Assembly: GCF_020804225.1 (NCBI RefSeq)
Contig: NZ_WJBI01000001.1
Span: 439,509-503,508, forward strand
Source: Methanosarcina sp. DH2
GTDB lineage: Archaea > Halobacteriota > Methanosarcinia > Methanosarcinales > Methanosarcinaceae
Reading direction: 5' to 3'
DNA: 64,000 nt
Shown: piece after piece, positions 1 through 64,000 of the stretch
Numbering within the stretch: position 1 is the first letter of the stretch
How the letters are laid out: each line of letters begins with the position of its first letter
Translations under genes and position numbers: made by a program
The notes under the pieces: model-generated
Told to the model about the DNA's origin: nothing
What the model saw: only the letters and a program-made list of their open reading frames with translations
Database searches by the model: none

Positions 1-2
1 AT

Positions 3-809
3 GCCGCAACTGCAATTCCCCTGGGTTTTGCTTTCCTGCTCTCCAGAAAAAAACCCAGTAAGAGTTTTACTTACGGCTATGGCAGGGCAGAAGACCTTGC
101 AGGTCTATTGATTGTTTTCCTTATTTTTCTCAGTGCTGCAGTTGCAGCTTATGAATCGGTTTCCAGGCTTCTCTCACCACAGCCTGTTGATTTTTTATGG
201 GCTGTAGCTGCAGCTTCAATTATTGGCTTTCTCGGGAATGAGTTTGTGGCAAAGTTCAGGATCAGAGTCGGGAAAGAAATAGGAAGTGCTGCCCTCGTTG
301 CTGATGGATACCATGCACGTGCGGATGGGTTCACTAGCCTTGCCGTACTCTTCGGAGCCCTTGGTGTCTGGCTAGGTTACCCTCTTGCAGACCCGATAAT
401 CGGGCTTTTTATCACAGTTGCAATTCTCCACATAGTATGGGATGCAGGCAAATCCGTTTTTTCCCGCATGCTGGACGGGGTTGACCCTCAAATTGTTGAC
501 GATATCCGGCAGGTAGTCAACCAGGTAAGTGATGTAAAGGATATTACAGAGGTAAGAGTACGCTGGTTAGGGCACCGGCTTTATGCTGAAGTGAATATAG
601 CAGTAGATTCCGGGCTCTCTGTTAAGGAGGGGCATGAGATCGCGGTAAACGTAAGGCACAGCATGCTGCACGGCCTGACTTACCTGTCAAATGCAGTTGT
701 GCATGTAGACCCTCTGGGAGCGTCCGGAGAGATTTTCCATCGGCTTCCTGAACACGAACCCGATTTTCCTCCTTCTGATTCCACTGAGCTGGAGTTTTTC
801 AATACTTAA
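3..809 (+). CDS. Cation diffusion facilitator (CDF) family transporter, 5'-truncated by window edge
   Basis: A divalent-metal/proton antiporter of the inner membrane; the substrate (Zn, Mn, Fe or Co) cannot be told. The reading frame is open to the left edge, so the true start and first membrane helices lie outside the window. Visible are the conserved GYGRAEDLAGL segment near the first bases, several hydrophobic helices, the metal-site motif DGYHARADGFTS (His-x3-Asp) of transmembrane helix 5, and the C-terminal cytoplasmic ferredoxin-like dimerisation domain (about the last 110 residues, with an HxxHxV-like end at AVVHVDP). The last 25 residues are acidic and probably disordered. It stands alone on the plus strand; a TnpB-type remnant follows. 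Confidence 0.9.
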   Translation, partial: AATAIPLGFAFLLSRKKPSKSFTYGYGRAEDLAGLLIVFLIFLSAAVAAYESVSRLLSPQPVDFLWAVAAASIIGFLGNEFVAKFRIRVGKEIGSAALVADGYHARADGFTSLAVLFGALGVWLGYPLADPIIGLFITVAILHIVWDAGKSVFSRMLDGVDPQIVDDIRQVVNQVSDVKDITEVRVRWLGHRLYAEVNIAVDSGLSVKEGHEIAVNVRHSMLHGLTYLSNAVVHVDPLGASGEIFHRLPEHEPDFPPSDSTELEFFNT

Positions 810-970
810 ATACATCAAAATTCTCTCATTTATCTCGTAAGGCGAGAAGACCCCCTCCTCAGAAGATCCGGTTTACCGGATCGAACAGGTGGGGGATGGA
901 AGCCGTCAACTTTCTGAAATCCTGCCGATAGTAAATCTGTTAATCTTAACATATTTTCAAAACATATATA

Positions 971-1321
971 ATGCTAATGAAACGAGGAAACCGATACAGG
1001 ATTTACCCTAACAAAGAACAAAAAGTTCTTATGGAAAAACACTTCGGTAGTACTCGTTTCGTCTATAACAGACTTCTAAATATTAAATCTACATTATATA
1101 AAAAGTGTAGAATAAGTATTTCTGAATTTGATCTTAATAATCACTTGTTAGTTCTAAAAGAAATATATCCCTGGCTAAAAGAGATTAATGCCGGGGCACT
1201 TCAGCAAGCAAGCCGAAATCTAAATAAAGCTTTCACAAACTTTTTCAATTTCGGATTCGGTTACCCTCAAAGAAAAAGCAAAAAGGATCACCATTTTTCT
1301 TTCCAGCTTCCTGGAGAATGA
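971..1321 (+). pseudogene. tnpB: TnpB RNA-guided nuclease, N-terminal fragment
   Basis: The 116-residue product begins like Methanosarcina TnpB (basic MLMKRGNRYRIYPNKEQ, then FGSTRFVYNRLL and the GALQQASRNLNKAF segment), reaches a SKKDHHFSFQLP motif and then stops. The RuvC catalytic Asp/Glu motifs and the zinc finger that normally follow are absent; a full TnpB is about 370-430 residues. Directly at the junction, codons 1318-1350 read MKQEAPPSKA and a stop in the +1 frame, which resembles the C-terminal tail of this family. An internal deletion therefore joined the N-terminal part to the 3' end out of frame. It cannot make an active nuclease. Confidence 0.75.
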
Positions 1322-1386
1322 AGCAGGAAGCACCTCCCTCAAAAGCTTGAGCCATCAGGCCAGAGCTTTAGGGAGGGGTAGTTCAC
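1318..1386 (+). ncRNA. Candidate omega-RNA (reRNA) end of the deleted TnpB element
   Basis: TnpB guide RNAs derive from the 3' end of tnpB plus the right end of the element. Here the last tnpB-like codons overlap a strong stem-loop (CCTCCCT with AGGGAGG, continued by AAAGCT with AGCTTT, loop around GAGCCATCAGGCCAG), and the segment ends in GGGGTAGTTCAC. A terminal GTTCA-like sequence just before the guide position is typical of omega-RNA scaffolds. The downstream bases would be the guide. Expression is not shown by the sequence; the RNA could be used only by an intact TnpB elsewhere. Confidence 0.45.
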
Positions 1387-1404
1387 ACTTTAGATTCCTT
1401 GCAC

Positions 1405-2361
1405 TCAGGTTTTAGATACCTCTGCTCCGCTATTTTTGGCTCGAATCATCATTGTGACTCCGCCCACCGATTCGTCAAGCATTTTCTGGACTTCTGTTTG
1501 AAGCTGCCTGCCTTCTTCTCTGTTATCCACAAAAGCATAAACTACGGGCCCAAATGAACTTACTCCGGCTCCGTAACTCCGGCTGCGCATCAAAGAGGCA
1601 ATGTTCTTCACGAAGCCGGGCCAGATCGTACTCTCCCTTTTGTTAAAACCCACCGTCTGGACATGGTTTACTGCAGCTCCGAAGCTTTCGATATCTCCTT
1701 CTATCACTGCAGGCATCATTTTCATGAGTACCATGTGTGCAACTTCCCTAACCTCTTCTATCGGAAGGGGGCAGAATTCCTTAAACACATCGATTTCTTC
1801 CTGGTCGTGCATGCCTTTCTCATTTGGGATTGCAATGACTATATCCCAGTCAGGAAAATCTTCCCTGAAAAGTACAGGTCCGGGCGGCACCCTGCTGGCA
1901 GCCGATGGCATAAAACCACCTTTATCTTTGAATTTGTGCCCTCCGTCAACTATAAATCCTCCTTTCTCAAAAGCAGTTACCCCTATGCCTGAAGTTCCTC
2001 CTCTTTTTACTGTAAGTGCAAGTTCTCTGACGTTTTTTCCAAGCCCATAGAGTTCATTCACAGCTGCTGCCGCCGCCAGGGAAGATTGAGTTCCTGATCC
2101 GAAACCCACATGGGCTGGGTACACTTCCTGTACATTGATTCTGATTCCTTTCCCTTCAGGAAGCAGGGTTTTTGCAGCTTTTTTCATTCGATCAGCAAAA
2201 CCTTGCAGACCTTCGATACTGACCTCCTCGGCTTCTTCTGCCGTAATCCTTATATTAGGAGAGGAAAGGGTCAGTCCTGCACCTCCATCGACTCTTCCGA
2301 TTTCTCCATTCATATCAATAAGAGTCATATGAATTCGGCAAGGAGTAGTTATTTTGATCAT
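1405..2361 (-). CDS. mptG: Beta-ribofuranosylaminobenzene 5'-phosphate synthase
   Basis: Catalyses the first committed step of methanopterin synthesis: 4-hydroxybenzoate/4-aminobenzoate-type acceptor plus PRPP gives beta-RFA-P with loss of CO2 and PPi. The 318-residue protein belongs to the GHMP-kinase fold: N-terminal MIKITTPCRIHMTLIDMNG, then the glycine-rich VGFGSGTQSSLAAAAAV loop (about residues 87-103), and a C-terminal SYGAGVSSFGPVVYAF motif that corresponds to GHMP motif 3. Length fits the archaeal family. It is transcribed alone, convergent with the TnpB remnant and 370 bp downstream of gpmI. The assignment rests on overall family pattern. Confidence 0.85.
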   Translation of the reverse strand: MIKITTPCRIHMTLIDMNGEIGRVDGGAGLTLSSPNIRITAEEAEEVSIEGLQGFADRMKKAAKTLLPEGKGIRINVQEVYPAHVGFGSGTQSSLAAAAAVNELYGLGKNVRELALTVKRGGTSGIGVTAFEKGGFIVDGGHKFKDKGGFMPSAASRVPPGPVLFREDFPDWDIVIAIPNEKGMHDQEEIDVFKEFCPLPIEEVREVAHMVLMKMMPAVIEGDIESFGAAVNHVQTVGFNKRESTIWPGFVKNIASLMRSRSYGAGVSSFGPVVYAFVDNREEGRQLQTEVQKMLDESVGGVTMMIRAKNSGAEVSKT

Positions 2362-2727
2362 GTGTAGTCAATCCCAGGACATTTGAAAATTTTATAATAT
2401 CCTCTTTATCTTTATTTTCTATTGTAATTGCTCATATTTAACCTTTTAAAAAAAATCCTGCTCGGTAAGTCTTTCTGATATGTACTGGTACCGAAAACTC
2501 CGTAAAGAGCTAAGAATGCTATGAACAGGAGAAGAAACCAAGTTAAATTAGAAAAAATAAAAAGCCGCAAGAAGGGAGCAAGATGAGCAAGATTTCACCA
2601 AACAGGAAACTGAAACTTAAAAAAGAATAATAAATACGAAAAGAGAAGTTACTGAAAATTCTAAGAGCACTGAAGAAAATCAGTGCTTCCTTTCCTTACT
2701 ATTGTCACTTACTTTTATTTGCAGTCT
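2362..2727. other. Intergenic region between mptG and gpmI
   Basis: AT-rich spacer that must contain the mptG promoter (minus strand) and the gpmI 3' end. Apart from one stem-loop at 2666-2687 no gene, repeat or RNA was recognised. Confidence 0.5.
2666..2687 (-). terminator. Stem-loop downstream of gpmI
   Basis: Perfect 8-bp inverted repeat AGCACTGA / TCAGTGCT with a 6-base loop, 40 bp beyond the gpmI stop. No long U-tract follows, so a role in termination or mRNA 3'-end protection is an inference. Confidence 0.4.
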
Positions 2728-4272
2728 TTATCTTACAATTAATGATCTGCCTGTCATCTCTTCGGGTTTAGGGACCCTAAGAAGGTCCAGGAGAGTGGGA
2801 GCAAGGTCAGACAGTTTTCCATCCTCAAGGGCTTTTACTTCGCCGTTTCCTACGTAAATGCACCTTACAGAGTTTGAAGTATGAGCCGTATGTGGCTCTC
2901 CTGTATTTGGGTTTTCCATCTGTTCGGCATTTCCATGGTCTGCAGTTATAAGTGCTACGCCCCCTGCTTTTTTCAGAGCCTCTGTAATCCTTCCCACGCA
3001 GCTATCCACAGTCTCTACCGCCTGTACAGTAGCCTCAAAAAATCCTGTGTGCCCTACCATATCCATGTTTGCAAAGTTAAGTACAATTACATCATACTTT
3101 CCTGACTGAATCCTCCTGACTACCTCATCCGTAACTTCATATGCACTCATCTCAGGTTTGAGATCATAGGTGGCAATCTTCGGCGAGGGAATCAGGCAAC
3201 GGTCTTCTCCATCGTAACATTTTTCCTGTCCGCCATTCAGGAAAAAGGTCACATGGGCATATTTCTCGGTCTCAGCAATTCGAAGCTGGACAAGTCCATG
3301 ATTGCTCAATACTTTGCCAAGCACGTCTGTTAATTCTTCAGGTGGGAAAACGATGGGCAAATCCAGAGTTTCATCATACTGTGCCATACATACATAGTGA
3401 ACTTTCGGGCGTTTTTCCCTTGTGAAACCTTCAAAGTCGTCTTTTACAAAAGCCCAGGTGAGTTGCCTTGCCCTATCAGGCCTGAAATTAAAGAAAATTA
3501 CTGAATCATTATCTTTTATGACTGCTTCGGGTTTTCCTTCAGGGTCAGTAACTATAGTGGGTTTTACAAACTCATCGTTTTCTCCTCTATTGTAGGATTC
3601 AAGAACCGCAGTTTCGGCATCCTGGGATGTATATGGGGCGACTCCAAGCGTCAGGGCATCATACGCAAGCTTTGTCCTCTCCCAGCGTTTATCTCTGTCC
3701 ATTGCGTAATAGCGCCCTGATACTGTCGCAATTCTGGCACTTTCGTTCTCCTTACAAAAAGCATCAAGCTCCTTGACGTCTGCAAGAGCGGCTTTAGGTG
3801 GTACATCCCTCCCGTCCAGAAAAACATGTATATAAACTTTTTTAAGCCCTTCCTCTTTTGCAAGTTTGATAAGGGCGTAGAGGTGGGTCATGTAACTGTG
3901 AACGCCTCCGTAAGAGACTAGCCCCATAAGGTGCAGGCTTGAATTATTGGCTTTGGCGTTTGAAATTGCATTCAGCAAAACAGGGTTTTTGAAAAAGTCT
4001 CCAGTCCTGATTGAGAGGTTTATTCTTGTGAGGTCCTGGTAAACAACTCTTCCTGCCCCTATATTCAGGTGCCCGACTTCAGAGTTTCCCATCTGGCCTT
4101 CCGGCAGACCTACGGCTTCTCCCGAGGACTCTAAAAAGCACCAGGGATATTCTTCCAGCAGGCGGTCGAGGTTCGGGGTTCTGGCTGCCAGGATAGCGTT
4201 TCCTTCTTCAGCTTCCCTGTAGCCCCAGCCATCTAGGATCATAAGCATAAGAGGTCTTCTTGCCTGAGTCAT
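2728..4272 (-). CDS. gpmI: 2,3-bisphosphoglycerate-independent phosphoglycerate mutase
   Basis: Interconverts 3- and 2-phosphoglycerate in glycolysis/gluconeogenesis, Mn2+-dependent, cytoplasmic. The product shows the alkaline-phosphatase-superfamily layout: [12 protein letters not shown] at the start (first metal Asp), [18 protein letters not shown] carrying the phospho-serine Ser, the inserted phosphotransferase domain ([15 protein letters not shown]), and the second metal-binding set in [12 protein letters not shown] and [11 protein letters not shown]. The frame can begin at a GTG at 4290, but the ATG at 4272 ([10 protein letters not shown]) leaves about 514 residues, the usual length, with GGTG upstream. 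It is monocistronic. This is the bacterial-type iPGM rather than the archaeal ApgM type. Confidence 0.93.
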
Positions 4273-4364
4273 ATGAAGGGAATTCCGCACCTGCTCATAA
4301 ATAGCTTGTCATGAAACTACACAATATTCTGTACTAAGCTTCTCTAGAAGCTTCGTATGAAAAC

Positions 4365-4382
4365 AGCGTATTATATATTTAT
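4365..4382 (+). promoter_or_regulatory. Candidate TATA box for the acetate transporter gene
   Basis: The run TATTATATATTTATGATG lies about 165 bp before the transporter start and is the clearest TATA-like sequence upstream; if used, the gene has a long leader of roughly 140 nt. A strong ribosome site GGAGG is at 4531-4536, just ahead of ATG 4547. Confidence 0.35.
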
Positions 4383-4546
4383 GATGTATTGAAAATTTAT
4401 CTACTGTCCGTAAATATAAGTATTAATAATTACATACTTCTCCAAAAGGTAAAAAAGAGACGTTAAAAACGGCAGAGTGTCTCTACGTAATTTTTATTGG
4501 AAGTTCTAGGATAAATCTCCGATTAACGGGAAGGAGGATTGAATTA

Positions 4547-5152
4547 ATGAGTCAAGAAGTTAGAGATGTTATGAGTATTAGTGATATAAAAATAAGGGAT
4601 TTAACCGCAAATCCTGCTCCTCTAGGTTTGATGGGTTTCGGAATGACAACTGTGCTTTTGAACATACACAATGCCGGCTTTTACCCAATGGATGCAATGA
4701 TTCTTTCCATGGGCTTCTTTTATGGTGGCTTAGCTCAGATCATTGCCGGGATTATGGAATGGAAGAAAGGTAATACTTTTGGAACTACGGCTTTTACCTC
4801 ATACGGTTTGTTCTGGCTGACTCTGGTTGGAATTGTTCTGCTCCCGAAATTTTCGGAGAGTTACATGGCCCTGGCACCGGCCACTGTAGCCTTTGCTGCA
4901 TACCTCTTCATGTGGGGACTTTTCACCCTTTTCATGTTCGTAGGCACATTGAAAGGCACAAAGGCTCTGTCTGTTGTTTTCCTTGCCCTCGCAATCCTGT
5001 TCTTCTTGCTGGCCGCCGGAAACTATCTTGGCAGTGCAGCAATACTGAGAGTTGCAGGTTTTGAAGGGATCTTTACAGGACTTGCCGCAATCTATACGGC
5101 TCTTGGTCAGGTACTGAACGAAGCGTATGGGAAAAAGATAGTTCCTCTCTGA
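4547..5152 (+). CDS. AceP-type acetate/succinate transporter (GPR1/FUN34/YaaH family)
   Basis: Membrane channel/transporter for acetate, which in Methanosarcina would supply acetoclastic methanogenesis or export. The 201-residue protein has the family signature [11 protein letters not shown] at residues 22-32 and six predicted hydrophobic helices, with the conserved [20 protein letters not shown] and SYGLFW segments. Length is normal. It has a strong ribosome site and its own hairpin/T-tract terminator, so it is monocistronic. A homologue (AceP) has been described in Methanosarcina; the identity here is by family motif only. Confidence 0.88.
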
Positions 5153-5184
5153 AAACTCGCTTGCGTTTCCAGAAGTACTTATTT

Positions 5185-5209
5185 TGGGCTTTTTAGCCCA
5201 GTTTTTTTT
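5185..5209 (+). terminator. Terminator of the acetate transporter gene
   Basis: TGGGCT-TTTT-AGCCCA stem-loop followed directly by G and eight T residues, 33 bp after the stop codon. It looks like a textbook intrinsic-type terminator. Confidence 0.75.
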
Positions 5210-5480
5210 GCTGTTAAATCTTTATATTCTTTTGTTTTCCATCGTCTATTTAATCATCTTTTTTTGTTAACCGTTTTATTATCTATTGATCAGTTGCTTT
5301 AATGCCTGTCTTTATTGTCTTTATTGTCTTTATTGTCTATTTTGCCTATTTTTGTCACTATTATTAGTCCCGACAGTTCTTTAAAACAGAGCATCATTTC
5401 TCATTCTTTTATGTAATCTTTTAGTAAAATACTTATCTCTTAATACTCATATCTTTTTTCGTATCACCGAGGTAGAGATC
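5210..5480. other. Intergenic, T-rich with short pyrimidine repeats
   Basis: About 5311-5350 repeats TTTATTGTCT three to four times (10-base period) and then drifts into GTCTATTTTGCC. No gene seen. It holds the promoter for the following methyltransferase. Confidence 0.5.
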
Positions 5481-5504
5481 TTGCAAAATGAAAGAGGAAG
5501 CAGG

Positions 5505-6344
5505 ATGGATGTTAAAATCGACTGGAATGAACTCTGGAAAGAAAGACTGGAGTTGCAGAGTAAAGCGCAGCTGAGTACTGATTGCGCAAATATGTGGAAA
5601 AACAAAGAGAACGCAAAACGTTTCTGGGAGATGTCTCAGGAAAATAAGAACAGAATTGAAAAAACCCTGGCCGGAATGGTTCTTACCCCCGAGTCCCGAG
5701 TCCTTGACATTGGGGCGGGCCCTGGAAGCCTGGCAGTTCCTCTTGCTGAGAAGGTCGCGCATGTAACAGCAGTCGAGCCTGCAGAAGGGATGATGGAGAT
5801 TCTGAAACAAAATATCGAAACTTATGGGATCAGGAATATCAACTGCGTCTATAAAGACTGGGAATCTGTTGATGCAGAATCTGACCTCTGCCCCCCTTAT
5901 GATGTTGTGTTTGCATCTTACTCTCTGGGAATGAAAGATATCCGGGCTTCAATCCAAAAAATGATTGACGTATCTTCAGGATATGTTTATCTTTACTGGT
6001 TTGCAGGAGATACATCCTGGGATATACACTCTCAAAAACTCTGGCCTATCCTGCACGGGTGTGAGTACAGGCAGGGCCCAAAGGCAAACATCCTTTACAA
6101 CGTACTTTACGATATGGGGATCTATCCGAATGTAAAGGTCTTCCCTTTTGAGCATAAAAACCGTTTTGAAAGCCTTGAAGAAGCTCTTGGGCATTTTAAG
6201 CCTCAATACGCTGCATTTTCACCTGATCAGGAAGAAATTCTCAGGTCCTACCTTCTGGAAGTGCTTGAAGAAGAGAACGGGACTCTTGTACAGAAGGGCT
6301 GGAGCATACGGGTGAAGATGTGGTGGAAATCCTCTTCCCCTTGA
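5505..6344 (+). CDS. Class I SAM-dependent methyltransferase
   Basis: A cytoplasmic methyltransferase of unknown substrate. The Rossmann SAM site is clear: motif I VLDIGAGPGSLAVPLAE (about residues 65-81), acidic residue after beta-2 in TAVEPAEGMMEIL, and a motif IV-like YDVVFASYSLGMKDI. The N-terminal 50 residues (DWNELWKERLELQS) and the C-terminal Trp-rich region are typical of a methanogen-specific group often annotated only as methyltransferase. Start: an upstream TTG (5481) is in frame, but ATG 5505 follows a purine-rich GAGGAAGCAGG and is preferred. Monocistronic. Confidence 0.85.
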   Translation: MDVKIDWNELWKERLELQSKAQLSTDCANMWKNKENAKRFWEMSQENKNRIEKTLAGMVLTPESRVLDIGAGPGSLAVPLAEKVAHVTAVEPAEGMMEILKQNIETYGIRNINCVYKDWESVDAESDLCPPYDVVFASYSLGMKDIRASIQKMIDVSSGYVYLYWFAGDTSWDIHSQKLWPILHGCEYRQGPKANILYNVLYDMGIYPNVKVFPFEHKNRFESLEEALGHFKPQYAAFSPDQEEILRSYLLEVLEEENGTLVQKGWSIRVKMWWKSSSP

Positions 6345-6404
6345 AGGAAATATATTTCGGCAATTTTTCAGCTATCTCTGGAGGATCTGCCCATATGCTA
6401 TTTT

Positions 6405-6438
6405 TTACAGGAAGCCCTTCTGCACAGGCTTCCTGTAA
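6405..6438 (+). terminator. Stem-loop terminator between convergent genes
   Basis: TTACAGGAAGCC / GGCTTCCTGTAA, a perfect 12-bp stem with a 10-base loop, then GAGCTTTTC. It sits 60 bp after the methyltransferase stop and 80 bp before the end of the convergent ATPase gene, so it may serve both. Confidence 0.6.
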
Positions 6439-6462
6439 GAGCTTTTCTGGCTATTTTTCGTT

Positions 6463-6525
6463 ATTCAGACATGATTATTACACTTTCAGATATGATTATT
6501 ACGCTTTCAGACTTGATTATGTTGT
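6463..6525. repeat. 21-bp tandem repeat, about three copies
   Basis: Units TTCAGACATGATTATTACAC, TTTCAGATATGATTATTACG and TTTCAGACTTGATTATG follow each other with a 21-base period, degenerating rightward and running into the 3' end of the convergent ATPase gene. No inverted symmetry. Confidence 0.7.
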
Positions 6526-9348
6526 GATATCTTTATCACGAGCAGTCCTTATCTTTTTAAAGATTTCCATTACAACGATAACAATGGCGGCAATTATGAA
6601 AAAGCGGAACCAGCTATCAAATGAAACAGGGCTTATACTGAGAAGTTCCTGCATGAAAGGTATCTGCATTGCAAAAATATGAAGTCCCTGCATCATGACA
6701 ACGCCAATAACCAGAAAATAATTGTTCCTGATAGGCACCTTGAATGCGGAGCGATATTCAGAACGGCAATTAAATACATGGAAATTTTCAAAGAGAACCA
6801 TCAATAGAAGCAGGAGGTTTCTTGCCCCGTTTTCTTCGTATCCTTCTCCAAGTAACCATGCCCAGGCTGCAAACGCTATGATCCCAATAGTTACCCCTGA
6901 AATCAGGGTCTCTTTTACCATCAGGTCATTAAAAATCCCTTCTTCGGGCTTTCTCGGTTTCCTTCCCATGACTCCGGGCTCCCCTGACTCAAAGGCCAGT
7001 GCTACTCCCTGAATTCCATTTGTAACCAGGTTGAGCCAGAGTAGCTGCACTGCAAGCAGTGGTATTGATAAGCCCGCAAAAAGCGCCAGTATGAAAAGAA
7101 TTACTTCTGCAAGTCCGGTCGAAATAAGAAGGAGAGTAACCTTTCTGATGTTATCATAAGCAATTCTCCCCTCCTCTACTCCTGCAACAATCGAAGAGAA
7201 TGTATCATCGGTTACAATCATGGATGACGTGTCTTTAGCCACATCGGTTCCTGATCCCATCGCCACGCCAATATTCGCCCGCCTGAGCGCGGGGGCGTCA
7301 TTGACCCCGTCCCCTGTGACAGCAACATAATGACCCCTGCGGACAAGTGCATCTACAATCTGCATTTTCTGCACTGGTGTTACCCTTGCAAAAACTCTTG
7401 CCTGTTCAAGGGTAGCAATAAAAGTGGGGAGTTCGGGGTCTCCAAGCTCTTCTATCTCTCTACCTGTGATCATTTCTTCTTTCGAATGGGCAATCCCAAG
7501 TTCACTGGCTATTGCAAGTGCAGTTTTAGGATGGTCTCCGGTAATCATTATCACATCAATTCCAGCCTTTTTACAGGTCTGGACTGCCTCATTGACATCG
7601 GGTCTCAGCGGGTCCATGAATCCCGTAATGCCGAGAAATGTGAGTTCCGGTTTTACCGATTCGAGTTCAGACTCTTCGCCCACTTTCCCTGATACGGAAC
7701 CCTCGGCGACCACGAGAGCGCGATACCCTTTTTCCATCAGGGAGTTCAGTTCCCGGTTCAGGGCAACCGGATCAATCGGAACCGTGCCTTCCGATACATT
7801 CATATTTGTACAGTATGGAAGAACAGCTTCCATAGCTCCTTTAACAGCTACCCTGATGGGTCCGCTTTTATCCTCCTGATAATATACAGCCGCATACATT
7901 CTCTCGGATTCGAAGGGAACTTCAGCCACTACTTTTAATTCTTTTCTGACATCTTCCGGATTGATTCCCAGCTTAAATGCAAGCGCAAGAAAAGCGACAT
8001 CTATAGCATCTCCATGATGGGTCCATTTTTCGCCCTCCTTAAAGAGGGTTCCTTCATTGCAGATCGTGGCAGCCAGTGCAAGCTTTCGAAGTTTCTCCAT
8101 ATCTTCTGCATCAGGAGAACCTCCATTCTTCTGCTTTACATCACCTGCAGAGGTATACCCTTCTCCCGAGACCTCAAAATAATCTCCTGGGGGCAGCAGG
8201 ACCATTCTTGCAGTCTGCTGGTTGACAGTAAGAGTTCCGGTCTTATCGGTTGCTATCGTGGTGCAGCTCCCGAGGCTTTCCACTGCAGAGAGCGTGCGGA
8301 CAATCACATTGCGCTTAGCCATCCTGGTAGATGCAATCGAAAGTGCAACTGTGACCCCTACAGGCAGCCCTTCAGGAATAGCCGACACTACAAGGGCTAC
8401 AGCAAGGAAAAAAACCTCTATAGGCGCGGTACCCTGTGAAAGGGCAACTGCGCTCATCACACCGCTTGCAGCTATCACAAGAATTCCTATTTTCTGGGCA
8501 AAATCTTCCATCCGTATAAGAAGAGGTGGTTTTGCCGACACCGTCTCTGTAACTGCACGTGCAATCATACCAACTTCGGTTCGGCTTCCTGTCGCAGTTA
8601 CAATTCCACAGCCGCGCCCTGTAATTACAGTGCTTCCGGCATATGCCATATTGTACCGATCACTCACGGGAGTATCTTCTTTGAGTATGCCTACTACCTT
8701 CTGCACAGCAGCGGATTCACCGGTAAGGAGTGATTCGTCAATAGTAAGGTTTGTAGCACGGAGAATACGGAGGTCAGCAGGGATACGGCTACCAGATTCA
8801 AGCAGGACAATATCCCCGGGGACTATCTCTTCAGCCGAAATTTTAATCTCGGCTCCTCCTCTCCTGGCCCTGGACATAATTTTTAAGATGGTTTGCAGCT
8901 GTGACGCACTCTGCTCCGCTTTCCACTCCTGGATAGTGCCGATTACCGCATTGATTATTACTACAAGGAAAATAAATCCTGCATCTCTGAGATCGTCCAG
9001 AAGAACTGAGATTATTCCTGCTATTAGGAGGATGTAAATTAAAGGGCTTTTAAACTGATGAAGGACAATTTCTACAATTCCCGGAGGCTTCCTTGCAGGC
9101 AGGGTATTTTTTCCATATTCCTGAAGTCTGATAGCTGCTTCTTCAGGGTCAAGCCCCCTGGAAGAAGTGGCAAGCTTTCTTAATATCTCTTCACTTTCCA
9201 GAGAATGCCAAGGAGTGGTAGTTTTAACACTGCTATCCGAAGTATCCGGCTCAGAAGGTCTTCTTCGGGATAGGCTGTTCCCTTTCTTTTCTTCCAGAGC
9301 TTGCTGCTCCCCGTCCCCTTCAGGAATATCTGGATCTGATGAGAACAT
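6517..9348 (-). CDS. Calcium-type P-type ATPase (P2A)
   Basis: An ATP-driven cation pump of the cytoplasmic membrane, most like Ca2+ ATPases. In order: an acidic disordered N terminus, cation-ATPase N domain (SEEILRKLATSSRGLDPEEA), A domain with LTGES, transmembrane helix 4 with the ion-site motif PEGLP, phosphorylation site DKTGTLT, nucleotide-binding domain, hinge TGDGVNDAPALRRA, and the C-terminal four-helix cation ATPase domain (LLWLNLVTNGIQGVAL). PEGLP and NLVT(N)G favour Ca2+ over H+ or Na+. The frame also has a GTG at 9357, but this lies inside the ribosome site GAGGTG; ATG 9348 gives 943 residues. Monocistronic. Confidence 0.92.
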   Translation of the reverse strand: MFSSDPDIPEGDGEQQALEEKKGNSLSRRRPSEPDTSDSSVKTTTPWHSLESEEILRKLATSSRGLDPEEAAIRLQEYGKNTLPARKPPGIVEIVLHQFKSPLIYILLIAGIISVLLDDLRDAGFIFLVVIINAVIGTIQEWKAEQSASQLQTILKIMSRARRGGAEIKISAEEIVPGDIVLLESGSRIPADLRILRATNLTIDESLLTGESAAVQKVVGILKEDTPVSDRYNMAYAGSTVITGRGCGIVTATGSRTEVGMIARAVTETVSAKPPLLIRMEDFAQKIGILVIAASGVMSAVALSQGTAPIEVFFLAVALVVSAIPEGLPVGVTVALSIASTRMAKRNVIVRTLSAVESLGSCTTIATDKTGTLTVNQQTARMVLLPPGDYFEVSGEGYTSAGDVKQKNGGSPDAEDMEKLRKLALAATICNEGTLFKEGEKWTHHGDAIDVAFLALAFKLGINPEDVRKELKVVAEVPFESERMYAAVYYQEDKSGPIRVAVKGAMEAVLPYCTNMNVSEGTVPIDPVALNRELNSLMEKGYRALVVAEGSVSGKVGEESELESVKPELTFLGITGFMDPLRPDVNEAVQTCKKAGIDVIMITGDHPKTALAIASELGIAHSKEEMITGREIEELGDPELPTFIATLEQARVFARVTPVQKMQIVDALVRRGHYVAVTGDGVNDAPALRRANIGVAMGSGTDVAKDTSSMIVTDDTFSSIVAGVEEGRIAYDNIRKVTLLLISTGLAEVILFILALFAGLSIPLLAVQLLWLNLVTNGIQGVALAFESGEPGVMGRKPRKPEEGIFNDLMVKETLISGVTIGIIAFAAWAWLLGEGYEENGARNLLLLLMVLFENFHVFNCRSEYRSAFKVPIRNNYFLVIGVVMMQGLHIFAMQIPFMQELLSISPVSFDSWFRFFIIAAIVIVVMEIFKKIRTARDKDITT

Positions 9349-10403
9349 GCTTGTCACCTCTCTTAAATCTCTTTTCTCAATAATTTGCTTTCTGGCAGAT
9401 CTACCTCAATTATCCATTCTAATCACAGGTTAAGGTCTTTTTCTGCTCAGGAATAAAGATACAAATTGATGGTTTTCCCAGATGTGATCTCTGCGTGTTT
9501 AAAAACAACTGCATCCGTTGAACGCAGGAAATCCGCTTCGTAAAGGGTAATTTTCAGTCTTCGACCTATAGACGTCCTGACTATTCTCTATAGAACTGAG
9601 TTTACCCGCTTATATCCCCTTTTTTAACTATGTTGCTTATCTTATAAATCTCGTTTCGCTATATAATCAGTTTTTACATTCCTGTTTTAATTTTAATGGC
9701 TCTTCTAACATGCCCTCTCAGGTATAATTTTGATAGGCGATTATAATTGTTAAAAATAGTTTGCGAAACAGACTTATATCATTCTTTCACGTGCCTCCTC
9801 CTTGAAGACTTCTGCATCTAAGGTTCAGGCAAGGGTTTTATCCCCTGTAAAAAAAGGAAGGTAAATTCAGCCATATCCTTTTTGTCTTTGTTTTTGCCTA
9901 TTTTTGCCTACTGTTGTCTATTTTTGTCTATTTTGTCTGGTTTTCTCCCCGAGCTCTGGCGTTTGCTCAAAGAAACGAGAGACAGAGAGCCTTCATAAAG
10001 ATCCCGAAATTCATTCCCGTACTACTCAGAATCTGAAGTTATACAAAAATTTGGAATGTAATCGTTATGACAGTTGTCAACCCGGTGACAACTTCATTTT
10101 GGGTCATTTTTGTTTTCATGAAGCTTAAATATTCTTTCTAAATTCACCGTCGCCACTCAGAGTACAGTTTTGATCCTCTAGAATTACATATTTATATGCG
10201 CATTTAAGTACCCACAATAACGTCTCCGCGTCTTTTTTACTAAGTAATGGAATTATATTTTTTCTGTATAAATATAATTGGTAGTTTATTCTCTTAATGG
10301 TTAGTTCAATGATATACAATTTGTTCAGTTCCTTATCTATTATACTGATCTGTCTATATTATATTGAATTAATAATATTTAAAAGTCAAACTGTATTAGT
10401 TTC
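9349..10403. other. Long AT-rich intergenic region
   Basis: Holds the ATPase promoter on the minus strand and that of the prenyltransferase on the plus strand. It contains pyrimidine-rich short repeats near 9893-9940 (TTTTTGCCTA, TTTTTGTCTA variants) and one perfect hairpin at 10072-10093. Two short open frames (9904-10128 and 10125-10319) have no recognisable family or ribosome site, so no gene is called. Confidence 0.5.
10072..10093. other. Perfect inverted repeat in intergenic region
   Basis: AGTTGTCA-ACCCGG-TGACAACT, an 8-bp stem with a 6-base loop, followed on the plus strand by a T-rich tract. It is isolated from any gene (nearest start is 310 bp away); it may be the end of a small transcript or a protein-binding palindrome. 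Confidence 0.4.
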
Positions 10404-11327
10404 ATGAGCTCCAATGTATTTTCTGGATGTTTTGGTCACATTTTCAAGCACCGTCGAACGACTTTTCCTAAGTGTGATGAGGAAAATGCCACTCTCGAAC
10501 TGCTGAAAAGTTCTATTTTAGTTGCATTTTCTGGTGCGCTACGAATACACCTCGCATTTCTACTACTTCACATTCAATCAAGTATACTGACCTGTGTTGC
10601 AGGCGGTCTAATTATTTACACAGTTTATACACTTGACAGAGCTTTTGATTCCGAAGAAGATACTGTAAACCGGAAGGAATTGAATGGCTCGAATAAAAAA
10701 GTCGGACTCGTGGTTTCACTACTGGCTTTTATTCTAGGAACTTGCATACTGGCGAAAGAAGGAATGTTTGCACTTGCTTTCGTACCTTTCATAACTGGCT
10801 ATCTGTACAGTAAAGGCATTAAAATCGGCAAGTTCGCTCTGAAGCTCAAAGGAGGGCTTGGAATTAAGAATATTGTTGTCGGGCTTACATGGGGCCTTTT
10901 TATTGCAGGACTTGCAGGTAGTGGGTGTGGAAATCTGGTCCCTATTGTTCTGGTTTTTATTTTCTTCGGAGTAAAACTCTTCATCAACTCCGCCATTTAT
11001 GATTTCAAGGATGTTAAAGGAGATACTCTTGCAGGTATCAAGACTCTTCCCGTAAGCCTGGGGACAAGGAAAACTCGCAATCTTCTTACTTCCATGCACC
11101 TGCTCTCCCACCTGGTGCTTGGGATTGCCCTTATCCACGGAGTCCTTGCTTTCGAACCCCTTATAGTTCTCTACAGTTTCATTTGCGGACTGATATGCAT
11201 CCAGAATTTTACAAGCTCAGAAGATGAGAAACTTTCTTCTCAAACACTTGAAAGGACCGTTCTTGTAGACGGAGAATCCACTTCTATTCTTGGACTCAGG
11301 ATGATTGCAGGTGCTTTAATTGCATAA
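10404..11327 (+). CDS. UbiA-family prenyltransferase-like membrane protein
   Basis: The family transfers isoprenoid chains to acceptors in the membrane. The 307-residue protein has about eight hydrophobic helices and the two Asp-rich motifs of UbiA proteins: YTLDRAFDSEED near residue 75 (an imperfect version of NDxxDxxxD) and YDFKDVKGD near residue 198, followed by KTLPVSLGTRKTR. The first motif is weaker than in DGGGP synthase, so the acceptor may be unusual. The N-terminal 30 residues (SSNVFSGCFGHIFKHRRTT) are not part of the fold. A TATA-like AATAATATTTAAAAG lies 30 bp before the start, so the transcript may be almost leaderless. Monocistronic. Confidence 0.8.
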   Translation: MSSNVFSGCFGHIFKHRRTTFPKCDEENATLELLKSSILVAFSGALRIHLAFLLLHIQSSILTCVAGGLIIYTVYTLDRAFDSEEDTVNRKELNGSNKKVGLVVSLLAFILGTCILAKEGMFALAFVPFITGYLYSKGIKIGKFALKLKGGLGIKNIVVGLTWGLFIAGLAGSGCGNLVPIVLVFIFFGVKLFINSAIYDFKDVKGDTLAGIKTLPVSLGTRKTRNLLTSMHLLSHLVLGIALIHGVLAFEPLIVLYSFICGLICIQNFTSSEDEKLSSQTLERTVLVDGESTSILGLRMIAGALIA

Positions 11328-11488
11328 GACCTAATTTTACAAAATTCTAAAAAAACTATGAAAAAACTTAGTCTAATAAAAAACTTGATATGATAATACA
11401 TCCGGAGCTTGATGTTTATTTTTTAATTCTAACAAAAAGTAGTAAGGAAAGTAAAAAACCTGGTTAATCACGTTTTAAACAGGTTAGA

Positions 11489-11509
11489 CTGAAGATCGAG
11501 CATCTTCAG
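11489..11509. terminator. Stem-loop between convergent genes
   Basis: CTGAAGAT-CGAGC-ATCTTCAG, perfect 8-bp stem, nested next to a weaker AACCTG/CAGGTT pair at 11458-11486. It lies between the convergent prenyltransferase and regulator genes, so it is a plausible 3'-end structure. Confidence 0.4.
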
Positions 11510-11563
11510 CTACACTTACAATTCGATTTCCAGCTCTTTCATCTTCATACCCTCCGAATAACT

Positions 11564-11650
11564 GCAACCTCAGGTCATTGCAACCTCAGGTCATTGCAAC
11601 CTTAGGTCATTGCAACCTTAGGTCATTGCAACCTTAGGTCATTGCAACCT
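11564..11650. repeat. 16-bp tandem repeat, 5.4 copies
   Basis: Unit GCAACCTYAGGTCATT. Copies begin at 11564, 11580, 11596, 11612, 11628 and (partial) 11644. The first two read CTCAGG, the next three CTTAGG, so the array has homogenised into two blocks. It ends 7 bp from the stop codon of the minus-strand regulator gene and would form its 3' untranslated region. Confidence 0.95.
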
Positions 11651-11656
11651 TTCGAT

Positions 11657-12466
11657 TTACAGACTCCTTATTTCAACTGCACTTTCTTTATAATGCTTAA
11701 AAAGGTCTTCTCCCCATTTAATTGATGAAGAATCAAAACCTACAAGGTCACTTCTCGGGTCAAAGGTTCCGTTTTTGAAAAAGAGTGAGAGTGACATAAA
11801 CCTGTCTGTTACGACGAAAGCTACCTTTGCGCTGTCGTAGACGTGGAAACTTGTGTGTTTATACTTAAGAAATTCTTCTATTTCTGCGTTATGCTCGCTT
11901 TTTATTTTAAAAAAGACATTTGGTGTAACAATTATGGAGATCGGAATATTCCTGCGGGCCATCTCAAGAAACATCGGCGGATAGCTGGGGAGGAAAATTG
12001 ATGAAAAGCCCATAAAACGGCCGGAAGTCAGGACATTTTCCATGAACGCCTTATGGGAGTCATAAATATGTTCATGCTCGTCCTTTACAACTCTGCACTC
12101 CTTTAGCTCCTGTATTCTGTTTAGCAACATATCCGGAACCGCTATAAGGTCATGGTCTTTCCAGAAGTCTTCGTTTGCTTCTATAGCTGCCAGAGTGTCA
12201 AGGAAAGGTTTGTAATATATGGCTGAAACTTTTCCCAGGGAAGTCAACCGATACATTCCTTCCTGTCTGACAATTAAATTCGAATTTTCCATTTCTTTCA
12301 GGCGAGGTAGAATCTCCGGTGATCTTACATCGAAATAGTCCTTGATCTCCGAAAGGGTTTTTGGGCTCTCCTGAAGTAAAAATAAAATATCTTTTCGTTT
12401 TTCAGAAAAGGTTAGGATGCTTAAAAGTCCAGTTGATTTCACATTTATCAGCCCATATTTTTTCAT
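11657..12466 (-). CDS. Winged-helix transcriptional regulator with DUF1724 (FilR1-type) domain
   Basis: A DNA-binding regulator of the methanogen family that includes the Msr regulators of methyltransferase genes in Methanosarcina. The 269-residue protein has an N-terminal ArsR/MarR-like winged helix (about residues 20-90: FSEKRKDILFLLQESPKTL, then the recognition region around RSPEILPRLKEMENSNLI) and a C-terminal DUF1724 domain (about 125-262) ending in DLVGFDSSSIKWGEDLFKHY. The ligand of DUF1724 is unknown. It is transcribed alone; the next 700 bp upstream have no intact gene, so its target is not evident. The 16-bp array lies at its 3' end. Confidence 0.88.
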   Translation of the reverse strand: MKKYGLINVKSTGLLSILTFSEKRKDILFLLQESPKTLSEIKDYFDVRSPEILPRLKEMENSNLIVRQEGMYRLTSLGKVSAIYYKPFLDTLAAIEANEDFWKDHDLIAVPDMLLNRIQELKECRVVKDEHEHIYDSHKAFMENVLTSGRFMGFSSIFLPSYPPMFLEMARRNIPISIIVTPNVFFKIKSEHNAEIEEFLKYKHTSFHVYDSAKVAFVVTDRFMSLSLFFKNGTFDPRSDLVGFDSSSIKWGEDLFKHYKESAVEIRSL

Positions 12467-12881
12467 ACTGTTTCTGGAGTAATTTAAGAGTTGTTGCGAA
12501 AAGGTAAGTTCTCCGGTTTTTATTTAAGGTGAAGATAATTTGGTTTTTTTAATTTTTTTCATCTTTTATATTGAATTGAGGTGGCAGTTATATCAGAATG
12601 ATATAATGTTGCTAGAATGGTATACGAATTCAATATATATTATCTTTTTCAAGAGTATACTTAATTCTTAATAATTTTTTCTGGTATTTAGATATTTTAT
12701 GTACCGGTCTTTCGAAAACGCAGAATATCTTACTGGAAAAATATTCCTAACTTAATGAAAAAATAGTTTATGACAATGATATAAAATTATTCTACTAATA
12801 TACGTTTTAGAACTGCTTATCCGGAATGCAGGTTGAAAATCATGGGTAAAAAATTGATATTTAAGATTGGCTTTTGATGAG

Positions 12882-12983
12882 TTTCTTAATCAAAATAGTT
12901 AGATCCGATAGTGAATTAAATAATAAGCCAGGTGCATTAATAAATTTTTTGAAGTACGCGGTAATCAAATAGACATATGCACT
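12882..12983 (+). pseudogene. Possible decayed ACT-domain fragment
   Basis: Reading from 12882 gives FLIKIVRSDSELNNKPGALI and then NFLK; a one-base frame change near 12953 then gives RGNQIDICT. The pattern NKPGAL-x3-LK-x3-GNQIDI resembles the first beta-alpha-beta of ACT domains. No start codon, no further homologous residues and stops in all frames nearby, so it can only be debris. Weakly supported. Confidence 0.3.
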
Positions 12984-13070
12984 TAGCCAAGGAATTTTAA
13001 AACTCTCGCCTCTGGGAAATCTTTCGTCTTCTAACCCTGAAGCTCTGAAAAATAAGTTTAAAATGAGAAT

Positions 13071-13097
13071 GTACCCTGCCCCCGGGTGCAGGGGTAC
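13071..13097 (-). terminator. G/C-rich hairpin downstream of purH
   Basis: GTACCCTGC and GCAGGGGTAC pair around the loop CCCCGGGT with one bulged base, 80 bp beyond the purH stop. Possible terminator; no U-tract on the minus strand. Confidence 0.4.
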
Positions 13098-13176
13098 TCG
13101 AGCTTTTACATTAAGATCAGGTTCAATACATTGGGTCCTTCTTTGTTTTTACATCGAACCTTTATCTTTTGATTTT

Positions 13177-14793
13177 TTAATGAAGAAAATGCCGCATGCC
13201 TGTAAAAACCAGGGCAACTTCAAGTCTGTTTGCAGTAGCAATAACTTCACTATCTCTGATTGAACCGCCGGGGGAAACAATGTAGCGTATGTTATTTTCT
13301 GATGCATGGATTACGCTGTCATCGAAGGGGAAGAAAGCATCCGACGCCATTACACATTCTGACATAATCTTCTGGCAGTACTCTTCAAAGGATGAAGCAA
13401 GCGGTTCCCGCTCATAAATTACCCTCAGGTTTTCAACTGCCTTTGTGGCTGCCAGTTTACGGATCGAGTCCACTCTGTTAGGCTGCCCCGCTCCCATTCC
13501 CAGTACCATGAAATATCCCGGTTCGTATTCATACGCGAGGATCACAGCATTGGATTTTGTGGCTTTGCAGGCTTTAAGGCAGAACTCCGAGAGGGCGCGT
13601 TTGTCTTCAGGATAGGGAATTTCAGTAACAGACTCCCATTTTTCATAGATCCCTATATCACGACTCTGCTTAAGCATGCCTCCGACCACGTATTTGTATG
13701 TGTATTCCGTTCCGAAAACCTCTCTGAGTTCCGGAAGTTTCAGAAGCCTCAGGTTTTCACTTTTATTTTTCAGGTACTCCAGGGCATCAGGCTTAAAGTC
13801 AGGGGCAAGGATGATTTCTATGAATTTCCCATTCAGAAAAGTTGCAGATTCGAGGTCAAAAGTCTCGTTTGTACATATTATGCTTCCGTAAGCCGAAATC
13901 GGATCCCCATCCCAGGCAGCCTGAAGTGCTTGCAGGAGTGTTTCTCCAGTAGCAAGTCCGCATGGGTTGTTGTGTTTTACAATTGCTACGGCAGGGGACG
14001 AATTTCCGAGTTCTTTGACCGTCTGGAGGGCATTGTCTGCATCTACATAGTTATTGTAGGAAAGCTCTTTTCCATGCAGCTGGACTGCTTTTGCCAGGCT
14101 GGGGCCTTCGATCTTAGACTCTTTATAAAAATATGCTTTCTGATGCCAGTTTTCTCCATAGCGAAGTTTCACGCCATCGGCAAATTTCAGGCGGAGCACC
14201 TCTTCTCCAAGCAGGGTCTTGCTCAGATAGGTATCAATAGCTGCGTCGTAATCAGCCGTATGCCTGAAAGCTTTGACTGCAAGAGCAGCTCGGGTTTTGT
14301 CGGATATGACTCCACTTGAACGCAGTTCTTTAAGGACATGTCCATAGTCTGAAGGGTCAGATAATACTGTTACAGAACGATAATTCTTGGCTGCAGAGCG
14401 GAGAAGGGTCGGGCCTCCGATATCTATATTTTCAATGGCTTCTTCAAGCTCCACATCCTCTCTGGAAACCGTTACTTCAAAGGGGTACAGGTTTACGGCT
14501 ATCAGATCGATAAGAGAGATATCTTCTTTCGCAGCCTCCTCCATCTGTTCCTTACTGTTCCGCAGGCATAGGAGCCCGCCATGAATTCTCGGGTGGAGAG
14601 TTTTAACTCTTCCCCCCATCATCTCCGGATAGCCTGTGACTTCCGTGACATCAGTAACCTCGACGCCGGCGTCGCGAAGGATTTTCGCAGTCCCGCCTGT
14701 TGATATGATCTTCACGCCAAGTGCTTCAAGCCCGCGTGCAAATTCCGCAATTCCTGTCTTGTCTGATACGCTGAGCAGTGCCCTTTTTACCAA
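13177..14793 (-). CDS. purH: Bifunctional AICAR transformylase / IMP cyclohydrolase
   Basis: Performs the last two steps of IMP synthesis: AICAR is formylated with a folate/formate donor and the product is cyclised. The 538-residue protein shows the MGS-like IMP cyclohydrolase domain first (ALLSVSDKTGIAEFARGLE, IISTGGTAKIL, VKTLHPRIHGG) and the AICARFT domain after about residue 190 (LRYGENWHQKAYFY, VKHNNPCGLATG with the conserved Lys-His-Asn-Asn-Pro-Cys-Gly, and the C-terminal ASDAFFPFDDSV). Length is normal. It starts at TTG 14793 with GGTGAT five bases upstream; there is no better ATG. Monocistronic, far from purL and purC of this window. Confidence 0.93.
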   Translation of the reverse strand: MVKRALLSVSDKTGIAEFARGLEALGVKIISTGGTAKILRDAGVEVTDVTEVTGYPEMMGGRVKTLHPRIHGGLLCLRNSKEQMEEAAKEDISLIDLIAVNLYPFEVTVSREDVELEEAIENIDIGGPTLLRSAAKNYRSVTVLSDPSDYGHVLKELRSSGVISDKTRAALAVKAFRHTADYDAAIDTYLSKTLLGEEVLRLKFADGVKLRYGENWHQKAYFYKESKIEGPSLAKAVQLHGKELSYNNYVDADNALQTVKELGNSSPAVAIVKHNNPCGLATGETLLQALQAAWDGDPISAYGSIICTNETFDLESATFLNGKFIEIILAPDFKPDALEYLKNKSENLRLLKLPELREVFGTEYTYKYVVGGMLKQSRDIGIYEKWESVTEIPYPEDKRALSEFCLKACKATKSNAVILAYEYEPGYFMVLGMGAGQPNRVDSIRKLAATKAVENLRVIYEREPLASSFEEYCQKIMSECVMASDAFFPFDDSVIHASENNIRYIVSPGGSIRDSEVIATANRLEVALVFTGMRHFLH

Positions 14794-15195
14794 AAAATCA
14801 CCAATATACTTGGTTTAAAAATTATTAGCTATAAAACTTATGGTTTACACATTATTTTATTGGAAAGATGACCTTTTTATTGAAAAAATCAGAATTTAAC
14901 TCCTTAAATGCAACATTTCTGTTAACGTTTAACATGAATCTCTTGGATTTCTAGTTCTTTAAGTTTTTGGTATTTTTTAACTATTGCCCTCTGCCATCTT
15001 TATATGAGGAACATCTTTCTGAAAAAAAGTTCAGGTAGAATTCTTATTGCTTGGAAATAGAAATGATAAGGGGTACAGGATGGTGATATTGCTCAAAGTT
15101 ACTTCTTACGTCTGCCCTTGAATGTTTGAACTTATTTTTTAATCATCTTTTTAAGCCCATTTTTTTGAGAAACAGGTAAAAAGGTTGGGGAATCG
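14794..15195. other. Divergent intergenic region
   Basis: About 400 bp of AT-rich DNA between the divergent purH and oxidoreductase genes. It must contain both promoters. No repeat, hairpin of note or gene was seen. Confidence 0.5.
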
Positions 15196-16548
15196 ATGGA
15201 AAATAAATACGATATTATAATCATCGGGACAGGTACTGCAGGCAGAACTCTAGCAGGCAGGGCAAAGTCCTCAGGATTGAAATTTGCCATTATTGATTCA
15301 AGGGAGTACGGAGGCACATGCCCCCTTAGAGGATGCGACCCTAAAAAGGTTCTTGCAGGGGTATCCGAAGCCACAGACTTGAACAACAGGCTTATAGGCA
15401 AAGGTGCAGGGACAGAGAAGCCTTTACTGGTTTACTGGCCTTCACTTATTGAATTTAAGAGAACGTTTACTGAGGGCTATCCCCGTGAAGCTGAAAAAAT
15501 GTTCGCAGATATGGGAATTGATATGTATCGCGGGAGAGCTCATTTTGAGAATGAAAACACCGTGCTTGTCGGGAAAGATAAACTCAAAGGGAAGTATATT
15601 TTCCTTGCGACAGGGTCAAAGCCGAGGAAACTGAGCATCTCTGGTGAGGAATACATGACAACAAGTGAAGAGTTCATGGAAATAGAGAAGTTTCCTGGAA
15701 AGATCATTTTTGTCGGGGGCGGATATATCTCCTTAGAGTTTGCACACATTGCAAGGCGAGTTGGGTCTGAAGTTTTAATCCTGCATAGAAGCGAAAAGCT
15801 TCTGGGAGGGTTTGATTTCGATCTGGTGAATATGCTTGTCAAGGCTTCCGAGGCTGCAGGCATCAGGATTCTTACAAACAGGCCGGTAGTAGCTGTTGAA
15901 AAAGGGAATAACGGATTTCTGGTCAGTGCTGAGTACAAGACCGAAAAGCAGTCCGAAATTCAGACTTTCAATGCAGATATGGTGGTAAATGGGGCAGGCA
16001 GAATTCCTGATTTCGAAGATCTACGGCTTGAGAATGCCGGAGTTGAAGCTGGAAAAAAAGGTATTATAGTTGATAAGCAGATGAGAACATCAAATCCTCG
16101 CGTTTATGCGGGCGGAGACTGTACTGCCGAAGGCATGCAGCTTACTCCGGTAGCAACACTTCAGGGCGAGGTTGCCGCAGCTAATATTCTCGATGGAAGT
16201 GGGGCTGAAGCTGATTATACAGGCATTCCCAGTGCAGTTTTTACCATTCCTGTCCTTGCTTCCGTTGGAATTAGTGAAGCAAAAGAAAATAGTAAATACA
16301 GGGTAATTTTCCGTGACCGCAGTAAATGGAACACCACAAGAAGAGCAGGACTGGAGTTTGCAGCCTCAAAGGTAATTATCGATGAAACAAAAGACCGTAT
16401 AGCAGGAGCCCACATTCTGGGTCCGAATGCCGAAGAGGCTATCAATATCTTTGCTATGGCAATGCGACTTGGTCTCCGGGCATCGGACATAAGGAAAATG
16501 GTGTTTACGTATCCAACAGTATGTTCTGATATCCGTTATATGCTGTAA
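15196..16548 (+). CDS. FAD-dependent pyridine nucleotide-disulfide oxidoreductase
   Basis: Cytoplasmic flavoprotein of the glutathione reductase/mercuric reductase/dihydrolipoamide dehydrogenase family (450 residues). The FAD site GTGTAGRTLA is at residues 11-20, the redox-active disulfide is C42 and C47 in GGTCPLRGC, the NAD(P) site GGGYISLEFA is central, and the second FAD motif VYAGGDCTAEG follows. The C-terminal motif that carries the catalytic His in glutathione reductase (HPT) reads YPTVCSD here, so the acid-base His is replaced by Tyr. The substrate is therefore uncertain; a classical glutathione or lipoamide reductase is unlikely. Monocistronic; ATG 15196 has GGTTGGGG before it. Confidence 0.85.
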   Translation: MENKYDIIIIGTGTAGRTLAGRAKSSGLKFAIIDSREYGGTCPLRGCDPKKVLAGVSEATDLNNRLIGKGAGTEKPLLVYWPSLIEFKRTFTEGYPREAEKMFADMGIDMYRGRAHFENENTVLVGKDKLKGKYIFLATGSKPRKLSISGEEYMTTSEEFMEIEKFPGKIIFVGGGYISLEFAHIARRVGSEVLILHRSEKLLGGFDFDLVNMLVKASEAAGIRILTNRPVVAVEKGNNGFLVSAEYKTEKQSEIQTFNADMVVNGAGRIPDFEDLRLENAGVEAGKKGIIVDKQMRTSNPRVYAGGDCTAEGMQLTPVATLQGEVAAANILDGSGAEADYTGIPSAVFTIPVLASVGISEAKENSKYRVIFRDRSKWNTTRRAGLEFAASKVIIDETKDRIAGAHILGPNAEEAINIFAMAMRLGLRASDIRKMVFTYPTVCSDIRYML

Positions 16549-16713
16549 AAATCGGCTGTATGGATAGCTTATCTGAAATTATCCTATCGGAAAATGATCC
16601 TGAAATGTGTAATAAAAATAGTTATGTAAAGAGGTTAAACGCCTTTAAAAATCCTGATATTATGGTTGGGACATTGAGGCCGGGAAAATCGAAATGTTAA
16701 TGGAGTTCTTTTG

Positions 16714-17418
16714 ATGCCTGAAAAAAAATCGGGAAAGTTGACTTCTAATGAGCCCTTGCAGGAATATTATATTCCTGACAACAGACATAATTTTGACCGG
16801 GTCTGGGTCCTTTTAAAGGAAGAGTATCCGGGCGCAAAACCTTCTCTTAACTACAGCAATTCGCTGGAACTCCTTATAGCGACTGTCCTTTCCGCTCAGT
16901 CAACGGATGTCCAGATTAACAGAGTAACTGAATATTTGTTCAAAAAATACAGGACTGCCGAAGATTATGCAGGTGCAGACCTCAGAGAACTTGAAGCGGA
17001 TATTTATTCTACGGGGTTTTACAAAAGCAAAGCAAAAAATATCAAAGCTGCCGCGCAGCTGCTTGTCGAGCTATATGGGGGCGAAGTCCCGCAGACAATG
17101 AAAGAACTGGTGACTCTGCCCGGAGTCGGGAGAAAAACAGCGAATATAGTGCTTGCCCGAGCTTTTGGAGTGATAGAGGGCATCGCCGTGGATACCCACG
17201 TAAAAAGAGTCTCTGGAAGGCTGGGCTTTACCAGGCACTCGGACCCGGTAAAAATCGAACAGGACCTCATACCACTTGCCCGAAAAGAAGACCTTGATTC
17301 GATTTCCATGACCTTCATCTATCACGGGAGGAAGGTTTGCCAGGCAAGAAAACCCAGGTGTCAGGTTTGTGTTGTAAAAGAGCTGTGTCCCTCCAGCATT
17401 ATCTTTATTGGTGAGTAA
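16714..17418 (+). CDS. nth: Endonuclease III
   Basis: Bifunctional DNA glycosylase/AP lyase that removes oxidised pyrimidines. The helix-hairpin-helix TLPGVGRKTANIVL carries the catalytic Lys, VDTHVKRVSGRLG the catalytic Asp, and the C terminus has the [4Fe-4S] loop with spacing C-x6-C-x2-C-x5-C (CQARKPRCQVCVVKELC). Relative to E. coli Nth (211 residues) it has about 25 extra N-terminal residues. A TTG at 16711 precedes the ATG at 16714 directly; ATG is chosen. Plus-strand single gene convergent with the metal importer operon. Confidence 0.93.
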   Translation: MPEKKSGKLTSNEPLQEYYIPDNRHNFDRVWVLLKEEYPGAKPSLNYSNSLELLIATVLSAQSTDVQINRVTEYLFKKYRTAEDYAGADLRELEADIYSTGFYKSKAKNIKAAAQLLVELYGGEVPQTMKELVTLPGVGRKTANIVLARAFGVIEGIAVDTHVKRVSGRLGFTRHSDPVKIEQDLIPLARKEDLDSISMTFIYHGRKVCQARKPRCQVCVVKELCPSSIIFIGE

Positions 17419-17598
17419 GCAATGGAAATTTTTCAGGGACACTAAAGTATTACTAATAAAGGAAAATCTGGAAAGAGTCCTGATTATTTGGAACGAGTCA
17501 TGCTGAGATACTTAATTCATGAGAATACTTATGGGGCAGCCGTTTCTTCCATGATCTGGAAGATAAACGGCTTTTCAAAAAGGAAATACAATTTTTTG

Positions 17599-17901
17599 TC
17601 AGGCTTTTTTATTGAAAACCTTTCCCAGCCCGAAACTGATTGCCAGTACCGCTATAGTTCCTATGGCAATCGCCATAATTTCCCCGCTTTTTCCCATTCC
17701 CTCTATTGAATAGTCAGTCATCGGAGAACTTATTGCAGGTTCCATTTCTTCAAGCTCGGACAGTTTTGATTCATCGATCACGCCCAGAGCAGCACTTTCC
17801 AGCCCGTCAGGGTTCGGAGAGGCAAGAAAAGGGGCAAGTACCGAGACCAAGAGAGCAATTGCAATTCCTGCATACAAAAACTTCATATTTTTCCCGCTCA
17901 C
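17599..17901 (-). CDS. CbiN/NikN-like small membrane component with PDGLE domain
   Basis: Auxiliary membrane subunit of an ECF cobalt/nickel importer. The 100-residue product has an N-terminal helix (FLYAGIAIALLVSVLAPFLA), an extracytoplasmic loop starting PNPDGLESAALG, and a second helix near the C terminus. The PDGLE motif defines the family. It begins at a GTG that overlaps the cbiM stop (GTGA), so the two are translationally coupled. PDGLE proteins occur with both cobalt and nickel systems, so the metal is undecided. Confidence 0.88.
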   Translation of the reverse strand: MSGKNMKFLYAGIAIALLVSVLAPFLASPNPDGLESAALGVIDESKLSELEEMEPAISSPMTDYSIEGMGKSGEIMAIAIGTIAVLAISFGLGKVFNKKA

Positions 17902-18566
17902 GCCATTGCCTCCATTTCTACTCTCTCTTTTCTGGCTTCCAGACTGTTTTCTTCCAGGAGATCAGGACGGGATTTTGCAATAGCCGTTATTGCTATTGAG
18001 GTAATCAGTCCTTCTCCTATGAAACCAATTATCAGGTGGAAGGTTCCCATTGCCATAAGCCCCGGAACCAGAGGGAAAGTACCTGCAATCCACATCTGAA
18101 CTGCGCAGACAATTGACGAGATGAAAAGCCCGAGCCAGGCGCCTCCGAAGGCTGCAATGTTTATGCTCAAGCTCCTGCGGAGCACAGCGTAAGTATAATA
18201 CCCTACAAAACCGGAAACAACCCCCATATTCAGGATATTCGCACCCATTGTAGTGATCCCACCGTCAGCAAAGGCAAAACCCTGCACAAGCAGCACGAGC
18301 GTGAGTACAAGAACTCCTGCCCAGGGACTTCCGAAAACAATTGCCACAAGGGCTGCCCCGACCATGTGCCCACTTGTCCCCATACCTATGGGGATGTTCA
18401 TGGCTTGGATAGCAAATATCCCTGCTGCAAGGGCAGCGAGGATCGGTACTTTCATCTCATCGAGCTCTTTTCTTGCCCATCTCATTGACATTATAATGAA
18501 AGGAAGGGCAATAACCCAGTAAATTACTGCCTGGTCAAGCGGTATAAACGAATCAGGTATATGCAT
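17898..18566 (-). CDS. cbiM: ECF transporter S component, CbiM/NikM-like
   Basis: Substrate-binding membrane subunit for Co2+ or Ni2+. The 222-residue protein starts MHIPDSFIPL; the family binds the metal through its N-terminal amino group and His2, as the MHI start allows. About six to seven helices follow, with the conserved IPIGMGTSGHMVGAALVAIVFG and ADGGITTMGANILNMG segments (second metal His in SGHMVG). Ribosome site GAGG precedes ATG 18566. It overlaps the PDGLE gene by 4 bp but is 448 bp from cbiQ. In a methanogen, cobalt for corrinoids and nickel for F430 are both plausible cargoes. Confidence 0.9.
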   Translation of the reverse strand: MHIPDSFIPLDQAVIYWVIALPFIIMSMRWARKELDEMKVPILAALAAGIFAIQAMNIPIGMGTSGHMVGAALVAIVFGSPWAGVLVLTLVLLVQGFAFADGGITTMGANILNMGVVSGFVGYYTYAVLRRSLSINIAAFGGAWLGLFISSIVCAVQMWIAGTFPLVPGLMAMGTFHLIIGFIGEGLITSIAITAIAKSRPDLLEENSLEARKERVEMEAMA

Positions 18567-19014
18567 TCATTTTCCTCTTTTTAACCCCATTTCTTGTCTT
18601 CTGAATTTCTAAACAGGAATCCCCGTTCTGGCACGGAAAAACATTCCTGAAGGGGATATGAGTATTCTTAAAATGAACGTCTTTGATCATTTCTCAGAAG
18701 TTAACCCTGCTTCTTTAAATATCTAATAACGTTCCCAATGATTATTCTAAAGAATTTCTTGATAATACCTGATTGTCCAGTATTACATATATACGTTTTG
18801 ATATTACTTTGTCCGATAAATATTCGGTTTAATCAAATTCGTTATTTATGTATTTATATATACGTCAAATTGCATGTCCGTCGATTTCTTTCTGCACTGA
18901 AACGAGTATGCAGGTACAGGTTTTTAGTATTAAATAATAGAATGATTTATATTTTAAGAACGGAATTTACCCGAGAAAGAAGGTTTCATAAATTTTCAGG
19001 CAATATACGGCTTT
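18567..19014. other. 448-bp gap inside the metal importer gene set
   Basis: Separates cbiQ from cbiM on the minus strand. It is AT-rich, with several TATA-like runs (for example TTATATATACG near 18853-18863), and has no credible gene. A separate promoter for cbiM-PDGLE is likely. No cobalamin-riboswitch consensus was recognised. Confidence 0.45.
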
Positions 19015-19821
19015 TCAGATAAAATAATGAATATAAACGATGCATCCTGCGCTGAATAGCAAAAAGAAAATATCCTGAGCTTTGATTTTTCCTTTATAAT
19101 ATGCTTTTTCATATCCACTTCCGTATCCTCTGCAGAGCATACTTATATAGGTTTTTTCTCCCTGCTCGTAAGACCGTACGAAGATTGAACTGATGCTGTA
19201 CCCTATCTGTTTTATAATCCACTTTCTTGTCACATTTTTGTTCCATATGTTAAAGAGGCGGGTTTGTTGTGCAATTTTTATTCTTTTCAGGACAGACCAG
19301 AAAAGAAAAAGGTAGCGTACCATCATGCTAAGCAGCAGGGTAAATTCCCTCGGAAAACCTATCCTATCAGCTGCTGAGACCATATCCCTCAACTTCGTGG
19401 TAGATGAAAGAAGTACGACTGATGTTACGCAGACAAGGAACTTTACGAGAAGTGAAGTCCCGAAGGCAATTCCCTCATATGTTATGCTGAGCCCTAAAGG
19501 AAGATCCAGAGGATAAAGAGTGTAATTCTCCACAAAAGAAGGCTTCAAGAAAGGCTGGATCAGGGCAATTCCAATTCCTAAGGGTAAGATTGCAAGAATG
19601 CGCAGGATAAAGTACCTTAAGTCCAGTCTGGCAGCAAGCACAAGAAGCAGAAGATAAGCCTCAACTGCAAGAAGACGAGTTATATTTTCTTCATGGATGC
19701 GGGGCAGGCTAACTACGTAAAGGATCACGGCAAGCGCAAAGAGCAGTTTTACCCTTGGGTCAAGCCTGTGTATCGGGCTATTTTTGTATGATTCACGCTC
19801 GATATCAGTAAGTGTTACCAT
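19015..19821 (-). CDS. cbiQ: ECF transporter T component, CbiQ-like
   Basis: Membrane coupling subunit that links the CbiM/NikM subunit to the ATPase. About 268 residues, starts with DIERESYKNSPIHRLDPRVKLLFALAVI (a typical CbiQ start is the HRLDPRxKL motif), five to six helices, and the cytoplasmic coupling helix region around RMKI-like LKRIKIAQQTR and RSYEQGEKTYISMLCRGYGSGY (A-R-G motif variant near the end). An in-frame TTG precedes ATG 19821; AGGAG lies 9 bases upstream of the ATG. It follows cbiO by 43 bp, so the two are co-transcribed. Confidence 0.9.
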   Translation of the reverse strand: MVTLTDIERESYKNSPIHRLDPRVKLLFALAVILYVVSLPRIHEENITRLLAVEAYLLLLVLAARLDLRYFILRILAILPLGIGIALIQPFLKPSFVENYTLYPLDLPLGLSITYEGIAFGTSLLVKFLVCVTSVVLLSSTTKLRDMVSAADRIGFPREFTLLLSMMVRYLFLFWSVLKRIKIAQQTRLFNIWNKNVTRKWIIKQIGYSISSIFVRSYEQGEKTYISMLCRGYGSGYEKAYYKGKIKAQDIFFLLFSAGCIVYIHYFI

Positions 19822-19864
19822 CAAAAGCTCTCCTGAAAATGTCCTGTGAAAAATTTTCAGGTTT

Positions 19865-20848
19865 TTATTTTATTCCTGCCTTCTGATGCGCGGAGCCTAT
19901 AATCCGCAGGATCTCGTCCCTGGCAGTTTCGGCTGTTATCTGTATGCTTACATCGACGCCTTTCTGTTTCAGCATTTCGAAGACCTCTGCAATCCTGGGC
20001 AGCCTTAAGTGGGCTTTTCTGAGGAGTTCGGGGTCATTGAATATCTCTTCGGGGCTTCCGTCAGCCTCAAGTTTTCCGTGGTGGAGTACGAAAACCCTTT
20101 CAGCAAAATAAGGGACAACATCCACATCATGGGTTGAAAGAAGCATGGTGATCCCGAGTTCCCTATTCATTTTCATGATAAGTTCCAGAATTCGGGCTGA
20201 ACTCAAAGGGTCAAGTCCTGCTGTGGGTTCGTCAAGCACAATAACTTCCGGGCGCATGGCAAGGATTCCTGCAATTGCCACGAGTTTTTTCTGTCCTCCA
20301 CTCAGGTGGTGCGGGGCTCTTTCTTCAAAACCCTTAAGTCCTACCATTTCAAGGGCTTCCTCTACCCTTGTTTCTACTTCCTCTCTGGACAGGCCCATAT
20401 TGATTGGTCCAAAAGCTATATCTTCTTCAACACTCGGGGCAAGCACCTGGTCATCAGGATCCTGAAAAACTATTCCTACCGTTTCCCTGCACATCCGCAC
20501 ATTCTTTTTAGTAATCTTTTCTCCCTTTACCAGGACTTCCCCGGAAAGGGGGCGCAGAATCCCGTTAAGGTGTTTAAAAAGGGTAGACTTTCCTGCTCCG
20601 TTAGCCCCAAGCACTGCAACTCTTTCTCCACTGTGTACCTTCAAGTTTATCTTATCAAGGGCATTTGATTCCAGGTGTGGGTATCTGTGGCATAGATCTC
20701 TTACTTCAAGGATAGGGGTGTCGATTCTTTCTGAGGGATTGCCTGCTTTTTCCGGATTTCTCCCGGTTTCAGGGTTTTTTTTGCCCTTTATTTGCTCCGG
20801 AATATCTGCTTCTCCTCCGGGATTCCTTGGGGGGTTTGATTTGCTCAT
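19865..20848 (-). CDS. cbiO: ECF transporter ATP-binding protein, CbiO-like
   Basis: Cytoplasmic ATPase of the ECF importer. The 327-residue protein has Walker A GANGAGKST, Q-loop VFQDPDDQVLAPSVEED, signature LSGGQKK, Walker B VIVLDEPTAGLDP and switch His in STHDVDVVPY. An unusual N-terminal extension of about 45 charged, Pro/Gly-rich residues (NPPRNPGGEADIPEQIKG) precedes the ABC domain. First gene of the minus-strand set cbiO-cbiQ, then cbiM-PDGLE. Confidence 0.92.
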   Translation of the reverse strand: MSKSNPPRNPGGEADIPEQIKGKKNPETGRNPEKAGNPSERIDTPILEVRDLCHRYPHLESNALDKINLKVHSGERVAVLGANGAGKSTLFKHLNGILRPLSGEVLVKGEKITKKNVRMCRETVGIVFQDPDDQVLAPSVEEDIAFGPINMGLSREEVETRVEEALEMVGLKGFEERAPHHLSGGQKKLVAIAGILAMRPEVIVLDEPTAGLDPLSSARILELIMKMNRELGITMLLSTHDVDVVPYFAERVFVLHHGKLEADGSPEEIFNDPELLRKAHLRLPRIAEVFEMLKQKGVDVSIQITAETARDEILRIIGSAHQKAGIK

Positions 20849-21179
20849 AACTGAAAACGTCCTGTACGGAGACCACTGCTTACCTTTATATAATTTTTAA
20901 AAAATAGTGTTACAGCTAATGAAGTTATCTTTTTTATGTGTTATGGTTTGTACTTCCCGATTTGCAGTTTATGCTCATTGCTTTATTCTATTTCAGGGTA
21001 GTGCTTTAAATTTCGGGTCAATGCTTCAGGTCAGCACTTTTTTGTTTATGCCTCCTTTTCCTTTCTTTTACCTTCCTTTTACCTTCCTTTTACTTTCCTT
21101 TTCTCTTCGACTTTAAATCCTGAAAGGCAAATAAGCTTGAGAGATAATTATACAAATCTTCCCCGCGTCTTTTACGGTG
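20849..21179. other. Divergent intergenic region cbiO / dinB
   Basis: 330 bp between divergent genes. TTATATAATTTTTAAAAAAT at 20885-20904 looks like the cbiO promoter region; from 21050 a pyrimidine-rich CCTTTT repeat (CTTTTACCTTCCTTTTACCT) precedes dinB. No gene. Confidence 0.5.
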
Positions 21180-22277
21180 ATGCATCGGGTCATTCTTCAT
21201 ATAGATATGGATTACTTTTTTGCAGCCGTCGAGGAACGGGAAAACCCTGAACTCCGCGGAAAAGCAGTTGTAGTCTGCATGCTTTCAGGGCGAAGCGAGC
21301 TCAGTGGATCTGTAAGCACATGTAATTACATTGCCCGAGAATTCGGAATCCGGTCAGGAATGCCCTGCTCAAGGGCAAAGAAACTTAATCCGGAAGCCGT
21401 TTTCCTGCCTGTCAGGAAGCCGTTTTACACTTCGGTTTCTGATAGGATTATGGGAATTCTCCGCAGCTATGCAGACCCTGGAGAAAACGGAGATTCTTTT
21501 GAACAGATAAGTGTTGATGAGGCTTTCCTTGAAATAACCGACAGAACAGGTGGAGATTTTAACCTAGCTTTTGAGCTCGGGATGAAGATAAAAGGAGAAA
21601 TAAAAGAAAAAGAGAAATTGACCTGCTCTATAGGAATAGGACCAAATAAGCTAATTGCCAAGATGGCTTCCTCCGCAAAAAAACCTGATGGGGTTACGGT
21701 TGTGAGTCCTCAGGATCTGGATAATTTTCTCTGGCCGCTGAATGTGTCCAAACTCTGGGGGATCGGGGATGTAACTGCAAGAAAATTACAGGAAATGGGT
21801 GTAATTACAATAAAGGACCTTGCAAATCACGATGTTATCGAACTCATTTCCACCTTCGGAAGATCCAGGGGTACATGGCTTAAACATGCTGCTGCAGGAA
21901 TTGATGACACTCTCCTTAAAGAAAGGGATGGGTCAGAACAGATCGGAAGAATTGCGACATTGCCTGAAGATACTCTGGATAAGGAACTTATCTTTCCGCT
22001 ACTGGATAAGCTGGCAGGGGACGTTATTGAAAAACTGGACTCAAGGGAACTCTCCTTCAGGGTTGTAACCCTTACGGCCATAAACTCAAACTTCAAGATG
22101 TATACAAAGAGTCGCACACTCAGTCACCAGGTTTCTTCAAAGGGAGCCCTTCTTGGTGTAACCAGGGAAATCCTGGGCGAATTCCTTTCAGAAAACAGGA
22201 CAAAGCTCAGACGCGTGGGAGTAAGGGTAGGAGGACTCCAGAAAAGAAAGGGCCAGAAAAGCCTTTTTGATTACTGA
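21180..22277 (+). CDS. dinB: DNA polymerase IV (Y family)
   Basis: Translesion DNA polymerase. About 365 residues, with the first catalytic Asp in HIDMDYFFAAVEE, the second pair in QISVDEAFLEIT, steric gate region YFF, the helix-hairpin-helix thumb (KLWGIGDVTARKLQEMG) and the little-finger domain at the C terminus. The tail QKRKGQKSLFDY ends in a PCNA-binding-like QxxLFDY. A GTG at 21177 is in frame just before the ATG; ATG 21180 is preferred. Monocistronic. Confidence 0.92.
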   Translation: MHRVILHIDMDYFFAAVEERENPELRGKAVVVCMLSGRSELSGSVSTCNYIAREFGIRSGMPCSRAKKLNPEAVFLPVRKPFYTSVSDRIMGILRSYADPGENGDSFEQISVDEAFLEITDRTGGDFNLAFELGMKIKGEIKEKEKLTCSIGIGPNKLIAKMASSAKKPDGVTVVSPQDLDNFLWPLNVSKLWGIGDVTARKLQEMGVITIKDLANHDVIELISTFGRSRGTWLKHAAAGIDDTLLKERDGSEQIGRIATLPEDTLDKELIFPLLDKLAGDVIEKLDSRELSFRVVTLTAINSNFKMYTKSRTLSHQVSSKGALLGVTREILGEFLSENRTKLRRVGVRVGGLQKRKGQKSLFDY

Positions 22278-22794
22278 GTCTAAATGATGTGTTTTTGCAT
22301 AGTTTAAGGGTATGTTGTCTTGCACTAGTTTTTGCTTACATTCGTTTTTGCGCGGTCAGGTTTTATGTTTGCCCTATTTTACATGTCCCGATCTTACATG
22401 TGCTGGAAAGTTATGTTTACCCGGTTAAACCTATAAACAGGATTCTCGCTCATTACCAGATTTATATTTATACTCAGTATATAATTAAGATATGCCTTAG
22501 TTACTCTCATTTTATTGAGCATACCTTCTTTTTTGTTAACCCATGAGATAATTTTTTCATAAAATTTATCACACAAGAAATGTAATAATAGTATGGCTAA
22601 TATTCCGAAATTGCTTCCATAACCTGAATTTCTACCCCCATTTTTTGAGCCATGCTATTTTTTTATGTGGATCATTTCTGCATGCGGGTTTCTTCAAAAT
22701 GGCACTTTATTCAAATTCGCTCAAAAAGGCGAAAAGAATTCATAGAGTGGGTAGGGAAGGACGGCTGCATAAGGACGGTTAGGAGAGGGACGAT
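22278..22794. other. AT-rich intergenic region
   Basis: 517 bp before the chagasin-like gene. Only low-complexity, repetitive wording (TTACATGTCCCGATCTTACATGTGC near 22379) was seen; short open frames on either strand look like chance. Confidence 0.5.
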
Positions 22795-23049
22795 ATGATT
22801 AAAAAACCGTTTACAATCCAGTTTCCGGAAAATCCAGTCAGCGGATTTAGCTGGGATATCGCGACCAGTAACGGGCTACAGGTGACGAGGGACAGGTTTG
22901 TCCCTGAAGATGAGGAAAAGACCGGCAGCGGGGGATACCGTGTGTGGGATATTCAGGTAACTTGCCAGGGCAGTCAAAAGATAACAGGCACATACCGGAG
23001 GGGTAACCAGATAGCAAGCTGTTTTGAGATCAATATTGATGCCGAATAA
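22795..23049 (+). CDS. Chagasin-like cysteine-protease inhibitor (MEROPS I42)
   Basis: Chagasin-type proteins block papain-family proteases with three loops. The 84-residue product shows loop 1 NPVSGFSWDI (family NPTTGYxW), the GSGGYRVWDIQV strand with the conserved Gly-Gly and Trp, and the third loop at ITGTYRRGNQ, where chagasin has a YxRPW motif; Pro-Trp is missing here. It is shorter than typical chagasins (about 110) and has no signal peptide, so it would act in the cytoplasm. ATG 22795 has a strong GGAGAGGGA. Monocistronic; the target protease is not in this window. Confidence 0.75.
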   Translation: MIKKPFTIQFPENPVSGFSWDIATSNGLQVTRDRFVPEDEEKTGSGGYRVWDIQVTCQGSQKITGTYRRGNQIASCFEINIDAE

Positions 23050-23691
23050 TAATTTTTACAGGCTATGGAGCCTGGAGCTCTGGCAAGGTCGCCTTCTCTG
23101 GCAAAAGTCCAATCCGCCCTGCCTTGCCTTGGACTCACTTTTGTTTTCTATTTTCGCTTCCCAATTTTCGCTTCGGGATCACAGGAAATCAGGGATTTCC
23201 TGAGAGTTGCACTGCAAGTGCAACAGCACGAGGTCCTTTTTGCTCCACTTCGTTTCTCTCGAGAGGACTAATTAAAAAAACTGGTAGTTTTTCCTTGTCC
23301 TCCAGTCATGTTTTCCATGTTTCGTCTCTTAGTAACTCTCTTATTTCTTCCTTTTTTTCGATGGGTGCCAGACGAACTGACGGAAACATTTCCATAAACA
23401 TATAGATAAAAATAGTTCCTCTATTCGGGGGTAGTTCTCTACAGTATTCTGTCCATCTCAAAAAGAATGCAGGTTTACCCAGGGTCATTTTTTCTCTAGT
23501 TAGCTGGCCGGCTACAGCTCTGCACATATAGAAAAAAACCTGGGTCAGCGGCACTGCACAAGAAATAAACTGGAGATGCCGGTCAGGCTGCCCGTAATAA
23601 TATCAGGCTATTGTTTGTGGACAACCTGAGCGTTTAATGACGGATACTGGAACTCTAACACCGGATACTGAACATCTAACACGAATAATAT
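23050..23691. other. Intergenic region with three stem-loops
   Basis: Between convergent genes. Three adjacent inverted repeats: AGGAAATC-AGG-GATTTCCT (23183-23201), GTTGCACT-GCA-AGTGCAAC (23206-23224), and GTCCTTTTTGCT / CTCGAGAGGAC (23233-23268). An open frame at 23306-23554 (minus) gives an 82-residue product without recognisable family, so it is not called. Confidence 0.55.
23183..23224. repeat. Two adjacent perfect hairpins
   Basis: AGGAAATC-AGG-GATTTCCT and GTTGCACT-GCA-AGTGCAAC, each an 8-bp stem with a 3-base loop, separated by four bases. They lie 130 bp after the chagasin-like gene. They may be a 3'-end structure or part of a small dispersed element. Confidence 0.6.
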
Positions 23692-25599
23692 TCACATAAA
23701 TTTCACAAGCGGGCAGACTTCTATACAGGCTCCGCAGTGGGTGCAGCTATCCCTTATCCAGGCTCTTTTTCCTTTCATTTCAATTGCGCTGTGCTTGCAG
23801 TGCCCTACACAGACTCCACATCCCTGGCAGAGAACAGCTCTCCGCACTGAGAACTCGACCATACGCATTAGCTTTTTTAGTGTTTTTTCGTTTTCACTTC
23901 TTCCGTTCACATTTCCTGAAGCAAAAACCTGGGCTCTTGATTCACCCATGGCAACAGAAGCAGCCCCTTCTATGAAGGAGACCTTACCTGCAGGGGAAAG
24001 CATGCCACTTTCTTCCAGAGTTCCTCCTATATCTATTGCCTGCCCGAAACTTCCATCCGCAGAAATTCCTCCTGCTTTGCAGGGTCTGTATCCTGTGGCG
24101 ACTTCAAATTGGAGTTCTTTTGGGGCATCCTGAGAAGGGAGCAGGGAAATCTCCTTTTTGTCCGCAAGTTCCTGCAGTACCTTCGGGTAGCGCTTATAGC
24201 GCCATAAGCCGTACTTCACCCATTCAGGAGAAAGCCCCATCTTCTCTGCATAAGCCTGAAGGTGAGAATTGAGCTTTTTTGCAAGTTCAGGATGGCTTTC
24301 CTCAAGCTGGAAAAAGTCGGATAGGGACGAAGAAGGACAGAGCCAGCATCCCATTCGGTCATACCCTTTTTCATAAGCAGGATTATAGGGAGCCTCTGTC
24401 CTGAAGAGGTAGAGCCAGATGTGCAGGGCTGTCCATTCCTGTATGGGAGATGCCCCAACCTGGTTTCCTACCCAGGGGTTTTTCCAGACCCTCTTACTGA
24501 TGGACCGAGCATGGGATTCGTACTGGCGTTGCCCTATGAAGCTCAGGCAGCCTCCTTCATAGTTTTCATCAATCAACCTGGTAATAGGTCCAAGTTTGCA
24601 TATCTTGCAGCACCAGCGCGTGTCCATTGTCGGAGGCCCGAAAACTCCTATGGATTCCCAGAAGGAATCTCCTGCGCTCGCTGTCCTCAGGGTTTTTCCA
24701 TAATATTCTGCAACCTTTCTGACGTTTTCAAGAGTTTCCGGAAACTCAAGCCCTGTATCTGCAAACATCAATTCATAATCGTCCAGAGTTTCATCCACAA
24801 GTTGCAGCACTGCAAGGCTGTCCTTGCCTCCGGAATAGGATACGCTGACTTTCAGGTCCATACTCCCGGAAACGTTTCTTATGAAAGCATGAGCGTCTTC
24901 TATCATAGAGTCAAGAATTTTCTCATTGGCTTTTACGGCATCATCCCAGTTTCTTCCCGGTTCGAGGGTTTTTGCAGCTTCGGGCTCCGCACTCCAGCGC
25001 GGCTTTACCGCGTTCCCGCGCTTTTCTTCAAGCATCTCCTTTCCTGTCAGCCGTGCTCTCCCGCAGCAAACTACCTCTCCTGAAGGGATAAGGACAACAA
25101 CCTCGTCCTCTTTTTCGATCTCAGGGTCTGCATCAAGGACTCCGGGAGCCAGGACACTTGCCCCTTTTTTCAGGATAAAAGGCATAATTTCCTGCTCGAT
25201 AACCACCCATTTTTTCAGCTCTTTCCTTTCCCTTCCCTGGAAAAGCCGCCGGGCTCCTTCAAGCCTGGGGAGAAGAACCCATGTGCAGTTTTCTATTTCG
25301 AACCTGATAGATGCAAGGACTTCTCCATCCACTATGATTTCATCCATCCGGTCTTCATAAGGAGCTTTATTAAGCACCACAAGGTGACCTTCGGGGATAA
25401 GAGGAGCATTAAATTGTTTGTCAGAAACGGAATTTATCCGCCTTATATCGTAATCAAAAGCCGGGCGAATATCCCCTGGAGGAGTTACCTCAACTTTTTT
25501 TGTTCTATTGCCGCACCCACACTGTTTTCCGAGCACAGGCACATTGCAGGCATCGCACCAGTGCAGGAGCATTTTGCCAAGGTATGCTGGTCTGGACAT
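23692..25599 (-). CDS. CysH-like (APS/PAPS reductase family) protein with PUA-like and ferredoxin domains
   Basis: A 635-residue fusion found in methanogens, exact reaction unknown. In order: N-terminal zinc-ribbon-like CDACNVPVLGKQCGCG; a PUA-like domain (about 110-205, ending in EVVCCGRARL); the PP-loop ATPase/CysH domain (SVSYSGGKDSLAVLQL near residue 255); the Fe-S cysteines typical of APS reductase, RWCCKICK and GCWLCP; then a C-terminal pair of [4Fe-4S] motifs, CQGCGVCVGHC and CTHCGACIEVC. The ferredoxin suggests direct electron supply; PUA suggests an RNA substrate, so tRNA thiolation is as plausible as sulfonucleotide reduction. No sulfate-assimilation genes adjoin it. Confidence 0.82.
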   Translation of the reverse strand: MSRPAYLGKMLLHWCDACNVPVLGKQCGCGNRTKKVEVTPPGDIRPAFDYDIRRINSVSDKQFNAPLIPEGHLVVLNKAPYEDRMDEIIVDGEVLASIRFEIENCTWVLLPRLEGARRLFQGRERKELKKWVVIEQEIMPFILKKGASVLAPGVLDADPEIEKEDEVVVLIPSGEVVCCGRARLTGKEMLEEKRGNAVKPRWSAEPEAAKTLEPGRNWDDAVKANEKILDSMIEDAHAFIRNVSGSMDLKVSVSYSGGKDSLAVLQLVDETLDDYELMFADTGLEFPETLENVRKVAEYYGKTLRTASAGDSFWESIGVFGPPTMDTRWCCKICKLGPITRLIDENYEGGCLSFIGQRQYESHARSISKRVWKNPWVGNQVGASPIQEWTALHIWLYLFRTEAPYNPAYEKGYDRMGCWLCPSSSLSDFFQLEESHPELAKKLNSHLQAYAEKMGLSPEWVKYGLWRYKRYPKVLQELADKKEISLLPSQDAPKELQFEVATGYRPCKAGGISADGSFGQAIDIGGTLEESGMLSPAGKVSFIEGAASVAMGESRAQVFASGNVNGRSENEKTLKKLMRMVEFSVRRAVLCQGCGVCVGHCKHSAIEMKGKRAWIRDSCTHCGACIEVCPLVKFM

Positions 25600-25661
25600 G
25601 TCACGCAGATTGAGAGAGGTTCACCTTTAAAAGGCTTTGGCTTTTCCTGAGAGCCTGTCTT

Positions 25662-25678
25662 AAAATCAAATTGATTTT
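25662..25678. promoter_or_regulatory. Palindrome upstream of the CysH-like gene
   Basis: AAAATCAA-A-TTGATTTT, a perfect 17-bp palindrome 63 bp before the start codon, just upstream of a TATA-like TTTTAAAGG (minus strand, near 25625-25633). The position fits a regulator-binding site next to the BRE/TATA. Regulator unknown. Confidence 0.4.
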
Positions 25679-25813
25679 GCAACTGGGATAGGACTTCCGC
25701 ATTTTAAATGAAAAAAGTAGCATTAAACTGTCAAATGTCTAAAATGTGAAGTTAAACCCTGATGTTTGTTGTATTTGATTTTTATCTAGGGTGCGTAAAT
25801 TCTATGGAGTAAT

Positions 25814-26014
25814 TCAATATGGTCTGCTGTCACGATTTATGATATGTATAATCAGAATTATAATTAAATAAGGAATAAGAGATTCCATTAAAGCCGCAAT
25901 AATTATTGCTATTATAATTGATAAATCAGGTTGACCAATCACATTTAGAAAATTCAAAATAAAAAAAAAGGCAAAGCAAGCGATAAACAATATTCGATAA
26001 CTTGATTTCTTCAT
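25814..26014 (-). CDS. Small membrane protein, two predicted helices
   Basis: No family recognised. The 66-residue product is strongly hydrophobic: helix 1 about residues 7-26 (ILFIACFAFFFILNFLNVIG), helix 2 about 32-59 (IIIAIIIAALMESLIPYLII), with a basic N terminus and basic tail. ATG 26014 has GGAGTG nine bases before it, which supports translation. It is 98 bp downstream of the YVTN surface protein gene in the same direction. Confidence 0.5.
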   Translation of the reverse strand: MKKSSYRILFIACFAFFFILNFLNVIGQPDLSIIIAIIIAALMESLIPYLIIILIIHIINRDSRPY

Positions 26015-26112
26015 AATAAATCCACTCCTATGTAATATCCACCACGTTTAGTAAAACCATTCTAGAATTAATCCAATAAGAATTTCAGTTCGATAAGTAA
26101 CGACAGCAAAAC

Positions 26113-27447
26113 CTATTTTGGCACTTCCTCCTTCCTGAGTTTCCATCCTCCATAAAGGCAGGTCAAGCTTCCCAATAATCCAAAACCTGGAGTAGAGTTA
26201 TTTTTGCTTGATTTATCTCCACCTGATCTACCACCTTTATTAGATTCAGAATTATTATTGGTTGAATTATTGAGTTCGACAGCGTTTTTTTCTTCAGATG
26301 ATGATAAGTTAGTTTCTTCAACTCCTTTGTCTTCAGTTGCGTTTAAAGTCTCCATTGTACTCTGGTCAGTTTCATTGTAGGTTGCCTTTATTCTTTGATC
26401 AGTCATGTCAGAACTTCTAAAAGGTCCAATGACAACTCCAACAGGACAGTTCATAGCATATTTTCCTGTATTCACAGTCGCTGTAACAGTGTTTATGGCT
26501 GTGTCAATTACCGAGACATTAGCTTCGTAGTCACCGGAGTATACGGCAGAGTTTGCCACATATACTTTTTTTCCATCTGGGGTGACTGCAACTCCAAAAG
26601 GAGTTAATCCTACAGGCACTGTGGCTGTAACAGTATTTGTTGCTGTGTTAATTATAGAAACATTGTTACTTTGCCAATTTGTCACATATGCCTTTTTTCC
26701 ATCAGGACTGACTGCAATATCACTGGGGCCGTCTCCTACAGGTACACTTCCGGTAACATTGTTTGTAGCTGTGTCAATTACAGAAACATTGTTACTGCCT
26801 GAATTAATCACATAAACCTTATTTCCATCAGAGCTAACTGCAATATCAGTAGGATAATCTCCTACAGGTACAATAGCTGTAACTTTTTTTGTAGCCACAT
26901 CAATTACAGAAGTAGTGTTGTTTCGATTATTTGTAGCATAGATTTTTTTCCCATCCGGTGTAAATGCAACTTCAGAAGAAATCATCCCCACATTAACCGG
27001 GTCCATTACAGTGTTTGTAGATGTGCCAATTACTGTGTTAATCACGGAAATAGTGGGGCTGTCACGGACCGTCACATAAACCCTTGATCCTTTAGGGTTA
27101 ACTGCAACTCCCAAAGGATAGCCTCCTACATCCACTACTGCATCAACCTTATTTGTCGCTGTGTCAATTACAGAGACAGTGGTGCTGAATCCTGATGAGT
27201 CCGTCACATATACCTTTGTTCCTGCAGGATTGATTGCTGCTTGTCCAGCCCAGCCTTCTATAGGCACCACGGCTGTAAGATTGTTAGTTGCTGTGTCAAT
27301 TACAAAAACAGTGCCAGTGTCGATTCCTATACTTGTCACATATGCAAATGGAGCTGCAACCGCGACGCCCACCAGTATTAATATCGCAAATACAGTTATT
27401 CCAAAAACTCTTATGAGGATATCTTCTCTGCGTAGTTTATTAGACAT
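26113..27447 (-). CDS. YVTN beta-propeller surface protein with C-terminal PGF-type anchor
   Basis: Cell-surface protein of the Methanosarcina S-layer-associated family. Residues about 12-35 form a signal/membrane segment; six to seven repeats of about 42 residues follow, each with the VSVIDTATNxVTATVPVG and AVSPDGKKVYVTN pattern that folds as a propeller blade. A Glu/Asn/Ser-rich stalk (NATEDKGVEETNLSSSEEK) leads to STPGFGLLGSLTCLYGGW and basic residues, an archaeosortase PGF-CTERM-like tail. ATG 27447 has AAGAGG upstream. The gene repeats are near-identical at DNA level, which allows slippage. It follows another surface propeller gene on the same strand. Confidence 0.88.
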   Translation of the reverse strand: MSNKLRREDILIRVFGITVFAILILVGVAVAAPFAYVTSIGIDTGTVFVIDTATNNLTAVVPIEGWAGQAAINPAGTKVYVTDSSGFSTTVSVIDTATNKVDAVVDVGGYPLGVAVNPKGSRVYVTVRDSPTISVINTVIGTSTNTVMDPVNVGMISSEVAFTPDGKKIYATNNRNNTTSVIDVATKKVTAIVPVGDYPTDIAVSSDGNKVYVINSGSNNVSVIDTATNNVTGSVPVGDGPSDIAVSPDGKKAYVTNWQSNNVSIINTATNTVTATVPVGLTPFGVAVTPDGKKVYVANSAVYSGDYEANVSVIDTAINTVTATVNTGKYAMNCPVGVVIGPFRSSDMTDQRIKATYNETDQSTMETLNATEDKGVEETNLSSSEEKNAVELNNSTNNNSESNKGGRSGGDKSSKNNSTPGFGLLGSLTCLYGGWKLRKEEVPK

Positions 27448-27646
27448 TGCCAGTCATGCCTCTTGGGTGTATTTTGTGGAGTTTGGGTTTTAATTACCAC
27501 TATCTTGAGAAAAAAATGTCTTTTTCTACATTTCATGTCAAGACTTTGTGACGTACTCTGAGTTTTGGGATCAGCTCAATTGTTTCGAGTCTACAGTTAC
27601 TTCTTATTCTTGATTGTTTGATGATTCGGTGAAAATAGATGTTAGC

Positions 27647-28999
27647 TCAGGTTGACCTTTTGAAGAGGTATGATATAATACTTAAAAAAATAAAAAAATT
27701 GAATCCACCTGGGGTTGTTGGGAGAGCACTTTGTACTTTTATCTCGCTTATATTCGTGTCTGTTCCATTTCCATTACTTGCTGTAAGTGTTACTGTGTAG
27801 TTCCCTTCTGTTGAATATATATGCTCAGGATTCTGTTCGGTTGAGTTAGTTCCGTCCCCAAAATTCCACTCCCATGCAGCAGGTTCGCCTGCAGTATTGT
27901 CAGTAAAACAGACTTTCAGAGATTTGTTTTCATATGTGGAAGACGTAGAGAAAGAGACTATAAGGGGACTTGAATTGAGAGTACACATGTAGATATCAGG
28001 GCTTTCATCGCCATTGCAATAATCCTCCCATACTATTCTGTTCCCATAAATAGATGGATTTATCTGATCTGATTTACTGGTTGTGACCTGAGTCTCTTTT
28101 TGAGTGGATAAATCGTAAACGTAGATATCCCTGTTTCCATTTTTGTAATATATGTTTCTGTTTCCGTTTCTGGAATCCTGCCATACTATCCAGTTACCAT
28201 AGATAGCAGGATTGAATGCTAATCCACTGGTGCTGATCCGAGTTTCTTTGGAAGTAGAAAGATTATACATATAAATATCGGAGTTTCTATTGCGCCAATC
28301 TACCCAAACTATTCTGTCCTCGTAGATAGCAGGATACTCCTGACCTAATCCATTAGTGGTTATCTGCGTCTCCCTGGAAGTGGAGAGATCATACATGTAA
28401 ATATCGTATCCGTTGCTGCTATCTGTCCATACTATTCTATCTCCATAAATAGCAGGTCTTCCCCACTGTTCGGATTTACTGGTAGTAATTTTGGTTTCTT
28501 TTGAAGTTGAGATATCGTACATGTAAATATCTCCGTCTTCATTGCGACGATCCTGCCACACAATTATGTCTCCGTAGATAGCAGGAAGATTTTGAGTTGA
28601 GTTATTGGTGGTTATCTGAGTTTCCGAAAAAGTAGGGAGATCATACATGTAGATATCGTCGTTTCCACCTCGCTCATGCTCCTCCCATACTATACGATTT
28701 CCATAGATATCAGGACACCATTGCATGGATTCGTTTGTTGTTATCTGAGTTTCTTTTTGAGTGGATAGATCATACATGTAGATATCGGCGTTTCCATTTC
28801 TGTAATCCTCCCATACTATCCAGTTACCATAGATAGCAGGGCTGCCTGCTGATCCGCTATTGGTGATCCGAGTTTCGGCGATTGTGGTGGAAACATTTTG
28901 TGCAGTAGCTGCAGATGCCGTGGATAAAACGAGAATTAAAAGTAAAATCAGGAATATTGTAACTAAGACTATTAAATCTAATTTTTTGTTAGTTATCAT
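27647..28999 (-). CDS. TolB-like beta-propeller surface protein with PKD domain
   Basis: Exported protein of 450 residues. After a signal helix (LVTIFLILLLILVLSTASA) come seven repeats of DIYMYDLSTxKETQITT with IYGNRIVWxD, a TolB-like seven-blade propeller; repeat six carries an insertion (RNGNRNIYYKNGNRDIYVYD). A PKD domain follows (about 340-425: FTDNTAGEPAAWEWNFGDGT, YTVTLTASNGNG). The C terminus TPGGFNFFIFLSIISYLFKR is a variant of the PGF membrane tail. ATG 28999 has AGAGG. Expected outside the cell, possibly binding carbohydrate or envelope components. 200 bp separate it from the YVTN gene; co-transcription is possible. Confidence 0.87.
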   Translation of the reverse strand: MITNKKLDLIVLVTIFLILLLILVLSTASAATAQNVSTTIAETRITNSGSAGSPAIYGNWIVWEDYRNGNADIYMYDLSTQKETQITTNESMQWCPDIYGNRIVWEEHERGGNDDIYMYDLPTFSETQITTNNSTQNLPAIYGDIIVWQDRRNEDGDIYMYDISTSKETKITTSKSEQWGRPAIYGDRIVWTDSSNGYDIYMYDLSTSRETQITTNGLGQEYPAIYEDRIVWVDWRNRNSDIYMYNLSTSKETRISTSGLAFNPAIYGNWIVWQDSRNGNRNIYYKNGNRDIYVYDLSTQKETQVTTSKSDQINPSIYGNRIVWEDYCNGDESPDIYMCTLNSSPLIVSFSTSSTYENKSLKVCFTDNTAGEPAAWEWNFGDGTNSTEQNPEHIYSTEGNYTVTLTASNGNGTDTNISEIKVQSALPTTPGGFNFFIFLSIISYLFKRST

Positions 29000-29689
29000 T
29001 TATTACCTCTAAAGATTTATCGCTACCTTTTTTCATACGAAAAAAGTTAATAATTCCAGTGTCCCCGATTCCGTTATCCTCATCAAACCATGGTAAATAT
29101 AGACGACCACAGATAGTTTCAGCTTGTGTTTATTCATGTTCATTTGTGGTTCTTTTATGGGAAACTCATTGACTAGCGTTGATTTCAAAATGCAGTTTTA
29201 TTACCATAACTTGGAATCGATGATAGTACCCAGACTACCATCTGAATTTTATTCATCCCAATAGACCATATTTACTGGTAGTTGTGGAAAGTTTATTTGA
29301 ACTCCATAAATTCCTCTTACCTAAATCCTTATAAGTTTTCTGTCCATTCTATCAAACAATCTGAAAGGACGCTGGATTTATGATTTCTTTTTCCAGATGT
29401 ATTATTTAATAGGACGAATTGTTTGAAACCTTGGATAGAAAACTTATATACTCATATCCAATGCAAGTGCATTCTTTGACTCAAAAAATGAGAGATGTTG
29501 TTTTAAGGAAGATACGAACTGTTCAGTCAAATTCGAAAAAAGTCCTTACAACTCATTACAGAGCAACAGGTTCGTTTTTAGCCTCTTCATTAGTGCCTTT
29601 GAGATTTATCTTCTATTACCCCGGTAGTTTACTTTCTTCCGGTTTTTGCCTTTTTTATTGTGCTGTAACTTTTTCCGTCTATTCCCGGT
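29000..29689. other. Intergenic region with a small inverted-repeat element
   Basis: Contains the promoter of the TolB-like gene and the 117-bp element at 29331-29447. An open frame at 29419-29709 begins inside the element's right arm and has no family; not called. Confidence 0.5.
29331..29447. repeat. 117-bp element with 30-bp inverted ends (MITE-like)
   Basis: 29331-29360 (ATAAGTTTTCTGTCCA...TCAAACAAT) and 29418-29447 (ATTGTTTGA...GGATAGAAAACTTAT) are inverted copies matching at 25 of 30 positions, enclosing 57 bp without coding capacity. The ends resemble terminal inverted repeats of an insertion sequence; no target duplication is obvious at the outer flanks. It may be a solo MITE or a large hairpin. 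Confidence 0.6.
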
Positions 29690-30508
29690 TTAGAAAAATT
29701 TGGACATAAGGGATGGATTCGAAACACAGTTCTCTGAAAAAGTGCATTCCGTACAGAACTTTTCTTCCGTTTTCTCAGGCATGAATCCGGCTTTTATTTT
29801 CTCCACACGCCTGCAGATTTTTAATACCTCTCTGCGGTCCGAACTTCGGATCACTACTTTTCGGAGCAGCCCGAAACTTACATACTCGACAAAGGCGAAG
29901 GGGACTTCCCCTCCGAACTCGGCTTCAAGCAGAAGGGCAAGTGATGTGACGTGCATCCGGTCAGATGCCCACACCCCCTGAACAGGACAGTTTCCCGGTT
30001 TTATAATCGAGGGAACATTCATGCCCTCGAAACAGACAAGCTTGGACGGAACACCCTTCAGATTAAGTTTTTCCGATAAAAGAAATGGCTCGGTTTTAAC
30101 AGGTGTAAGTGCCGCAAGCATAGGGTCTTTTCCATATTCTTCAAGTCCTCTGAGAAGGTTAGCTGCAATTTCCGGAATTTTAGCTCTTGCCCGCGCGTTC
30201 GCTTCTTCCAGTATTCCTTCCTCTATGCGTGCAAATTCCCTCGGAAACATTAGTGGGAGGTCTTCACATGCCTGATTAAGGGCAGATTCAAGTTCTTTAC
30301 AAAGGGTATCGGCGTTTAACGAACACTTTTTCACAATTTCAGGATAATTCAGGGAGAGCTCTTTCAGGAGCATTCTCTCGAGCCGTGAAGCGTTTATTTC
30401 CGGAAGCAGTTCAAATCCACGGCTGACAAAGTATACGCGCCGCGGGCAGTTGATATACAGAAGAAGGTCAGAAACGCTTATCTCGGGGTTCCGTGAATCT
30501 GCAGGCAT
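29690..30508 (-). CDS. Cas4/Dna2-like protein lacking nuclease residues
   Basis: The 272-residue protein has the Cas4 (DUF83) frame: N-terminal YINCPRRVYF with Cys21, and a C-terminal cysteine trio C252, C255, C261 (FCTECTFSENC), enough for the [4Fe-4S] cluster. In active Cas4 the centre has G-x-x-D and E-x-K; here these read GVPS (Asp replaced by Ser154) and IIK (Glu replaced by Ile168, Lys169 kept). The next helix, usually QL-x2-Y, is HVTSLALLLEAEFG. No cas genes or CRISPR array lie in the window. Likely a nuclease-dead relative with a structural or regulatory role. Divergent from the HTH regulator gene. Confidence 0.75.
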   Translation of the reverse strand: MPADSRNPEISVSDLLLYINCPRRVYFVSRGFELLPEINASRLERMLLKELSLNYPEIVKKCSLNADTLCKELESALNQACEDLPLMFPREFARIEEGILEEANARARAKIPEIAANLLRGLEEYGKDPMLAALTPVKTEPFLLSEKLNLKGVPSKLVCFEGMNVPSIIKPGNCPVQGVWASDRMHVTSLALLLEAEFGGEVPFAFVEYVSFGLLRKVVIRSSDRREVLKICRRVEKIKAGFMPEKTEEKFCTECTFSENCVSNPSLMSKFF

Positions 30509-30608
30509 TACATTCCAATTTCTTTCACATCTCTTATAAATTTTTTGGGGAAGATCTCGCTCTTATCTGATAGTTAAACCTATGCGACAATTGCCGAACT
30601 CGCATTCG

Positions 30609-30622
30609 TTAGATATATATGG
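30609..30622 (+). promoter_or_regulatory. TATA box for the regulator-mvaS operon
   Basis: TTAGATATATATGG, centred about 35 bp before ATG 30651, gives a leader of roughly 10 nt. Confidence 0.55.
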
Positions 30623-30650
30623 TAATGCTTCCTCTTAGATTAAGTAAGTC

Positions 30651-31391
30651 ATGACATCCAACGATTCCTCAGAAAATCTGCGCAACCGCCTGGCAGAAAA
30701 AATGGCTGGAGATATCACACTCTCTGAAAAACCCGGAGAGTCACTGAAAAAGTGGAGATTAAATTTTGAGATATCCCAGACCGATATTGCAAATTACCTT
30801 AAGGTTTCTCCTTCTGTTATCAGCGATTATGAAAGCGGGAGGCGAAAGTCTCCGGGGACGATGATAGTCCGGAAGATTGTGGAATCCCTGCTTGAAGTAG
30901 ATATTGAGCGGGGAGGCAAAAAGATTCACACCTACGAATCGATACTTAACGCCGAAAGCAACTCAAAATCCATCTACTCAACCTATGAGTATACTCTCCC
31001 GATACAGCTTGCTAAACTGGTTAACCTTATTGAAGGCGATGTTGTCTATAAAGGAGCTGAGAGGCCTCTATATGGTTTTTCTGTCATCGACAGCCAGCGG
31101 GCGGTCCTGGAACTTTCTTCCCACGAATTCCAGAAGCTCTATGGCTGGAGTACGGACAGAGCCATGATCTTTACAAAGGTTACTACCGGAAAGTCCCCTC
31201 TGGTAGCTATCCGGGTCACCAACCTGAAACCCGGAGCTGTTGTGCTCCACGGGCTCCGTAAAGAAGATGTCGAACCTGTTGCAGTCAAGATGGCGGAAGT
31301 AGACCGTGTCCCCCTGGTCGCAACTACAATGGATCTCGATCAGATTGTGCAGTTACTGAAAAAATACAGTCAATACTCTGCAAGGGAATGA
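30651..31391 (+). CDS. HTH (XRE) transcriptional regulator of the mevalonate gene cluster
   Basis: A 246-residue archaeal regulator with a Cro/CI-type helix-turn-helix at about residues 32-85 (LNFEISQTDIANYLKVSPSV, ISDYESGRRKSP) and a long C-terminal domain of unknown ligand (LVNLIEGDVVYKGAERPLYG, TKVTTGKSPLVAIRVTNLKP). This family member typically precedes archaeal HMG-CoA synthase; here it is 42 bp upstream of mvaS on the same strand. It probably controls the cluster. TATA-like TTAGATATATATGG lies 35 bp before the start (30609-30622). Confidence 0.88.
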   Translation: MTSNDSSENLRNRLAEKMAGDITLSEKPGESLKKWRLNFEISQTDIANYLKVSPSVISDYESGRRKSPGTMIVRKIVESLLEVDIERGGKKIHTYESILNAESNSKSIYSTYEYTLPIQLAKLVNLIEGDVVYKGAERPLYGFSVIDSQRAVLELSSHEFQKLYGWSTDRAMIFTKVTTGKSPLVAIRVTNLKPGAVVLHGLRKEDVEPVAVKMAEVDRVPLVATTMDLDQIVQLLKKYSQYSARE

Positions 31392-31433
31392 CCCCCTGAA
31401 AGATGCCCTAAACACTCAAAAACAGGTGAACAA

Positions 31434-32483
31434 ATGACTATTGGAATTGTATCTTACGGTGCATATGTTCCGAGATACCGTATAAAAATTGAAGAGATTG
31501 CCCGGCTCTGGGGTGATGACGCAGAGGCTCTCAAAAATGGCCTCATGGTGTATGAAAAATCCGTACCTGATGTCGACGAAGACGCAGCAACGATTGCAGT
31601 GGAAGCTGCAAGATATGCAATGGCAAGAAGCGGCGTTGATCCCTCCAGAATCGGGGCGGTATACACAGGTTCAGAAAGTCATCCCTACGCTGTAAAGCCA
31701 ACAAGCACTATCGTAGCCCAGGCGATCAGCGCAACCCCCGAAATGACTGCAGCAGACTTTGAGTTTGCATGTAAGGCGGGAACAGCCGCAGTACAGGCAT
31801 GTATGGGGCTGGTGGGTTCCGGAATGATTGACCTTGGCATGGCTATAGGAGCAGACGTTTCTCAGGGAGCCCCCAGTGATGCCCTGGAGTACACTGCCGC
31901 AGCAGGAGGAGTCGCCTGCCTCATCGGGAGAAAAGAATCCGAGCTTGCCGCAATCATTGAAGATACGTACTCTTTTACAACCGATACTCCTGACTTCTGG
32001 AGAAGGGAAGGAATGCCTTACCCTGAACATGGAGGACGTTTTACGGGAGAGCCCGGGTACTTCAAGCACGTGACAAACGGTGCAAATGGTCTTCTTAAAA
32101 AACTCGGGACAAAGCCTGAAGATTATGATTATGCGGTCTTCCACCAGCCAAACGGGAAGTTCCCTAGCAAGGCTGCAAAGATGCTGGGGTTCACAAAAGC
32201 CCAGATTACTCCGGGACTTGTTGTTCCAAAAATAGGCAATACCTATTCGGGTTCCTGTCTTATGGGAATCGCTGCAACCCTTGACCAGGCAAAGCCCGGG
32301 GATCGGATTTTCGCAACTGCCTTCGGGTCCGGAGCAGGGTCCGATGCTTTCAGCATAATAGTTACTGACAGGATTGAGGAAATCCGAAACAGGGCTCCAA
32401 CGGTTTCCGAACTTATCAAGGATCCTATATACATCGACTATGCAAGGTATGCCAGACATAAAGGTAAAATCCGCCTGGCTTGA
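31434..32483 (+). CDS. mvaS: Hydroxymethylglutaryl-CoA synthase (archaeal)
   Basis: Condenses acetyl-CoA with acetoacetyl-CoA to HMG-CoA, entry to isoprenoid lipid synthesis. The 349-residue archaeal form has the catalytic Cys113 in [10 protein letters not shown], the His motif [13 protein letters not shown], and the thiolase-fold C-terminal [17 protein letters not shown] precedes the ATG. It lies 15 bp upstream of the thiolase and is followed by the DUF35 gene, the arrangement known for the archaeal thiolase/HMGCS/DUF35 complex that channels acetoacetyl-CoA. Confidence 0.93.
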
Positions 32484-32498
32484 AAACGGGGTGAATAC

Positions 32499-33671
32499 AT
32501 GAGAGACGTAGCAATTATCGGAGTAAAAAATACAAAATTCGGGGAACTCTGGGAGCGCTCCCTTAGAGACATAGTCGTAGAAGCCGGAATCGGAGCAATC
32601 GAAGATGCAGGCGTAAGCGGAAAAGATATAGATGCCCTTTACATTGGAAACATGAGTGGAGGCCGCTTTGTTGACCAGGAGCATATAGGTGCCCTTATCG
32701 CGGACTATTCAGGGCTTTCAAGGAACCTCCATGTTCCGGCTACTAGAGTGGAAGCTGCCTGTGCATCAGGAGGGCTTGCCCTGCGCCAGGCTATAATAAC
32801 TGTCGCTTCAGGATACAGCGACATTGTGGTTGCAGCTGGGGCAGAAAAGATGACTGATGTCGGGTCTGAAGAAGCATCTTCAGCTCTTGCAGCAGCTGCT
32901 GACCGGGAATGGGAAGGCATGGCAGGAGCAACATTCCCCGGGCTTTATGCAATGATCGCAAAACTGCACATGCACAGGTATGGGAGTACAAGCGAACAGC
33001 TTGCAGAAGTAGCCGTAAAAAACCATAAAAATGGGTGTTTCAATCCCATTGCTCAGTACAAGAACAAAATTACCGTAGATGATGTACTGAAATCAATAAT
33101 GGTAGCTGATCCCTTACATATCTTTGACTGTTCCCCAATAACAGATGGGGCATCTGCACTTGTTCTGGCTCCTGCAGATGTTGCCCACAAGTATACTGAC
33201 ACACCCATTTACATTAAGGCAACAGCACAGGCAAGTGACACAATTGCCCTGCATGACAGAAGGGATATCACAACTCTGGATGCAACTGTGGTGGCTGCAA
33301 AGAGGGCATACTCCATGGCAAAATTGAAGCCTGAAGACATCGACTTGGTCGAGGTCCACGACTGCTTCACCATTGCCGAGATCTGTGCAATTGAAGACCT
33401 GGGATTTGCAGAGAAAGGAAAAGGTGGAATTGTCACCGCAAATGGAGAAACAGCAATTGGGGGTCGGATCCCTGTAAACACATCCGGCGGCCTGAAAGCC
33501 TGCGGACATCCCGTGGGAGCAACAGGCGTAAAGCAGGCTGTGGAGATTGTAACCCAGCTTCGTGGGGATGCAGGCAAGCGCCAGGTAGCAGGAGCTAAGT
33601 ATGGAATGACCCATAATGTAGGAGGGTCAGGAGCGACTGCAGTAGTACATATTTTCTCGAGGGAGAGGTGA
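32499..33671 (+). CDS. Acetyl-CoA acetyltransferase (thiolase)
   Basis: Forms acetoacetyl-CoA from two acetyl-CoA. The 390-residue protein has the nucleophile Cys88 in [12 protein letters not shown], the [10 protein letters not shown] motif near the C terminus, and [12 protein letters not shown]. It lacks the canonical second Cys of classical thiolases in the CGHP region except in ACGHP, as in the archaeal SCP-x-type group. GGGGTGA precedes the ATG. Fits between mvaS and DUF35 with 15- and 6-bp spacings, so it is co-translated into a channelled complex. Confidence 0.92.
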
Positions 33672-33677
33672 TATTCG

Positions 33678-34076
33678 ATGTCTTCTGTTCCAAGATTCTG
33701 GAGAAACCTCGGCAGCAGGTACAACCTTGAAGGAACTCGCTGCAAGGAATGTGGGGAATATTTCTATCCACCTCGTAATGTTTGCGTAAACTGCAGGCGT
33801 ACGGGTGAACTCGAATCTTTCAAATTCAAAGGCACCGGCGAAATCGTAAGCTATACTTTGATTCACACGGCTGCGGAAGGTTTTGAAAACCAGTCTCCCT
33901 ATACACTTGCAATCATCAAGCTGGATGAAGGGCCCAGTCTGACATCCCAGGTAGTTGGTGAACCCGAAAAAATGCATATCGGAATGAGGGTAAAACCCGT
34001 TTTCCGTAAGCTCGGGGAAGACGGTGAACGCGGTATGATTTACTACGGTACCAAGTTCGTCCCTGCAGATGCCTGA
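33678..34076 (+). CDS. DUF35 zinc-ribbon/OB-fold protein bridging thiolase and HMGCS
   Basis: The 132-residue protein has an N-terminal rubredoxin-like zinc ribbon CKECGEYFYPPRNVCVNC and an OB fold (FKGTGEIVSYTLIH, PYTLAIIKLDEG). In the archaeal complex this protein holds the thiolase and synthase together and shares their CoA site. It is 6 bp after the thiolase; GAGAGGTGAT is its ribosome site. Confidence 0.92.
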   Translation: MSSVPRFWRNLGSRYNLEGTRCKECGEYFYPPRNVCVNCRRTGELESFKFKGTGEIVSYTLIHTAAEGFENQSPYTLAIIKLDEGPSLTSQVVGEPEKMHIGMRVKPVFRKLGEDGERGMIYYGTKFVPADA

Positions 34077-34167
34077 AAGGGTCCGGATTCTTCTGGATTC
34101 CGATAATAATTCGTTAAAGTGAGGATTTTTCCGGGCCTTCCGGATCGAATTGGAGATGTATTAAACT

Positions 34168-34698
34168 ATGATTGAAGTGGAAGTCAAGGTAAGAGCGGAT
34201 CACTCAAAGATCCGCCCTCTCCTTGAGGAAATTGGGGCAAATAAAATTGGAATTGAAGAACAGTCAGATACCTATTTTGCAGCCCCATACCGGGATTTTG
34301 CAAAGACGGATGAGGCTCTCAGGATCCGTTCTCTGGGCGGCCAGGCTGTGCTGACCTATAAAGGTCCTAAACTCGATAAAGTCTCCAAAACCAGAGAAGA
34401 GCTCGAAACTCCTGTAGATGAGGCTACAACAGCAAAAATTTTTCAAGCTCTGGGGTTCTCGGAAGCTGGTGTAGTCCGCAAAAAAAGAGAAATCTTCAGC
34501 GCAGGAGGGATTACTATCTGTCTTGATGCAGTCGAAGGACTCGGGGAGTTCCTGGAAGTAGAGATTAATGTTAGTGACGAAAAAGATCTCGAAAGTTCAA
34601 GGGACCAATTATTTAAATTTTTATCTCGGTTTGGAGTCGATGAAAAAGATTCTATCCGCACTTCTTATCTTGAAATGGTATTCGAAAAGAAGAACTGA
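34168..34698 (+). CDS. cyaB: CYTH-domain protein (class IV adenylate cyclase / thiamine-triphosphatase type)
   Basis: CYTH proteins bind Mg2+ and organic phosphates in an acidic tunnel. The 176-residue product starts with the ExExK motif (E3, E5, K7: MIEVEVKV), has EALRIRS and VLTYKGPK strands, and ends with ICLDAVEGLGEFLEVEI, all typical. Both CyaB-like cyclase and triphosphatase activities exist in this family, so the substrate is open. GGAGATG ribosome site. It follows the mevalonate genes by 91 bp; co-transcription is possible but functionally unexplained. Confidence 0.87.
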   Translation: MIEVEVKVRADHSKIRPLLEEIGANKIGIEEQSDTYFAAPYRDFAKTDEALRIRSLGGQAVLTYKGPKLDKVSKTREELETPVDEATTAKIFQALGFSEAGVVRKKREIFSAGGITICLDAVEGLGEFLEVEINVSDEKDLESSRDQLFKFLSRFGVDEKDSIRTSYLEMVFEKKN

Positions 34699-34947
34699 AA
34701 GCCCTTAACTAGAAAGAGTAACTGTTCTGAAATCTTTTCGTTTTATACTCTTATTCTTCTTTTCTTATCCTCCTCCCCTTTCTTATCTGTCTTCTTCTCT
34801 CTTAGTTCTCTTTTCTATTCATCTTTTTCTTTATTGTGTCCAGTCTATATATTCAACAATCTTAATTTTCTACTATTCCACACTCTCATATTTTATATAC
34901 GGGGAGCTGCTAATATTCCATAGATTATTTTGGATTTGGAGTGGAAA
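34699..34947. other. Pyrimidine-rich intergenic with pilin promoter
   Basis: A TTCTTTTCTTATCC-type pyrimidine stretch (34740-34835), then TATA box TTTTATATA at 34891-34899. Translation of the pilin starts 48 bp later. Confidence 0.5.
34891..34899 (+). promoter_or_regulatory. TATA box of the pilin gene
   Basis: TTTTATATA, 49-57 bp before ATG 34948, predicting a leader of about 25 nt that contains the GGAG ribosome site at 34937. Confidence 0.6.
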
Positions 34948-35412
34948 ATGAGTGCGGCAGAGATTTTAAACAACAAAAGAGCTGTTTCACCGGTTGTTGG
35001 GGTCGCTTTATTAACTCTCTTAACTATTATTTTTGCATATGCTATAGGTTCCAGTAGTATTACAGGAATTTTACAGTCATATTCAACAGGTCTTGGAATG
35101 GGCGGCAGGCTCGATGGTGGAGAACTTGAGGGAAACCTGATAAAGCTTGAACACAACGGTGGAGAGCCATTTACCTTTCAGAATGATACAAAAGTCCTTG
35201 TAGAAGTCAAAGGAGATAGTTTCGAACTGAATATTTCCCATTTGTACGGCACAACCATAACTGCTGGGGACACATTAAGCCTTTACCTGACTCCCAGGTA
35301 TCCTGAAAATATTGGCAAACTCGATAATATAACTGCAGGGGATAAAATTGTTTTAAAAGTAATTGACGGACAGAAAAGGCTTATGGTCTTAAGGCAGGAA
35401 GTAGTGGTCTGA
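34948..35412 (+). CDS. Archaeal type IV pilin (DUF1628-type)
   Basis: The product starts MSAAEILNNKRAVSPVVGVA; the motif RAVSPVVG followed by the hydrophobic ALLTLLTIIFAYAIG is the class III signal plus assembly helix of archaeal pilins, processed by a PibD-like peptidase before or near AVSP. The remaining 110 residues form the beta-rich head (LIKLEHNGGEPFTFQN, VEVKGDSFELNISHLYG). An in-frame TTG at 34930 lacks a ribosome site; ATG 34948 has GGAG seven bases before it (154 residues). Single gene, with no assembly ATPase in the window. Confidence 0.88.
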   Translation: MSAAEILNNKRAVSPVVGVALLTLLTIIFAYAIGSSSITGILQSYSTGLGMGGRLDGGELEGNLIKLEHNGGEPFTFQNDTKVLVEVKGDSFELNISHLYGTTITAGDTLSLYLTPRYPENIGKLDNITAGDKIVLKVIDGQKRLMVLRQEVVV

Positions 35413-35427
35413 TCAGTCCGTACGATT

Positions 35428-35467
35428 GTCTTTCATGCCCGCAATATATACGTACGGGCACGAAGAC
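35428..35467. terminator. Hairpin between convergent pilin and metS genes
   Basis: GTCTTTC-A-TGCCCG pairs with CGGGCA-C-GAAGAC around an AT-rich loop. It lies 15 bp after the pilin stop and 50 bp before the end of the MetRS gene, so it may terminate both. Confidence 0.5.
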
Positions 35468-35517
35468 AAGATATCTAACTTTCACATTTTACTTTTTACT
35501 TTTTTATCTTTTTAAAT

Positions 35518-37653
35518 TTACCTTATTCTGGAACCTGACTTTATCTCTTTATCCGGCATCAGGGCTGCTACGATCGCTTCGCAGTCATCAGCTGCGAGCA
35601 TCATGCCGTTTGACTCAACTCCGCAGAGTTTTACAGGTTTCAGGTTGGCGAGTATGACTACATTTTTCCCGATAAGCTCTTCGGGGGCATAATAGGAAGC
35701 CATGCCTGCAACAAGCTGCCTTGGTTTTGCTTCACCTATATCAACCTCAACACGCAGGAGCTTTTTTGACTTCTTTATGGGCTCTGCAAGGAGGACCTTT
35801 CCCACCCTTATGTCAAGCTTTGCAAAATCTTCATAATCTATCAGGGGAAGGACTTCTTTTTCCTCTACTTCTTCGGCTTTTAAGGCCTTTCCGGCTTTTT
35901 CGGCTGGTTTTACCTCTTCCGCAGGTCCCATTCCTTCGGACTTCGAAGGCTCCTTTTCTCCTCCCTTTGCTGCATTTTTCTTTGCATTTGCGGCTTTTAC
36001 ACGCTGGTTTGCAATTTCTTCCATCTCTCCTATCCTGTCATCTTCGAGCTTGGTAAAGAGGATCTCAGGCTTTGCAAGTTTTGTGCCTACCTTCAGGGGC
36101 ACGAGGGCTTCTTCATACTGCGCGGCATGCACATCAGTTTCCTGCCCGAGCCCTTTCCAGGCTGTTTCCATAGTCTTCGGAATAACGGGTTCAAATATAA
36201 TCGTCAGGGCTTTTGCCAGGTGGAGGCAGTTGTAGAGAACACGTCCGCAAGCTGCTCTGTCTTCCTTTATAAGGCTCCAGGGCTCGTGGGACTGGAAATA
36301 AGTGTTCCCGAAAGACGCAAGAGTCATGGCAGAATCAACAGCTTTTTTAAACTCATACTCAGCCATTGCCGCTTTTATCTCTTTTAGAGCCTTTTCTATT
36401 TCTGCTCTTACTTCAGGTTCGAGATTCCCTTCAGGGACTTCTCCATAGTTCTTGAAAGCAAAGAGCATAGTCCTGTACAGGAAATTTCCGAATACAGCCA
36501 CCAGTTCGGTGTTGATTTTTTCCTGAAGCACTCGCCAGGAGAAGTTCAGTTCCTTTGTATGGGAGGTGTAGCTTGCCAGGTAGTACCTGAGGAGATCCGG
36601 AGAGAAACCGTGGTCAAGGTAATCTTCCCCTACCCAGACAACATAGCCTCTGGTCTTGGAAAATTTCCTGTCTTCTATTTTGACCATGCCTGAAGCTACA
36701 ACGGCTGTAGGCACTGAATAGTCTGCGCCTTTAAGCATGGCAGGCCAGAAGATACAGTGGTGGTAAGTGATGTCTCCTCCAATGAAGTGGATTATTTCCC
36801 CGTCCCCTTTCCAGAATTTTTCCCAGGAATCCCCTGCCTGCGCAGCCCATTCCTCGGTGAAAGCCATGTATCCTATAGGGGCGTCCACCCAGACGTAAAC
36901 CACAAGGTCTTCATGCCCAGGGAATTTAACTCCCCATTCAAGGTTCCTTGTGATGCACCAGTCCGTAAGCCCCTGCTTTACCCAGCCAAGTGCGTAGTTG
37001 ATGGCATTGGCGGTCCCCCCAAGGTCATTTGAGAGATAATTCATCAGGTAGTCGCTGAATTCGGAAAGCTTGAAAAAGAAGTGTTCCTGCTGGCGGTACT
37101 CTGCAGGCCCTCCGCAAATAGTACATACAGGGTTATAAAGCTCTCCGGGTTCCAGATGTTTTCCGCAGCCCTGGTCGCATTCATCGCCTCTGGCAGTTTC
37201 TCCGCAGTGAGGGCAGGCTCCTTCCACATAACGGTCAGGAAGGAAACGGTTGCATTTTGGGCAGTAAGCGATTTCTATAATTTTCGGATATACATAATCT
37301 TTTTCAATCAGCCTGTTTACAATGTCAAGAGTCCGGTGATGATTTTCAGGGTCATCAGTTGTCCCAAAAGCATCAAAGTAAACTCCCAGCTGCTTGAAAG
37401 TTTCGTCAAAGTGTTTATGATAAATCTCTACAAGTTCTTTAGGGGTGATCCCGAGCTCCTCGGCGTTTACTACAATGGGGGTGCCATGAGTATCCGAGCC
37501 ACAAACAAAAGTGACCTCCCTTCCTTCCTTCCGCAGGGAACGGGCAAAAATATCGGCGGGCACATAGGTCCGGAGATGCCCGATATGAGCCTTGCCGTTG
37601 GCATAAGGCAGGCCACAGGTGACAAGTACGGGTTTACTGGATGAGTCTGACAT
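35518..37653 (-). CDS. metG: Methionyl-tRNA synthetase
   Basis: Charges tRNA-Met. HIGH motif KAHIGHL at residues about 19-25; a double zinc knuckle CPKC...CPHC...C-x3-CGK...CTIC (about residues 145-190), KMSKS motif as KFSKTRG; then the helical anticodon domain, a Lys/Glu/Ala-rich linker (about 565-605) and a C-terminal EMAPII-like tRNA-binding OB fold ([27 protein letters not shown]). The frame has an upstream ATG at 37665, but that ATG overlaps the GGAG ribosome site of the ATG at 37653, which is preferred (711 residues). Confidence 0.95.
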
Positions 37654-37984
37654 TCTTATCTCCATATATTTTTATAAGTGTATCCATTCTGGATGACTGC
37701 AATTCTGAAATATATTTCGCTTATTGTGTTTACAAGGTAACTTATTTGAGGAATAGTTGATAATCCTATATAAAGAAGGGTAGAATGCAGAGAAACATAA
37801 ATAGTTGCTCTGACAATTCAGACCTGTTGAATTGACACTTTTATTTGCGGGCTTCTTAAAAACATATTTCTGGCAAGTCTTCTACCAGGAGAATTTGCCT
37901 GCCCCATTAACTGGAGTTTTCAGCAGTAAAGTAGCATAGACCGAAAATCAGAAAACAAACCCAAGAAATGCGGTTCTGTCAGAC
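37654..37984. other. Divergent intergenic region metG / sppA
   Basis: AT-rich; CCTATATAAAG at 37765-37775 is a plausible TATA box for sppA with a leader near 190 nt. Nothing else recognised. Confidence 0.45.
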
Positions 37985-39214
37985 ATGAATGATGAAAATG
38001 TAAATTCAGAAGGTACGGATTCTAAAAACACGAGCCCGGAAGAAGCACCTGGAGATGACCTTTCTAAAAATAGTGCTTACACTAAAAAAGAAATTATCCT
38101 CCCTGATGGGGACAATTCAGCCAGTACTATCAGGGAAAATTCCTCAGGCCCCAATTTTGCTCCTGAGATACAGGGTTCGGTAATTAAGGATGTTCCGGAG
38201 CCCCCTTTCCGGGATTCTGATAAGAAAACGATTGAAAAAGAGAGTTTAAGCATGAATTCGGGCTCTTCTCCTTCCTTGAAGAAAAAGAAGCATAGCGGTA
38301 TGTCCTATATTTTGGTCTTACTGGCTCTGATTACTGTTATTGCGGTTAGTATGGCTGCTATCTTTTATGGTCTCGGTTTCGGAGGAAATTTCGGGACTTC
38401 CGAGAAGATAGCAGTAATTTATGTGCAGGGCTCCATGCTCACCGGAAATGTTCCTGCAGGGCTCGGTTATGCAACCTCGGAAGAGATTTCTGAGAATATT
38501 CACAGAGCTGTAGCGGATAAAGAAGTCCGGGCAATTGTACTCAGGGTAAATAGTGCTGGAGGGTCTCCTGCAGCCGCCCAGGAGATTGCAATAGAGATCG
38601 AGAAAGCACAGGAACAGGGTATCCCTGTTGTTGTTTCCATGGGAGACCTGGCAGCCAGCGCTGCATATTATATCTCTGCACCAGCAGATTACATCTACGC
38701 AAACCCCTCTACAAGTACGGGATCTATAGGAGTTATCTGGACCTTTGAGAATCTATCTTCTTACTACGAAAAGGAAGGTATAGATTATTACATTTCAAAG
38801 TCCGGTGAGTTCAAAGATATGGGAGGGTCTTGGAGGGGGCTTACGGACGAAGAGAAAGAATATGCTGATACCGTTGTCATGGACAGCTACGAAGACTTTG
38901 TAACTCAGGTTGCAGAAGGGCGCAATATGAGCCGGAGTGAGGTAAAAGACCTTGCCGACGGTCGCGTATATACAGGAACCAGAGCAAAGGAGCTCGGGCT
39001 TGTTGACAACTTTGGAAATCTCTATGATGCAATTGATAAGGCCGCGGAACTGGGAGATATTCAGGGCGAGCCAAAAGTTGTGTATATGAACAAGGCAAGC
39101 CTTTCAAGGTTACTTCTCGGTTCGGAATCCGGGGATTCCAATGAGGAAACCGGGCAGTTTGTCAATTACTTTGAGGAAAACCCTTATGGGAAAATTCTTT
39201 CCTGTCTAAGTTAA
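37985..39214 (+). CDS. sppA: Signal peptide peptidase SppA (short type)
   Basis: Membrane-bound Ser/Lys protease that clears cleaved signal peptides and misfolded membrane proteins. The 409-residue protein has an unusually long acidic/Ser-rich N-terminal region of about 100 residues, one transmembrane helix (107-130), and the SppA domain with catalytic Ser225 (GDLAASAAYY) and Lys277 (SKSGEFKDMG), preceded by RVNSAGGSPAAAQE. Catalytic domain faces outside. The N-terminal extension is not part of known SppA and may be disordered. Monocistronic. Confidence 0.9.
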   Translation: MNDENVNSEGTDSKNTSPEEAPGDDLSKNSAYTKKEIILPDGDNSASTIRENSSGPNFAPEIQGSVIKDVPEPPFRDSDKKTIEKESLSMNSGSSPSLKKKKHSGMSYILVLLALITVIAVSMAAIFYGLGFGGNFGTSEKIAVIYVQGSMLTGNVPAGLGYATSEEISENIHRAVADKEVRAIVLRVNSAGGSPAAAQEIAIEIEKAQEQGIPVVVSMGDLAASAAYYISAPADYIYANPSTSTGSIGVIWTFENLSSYYEKEGIDYYISKSGEFKDMGGSWRGLTDEEKEYADTVVMDSYEDFVTQVAEGRNMSRSEVKDLADGRVYTGTRAKELGLVDNFGNLYDAIDKAAELGDIQGEPKVVYMNKASLSRLLLGSESGDSNEETGQFVNYFEENPYGKILSCLS

Positions 39215-39328
39215 TTAACGAACTCCCTCTCTTTCCTTTTTCCATTATTTATTTTCTTTATTTTTTCCGGTTTACTGCTTCTTATAATAGGCTTGCAGCC
39301 TGAAAATAGCAAAATATATATTAGCTAA

Positions 39329-40609
<1,281 letters not shown>

Positions 40610-40824
40610 GTTTGAATTTGTGGATTACCCCGAAAAATCTTTGACAAATTTACAGGGTCGTGGAACTGAAGGAATACAGGGGAGCTTAGATTGAACCGGG
40701 AATTGTCCGTATGGGCAGGGTAAATTTCTCAAGGTTGCTTTTCGATATGCGGAAATTCGATGAGAAAGCTGGCAGTTCGTAAACTACCTTGAGAAAAGAC
40801 CTTACGAGCTAATCTTTATCTTTT

Positions 40825-40851
40825 AAAGTGAGCAACGAGCTCCCTCACTTT
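40825..40851 (+). terminator. Hairpin terminator between serS and GH15
   Basis: AAAGTGAG / CTCACTTT, perfect 8-bp stem with 11-base loop, then CTTTT, between convergent genes; closer to the 3' end of the minus-strand glucan operon. Confidence 0.5.
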
Positions 40852-40901
40852 CTTTTCCCACTCACATCTTCTCTTCGGTACTTATTTTTTCCCCTTCAGC
40901 A

Positions 40902-42878
40902 TTATTCATGGCTTCCCGCGTTTTTTCTGCAGATCTTATCAAGAAGGAGGATGTTGTCAAGAATGAGGGAACCGCTCCAGCCTAAAGGAATTGCCCAGGC
41001 TGGTTTGCCTGTAGATTTATCTACCTGTTCAGGGAGAAGCCCTGTGCTTGTTGCTCCGGCAAGAGCCCATCTCAGGCACTTAATCCCTTCACTGGTCAAT
41101 TTTTTCACCTCGTCTGCATATGGTCCCTCTTTTCCATTGGGGAGATCAAGGACAAAAGCAAACATAGCTTCTGAAAGCCAGAGAGTGGTTACTACCCAGG
41201 GATTTCCGTCGATGTAAGTATCATTTTCATAGCGTTTGATTCCGTAACCCGTATTGATAGGAATTGAGAGCTTTTTCTGGATGTTTTCTATCAGGAAAAG
41301 GATCATATCCCTTTCTACAGGGTCTTTCGGGGAGAGCATTCCAAAGGGTATATAGGCGCCCAGGACACTTGCATCAATTGTTTTATCCAGTTTTTCATTA
41401 ATAATACCTTTCGCAAAATAGCCCTCCTGAAGCCAGAAACGGTCAATTGTAGCTTGCTTGATAAACTCAGCTCTTTTCTTCCAGCGCCTTGCCATGCCAG
41501 ACTCACCGTTTTCTTCTGCAAGATGAGAAGCGCCCATAAGCCCTGCATAGATCGAGGCATTGGTGTACGTGAAAACTCCGTAATAAGTCTCCCACAGGTC
41601 CATACAGCTTTCATGCAGCCCGGACTTTGTCCTCTTCATCAGATACTCGGCAGCCCTGAGTACGGAGACCCAGACTTCCTCCAGGAACTCAACCTTTTTA
41701 AGACTTTCAAGAATCCTGTAATATACATCCATGGCATGAAGCGTGGCTCCGGTCTCGTCTATCTGGGTTGAATAATCAAAATTTCCCCAGGAAGGGGCTA
41801 TGTCCCCATTGAGCCAGTAACGCTGGAACCAGGAGCCGTCAGGCAGCTGGGTCCGGATACACCACTTGAAAAACCTGTCACAATATTCGGGATATCCGGA
41901 GTGCTTAAGGGCAAGCACTAACTCCGAAGTATCTCTGTTCCAGCAAAATCCGTATCCTCCGCATTTCTCAAAATTGGAATCAAACTCCGGGGCAGCTACA
42001 AAAGATCCGTATTCATGGTCATTAAGAAGGTAAAGCATAAGGAGAGCACGGTTATAAGCATTGAATAGTTCCTGGCGAAGGTTGTCGTATCCCTCGATTC
42101 CTGGCATTTTAAGCACGTGCTTTTTTGCTAGCCACATCACCCAGTGTTCCCGAGTTTTTTCAAAGATGTGCTCAAGAGGCAGTTTGGATAACTCATGCAT
42201 CCTCTTATACAGAAGGCTCCGGGAAGATGCAGCTCCTATAAAGATGACAAACTCATTTGCCCCATCAGCTTCCAGTTCAAGGTCCCAGCCAGCAGCGTTG
42301 TTGATATTTCCTATGTCTTCTTTATTCCGCTGCAGCTTTCCGTCTTCCATATCGTACTTGGAGTTTGTCCACCATATAGTATCCATTGCCTTTCCAACCT
42401 GCCATTCCGTAAACTCCGGCAGGGCATAGATTCCTATATAGTAATTTTGCCAGTACTGTGCAAGCAGGCGAGCTTCCGTATCGCAAAAACCTGAGTTTTT
42501 CTTGGAGGTTTCCCCCACATCGAAGTTCGAGTAGTAGAAAAATTTCCCGGACATCTTCTGCTGGGACTGCACCTTAAACCTGCGGATAAGGACAGGAACG
42601 TCGGGGTGCACAAGGTCAAGAATCGAGATCCTTATCCCGGAATCGTGGTAAAGTTTTGTGGATACGATATTGGTATCCTCTATGTAGTTTTGAATTGAGT
42701 GCCAGTCATTGTCGTTTGTCCAGAGAAGTCTTTCTCCTGTGTAGATGCAGGCAACGGATTCTTCTACATGCTGGGCATGGTCTCTGCGGGGATAAAATAA
42801 CCCTAAGATTTCCCCTCTTTTTCCCATTGTTACGAGCAGCTCATTATTTCCCAGAATGGCGTTAGGTTGTCTGATCAC
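40902..42878 (-). CDS. Glycoside hydrolase family 15 (glucoamylase-like)
   Basis: Cleaves terminal glucose from alpha-glucans or short oligosaccharides. The 658-residue protein has a beta-rich N-terminal domain (MIRQPNAILGNNELLVTMG, FYPRRDHAQHVEES) and an (alpha/alpha)6 barrel with the GYGFCWNRDTSELVLAL segment, QIDETGATLHA, where the Glu of the IDETG motif is the expected general acid, and DGNPWVVTTLWLSEAM near the second catalytic site. No signal peptide, so intracellular. Its GTG start overlaps the upstream gene stop (GTGA). Last gene of a four-gene operon for glycogen breakdown. Confidence 0.9.
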   Translation of the reverse strand: MIRQPNAILGNNELLVTMGKRGEILGLFYPRRDHAQHVEESVACIYTGERLLWTNDNDWHSIQNYIEDTNIVSTKLYHDSGIRISILDLVHPDVPVLIRRFKVQSQQKMSGKFFYYSNFDVGETSKKNSGFCDTEARLLAQYWQNYYIGIYALPEFTEWQVGKAMDTIWWTNSKYDMEDGKLQRNKEDIGNINNAAGWDLELEADGANEFVIFIGAASSRSLLYKRMHELSKLPLEHIFEKTREHWVMWLAKKHVLKMPGIEGYDNLRQELFNAYNRALLMLYLLNDHEYGSFVAAPEFDSNFEKCGGYGFCWNRDTSELVLALKHSGYPEYCDRFFKWCIRTQLPDGSWFQRYWLNGDIAPSWGNFDYSTQIDETGATLHAMDVYYRILESLKKVEFLEEVWVSVLRAAEYLMKRTKSGLHESCMDLWETYYGVFTYTNASIYAGLMGASHLAEENGESGMARRWKKRAEFIKQATIDRFWLQEGYFAKGIINEKLDKTIDASVLGAYIPFGMLSPKDPVERDMILFLIENIQKKLSIPINTGYGIKRYENDTYIDGNPWVVTTLWLSEAMFAFVLDLPNGKEGPYADEVKKLTSEGIKCLRWALAGATSTGLLPEQVDKSTGKPAWAIPLGWSGSLILDNILLLDKICRKNAGSHE

Positions 42879-43681
42879 CTGATCTCCCCTCTGAGCTGGT
42901 GTTCCTGATTTGGACTGGAGGGAGCCAGGGAGATTATGTGTTCGCAGACATTCTTCCCGGTGGCTTTACAGCTGACTTCCCTCACACTTATATTCTTCCC
43001 GAAATACTCGGTCAGGTAACCCGCAAAATAGCCGCTCATGAAGGCACATACCGGCTGGTCCGATCCACCGTAAACATCGGCTATAAACGACTCTTTTACA
43101 ATAATTTTTCCTTCATAGGTTTCGGGGTTGCAGTCAATTTCCAGGATTCCCCAGCCCACAGCTCTGTAGAGTTCTGCAAGCATGCTTGCGAAGTTGCTGT
43201 CATTAATGGGCATAATGCTCTTGAAATATTTTGCGGCATGGGTACCTCCCCGTAGTCCGGATAGGGTAAGAAGCCCTTCGGCATGTGGCACACTCTGGTT
43301 AAGGGTTTTTATTATGTCGACAATAGTGAGTGCCCTTGCCATAACTCCCCTGACTCCTATGACGTTCAGGGGGAAGTCAACGGAGTAAATCATCCCGAAT
43401 TCCGAAACCCCATGTTCCACTGTACTCACAACTTCCAGTTCTTCGATTTTCCGGGCAAGCTCCCCCATATCAACATCTTTCTTAAGCTCTGTAAATATTG
43501 AGTATTCTCCTGTTTTTTGTGTAATATTGTCGATATGCCCGAAAGTGATGAACGCATTTTCTTTTTCAAGAAAATCAGTTATTATAGATAAAGAGCCAGG
43601 CTCTTTTGAATATGTAATCTTGAACCATACAATTCGCGAATCTTCGTTGAATCCTGCAAACATGCATAAGTCCCTAACCAT
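42875..43681 (-). CDS. ACT domain plus V4R domain sensor protein
   Basis: About 268 residues. The N-terminal ACT domain (about 15-90: RIVWFKITYSKEPGSLSIIT, VEHGVSEFG) usually binds a small metabolite; the C-terminal V4R domain (about 180-255, VREVSCKATGKNVCEHII) is a small-molecule/hydrocarbon or corrinoid-binding fold with a conserved Cys pair. No DNA-binding domain is seen, so it may sense a ligand and act on the neighbouring enzymes. A TTG at 43690 is in frame, but the GGAG there is too close; ATG 43681 is chosen. It lies between GH57 and GH15 and overlaps GH15 by 4 bp. Confidence 0.8.
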   Translation of the reverse strand: MVRDLCMFAGFNEDSRIVWFKITYSKEPGSLSIITDFLEKENAFITFGHIDNITQKTGEYSIFTELKKDVDMGELARKIEELEVVSTVEHGVSEFGMIYSVDFPLNVIGVRGVMARALTIVDIIKTLNQSVPHAEGLLTLSGLRGGTHAAKYFKSIMPINDSNFASMLAELYRAVGWGILEIDCNPETYEGKIIVKESFIADVYGGSDQPVCAFMSGYFAGYLTEYFGKNISVREVSCKATGKNVCEHIISLAPSSPNQEHQLRGEIR

Positions 43682-43733
43682 ATAACTCAAACTCCAGTTG
43701 ATCTGTACGCATATTCTGTACGCATATATTTCC

Positions 43734-44930
43734 TTAAGCCATTGTGCTGAGTTTTCTGAATACCTGGGCTTTGAAGTCCATAAGTACAGCCATGAAATTC
43801 ACTGCTGCCTCGAAAGGAGTGGAATGAACACTGAAATAAGAATGCACGTCTCCGTCCCCGAGCCACTTGGTGCACATGTAGTAGTAATGGTCCGAAGTTA
43901 AAAGGTGCTTCCATATACGCAGGATTTCAGGGTCTCCTGTCTTTTTCACAAAAGGCTCAAGCAGTTTTATTTCTTCAAAACAACGTCTTTGCATATCGTT
44001 TCCAAGCCATGCGCTGGTGTCGCGCTCCATATCAGCCCAGGAAATCGTTGAAAAGTCTCCAACATCGATCTCAGCTACAGGTGAATATTTTCTGGCAACC
44101 TCTACAGGAGTACTGAATTCCAGGCCTTTTTTAAGGACTTCTGCAGGTAGTTTTTCCATAAAATCAAAAATCCCGGTTTCTCTCCACTGATGCTCTCCAA
44201 AAGTTTCATAGTCCATAAAGATATTAACGCAGTCCTCTTTAACCCCTGAAGCCCATGAAGCCCATTTTTCCGCAGTCAGAGGATAGCCTTCCCACCATCT
44301 TGCAGAGAAACGATATCCTATATCGTCGCTCAGTTTGTAGTTCCTGAAGAGAATGGGTAACCCTGAGTCTTTTGCCTTATAAAGGACGTTAGGAGATCTC
44401 TCCTCAAGCATATGGTCCGCACCTTCCGTGAGAATTGCCTTATAACCCAGCTCGGAAGCGATCTTTGCTACAGTATTGTTATAGAGCAGTTCTGTGTTTC
44501 GGAATACCTGAGGTTTAACTCCGAGGAGATCGGAAACAATTTGTTTATGTTCCTTAACTTCTTCGATAAATTCTGTTTTGTCATCAAAAAGGCTTGAAAG
44601 GGAATGGTAAAAGGTCTCGTCCAGAAGCTCCACAGCTCCTGTTTCTACAAGTTGACGGAAGCTCTCCAGCACCTCTTTTCCCCAGAATTCGCACTGTTCA
44701 AGCAGTGTACCGGTAATCGAAAGTGAAAACCTGAATTCTCCTTTATATTCGTCAAGTGACTCCAGAAGAGCCCTGTTTGCAGGGAGATAGCATTTCTGGG
44801 CTACTCTTTCGAAAATTTCTCTGTTGCTTCTTTCATCAAAGTATCGAAAGAAGCCAGACCTGTCATCAGGCCAGAACCTGCGCAGCCTGAAAGGCTGATG
44901 CACCTGAAAGTACATGCAAAGGGAAGTCAT
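43734..44930 (-). CDS. Glycoside hydrolase family 57 (alpha-amylase/glucanotransferase type)
   Basis: Acts on alpha-1,4 glucans with retention. The 398-residue protein keeps all GH57 signatures: QVHQP near residue 9, the nucleophile Glu147 in FRNTELLYNN, the general-acid Asp240 in FMDYETFGEHQ, and TEGADHML. Length fits archaeal cytoplasmic GH57 amylases. It overlaps the upstream GH57-like gene by ATGA and is 52 bp from the ACT-V4R gene. Expected to work with GH15 on storage glycogen. Confidence 0.9.
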   Translation of the reverse strand: MTSLCMYFQVHQPFRLRRFWPDDRSGFFRYFDERSNREIFERVAQKCYLPANRALLESLDEYKGEFRFSLSITGTLLEQCEFWGKEVLESFRQLVETGAVELLDETFYHSLSSLFDDKTEFIEEVKEHKQIVSDLLGVKPQVFRNTELLYNNTVAKIASELGYKAILTEGADHMLEERSPNVLYKAKDSGLPILFRNYKLSDDIGYRFSARWWEGYPLTAEKWASWASGVKEDCVNIFMDYETFGEHQWRETGIFDFMEKLPAEVLKKGLEFSTPVEVARKYSPVAEIDVGDFSTISWADMERDTSAWLGNDMQRRCFEEIKLLEPFVKKTGDPEILRIWKHLLTSDHYYYMCTKWLGDGDVHSYFSVHSTPFEAAVNFMAVLMDFKAQVFRKLSTMA

Positions 44931-46063
44931 GCCCCTTCCTCCAGAACGGATCTTCTTAAATCCGAAAGAATGGAATAGTAGTTTACAGCTCTCTCATGTC
45001 CTTCACGTGCGTTTCCCGGGCCCATTGAAAAAAGGATTTCACTTTGCTGAAGGTAACCGAAAACCCGTTTCAGCTTTTGATAGTTCTTCTTTTCTTTAAT
45101 TTCCGTAAGTTCTTCCCCTACTCTTACAAGCTCCCTTAGGTAGAGCTGCTGAGCATGGTTTCCGACAGCATTGTGCATTCCGTAGCGGATTGTCTGTTCG
45201 GTCCCAAGGGTTGGAAGCCTCAAAGGGATGAACCTGCTTACTGCTTCCGAAGGTGTGATCATCTCAATGCCCCGGTTCTTCAGTGCTTCCGGAAAAGCCC
45301 GTATAAATTCGGCTATCATGCTCTTGCTCCTGTGGTGAAGGCAAAGGCTTGTGTAATTTAGATAAAGGGTAAGTACATCCCCTTCAATGCCTGCAATCCA
45401 GTCTGCAAATTTTTCCGGGATTAGGGGATAGCCTTCCCAGCTTTTTTCCGAAAAACGCAGTTCAAGGTCTTCACTGAGATTTATGTGCCTGAGAAGGATA
45501 GGAAGGTCATTTTCAAAAACGCGGACGGGATCGTATCCGTCCAGAATGTTTCTTGACCCTTCGGCAATAAGGCACCTGAAACCCATATTCGCAAGTATAT
45601 TTCCCACTCTCTCCGTATACAGTAGTTCCGTATTCACAAAAGTCCCTGGGTTTACTCCTAATAATTCCTTGAGCATTTCCCTGTAAATTGTTACTTCTTC
45701 TCTAAACCAGGAAAGGTCAGGATAAAGAGAGCTAAGGGAATGGTAACTGCAGCTTCCTGTAAACTCTACCTTTCTGCTTTCTGCAAGCTCCCTGAAAGAC
45801 TCAAGAAGTTCAGGGTCCCACCTGCACTGTTCCAGGAAAGGACCTGAAAGGTCAAAAGTGTAACTTCCCCCTCTCTCAATTGATTCCATAAAAAGGTCAT
45901 TAAGGCGCAAAAGTTCTCTGCCACTTTTTAAGAGTCTTGAAAAAATCTGATTCCGATCAAAATACCGGTCCATTTCAGGCACCCCGGAAAAACCCTCTAC
46001 AGGCCAGTACCATTTTGGACTGTAAGGCAGATGCACTCCCACACACATGCAAACGGCTTTCAT
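44927..46063 (-). CDS. GH57-like protein, probable pseudoenzyme
   Basis: 378 residues, collinear with the neighbouring GH57 (same order: HxP start, SCSYHSLSSLYPDL, NTELLY, WEGYPLIPEKFADW). The catalytic nucleophile position is kept (Glu146 in FVNTELLY), but the general acid Asp is Asn236 in LNYTSLCLHH where the active paralogue has DYETFGEH, and HQP reads HLP. Loss of the Asp, the following Glu and the FG pair argues against hydrolysis. It heads the operon and is translationally coupled (ATGA) to the active copy, so it may form a hetero-oligomer or regulate it. Confidence 0.8.
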   Translation of the reverse strand: MKAVCMCVGVHLPYSPKWYWPVEGFSGVPEMDRYFDRNQIFSRLLKSGRELLRLNDLFMESIERGGSYTFDLSGPFLEQCRWDPELLESFRELAESRKVEFTGSCSYHSLSSLYPDLSWFREEVTIYREMLKELLGVNPGTFVNTELLYTERVGNILANMGFRCLIAEGSRNILDGYDPVRVFENDLPILLRHINLSEDLELRFSEKSWEGYPLIPEKFADWIAGIEGDVLTLYLNYTSLCLHHRSKSMIAEFIRAFPEALKNRGIEMITPSEAVSRFIPLRLPTLGTEQTIRYGMHNAVGNHAQQLYLRELVRVGEELTEIKEKKNYQKLKRVFGYLQQSEILFSMGPGNAREGHERAVNYYSILSDLRRSVLEEGA

Positions 46064-46622
46064 AACAAAATAGTCTTGTGCGGAAACCTACTAAAAACTA
46101 TTGTTTCTCTCAGCCTTTTGCCTGTAATGGAATTCTTGGTCATACTCAAAAAGCTGGCCTCTGGTTAATTGTTTTCATCTATTTCCGGAATTCTTAAAGG
46201 AATCTTTCAGTTTTCTCTCCCTGCGCCGCATGAGATTGGGGTCAGCCTGTCAGGTAAGAATAAACAATCGGTAAACCAGTAATGCAATTAAGAGAGACAA
46301 TATATTAAAGAAACATCCTCCTGTCCCAGGTAATAATTTTCCCTTATCCCGAAAATTGGTCTTAAATTCGCAGGTAAATATAAACGCCCCCACCAGCTTG
46401 TCCGGTGGCCTTCTCCCTGGGTAGAGGAAGAATGAAGTTGAAGGAAGAAACTCGGAAAGGCAGTAAAAAGCAGTAACGCAGGTGTAGATTACCATTTGTC
46501 TATTTTATATTTTTTTCTTCCTTTTTGTCTTCGAGGCTACTCCCCTTCGTCGAGCGTAATAAGAATGGTTCAGTATCACGAATAAGGTTGTATGAGTCGA
46601 GGTTTGTTGTTTTGTCTTTTTA

Positions 46623-46648
46623 GTCCTCTTGAGCGTAGCGAAAAGGAC
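46623..46648. repeat. Dispersed GTCCT...AGGAC motif
   Basis: GTCCTCTTGAG-CGTAGCG-AAAAGGAC, an imperfect inverted repeat. Its complement reads GTCCTTTTCGCT...CTCAAGAGGAC and matches the hairpin at 23233-23268 (GTCCTTTTTGCT...CTCGAGAGGAC). A third, decayed copy may lie at 46817-46845. Confidence 0.5.
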
Positions 46649-46659
46649 CGCGTACTCCC

Positions 46660-46707
46660 GAGGCGCAATTCGGGCGAGACGCAATTCGGGCGAGACGCAA
46701 TTCGGGT
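46660..46707. repeat. 16-bp tandem repeat, three copies
   Basis: Unit GAGACGCAATTCGGGC: copies at 46660-46675 (GAGGCG variant), 46676-46691 and 46692-46707 (last base T). Period exactly 16. Confidence 0.9.
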
Positions 46708-47055
46708 GTGACAAAAACGACACGGAATAGCTGATACGGTTGTGCAGATCAGAGATAGGCCCGAAATAGTTGTAATTTAACCCTCTTGAACTCAATTACT
46801 GCTGTACCTCCTTATTTAGTTCTCTTGAGCACAGCTCTTAAAAGAATAGCTCTGAAAAAAAGTTGAAGATTAATGTGAAAAGCCGGAAAGCAGTCTATCA
46901 ATAACATATTAAAAGTAACTGGGTAAAAACAACAGAATCAATAAAAGTATAAAAATAGCGGGCGAAATAAAAAGAGTAAAGGTCAACGGCTGAAAAATAG
47001 TCTGTAGCGAGTTAAAAAATACGCCGGGCTAAAAAGAATCAGGGGATGAATTTAA

Positions 47056-49203
47056 TCATCCCATCATAAATCTGGTAAGGCTGCCGTATGCCTCTTTGAT
47101 TTCTTCTAAAGAGAGGGAAACTTCGAAGTCTTTGCCTTTGATTTCAAGGGTTTCGCCTCCAGCCTTCCCGATTACGGTATGGGGCACACCTTTAAGAATT
47201 TCCTGCACAGCCTCGGGTTCGGCTGTAGCAATCAGTGCCCTTGCAGGAGCTTCTGAAAACAGAAATTCATCTGCTCCAATCTCACCGGCAACTTCGCTGA
47301 GGTCTACCTTTCCACCCAGGGTTTTGCACATCCTTGCAAGCCCTGCTCCGATCCCTCCGAGGGAAAGATCGTGTGCGGAGCTCAGTTTTCCGCTTTTAAC
47401 AGCTTCAATTATGGCTTTTATAACGCCAGGGGCGTTCTCCGGGACTGCAGGGACTTTTCCGGCATTGCCAGACCCTATGCAGGCATAGTATTCGGAGCCT
47501 CCCATTTCAGGCGTTGTCTCTCCTACAAGTATAATGCTGTCTCCCGCATTCGTAAAGAAACTTGAGGGGAGAGGAGTTTCGAGATCCACTTTCCCTATCA
47601 TTCCTATTGAGGGAGTGGGAGGTATTGCAGTTTTGAGCTCATCGCTCTCGTTATATAGAGAAACGTTTCCTCCAACGACCGGGATTGAAAGCCTTCTAGC
47701 TTCGTCTCCGAGCCCGAGTACGGCATTTTTGAACTGCCAGTAAGTTTCAGGGCGCTCGGGATTTCCAAAGTTAAGGCAGTTTACAATAGCCAGTCCTTCT
47801 GCACCTTTTACTGCAAGATTCATGGCGTTTTCGATAATTGCAGTCTTTCCGCCTGTGTAAGGGTCAAGCAGTGTGGCTCTGGGCTGGCAGCCGCAGGAAA
47901 GTGCAATCCCTTTTGTATTTGTAACCCTCAGCACTCCGGAGTCTTCTCCGGGCTTGACAACGGTCCTTAACTGAACCTCATGGTCATACTGCCTGTAAAT
48001 CCATTCTTTTGAGGCAATGTTGTAGGAGGACAGGACTTTCAGGAAAGCCACTTTCAGGTCTTCTGGAGTTTCCGGTTTTCTGTCCTCTTCCCTTCGAGTT
48101 GGGGCTTCAGAGGGCTTTTCGCATGTCGGGGCCCCCCCTGTCAGGAAACCTATTGGAATGTCGGCAACGATTTCTCCTCTGAACTCAACTGTATAATTGG
48201 GCTCTTCTGTAAGGTATCCGATCACAGCCCCATTCAGGTCATACTTCTGTACCAGGGCAATTACTGCATCGACGTCTTCAGGAGCTACTTCAAAGAGCAT
48301 GCGCTCCTGGGACTCTGCGAGCAGGATCTCATAGGCGTTCATGTTAGGTTCGCGCTGCGGAACCGCATCTGCAATAATACGGGCTCCCAGTCCTCCCTTT
48401 GCAGCCAGTTCCGAGCTTGCTCCTCCAAGCCCTGCAGCGCCAAGGTCTTTGCAGGATTTTACATATCCTTTTTCTATGGCTTCCAGGGTCATTTCTATAG
48501 CAAGCTTTTCGGTATATGGGTCTCCTACCTGAACGCTTGGGCGGTCTTCAGCTTCAGCTGATTCGGAAAGGTCTCTGGAAGCAAAGGAAGCTCCTCCAAG
48601 CCCGTCTTTTCCTGTGCTTGAACCCGCAAGAATGAGCTTGTTTCCGGCTTTTTGGGAGCGAGAGGTGGTAACGTTCTCTTCTTTGCAGAGTCCGACTGCA
48701 ACAACGTTTACCAGCGGGTTTCCACTATATCTTCTATCAAAAAAAGTTTCTCCCTTGACCACAGGCACTCCTATGCAGTTCCCGTACCCTGCGATTCCTT
48801 TAATAATCTGCTCGAAAAGGAAAAGGTTTTTAGGGGTGTCCAGAGGCCCGAAATAGAGCGGGTCCATAAGGGCTATCGGACGGGCTCCCATGGATATAAT
48901 ATCTCTTACTATGCCTCCCACACCGGTAGCTGCCCCATTATACGGGTCTACATATGAAGGGTGGTTGTGGCTTTCCATGCCTATAGCAAGCACATATCCA
49001 TCTTCGAATTTAATGATCGCAGCATCGTCTCCAGGACCGATAAGAACGTTTTCGCCCGTGGTTGTGAAGGTCTTTAGGAGAGGGGCGCTTGAGCGGTAGG
49101 AACAGTGTTCACTCCACAGATTTAAAAAACAGCCCTGCTCTACCAGGGTAGGCTCGCGCCCAAGTTCTTTTTTAATGATCTTCAGGTCTTCTTCAGGTAA
49201 CAT
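47056..49203 (-). CDS. purL: Phosphoribosylformylglycinamidine synthase II
   Basis: ATP-dependent amidation of FGAR to FGAM in purine synthesis. The 715-residue small PurL has the start [20 protein letters not shown], the substrate motif [47 protein letters not shown], and [17 protein letters not shown]. Small PurL needs PurS and PurQ; neither is in the window. GAGGCAAGG precedes ATG 49203. Monocistronic. Confidence 0.94.
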
Positions 49204-49621
49204 TGCCTTGCCTCTGATTCTTAAGCCTCATTTGGATGCCGAAGCTTAGTTTCTCTTGTAATTTCCCTAACTTTTAGGGTTTTCAATGTAGCGTTTCAAT
49301 GTAGCGTTAATAGACTATGCGGACTTAAAGGAACAGGGATTAGATAAATATTTCTTTAAGCCTTAGAGGAAACTTTCTTTCGGAACAAGCATCTGTAAAC
49401 GCTTTGTCTACAGATTTCCTGGATTTTCAGGATAGGATTCATTTTTACACAGGATATCTTATTCTCAGGCTGATATAGTACACAAAATGATATGAGAATA
49501 GAGTCAAAAGGGCTTATAGAAAAGATAATGGGGCTAAAAGGCTTTAGAAAAGGGATTAGAACCAAAAGGCTTACTTTAAAAATTAAATTTAAAATAAAAA
49601 AAGCATGAATTAATTTATAAT
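49204..49621. other. Intergenic region between purL and wHTH genes
   Basis: AT-rich. Near 49286-49310 the short repeat TTTCAATGTAGCG occurs twice directly. Otherwise nothing seen; a frame at 49356-49565 is not supported. Confidence 0.45.
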
Positions 49622-49861
49622 TCAGATTTGCTGAACCATTTTTTCTATCTTAGTTCCGGTTTCGGTCAGGAAGTAAACCTCTTCTTTTTTTGCGATCAGA
49701 TCTTTTTCTTCAAGTTCCTCAAGAGTCTTTGCTATGGTAGGGTATACTACCCGAAGAGTTTTAGAGATGCGTTTTCCTTCCATTTCCCCTTTTGAGGCGA
49801 GCAGAGAGAGCACTTTTTGCCTTATGCTATTTCCGTTCACAAAACCTATTAACTCGTTCAT
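49622..49861 (-). CDS. Small winged-helix DNA-binding protein
   Basis: 79 residues consisting only of a winged helix: helix 1 IRQKVLSLLASKGEME, recognition helix about TLRVVYPTIAKTLEELEEKD, wing KKEEVYFLTETG. The ArsR/MarR-like fold is clear but no metal-binding Cys is present. It likely acts as a dimer on an unknown operator. A strong GGGAGGT precedes ATG 49861, so it is translated. Its own upstream has TATATAGTTATATTTATATA. Confidence 0.82.
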   Translation of the reverse strand: MNELIGFVNGNSIRQKVLSLLASKGEMEGKRISKTLRVVYPTIAKTLEELEEKDLIAKKEEVYFLTETGTKIEKMVQQI

Positions 49862-50420
49862 AGGGTACCTCCCGGATATGCTTGTTTTTTTCCGGACATT
49901 ATTATATAGTTATATTTATATATCAATAGTTCATAAATATGTAATTATATAGGTTACATAAAAAGATGGGGTTCAAGATATATTTAGCTTTTTGCTGGCT
50001 GAAAAATGCTTTTTCTGCCAAAAGCACAAATTTTCGGGGTTTTATTCTTTAAGGTATAATCCGGGTTTTTTCGGAATTCCTGCTTCTTGAAGCTGCCTGT
50101 GCCCGAGTTTTTCAGATGTTTTGTCGGCGGTCTCCATACTTTCTACAAACCTGTTAAATTATATTAATTCAAATGTGTGAAAAGTACTTAATCTTTATAA
50201 GGTTATTTACTTATAATTCAAAAAATAAATAAATACAAAACTCTGGTTGGCTTTTTATATTATTGAGGATTTCTTGCTTATAGCGAAATTCAGTATAAAG
50301 TGCCTGAAAAATACCATTAGGCTTTAATATCATCATTGATAAGTACTTTATATCTATTCAGATATTTTCGGATGTAAATTACATATACAATGATTACAAA
50401 TTTGGAGGACATACTAACAA
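49862..50420. other. Divergent intergenic region wHTH / aIF1
   Basis: 559 bp. TATA-like runs near 49900-49920 (wHTH promoter, minus strand) and TTACATATACAATG at 50378-50391 (aIF1, plus strand). The wHTH gene could regulate itself or this gap. No other feature seen. Confidence 0.45.
50378..50391 (+). promoter_or_regulatory. TATA box of aIF1 gene
   Basis: TTACATATACAATG, about 30-43 bp before ATG 50421; ribosome site TTGGAGGAC at 50401-50409 is within a short leader. Confidence 0.5.
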
Positions 50421-50729
50421 ATGAGCAGCGGAATGTGCCCGGTATGCGGGCTTCCAAAAGAACTTTGCATTTGCGAAGAAGTTGCAAAAGAGCAACAGAG
50501 AATAACTGTGAAAGTTAACAGAAGAAGATATGGAAAGGAAGTTACTGTTGTAGAAGGTTTCGATGCAAGTGAGATTGACCTTCATGAACTGTCCACTTAC
50601 CTTAAATCAAAGTTTGCATGCGGAGGTACAGTAAAAGGAAACACTGTCGAACTCCAGGGCAATCACCTGACCCGCATGAAAGAAGTCCTCATGGAAAAGG
50701 GTTTCTCTGCTGAGCAAATTAAAAACTAA
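50421..50729 (+). CDS. Translation initiation factor aIF1 (SUI1)
   Basis: Monitors start-codon selection on the small ribosomal subunit. 102 residues: zinc-ribbon-like [16 protein letters not shown] start, [46 protein letters not shown], the SUI1 core. Length fits archaeal aIF1. GGAGGAC ribosome site. Monocistronic. Confidence 0.95.
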
Positions 50730-50900
50730 ACTCTGAATCCGTCCCCCATCGGAACAACCGAACCTGAGAACAGGATTGTAAGTTTATAGATTCGGAGTTG
50801 TACGTATCTTTTTGCCAGTTTTTCGACAGTATGCCCCTTCTTTCCGGTGTATTGACTGGAACATGAGTTCCTTCCCGGAAAACTATACAAAAAGTGCGTT

Positions 50901-50912
50901 TTCATATATTTA
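50901..50912 (+). promoter_or_regulatory. TATA box for leaderless regulator-nre transcript
   Basis: TTCATATATTTA, centred 28 bp before ATG 50935. The spacing predicts a transcript starting at or next to the start codon, which decides the start of the following gene. Confidence 0.6.
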
Positions 50913-50934
50913 TCTATGCAAGTGTTGGTCTCCA

Positions 50935-51300
50935 ATGAAAACAACATGCGAAATTATGGTACAGAAAGTCTTGCCTGCAATCAGGGCTGAACTTTCACGG
51001 GCAATGATTTTCGAGCATGGATGCACGCAGCAGGATGTAGCAGATATCCTTGAGCTTTCAAGAGCTGCGGTATCCCAGTATGTGAGTGAAAAACGCGGAG
51101 CTGAGATCGATTTCTCTGATGAGACCCAGAGTGAAATCCGAAAATTTGCATCAGTCCTCCTGAACGGGGGTTTATCCTCTCAGGAAAAGGTAAAAGGTAT
51201 GTGCGGCATATGCTGTTTTGTTCAGAAGTCCGGCTGGCTGTACAGAAACGCTCCTGAAGCTAAAGCTTGCATTATCTGCAAGGATATGAATCTAAAGTGA
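50935..51300 (+). CDS. HTH regulator with C-terminal cysteine cluster
   Basis: 121 residues when starting at ATG 50935. N-terminal XRE-type helix-turn-helix (AELSRAMIFEHGCTQQDVAD, LELSRAAVSQYVSEKRGAEI) and a cysteine-rich tail (GMCGICCFVQKSG, ACIICKDM) that could bind Zn or an Fe-S cluster, as in a family of archaeal predicted regulators. Longer open-frame starts (50812) lie upstream of the TATA box and are rejected. Overlaps the nre start by GTGA, so they are co-translated; a redox or metal control of repair is an inference. Confidence 0.82.
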   Translation: MKTTCEIMVQKVLPAIRAELSRAMIFEHGCTQQDVADILELSRAAVSQYVSEKRGAEIDFSDETQSEIRKFASVLLNGGLSSQEKVKGMCGICCFVQKSGWLYRNAPEAKACIICKDMNLK

Positions 51301-52523
51301 GAGACACGTTGTGTATCAAGTGCAAGGGAAAAGGACTTTGCGGGCGTCCTCGCTGCCCAATTCTTGAAAAATTTAAATCCTTGCAATCAATTTCTCCTGT
51401 AATCTCAGGAGATTCTGTATTTGGGGCATCTCCCCCGGCTCTTTTTGTCGGAAGCTACGGTTACCCGAGGGTTTCGGCAGGTCCCATGATTCCTCCCTTA
51501 GCAAAGGAAGACGAAGCTTTGCTTTTCGAAGACCCTTCAGCATGGGGAAACATGCAGATAGAGGATATCATCTCCATGCGTTCCCGTATGGTTAGGGCAA
51601 ACACAAACCTTCATATAAAAGATGCACGGAGCAAAGAGAATCCCCTCCTGCTAAAGGCTCAGGAACTGGCTCTCTCCAGAAAGCCGGTGGACACTGAAGC
51701 CTGGTTTTTTAAAACCCCCAAACAGGAACTCAAATTCGATGCAGTCCTTACGCCTATGGGCCCCTCCGGGCTTGTGAAAAACTTTGAGCTTGCCGAAAAC
51801 CCCGATGTCCCGAAAAAAGTGGACTATCTGGTCTACGATACCGATGCTCTTGCAAAAGATGCCATTAATGAACTCTTAAAAAGCGACATTTCTACCGAGC
51901 ACATTACACGTCTCTTTTCCATAGGCCTGCTCGGAAAAGAGCGTAAACTAGTGCCTACTCGCTGGTCTATCACAGCCGTGGACGACATGGCTGGAAAGGA
52001 ACTTGCAGACCGTATAATGGATTTTCCCTGGGTCTCTGACATCAAGCTTTTCAGCGGGACCCATTTCGGAAACCATTTTGAAGTTCTCATCCTTCCGCGG
52101 GCTTATTCCTTTGAACTTATTGAGGTCTGGCTCCCAAAAACCGTCTGGTCAGGGGAATCAAGCTGGATCGGTGAGGACAGCGAAGGTCTTGACGGAAAGA
52201 AAGGATATTCCCCTCTTGCAGGGGGTTATTATGCAGCAAGGCTTCCTGTGCTCGAGTACCTGACAGAAATCAAAAGACAGGCTTCGGTCTTTGTACTGAG
52301 GGAAATAACTCCCGATTACTGGGCTCCTCTTGGGGTCTGGGTAGTTCGGGAAGGCATGAGAAAAGCTCTTCAAAATCCTCCTGAAACCTTTGGTTCCCTG
52401 GAAGCAGCAGTTTCGGACCTTTCGGGCAGGGTAAATACACCAAAAGCAGAATGGATGCAGCAGGCAAAAATGCTTTCTGACTTCCGCTTCCAGACTACGC
52501 TTGATTCATTTTTTAATATATAA
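51297..52523 (+). CDS. nreA: Nre-family DNA repair protein with PCNA-binding tail
   Basis: About 408 residues from GTG 51297, which overlaps the upstream stop. N-terminal zinc-finger-like CIKCKGKGLCGRPRCPILEK (the Nre signature), then the DUF650/651 body (VGSYGYPRVSAGPM), and at the C terminus QTTLDSFF, a canonical PCNA-interacting PIP box (Q-x2-L-x2-F-F). Nre proteins of archaea work with PCNA in repair of alkylated or crosslinked DNA (established for halophile NreA). Co-transcribed with the Cys-rich regulator. Confidence 0.9.
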   Translation: MRDTLCIKCKGKGLCGRPRCPILEKFKSLQSISPVISGDSVFGASPPALFVGSYGYPRVSAGPMIPPLAKEDEALLFEDPSAWGNMQIEDIISMRSRMVRANTNLHIKDARSKENPLLLKAQELALSRKPVDTEAWFFKTPKQELKFDAVLTPMGPSGLVKNFELAENPDVPKKVDYLVYDTDALAKDAINELLKSDISTEHITRLFSIGLLGKERKLVPTRWSITAVDDMAGKELADRIMDFPWVSDIKLFSGTHFGNHFEVLILPRAYSFELIEVWLPKTVWSGESSWIGEDSEGLDGKKGYSPLAGGYYAARLPVLEYLTEIKRQASVFVLREITPDYWAPLGVWVVREGMRKALQNPPETFGSLEAAVSDLSGRVNTPKAEWMQQAKMLSDFRFQTTLDSFFNI

Positions 52524-52540
52524 TTAAGTTCAAAATGAAA

Positions 52541-52620
52541 ATAAAGCAGTTAAAAAATAAAGCAGTTAAAAAATAGAACGGTTAAAAAATAGGGCAGTTA
52601 TAAAATAGGGCAGTTAAAAA
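52541..52620. repeat. 16-bp tandem repeat, five copies
   Basis: Unit ATARRGCAGTTAAAAA in copies at 52541, 52557, 52573, 52589 and 52605: the first two are identical (ATAAAGCAGTTAAAAA), later ones vary. It starts 17 bp after the nre stop. Confidence 0.95.
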
Positions 52621-52730
52621 ACCATTTTTCCGATGTAAAAATTCATACGGAAGACGTTGAAAACCTTTTCAGGCTCATTCAAGCTTCCGGATTATGTAAG
52701 GTTTATTCAAACTTCTGGATTGCAGCAGGC

Positions 52731-53444
52731 TTACTCAAAGATTTCAGGTACAATGCGCCGGGCAACATCCTCATAAGCTTTGGAAATATCGCCTTTGTCA
52801 AACCTGAATACATCTTTGTCCATGGACTGTCCGGTTTTCTTATCCCAGAAGCGGCAGGTGTCGCAGGAAATCTCGTCGGCAAGGATTATTTCTCCATCCC
52901 TTCTTCCAAACTCAAGCTTGAAGTCGGGAAGCAGGATTCCTTTCTCGTCAAGGTAAGGCACAAGCAGTTCATTGATCCTGAGTGCAAGTTTCCGGAGTGT
53001 GGCAAGTTCCTCGCGTGTTGCAATGCCAAGCGCAAGGGCAATATCGTCATTCAGCATGGGATCTCCGTATTCATCGCTTTTGAAATCAAAGACGATAACC
53101 GGGAACTCGAAAATAGTACCTTCTTTCATAGGGTATTTCTTTGTAATTGAGCCTGCGGCAATATTCCTGACAATGACCTCAATCTTAATGATTTCCACTT
53201 TCCTTACAAGCATATCAATGTCGGAAAGCATACTGACAAAATGAGTCTTGATTCCGCTGGCTTCCAGCATCTCGAAGATTTTCTTTGAGATCTGGGCGTT
53301 GTAGTAACCCTTCAATTCCATTTCGCCTTTCTTTTCCCCATTGAATGCAGTAAGGCTGTTTCGGAATTCGGCGATAAAGGTATCGGGATCATCTGTCTTA
53401 TAGATGGTTTTTGCTTTCCCTGAATAGAGCTGTTCTCTTTTCAT
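52731..53444 (-). CDS. purC: Phosphoribosylaminoimidazole-succinocarboxamide synthase
   Basis: Joins CAIR and aspartate with ATP in purine synthesis. 237 residues: [42 protein letters not shown], and [17 protein letters not shown] (the Asp/Glu of the SAICAR motif DEISPD). The open frame reaches ATG-like positions further upstream (53561), but those residues have no homology pattern; ATG 53444 has GAGAGGA before it. Monocistronic. Confidence 0.94.
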
Positions 53445-53918
53445 GCAATGGTCCTCTCTAGGGATTATTCTGGATTTCCTTTGATAGAGAGATTTCCAGA
53501 AAGACTGTTCCGGAGTAACAGTAGTTTTAATATACGAGTTATTTAATAATGCTTGGGGCATTCCAGAAACGGGTATTCTCCGAAACTGTATGCTTGCGGA
53601 AGTGAGTTGCTCGCTTCCTGAATCCGTAAAGATACTCCCTGAAACCTGAAACGTTTACAGATTATATATTTTTCCTGAACGTACTCTGGATTTCATGAAG
53701 AGACGGAGTAAATGATAAAGTCTTTCTGCTAGATAAAGCTATCACTCGTGCCGGCTTTCAATCCTTCAACGGAGGTCTGCCTTCTGCTTCGTAAATTATA
53801 TCTTTAAAGAAAGCCCATTACTAGGTTTAGCAACTCAAGCAAAGATTTAAGAACTTTCCGCTTTGGGCGCACATCACCTGATAGTGGTCTAATCTAAGTA
53901 CTCAATAGGTAAAAAAAC
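53445..53918. other. Divergent intergenic region purC / AAA ATPase
   Basis: 474 bp. A hairpin GGAAGTGAG / CTCGCTTCC (one G-T pair) at 53598-53618. Contains both promoters; no gene. Confidence 0.45.
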
Positions 53919-55205
53919 ATGTCAGGAATTATACTAGACATAGTAGAGCTGCTGTTGACCGCAGAGATCTATAATCGCTATCCAGAACTGGATGTTAATG
54001 ATCTTCCAAAAAACATTCGAAAAAGTTATTGGAGCAGCGCAGAAAAAACAGTTCCAAAACCCATAATAGCTTCATTTGTCAGGATCGAAAAACTATATGG
54101 GATCAAAGATATCGAAAAAAGTGTAAGGAACGTACCTTTCATAACTATTGACAGGTCTCACTTTGAACTCCGCCTGAGCGCATTTGAACTTGCCGCGGAA
54201 TGGCTCGAAAAACAGGAAGATTCTCAGGAGAGGATCGAAAATAATCCTGTTCTCGCTTATTATTTCGGAGAAATCAGGAAGGATGAGGCTGCAAACTATG
54301 CAACTGCAAAAGCAAAGCTCAGGCCAAAGGAAGTTGACAGGGAATGGATAGAATCCCTGATAGCTGAAATCAGGAAAGAAGACAAGAGCGAAGAAATGCT
54401 CAAGCTCGTTGTCATCATCGCTCCTGAAGATGTCAAACAGAAAGTCAGAGACCTTGTGCTCACCAAAGAGCAGGAAGACGAAATTGAAAAGATTATGAAA
54501 GCCATCCAGCACAGGGAATACCTGCGCGAGATCGGGCTGCATGATATTGGAAAGCTACTGTTTGTCGGGCCTCCGGGTACTGGAAAGACCTCAGTTGCCC
54601 GTGCACTTTCAGAACAACTCTCCATTCCCTTTGTTGAGGTCAAGCTCTCAATGATTACGGACCAGTACCTTGGCGAGACCGCAAAAAACATAGATCGTGT
54701 TTTCCTGCTTGCAAAAAAATTGAATCCCTGCATTCTTTTCATAGATGAACTGGACTTTGTTGCAAAAGCCAGGACTTCAGATGAAAATGCTGCAATCAAG
54801 AGGGCAGTTAATACTCTCCTGAAAGCTATAGATGAAATCAGCCTGGTAGAGCACGGAGTCCTTCTGATCGCTGCGACAAATCACCCTCGAATGCTTGACA
54901 GTGCAGCGTGGAGACGTTTTGACGAAATAGTTCACTTCCCATTGCCTGATCTTGATATGCGTAAAAGTATCCTGGATATTGTTACCCGGCATATACAGGG
55001 AGACTTTGATACGGCAGAGATTGCAGCACTGACAGAAGGTTATTCGGGTTCTGACCTGCGCATGGTTATCAGGGAAGCTGTTTTGAGTGCTCTTCTGGAA
55101 GAACGCAAGGTACTCACCCAGCAGGACCTGCTGGAAGCAGTAAAGTCTTTTGACGAAAGGGCAGATCTCAAGTCCGATGACTACAAAGGGAAGAGTTCTT
55201 CATGA
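53919..55205 (+). CDS. AAA-family ATPase with unknown N-terminal domain
   Basis: 428 residues. The N-terminal ~200 residues (EIYNRYPELDVNDLPKNIRK, RVIEKLYGIK region) match no fold I can name. The C-terminal AAA domain has Walker A GPPGTGKT (217-224), Walker B ILFIDELDF, sensor 1 AATNHPRMLDS and arginine finger WRRFDE, then the small domain (GYSGSDLRMVIREA). Single AAA ring, cytoplasmic, not FtsH (no membrane or protease part). The stop overlaps the MBL-hydrolase start (ATGA), so the two probably act together. Confidence 0.85.
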   Translation: MSGIILDIVELLLTAEIYNRYPELDVNDLPKNIRKSYWSSAEKTVPKPIIASFVRIEKLYGIKDIEKSVRNVPFITIDRSHFELRLSAFELAAEWLEKQEDSQERIENNPVLAYYFGEIRKDEAANYATAKAKLRPKEVDREWIESLIAEIRKEDKSEEMLKLVVIIAPEDVKQKVRDLVLTKEQEDEIEKIMKAIQHREYLREIGLHDIGKLLFVGPPGTGKTSVARALSEQLSIPFVEVKLSMITDQYLGETAKNIDRVFLLAKKLNPCILFIDELDFVAKARTSDENAAIKRAVNTLLKAIDEISLVEHGVLLIAATNHPRMLDSAAWRRFDEIVHFPLPDLDMRKSILDIVTRHIQGDFDTAEIAALTEGYSGSDLRMVIREAVLSALLEERKVLTQQDLLEAVKSFDERADLKSDDYKGKSSS

Positions 55206-55945
55206 GGCTAACGCTGCTCGGAACCGGTGATGCTGTCGGGACTCCCAAAATTGGATGTAACTGCCCGACATGCGCTGACGCCCGCGAAGGTGGAAAAAGT
55301 CAGCGCCTTCGCTTTTCTATCCTTGTGGAGTCTGATCAGGGTAAAATTCTTATTGATACGAGCCCTGACCTCAGACAGCAGTTCCTCAGGCAAGGGCTTT
55401 CGGGCATAGACGGGGTAATCTGGACACATGGGCACTACGATCATTATGCAGGTTTCGGGGAGTTCTACCGTGTTCAAAACAGAGTTGATGTATATGGGGT
55501 TCGAGAAACCCTGGATTACATAGACCAGTATGTTTCTTTTCTGAAACCCAGGTATCACCACGTAAAACTCTATGATCCCTTCGAATTAATCGGGCTTCAA
55601 TTCACCCTTTTTAAGGTTTACCATCCGCCGGTAGAAACCCCTGCCGGAGTCATTATCAGTGATGCGGATACTGTCAAGGTTGTAGTCACCGGGGATACGA
55701 GCCCGAATATCCCTGAAAAAAGCCTGGAATTAATGAAGGATCCTGATCTTCTTATTGCGGACGCCATAGTTCCTCCGCACATCCACATCAAGAAACACAT
55801 GAACTCGGAAGAGGCTATGGCACTTGCGCAAAAGCTCAATGCAAAAGAAGTCGTCCTGACCCATCTCAGCCATCTCTTCCGTCCGCATCACATCGAATCG
55901 ATGTTTTTACCTCTGGGGTATGACGGGCAGATCTTTGAGTTCTAA
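55202..55945 (+). CDS. MBL-fold metallo-hydrolase (PhnP-like)
   Basis: 247 residues. Metal motif THGHYDHYAG (HxHxDH) near residue 78, a Cys cluster GCNCPTC near residue 19-24 like the structural zinc site of PhnP phosphodiesterases, and the later Asp/His (VVTGDTSPN, LTHLSHLFRPHH). PhnP hydrolyses cyclic ribose phosphodiesters, but the archaeal substrate is unknown; the AAA partner suggests a remodelled nucleic-acid or protein substrate. Confidence 0.85.
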   Translation: MRLTLLGTGDAVGTPKIGCNCPTCADAREGGKSQRLRFSILVESDQGKILIDTSPDLRQQFLRQGLSGIDGVIWTHGHYDHYAGFGEFYRVQNRVDVYGVRETLDYIDQYVSFLKPRYHHVKLYDPFELIGLQFTLFKVYHPPVETPAGVIISDADTVKVVVTGDTSPNIPEKSLELMKDPDLLIADAIVPPHIHIKKHMNSEEAMALAQKLNAKEVVLTHLSHLFRPHHIESMFLPLGYDGQIFEF

Positions 55946-56096
55946 TCTTTTTTGAAACAGCTTTGATTCCTTTTGAGTTAGTTTATCTTTTTCAGTCACT
56001 GTTAGTCACTGTTCGCTAAGATATGAATCCCGAAACATTTTTAACAGGAATTTCTTTTTAAACACAATCTTCATTTTTATTATTTAATTGTTAGTT

Positions 56097-56105
56097 CTAT
56101 ATACA
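56097..56105 (+). promoter_or_regulatory. TATA box of the photolyase gene
   Basis: TCTATATAC, about 25 bp before ATG 56126, which predicts an almost leaderless transcript; no ribosome site is seen. Confidence 0.55.
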
Positions 56106-56125
56106 CCAGAGATCCAAAATAGGTT

Positions 56126-57514
56126 ATGAACCCGAAACGCATCCGAATTCTCAAATCCGGAAAATCAGGTGATGGACCTACTGCTTACTGGACGAGCCGT
56201 GACCAGAGAGTTGAGGACAACTGGGCTCTACTGTTTGCGAGGGCAATAGCACAGGAGACTGATGTACCTGTAGTCGTGATTTTCTGCTTGACAAAAGAGT
56301 TTTTGGGTGCTGGAAGAAGGCATTATGAATTTATGCTCAAAGGGCTACAGGAATTTGAGGGTGCCCTTTCCCGGAAAAGGATTCCTTTCGTTTTTCTGCG
56401 AGGAGACCCCGGGCAAAAAATACCTGAATTTGTAAGAGAGTACGGTATTGGGGCTCTTGTCACTGATTTCAGTCCACTTCGTGTAAAAGCTGAATGGGTA
56501 GAAAAAATTATTACTGATATCGAAATCCCATTTTTTGAGGTTGATGCCCATAACGTCGTCCCATGCTGGGAAGCTTCTCCAAAGCAGGAGTACGCTGCAC
56601 ATACTTTTCGCCCGAAACTCTATGGTCGCCTCTCCGAGTTTTTTGAAGAATTTCCTGGGCTTGAGCCAAATTCCGAATCAGCTGAAATCCTATCAGGCAA
56701 CGGCATGCTGGAAGTTTTATCAAACACAAGGGAAACCGGAATTAAAGCCCTTCTTCCTGAGAGAATCTCTGGCAAAAGTAATGATTCCCTCTTTGAGCCT
56801 GAACATTTCGAGCCCGGGGAAAAAGCTGCAAGAAAGGTAATGGAGAGTTTTCTCGCAGAGAAACTTGACTCTTACCGTACGCTGCGGAATGATCCAGCAA
56901 AGGATGGGCTCTCGAACCTTTCCCCTTATCTTCATTTCGGGCAGATCTCTGCACAGAGGGTCGTGCTTGAGGTGGAAAAGACAAAAAGCGACCCTGAATC
57001 AAAGAAAGCTTTCCTGGACGAGATCCTTGTATGGAAGGAGATTGCAGACAACTTCTGTTATTACAATCCCGGATATAATAGATTTGAGAGCTTTCCTGAC
57101 TGGGCAAAGAAGTCCCTGAATGCCCACCGGGATGACTGGAGAAAGTATATCTACACCCTCGAAGAATTCGAAGCAGGAAAAACACATGATCCCCTCTGGA
57201 ATGCAAGCCAGATAGAACTTCTCCGTACCGGGAAGATGCACAGCTATATGCGCATGTACTGGGCAAAAAAAATTCTGGAATGGAGCGAGTCCCCCGAAAA
57301 AGCCCTTGAAATTGCAATCTGCCTCAACGACAGATACGAACTGGACGGAAGAGACCCCAATGGTTATGCTGGAATTGCCTGGAGCCTCGGAGGCGTCCAT
57401 GACCGGGCCTGGAGGGAGAGAGATGTGACAGGAAAAATCAGATACATGAGTTATGAGGGCTGCAAAAGGAAATTCGACGTTAAATTATATATTGCAAAAT
57501 ATTCAGCTCTGTAA
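56126..57514 (+). CDS. phrB: Class II CPD photolyase
   Basis: Light-driven repair of cyclobutane pyrimidine dimers with FAD. 462 residues: N-terminal Rossmann domain ([20 protein letters not shown]) and the helical FAD domain with [20 protein letters not shown], the [16 protein letters not shown] segment, and [20 protein letters not shown] near the C terminus, typical for class II (a Methanosarcina mazei class II enzyme has been structurally studied). Monocistronic. Confidence 0.94.
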
Positions 57515-57811
57515 AAACTCCCAATTTTATTTAAATAACTTCTACCAGTTTTTTGTTTATGTTGTATACTAAGATTTTAACTTCTATCGATATGTATATA
57601 GGCTTACTAAAGCTTAAATTTGCTTTTTTCCCAGATTATTGAAGTGTTTCGCCTGCTTCCAGAAGCAGAGCTTAAAATGTATCTATTTCTCTCGATAGAC
57701 TAGCCTTCAAACCTAACACTCAGCAGGTAGATAAAATTCGCATTAAAGCATTAGATTAATATTTATCTTAATGTTTTAATATTACTAAAGGATTTTATAC
57801 GGTGTACAAGC

Positions 57812-58177
57812 ATGAATCAGCATTACTTTTCTTTGGATGATTATTATAAGTTCCTTATAGGTCTTGACGGCATGGATAATTATTATAAGTTCCTCATAGG
57901 TCTTGACGGCATTATACTTCCTTTCTTACTAATAAAGAGTTATCCAGCGGTTGTTAATTTAGCAACAGAAGCTAGCTTTCTTATTATATTAGTAGGAGTA
58001 TTTTGTGTGTTAATTGATAATTGGAATCGAAAATCAATAGCTTACAGATTATACGTTGAGCTATATGAAAACGAGTATCAAGCTAATTCCGACTATAAAG
58101 CTGGTAAAGTATTTGTGAACTTAATTTTTTATGTAGTCTCTATATATTTAGTATCTGGTGTATTTTATGCTCTCTGA
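57812..58177 (+). CDS. Small membrane protein with internal tandem duplication
   Basis: No family recognised. 121 residues with three hydrophobic stretches (ILPFLLIKSYPAVVNLA, SFLIILVGVFCVLI, VNLIFYVVSIYLVSGVFY). Near the N terminus a 13-residue unit YYKFLIGLDGMDN is repeated at once: YYKFLIGLDG occurs twice. At DNA level 39 bp are duplicated with a few changes (57842-57919). Ribosome site not obvious. Could be a young or non-functional gene. Confidence 0.5.
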   Translation: MNQHYFSLDDYYKFLIGLDGMDNYYKFLIGLDGIILPFLLIKSYPAVVNLATEASFLIILVGVFCVLIDNWNRKSIAYRLYVELYENEYQANSDYKAGKVFVNLIFYVVSIYLVSGVFYAL

Positions 58178-58713
58178 CACTCGCCCGTAGGCTTGCATGA
58201 AGGGATTATTAACCTGGGCGGAGGTGAGAAACCCGCCCACCAGATTCGACGAGAGGACAGGCTTATCATACATTATTTTTTAAGATAATATTCAAAATCC
58301 AACGCTGCTTTTTATAAACATTTTTGAGAAACTAGAGTATAAGATTAGAATTTAAAGACTCACTATATTCTCTGATGCTTCAGGAAGTTATCTGATATGA
58401 AGGAGTTTTATTATTTCCCCAAGGACTAGAACAACCGTCTAACACAAAACGACCTTATAACTGAAAGTAATACATCTATGAATTACTTGGATTATCTCAA
58501 AATCTCCTGTTAGAAGAGTGCCTGAAAAATAAAAAATTCCTGTTCCAAAATAACGGTTAGTTTCTTATTTTCTATTTCTCTGTTTCTCTATTTTTCTATT
58601 TCTCTAGAAGGCTCTAATTTTTATGTTAGTCACATATAAATACAAGTACATCCAATTTTAATATTGAGGTTTTTATATTTCCTCTTCTTATAAATATAAT
58701 GTAATAAATCACA
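58178..58713. other. Intergenic region with strong hairpin
   Basis: Between 58216 and 58238 the sequence GGGCGG-AGGTGAGAAAC-CCGCCC forms a 6-bp all-G/C stem, flanked by CCTG/CCAG and a locally G-rich stretch (58186-58260) that stands out from the AT-rich surroundings. It starts about 10 bp after the membrane-protein stop. A small structured RNA or IS end is possible. The rest is AT-rich spacer. Confidence 0.45.
58186..58260 (+). ncRNA. Candidate structured RNA (unassigned)
   Basis: A locally GC-rich island within AT-rich DNA with the stem GGGCGG/CCGCCC and a second possible pairing of the flanks. No known RNA family recognised; the strand is a guess. Confidence 0.25.
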
Positions 58714-58728
58714 ATGGGAGTGATATAT

Positions 58729-58962
58729 ATGGCAGTAAGAAATCCAGTAGACTTGATTGCACTTATACTTGTTATAGTGGGTGGATTAAACTGGGGGCTC
58801 ATAGGGCTCTTAGATTTTAACCTCGTAGCTGCTCTCTTTGGGGAAGGAAGTGCTCTTTCGAGAATTATCTACATACTTGTTGGTCTTGCAGCGCTTTATA
58901 CGATTTATTTCGCTACAAGAGCTGATACATACCACACTCGAGATACCACAACACGTCACTAA
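58729..58962 (+). CDS. DUF378 small membrane protein
   Basis: 77 residues from ATG 58729 (a second ATG at 58714 is in frame but precedes the GGGAGTGA ribosome site). Two helices with the conserved DLIALILVIVGGLNWGLIGL and FNLVAALFG, then IIYILVGLAALYTIY; this is the DUF378 pattern. Function unknown; the C-terminal tail is hydrophilic (TRADTYHTRDTTTRH). Confidence 0.88.
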   Translation: MAVRNPVDLIALILVIVGGLNWGLIGLLDFNLVAALFGEGSALSRIIYILVGLAALYTIYFATRADTYHTRDTTTRH

Positions 58963-59390
58963 GTGAAAAAAGATTGAAAAGCTCCTTTCCGATGTAATAC
59001 TGTAAAAGGGGCCTTAATCAGCTGTATTTATTTCAGAAAGCTGAATATAAAATTAACAGAAGGTTATTTTTTTTCTTTTTATAAATTTTATTCTTATTTC
59101 TTTTTATCTTTATTCTTATCTAGTATTGCGATTCCGAAGTATGTTCACAAAAGTTGAAGTTTGAATATATCCAATGGTCACCAATTTTCCCATTAATTCC
59201 TAAATATACTCACAAAACTTGACTTTTGAATCCATTCAAGAATCACGAATTTTTTTATTAAATTAGGAATTCATTTTGGAATCAAGCACTAGTTTTTCGA
59301 TTGTAACTAAATATCAGGTTTTATAGATATTAACAAATTTCAATACATATGATTTTACTGATATTTACTTTTATTAACTTATTTCTCATT
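58963..59390. other. Intergenic region with a degenerate direct repeat
   Basis: Around 59138-59200 and 59201-59264 a ~64-bp segment is repeated with many changes: GTTCACAAAAGTTGAAGTTTGAAT and ACTCACAAAACTTGACTTTTGAAT. No coding capacity; 3' end of the peroxiredoxin gene lies to the right. Confidence 0.5.
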
Positions 59391-59873
59391 TCATTTCTCT
59401 TTTTGAGTTTTCAATTCAGAAAGTACCTTTTCAGCATGCCCTGAAGCTCTTACGTTATCCCAGACCCGTACGATTTTTCCTTCCGGATTGATAAGGAAAG
59501 TTGTCCGAACAGCGCTTATAACATCCTTGCCCCTGAAGTGCTTGGGGTGCAGGACATCATATTTTTCGTGAACTTCCGCCTGCTCGTCGGAAAGAAGTTT
59601 TATTTTAAGCTCTTTCTTTTCTATAAATTTTCTGTGGGATTCCTCACTATCCCTGCTGACTCCCAGAATTACTGCATTTTCGGCTTCGATATCTTTTTTC
59701 AGGCAGCTGAAATTCTTGGCTTCCAGGCTGCAGCCCGGAGTATTGTCTCTCGGATAAAAGTACAGGACTACCCATTTTCCTCTGAGGTTTTCAAGGCATG
59801 TCCGATTCCCTTCCTGGTCCGGAAGGCAAAAATCAGGTGCAATTTGTCCTGGTTCTAGTGATGTCTTTGCCAT
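59391..59873 (-). CDS. bcp: Bcp/PrxQ-type peroxiredoxin
   Basis: Thiol peroxidase for H2O2 and organic peroxides. 160 residues: peroxidatic Cys48 in DNTPGCSLEA, conserved FYPRDNTPGC, Arg in FLINPEGKIVRVW. The usual resolving Cys of the Bcp type is at +5 from the first; here residue 53 is Lys and another Cys is at 57 (NFSCL). Upstream FCLPDQEGNRTC has two more Cys (C16, C26). GGGGGAAAAG ribosome site. Monocistronic. Confidence 0.92.
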   Translation of the reverse strand: MAKTSLEPGQIAPDFCLPDQEGNRTCLENLRGKWVVLYFYPRDNTPGCSLEAKNFSCLKKDIEAENAVILGVSRDSEESHRKFIEKKELKIKLLSDEQAEVHEKYDVLHPKHFRGKDVISAVRTTFLINPEGKIVRVWDNVRASGHAEKVLSELKTQKEK

Positions 59874-60046
59874 ATCTTTTCCCCCTGGTAAGTCCGTGCC
59901 GCATTATATGCGGTTGCAAAATAAATATTTAAAAATTATAGAACTTAATCTTATCATACAAGTTATATTTTTAATGTATTATTATTCTTACTTTATTTCT
60001 ATTATATCTTTTGTTTTGCTCATCGTTCATTTTCCCTGCTCTGGTC

Positions 60047-61072
60047 TCATCTTTTTCTTCTCCAGGGCAGGACTGCCGCTTCAAATGCCAGGATCGGTCC
60101 TATTAGCCAGCCTGCCCAGAGTAAAAGCCCTGCAAGCCCTAAGCCAAAAAAGTAAAACTGCTTTCTTATGGGTTTTACGCCATATCCTTCATCTTTCAGA
60201 CTCAGAATCAGGGCTGTAATTCCAAGCCCTATGCTGGCAAGGGCTAGAAAGACAGTAATGACTATTTCGGAAGAGTATGAACTCCTGCTCAATGAAATTA
60301 GCATCTGGAATATATATGATAGGCCTGTACCCAGAAAGAAAAGGCCTGCAAAAGTTCCTGACCAGCGCGCCGGATTGAATCCGGTTGCAGTTTCCTTTTT
60401 AAGTAAAATTGCCAGTACTCCGGCTGCAAGCGTCATTCCGAGAGGGAATAATATATAAAGCAGGCTCTGTCCTTCCCAACGGTAGATCCTTATCTGGTTC
60501 AGGGGAATTAACAGCCACTCGATAAGAGAAAAACTTTCCCTGTATCCCAGAATAACTCCATAATTGCCCCCTCTGTCAATGGAACTTACTGCTGCATAGT
60601 ATATGCCGCTTTCCGGGGCCTGGAAGTCTGCCCGGGCGAGGGAATAGAAGGCGCTCGGGGTAAATCCTTCGTACGTTGCACTTTCAGTTCTTTCTCCCGA
60701 AAATACCTTTGTTCCGTATCCTTCAGGCACTTCTTCTTTTTGAGGCACCTCTCCTTCGTCAGGTAGCCCGGGTCCTATAAGAATCAGGTCCGGAGTAAAA
60801 AGCCGGCTCTCAGCCTGTACAGGGACAATCAGCCCTAATACGATTCTTTCCCCTTTTTCTACCTCAAAACTGTAGTACCGGGGGTCTTCTCCTGATAGCT
60901 GCCCGTAAAGGACCCTGGACTTTGCAGGATCTTCAATAGGAGTCGCTGTTTCAGGGCTTTTTCCTCCCCCTTCGAAAACAGGAACATGAGCAAGCGCAGG
61001 AGTAAGCAAAAAATACGTCCCTGCCACTAAAATAAACAGTAAGGCAGAATATCTTAATATCCACCGTTTCAT
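60047..61072 (-). CDS. Exported membrane protein with extracellular PPC-like domain and mature N-terminal His
   Basis: 341 residues, function unknown. Signal peptide (ALLFILVAGTYFLLTPALA) with an AxA site followed at once by HVPVFEGGG, so cleavage would leave a His at the new N terminus. The next ~150 residues (SRVLYGQLSGEDPRYYSFEV, YYAAVSSIDRGGNYGVILGY) form a beta-rich domain like pre-peptidase C-terminal modules. About four membrane helices follow to the C terminus. An N-terminal His with acidic neighbours is reminiscent of copper-site proteins, but no Met/His cluster is seen. Monocistronic. Confidence 0.75.
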   Translation of the reverse strand: MKRWILRYSALLFILVAGTYFLLTPALAHVPVFEGGGKSPETATPIEDPAKSRVLYGQLSGEDPRYYSFEVEKGERIVLGLIVPVQAESRLFTPDLILIGPGLPDEGEVPQKEEVPEGYGTKVFSGERTESATYEGFTPSAFYSLARADFQAPESGIYYAAVSSIDRGGNYGVILGYRESFSLIEWLLIPLNQIRIYRWEGQSLLYILFPLGMTLAAGVLAILLKKETATGFNPARWSGTFAGLFFLGTGLSYIFQMLISLSRSSYSSEIVITVFLALASIGLGITALILSLKDEGYGVKPIRKQFYFFGLGLAGLLLWAGWLIGPILAFEAAVLPWRRKR

Positions 61073-61229
61073 AGACTATATTTTCACTTGCTGTCAGTAA
61101 ATAGGTATCCGAATCTAGAATCAGAAACAAAATCCCGGACTTACGTTCTGGTTTAAAGTTAATTTCAGGCTTGATTGATTAAAATTCCCTGCCGAAAACC
61201 CTTTCTGAAATGCATTCAAAGTTCATCTT

Positions 61230-61559
61230 ATGAGAATCTGGGATATTCCTCCTGAGAAAATGTGTCGGAACCATCTGTTAGGGGAGCATCGTGAACTACA
61301 TGCCCTGTGGTCCATAATAACCAATAACAAAAAGGCTTATTCTCACCATCCTGAGACCCTGCGCTGGAAAGGGAAACTAAAAGCTCTCTACCTGAGGCAT
61401 GAATCCCTGGTAAAGGAGATGACTGAAAGGGGTTATAAGCACCATACTCCGCTTGACCCTGCTCTTGCGACAGGGAAAGCTATGCAGGATGAGTTTGTAA
61501 ATACTTATGAAGAACAGGTCCGGATTCTCAAGGAAAGAGGGTGCGAGTGCAGAGTCTGA
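61230..61559 (+). CDS. Pyrimidine-dimer DNA glycosylase (T4 endonuclease V-like)
   Basis: Excises UV dimers. 109 residues of the Pyr_excise family: MRIWDIPPEKMCRNHLLGEHRELHALWSI. The GEHREL segment aligns with the catalytic-Glu region (EYREL) of T4 endonuclease V. T4 enzyme uses the alpha-amino group of Thr2; residue 2 here is Arg. Shorter than the T4 protein (138). Plus strand, single gene. It partners in function with the photolyase 3.7 kb upstream. Confidence 0.8.
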   Translation: MRIWDIPPEKMCRNHLLGEHRELHALWSIITNNKKAYSHHPETLRWKGKLKALYLRHESLVKEMTERGYKHHTPLDPALATGKAMQDEFVNTYEEQVRILKERGCECRV

Positions 61560-62111
61560 CCGTAAGTTTCAAAAAACTCACCGGTTATGAAAGTTCGCGT
61601 TCGATTTTTCCTGTACAGGGCTTTGCTCCTTCAGGAATTTCTTCTTGATAATGCTGGAAAAAGAACAGACAAGAGGAAATACATACAACGATTTGAATTG
61701 CAGTAATCTAATCCCATGTGAGTAGTTTCATAGGGTGAGAGAGGAATCCTAGTTGTGGACCGGGTGCCCAGGAAAAATAATATAATCTCGGATTTTTCCC
61801 CGGATATTCTCAACTTTACCTGAGACTTTTACATTCTTTATTTCAAATGGCTAGAAAGGAATTTTTGTACTTATAGTTATCGGTATCTTTTTATATAAAG
61901 AAGTCATTTATAGAGAGAGAAGTAAAGCAAAATGTATAAAGAGACAAGAAAAGCATATTCTGAAAGGGTTGCTCAAGAACTCCTCACCAGTTGAGGTATT
62001 AAAATATCAAGTGTTATAAAAATGTCATATCTCTTCAAGTACATCAGGCATTAGGGCAGTTCGTTTTCAAAATGCTACTTCTGGATTGGTTAAGAATCTA
62101 AAGGGATTTCA
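61560..62111. other. Intergenic region with one micro-ORF
   Basis: AT-rich. The only possible gene is 61932-61994 (20 codons) behind a TATA-like sequence. Nothing else seen. Confidence 0.5.
61932..61994 (+). CDS. Possible 20-residue micropeptide
   Basis: Reads MYKETRKAYSERVAQELLTS. TTTTTATATAAAG lies at 61888-61900, about 30-44 bp before the ATG, and AGAGAGAGAAG precedes it, so transcription and translation signals are both present. Could be a fragment of a larger lost gene. Weak. Confidence 0.3.
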   Translation: MYKETRKAYSERVAQELLTS

Positions 62112-62708
62112 ATGAATCTGGTGCTGGACGAAGAGGAAATATGGGTCCTTGAATGCATAAAAGAAGCCCATCTGGACCGGGGATTTCATATACGGGATGT
62201 GATTAAAAAAGCGAAGTCCGGATACGGATTATCCAGATCAACAGTTTACGAAATCGTAGGGTATATGGATTTTCACGGTCTGATAAAAACGAATAAATCC
62301 GGCAACCGCGAACTTGACCCGGATATACAGTATTTTGTAATCTGTCCGGGTTGCGGCGAAGAAATTCCCGGAAACGAATACGTCAAAGAAAACGGGAGAG
62401 CAATATGCGAGGACTGTTATCTGGAAGGGCACCAGAAAATAAAGTTTGCAGATCCTGTGGCAGTACGTTCTAAAAAACTTTTTAGAAAACAGCATGGGTT
62501 TGAAGGGACCGAAGGCCTGACCGAACTGCAAAAAGAAATCTATAATTTTATCCTGGAAGAAGGAGGGGCTACACCCGAAAAGGTCTCGAAACTCTTCAAG
62601 CTCACGCTGCAGGAAACCAGGAATCAGCTTGCAATACTGAGGCATTGTGAGCTTTTAAAATGGAGAAAAATGGGAGAAGAAATGTACATGGTGCCTTTTG
62701 ACTCTTAA
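62112..62708 (+). CDS. Winged-helix protein with zinc-finger (CxxC...CxxC) module
   Basis: 198 residues: N-terminal winged helix (DEEEIWVLECIKEAHLDRGF, GLSRSTVYEIVGYMDF), zinc module CPGCGEEIPGNEYV...CEDCYLEGHQKI, a conserved AVRSKKLFRKQHGFEGTEGL linker, then a second winged helix (LTELQKEIYNFILEEGG, LQETRNQLAILRHCELLKW) and MVPFDS. Residues about 75-198 match the protein encoded at 63095. No enzymatic motif; a sensor-regulator is likely. It opens a three-gene cluster (38 bp to the next gene). Confidence 0.8.
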   Translation: MNLVLDEEEIWVLECIKEAHLDRGFHIRDVIKKAKSGYGLSRSTVYEIVGYMDFHGLIKTNKSGNRELDPDIQYFVICPGCGEEIPGNEYVKENGRAICEDCYLEGHQKIKFADPVAVRSKKLFRKQHGFEGTEGLTELQKEIYNFILEEGGATPEKVSKLFKLTLQETRNQLAILRHCELLKWRKMGEEMYMVPFDS

Positions 62709-62746
62709 ATTGTTTATGTAGCTTGATGCGCTCAGGCGGTGAAAGG

Positions 62747-63076
62747 TTGACAGAAAAAATCGATATGAATGAAAGGATGGAAGCAATGGCCGGACAACTT
62801 CCGGGAGTCATGAATGCTCTTATGGGGCTTCATTCGGAAGTTATCAAGGACGGAGCTTTAAGTGCCCGGACAAAAGAGCTGATGATGGTAGGGATTGCAG
62901 TTGCCCTGCGCTGTGAGTACTGCCTCTGGAAGCATGTTCCTGAGGCTGTAAGACTGGGAGCAACCCGTGAAGAGATTCTTGAGGCTGTAAGTACAGCAAT
63001 ACTGATGGCAGGCGGGCCTGCTGTAGCTTACGGGTCAGTAGTTGTTCTCAAAATTTTGGATGAACTGGATATCTGA
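62747..63076 (+). CDS. AhpD-like carboxymuconolactone-decarboxylase-family protein
   Basis: About 109 residues from TTG 62747 (GGTGAAAGG just before); an earlier TTG 62723 and ATG 62726 are in frame but lack a ribosome site. The core CEYCLWKH (C-x2-C-x3-H) is the redox motif of AhpD-type proteins, preceded by SARTKELMMVGIAVALR and followed by AVRLGATREEILEAVSTAIL. Alkylhydroperoxidase/thiol disulfide reactivity is likely. Sits between two related zinc-finger winged-helix genes with 18-38 bp spacing, so one operon. Confidence 0.88.
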   Translation: MTEKIDMNERMEAMAGQLPGVMNALMGLHSEVIKDGALSARTKELMMVGIAVALRCEYCLWKHVPEAVRLGATREEILEAVSTAILMAGGPAVAYGSVVVLKILDELDI

Positions 63077-63094
63077 AACTCTGGAGTGATAAAG

Positions 63095-63493
63095 ATGGCA
63101 GAAGAAATAGTCAGCCCTGTTGCGTGTGCAGTCTGCGGGCGTGAACTGGCAGGGGAAGACAGTATCGAAGAAGAAGGCAAGGTTTTTTGTGAAGATTGTT
63201 ATATAGAAGGTCACCACAAAATTCAGGCATGCAATCCATGGGCGGTTCGTTCTAAAAAAATATTCAGAGAAGAAGCCGGGCTTGAAGGGACTGAAGGCTT
63301 GACTGAATTGCAAAAAGCCATTTATGAGTTCGTTGTCTCCCGGGGTGGGGCAAAAAAGGATGAAATTGCAGAAAAATTTGGCATATCCCCACTGGAAACC
63401 GAAAACCAGTTTGCTCTCCTGAGGCACTGCGAGCTTTTAAAAGGGCAAAAACGGGCAGATGGCGTATACCTTGTACCTTTTAAGGACGAATAA
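63095..63493 (+). CDS. Zinc-finger plus winged-helix protein, paralogue of 62112 gene
   Basis: 132 residues from ATG 63095. CAVCGRELAGEDSIEEEGKV...CEDCYIEGHHKI is the zinc module, then PWAVRSKKIFREEAGLEGTE and a winged helix (LTELQKAIYEFVVSRGG, LETENQFALLRHCELLK). It matches the C-terminal two thirds of the protein at 62112 almost segment by segment but lacks its N-terminal winged helix. GGAGTGATAAAG is upstream; the GTG 63086 is too close. Ends the cluster. Confidence 0.82.
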   Translation: MAEEIVSPVACAVCGRELAGEDSIEEEGKVFCEDCYIEGHHKIQACNPWAVRSKKIFREEAGLEGTEGLTELQKAIYEFVVSRGGAKKDEIAEKFGISPLETENQFALLRHCELLKGQKRADGVYLVPFKDE

Positions 63494-63751
63494 GTCTAAA
63501 TATATCTCAAAATTTATCATTAAATGTATAAATCTTTTATTTTTTCCCTTTCTAACCAGGCAGAGCCGTCTATAGGTTCTCTCCATAAGTGGAAACCTGC
63601 TCATAGCTGTATGCCTGCCCAAAACTGTTTCATTCTTGAAAACCAAATTCATATTCGAAACCCATAAATAACAACTTTTTATACGGTTAGCAGGTCTTTA
63701 TAAGGTTGATAGGTTTTTACACAATTAAAGGCTTCAGGCAAGGTGTTTCAT
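63494..63751. other. Short intergenic before the terminal gene
   Basis: 258 bp with TATA-like TTTTTATACGG at 63676-63686, 65 bp before the next ATG. No gene seen. Confidence 0.4.
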
Positions 63752-64000
63752 ATGGATAGCTCAAAACCTTACTTTAATCCAGAAATAGAGGCCATGGATA
63801 GGGGAGAACTCGACGCTCTCATTGAGGAACGGGTACGGTATACGATAAAATATGCAGCTGAAAATTCCCCTTTTTACAGGAAATGGTTTGAAAAACACGG
63901 AGTAAGCCCGGGAGATATCAAAACCCACGAGGACCTTCTTGAACTTCCTATCATATCCGGGAAAACAATCCGGGAAAACCAGCCTCCTGAGATGAAGGAT
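63752..64000 (+). CDS. Phenylacetate-CoA ligase / coenzyme F390 synthetase family, 3'-truncated
   Basis: Partial, 83 codons visible, frame open to the window edge. MDSSKPYFNPEIEAMDRGEL, IKYAAENSPFYRKWFEKHGV and EDLLELPIISGKTIREN are the N-terminal start of adenylate-forming PaaK-like enzymes; in methanogens these are often F390 synthetase-like. The reaction (AMP ligation to CoA or to F420) cannot be decided because the ATP/AMP motifs are outside the window. Confidence 0.8.
   Translation, partial: MDSSKPYFNPEIEAMDRGELDALIEERVRYTIKYAAENSPFYRKWFEKHGVSPGDIKTHEDLLELPIISGKTIRENQPPEMKD

Follow-up and report, generated by a model that had tools for sequence, protein, structure and literature searches.

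A probable GH57 pseudoenzyme encoded in overlap with its intact paralogue at an alpha-glucan locus of Methanosarcina

Results

Four genes with a probable role in alpha-glucan handling

The window, a 64,000-nucleotide stretch of contig NZ_WJBI01000001.1 from Methanosarcina sp. DH2, carries two adjoining GH57 genes followed by genes for an ACT-V4R protein and a GH15 protein. We refer to the product of the first gene as GH57L and to that of the second as GH57. The features of the locus are as follows:

49203-47056, upstream of GH57L: PurL-like gene, named by eye from sequence
46064..46106, minus strand: conserved block adjoining the GH57L start upstream, probable operon promoter/leader
46063-44927, minus strand: GH57L (378 aa), GH57 alpha-amylase-like, probable pseudoenzyme (Pfam and alignment)
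44927..44930, minus strand: 4-bp ATGA overlap of the GH57L stop and the GH57 start
44930-43734, minus strand: GH57 (398 aa), alpha-amylase signature intact (Pfam and alignment)
43681-42875, minus strand: ACT-V4R (268 aa), ATG start (Pfam V4R, ACT by profile and model)
42875..42878, minus strand: 4-bp GTGA overlap of the ACT-V4R stop and the GH15 start
42878-40902, minus strand: GH15 (658 aa), GTG start, oligosaccharide amylase/glucoamylase type (Pfam and TIGR01577)

Re-reading of the open reading frames returned the same genes, coordinates and spacings (-4, +52 and -4) as the initial annotation, the 52-bp gap lying between the end of GH57 and the start of ACT-V4R. A GGAGG-type ribosome site sits within the 3' end of GH57L. 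About 1 kb with no recognised gene separates the PurL-like gene from GH57L, and a seryl-tRNA synthetase gene on the opposite strand lies downstream of the cluster. Across most Methanosarcina loci, the 43 bp that precede GH57L share ~86-95% identity; because of this conservation, the block is the most likely start of the operon. An Rfam scan of the whole window gave no match. The layout is best explained as one operon for intracellular alpha-glucan handling, for which we infer a single transcript and translational coupling at the overlaps.

The downstream GH57 and GH15 resemble working enzymes

GH57 matches the Pfam GH57 family with 313 bits and contains the motifs QVHQP, RNTELL (with the nucleophile Glu147), MDYETFGEH (with the acid Asp240) and SDHYYY. 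Its sequence logo shows the alpha-amylase signature Q/E1, R/E12, T23 and YY35-36 (with Q1 and R12 present), which places the protein with the alpha-amylase type and not with the branching-enzyme type. GH57 is predicted to be a working alpha-amylase-type enzyme, possibly with an additional chain-transferring or branching activity. The GH15 protein matches Pfam GH15 as well as the NCBIfam oligosaccharide amylase model TIGR01577, where its score of 1014 bits exceeds the cut-off of 821.

GH57L has lost catalytic parts of the GH57 fold

GH57L also belongs to the family, with a Pfam PF03065 match of 216.5 bits and a predicted structure (pLDDT 90.8) whose best Foldseek matches are GH57 structures. 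A phmmer search of PDB sequences matched no GH57 structure with either protein; the amylopullulanase of Aquifex aeolicus (9iht) was a weak PDB profile match for the GH57s. We aligned 48 GH57L sequences with 48 GH57 sequences and 13 outgroup GH57s, using the numbering of the GH57 in the window. The columns of Glu147 and Asp240 are intact in all GH57 sequences (48/48) and all outgroups (13/13). In GH57L, the Glu column holds Glu in 45 sequences, Gln in two and Asp in one, and the Asp column holds Asn in 28, Lys in 13, Arg and Ser in one each, and Asp in the remaining five, so that the acid Asp is gone in 43 of the 48. Asp is kept together with Glu at loci L107, L108 and L112, together with Gln in place of Glu at L109, and together with Asp in place of Glu at L111.

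Two deletions are shared by all 48 GH57L proteins. They remove the loops at GH57 residues 300-304 (SWADMERDTSAW) and 360-367 (GDVHSYFS), both of which hold residues that are invariant in active GH57s. Conserved region 5 (SDHYYYM) is likewise lost. In the GH57L of the window, position 12, with which conserved region 3 begins, is non-aromatic (Val143 in VNTELL), in agreement with a published rule (PMC6037648). The old-barrel residues Glu146, His11, His108, Asp199 and Trp222 are largely retained.

The substitutions reported by the initial annotation for the GH57L in the window were all recovered on alignment to the downstream GH57 and the 13 outgroups: Glu146 is kept, Asn236 replaces the acid Asp, TS stands for ET, LC for FG and HLP for HQP. 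The emphasis of that annotation on the lost Asp holds for the GH57L in the window and for 43 of the 48 proteins; as the universal lesion, loss of Asp at position 236 is rejected, as five proteins retain it. Since both loops are absent throughout, Asn236 appears to be a later detail within a loss that is older and broader. Together with retention of the gene across the family, these losses uphold the description of the upstream protein as a probable pseudoenzyme.

We also considered that GH57L might still be an enzyme whose chemistry or substrate has changed and which uses the Glu only or another acid. The Glu kept in 45 of 48 proteins and the Asp kept in five would fit such an enzyme, as would the acidic residues D178, E201, E206 and E227, which are present in GH57L and absent in GH57. 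The sequence alignment pointed to no obvious substitute acid among these four columns. The loss of Glu itself in three proteins, the lack of a consistent replacement in the Asp column and above all the deletion of several invariant residues with the two loops speak against this reading, which we regard as very improbable. Residual chemistry is formally possible in the three of 48 proteins that keep both catalytic residues.

The GH57L-GH57 pair is conserved and inherited jointly

The initial annotation had suggested a search for the same gene order in relatives, and adjacency was read directly in 47 further loci. GH57L directly precedes GH57 in all of them, with the -4 overlap in 45; the two exceptions are deep loci in which the spacing is +5. 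This confirms that the order of the two genes is conserved well beyond chance. Among 112 genomes of the family, 93 have both GH57 matches, 17 have neither and two have fragments only, the latter being assemblies that are 60% and 75% complete. The 17 genomes without either GH57 also lack the operonic GH15 and have at most a distant GH15 paralogue. Outside the order, each of the 13 relatives examined has one GH57 whose motifs are intact and no adjoining GH57L; most of these proteins measure 460-510 aa.

In a quick tree of 29 GH57L, 29 GH57 and 13 outgroup sequences, GH57L forms one clade on a long stem (support 100) and GH57 another (support 97). In both clades L112 is the first to branch and L111 the second; these loci come from two other families in the order, and the pattern fits one duplication in an ancestor within the Methanosarcinales, before these families split. 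The branch joining GH57L to GH57 has a support of 7 and the tree was flagged for long branches among GH57L, so the exact source of the GH57L duplicate is unsure.

Compared with close Methanosarcina genomes, dN/dS is 0.06-0.13 for GH57L, 0.03-0.08 for GH57, 0.06-0.12 for ACT-V4R and 0.04-0.06 for GH15. GH57L is under purifying selection while its catalytic parts are lost. These ratios, the open reading frame at every locus read and the retention of the gene across the family led us to reject the reading of GH57L as a pseudogene or decaying copy. The protein evolves faster than its neighbor, with a tree length of 12.7 versus 7.2 for GH57. In branch-rate covariation, GH57L and GH57 give the top value (partial rho 0.53, versus 0.41 and 0.33, with time only partly controlled), in weak agreement with a partnership of the two proteins.

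ACT-V4R combines sensor features and is an accessory gene

The ACT-V4R protein described by the initial annotation proved to be real and to carry the hallmarks of a sensor. Its V4R domain (residues ~118-252; PF02830, 71 bits) matches PoxR, DmpR, MopR and MJ1460 by profile and fold, and Cys212, Glu235, Cys238, Cys246 and Trp177 are invariant in all 37 ACT-V4R sequences. Pfam calls no ACT domain in the protein. AF1403 (1y7p), a protein with an ACT domain, is hit by a profile of the family at E 0.0035, and the AlphaFold model (pLDDT 77.5, with an uncertain linker at residues 96-116) has a beta-alpha-beta-beta-alpha-beta arrangement at residues 15-93 (strands 15-25, 44-51, 57-67 and 85-93; helices 30-40 and 72-80).

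The spacing of the three cysteines, 26 and 8 residues, is identical to that in two characterized V4R sensors, namely DmpR, in which C151, C177 and C185 are zinc ligands (PMC7264223), and MsvR of Methanosarcina acetivorans, in which C206, C232 and C240 are redox-relevant (PMC3729527). This likeness suggests a metal- or redox-type sensor. Unlike MsvR, DmpR, MopR and MJ1460, ACT-V4R has an ACT domain and no recognised DNA-binding or AAA+ domain; with no DNA-binding domain recognised, an action on proteins is plausible.

One reading of these features is that GH57, GH57L and ACT-V4R form a single complex under allosteric control, with a small ligand on the ACT or V4R domain as the gate. In its favor, besides the lack of a recognised DNA-binding domain, full-length ACT-V4R relatives occur only in this operon setting among the genomes searched, and most loci show the 4-bp overlap of ACT-V4R with GH15. 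However, the neighbor to which ACT-V4R is coupled is GH15 and not the GH57s, and 22 genomes keep the GH57L-GH57 pair without ACT-V4R, so that, on the tree, the gene was lost independently at least four times. These 22 genomes indicate that ACT-V4R is an accessory gene product that does not belong to the core of any complex, and we consider the three-way complex improbable. Of the proposal in the initial annotation, the close linkage of GH57L with an intact GH57 is borne out throughout the family, ACT-V4R as a core component is not, and the proposed allostery and physical association stand as predictions. Our literature search for a link between ACT-V4R and GH57 found none.

Discussion

A probable non-catalytic subunit for an archaeal GH57

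We consider it probable that GH57L has a non-catalytic role as a subunit alongside GH57, in a heteromer that acts on intracellular glycogen. According to this model, for which we infer the heteromer, its glucan binding and its control by a sensor, GH57L would be a dead paralogue that arose in one duplication and was kept as a subunit. Coupled translation from one message would yield GH57L beside GH57, and GH57L would then bind GH57 and supply glucan binding, stability or control of activity. GH15 would finish maltodextrins to glucose, and ACT-V4R would be a dispensable sensor, present in most genera and missing from others, through which the system is adjusted. The partner is probably the GH57 protein because the 4-bp overlap is specific to it in 45 of 47 loci and because the two genes are present and lost together. 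Overlaps may also be conserved simply because the two proteins are needed in equal amounts.

The faster evolution of GH57L also suits a role apart from GH57. GH57L might be a lectin-like, glucan-binding scaffold that recruits enzymes to glycogen particles with no stoichiometric heteromer, and the largely kept barrel residues are what a retained sugar cleft would be expected to show. The coupling of GH57L specifically to GH57 and their joint presence and loss count against such independence, and we judge this role unlikely, if less so than the other alternatives. The heteromer with GH57 remains our preferred reading.

The initial annotation called the operon enzyme glycogenolytic, which was not established. 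The host genome encodes a GT3-type glycogen synthase, a phosphorylase and GDE-type debranching proteins and gave no GH13 match; GH57L and GH57 are the only GH57s in its 4.6 Mb. A review asks whether GH57 "amylases" are the missing branching enzyme in archaea that lack classical ones, and classes the Sulfolobus "alpha-amylase" encoded by amyA as GH57 (PMC11046441). AmyA seems to hydrolyse glycogen, yet Sulfolobus is left without any when amyA is deleted (PMC8158581). As the host has no GH13, its GH57 may also serve as the branching enzyme. Since hydrolytic and branching roles are both possible, the term should read "alpha-glucan acting".

A bolder proposal is that a redox- or metal-sensing ACT-V4R gates both the GH57-GH57L heteromer and GH15, and thereby switches the cell from building glycogen to using it according to its redox or amino-acid state; GH57 would be the branching enzyme that is otherwise missing. 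We regard this as a speculative and rather doubtful extension; if true, archaeal glycogen turnover would here be under the control of a pseudoenzyme.

Little work has addressed how glycogen is made and used in methanogens. Where neither a GH13 nor a classical GH57 branching enzyme is present, a question raised in the literature is which enzyme introduces the branches (PMC11046441). Almost all Methanosarcinaceae genomes with a live GH57 keep a dead one beside it, which offers a genetically tractable way to study the pair. If GH57L is a subunit, work on a recombinant Methanosarcinales GH57 expressed alone would have measured half an enzyme.

Comparison with known systems

A close functional parallel is the plant isoamylase pair ISA1/ISA2. 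Like GH57L, ISA2 is a dead paralogue from an ancient duplication that partners an active alpha-glucan enzyme, and it is non-catalytic within ISA1/ISA2 heteromers (PMC12510319). The plant proteins differ in being eukaryotic GH13 debranching enzymes, and their interaction is proven, whereas that of GH57L and GH57 is our prediction. The AdoMetDC prozyme of trypanosomes (PMC5201418), also catalytically dead, activates the paralogue that has kept its activity; it belongs to another enzyme class and is a mechanistic parallel only.

Among GH57 proteins, the GH57 in the window can be likened to the alpha-amylase of Methanocaldococcus jannaschii, the only experimentally characterized GH57 alpha-amylase in PMC6037648, on the basis of the alpha-amylase signature (Q1, R12, T23 and YY35-36) in the window protein. 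GH57L is a candidate member of the GH57 alpha-amylase-like (AAMY-like) group in CAZy, with which it shares GH57 homology, a substituted catalytic residue and a non-aromatic position 12. As described, this group lies near the GH57 alpha-amylases, has one or both catalytic residues replaced, does not require an aromatic residue where conserved region 3 begins, and includes 60 archaeal proteins among 126 listed members. GH57 alpha-amylase-like pseudoenzymes are therefore an already published class. The passages of that account considered here treat sequences only and do not describe a coupled pair with an active GH57, shared deletions or joint inheritance. In relation to the literature searched, what appears to be new is a family-wide overlapping pair of a live and a dead GH57, with two shared deletions, joint losses and an ACT-V4R companion.

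Upstream region and neighbouring genes

Window 46064-46106, conserved block preceding the GH57L start
Window 46622-46716, recurring stretch upstream of the operon
Window 42875-43681 (-), ACT-V4R
Window 34168-35412, CYTH-domain protein, then one carrying an archaeal type IV pilin N-terminal domain

The 43 bp immediately preceding the start of GH57L, the GH57-like first gene of the operon, are ~86-95% conserved across Methanosarcina in the locus comparison, and outside this block the 1-kb upstream gap is mostly unconserved among the Methanosarcina loci. The block likely comprises the core promoter and leader. The recurring stretch is also present in Methanosarcina loci L076, L077, L078, and L079, at varying distances from the operon, and is probably a dispersed intergenic repeat.

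In the related locus L073, the GH15 gene (2941-4960, -) is broken into two frames, through pseudogenisation or a mistake in the assembly. The host genome also encodes a second, distant GH15 paralogue (G000:C9:3921-5564; 31% identity) outside the operon, as do many other Methanosarcinaceae.

Fold neighbours of the predicted ACT-V4R model include AxCesD/BcsD (structure 3a8e, which contains cellopentaose), a glucan-binding subunit of cellulose synthase.
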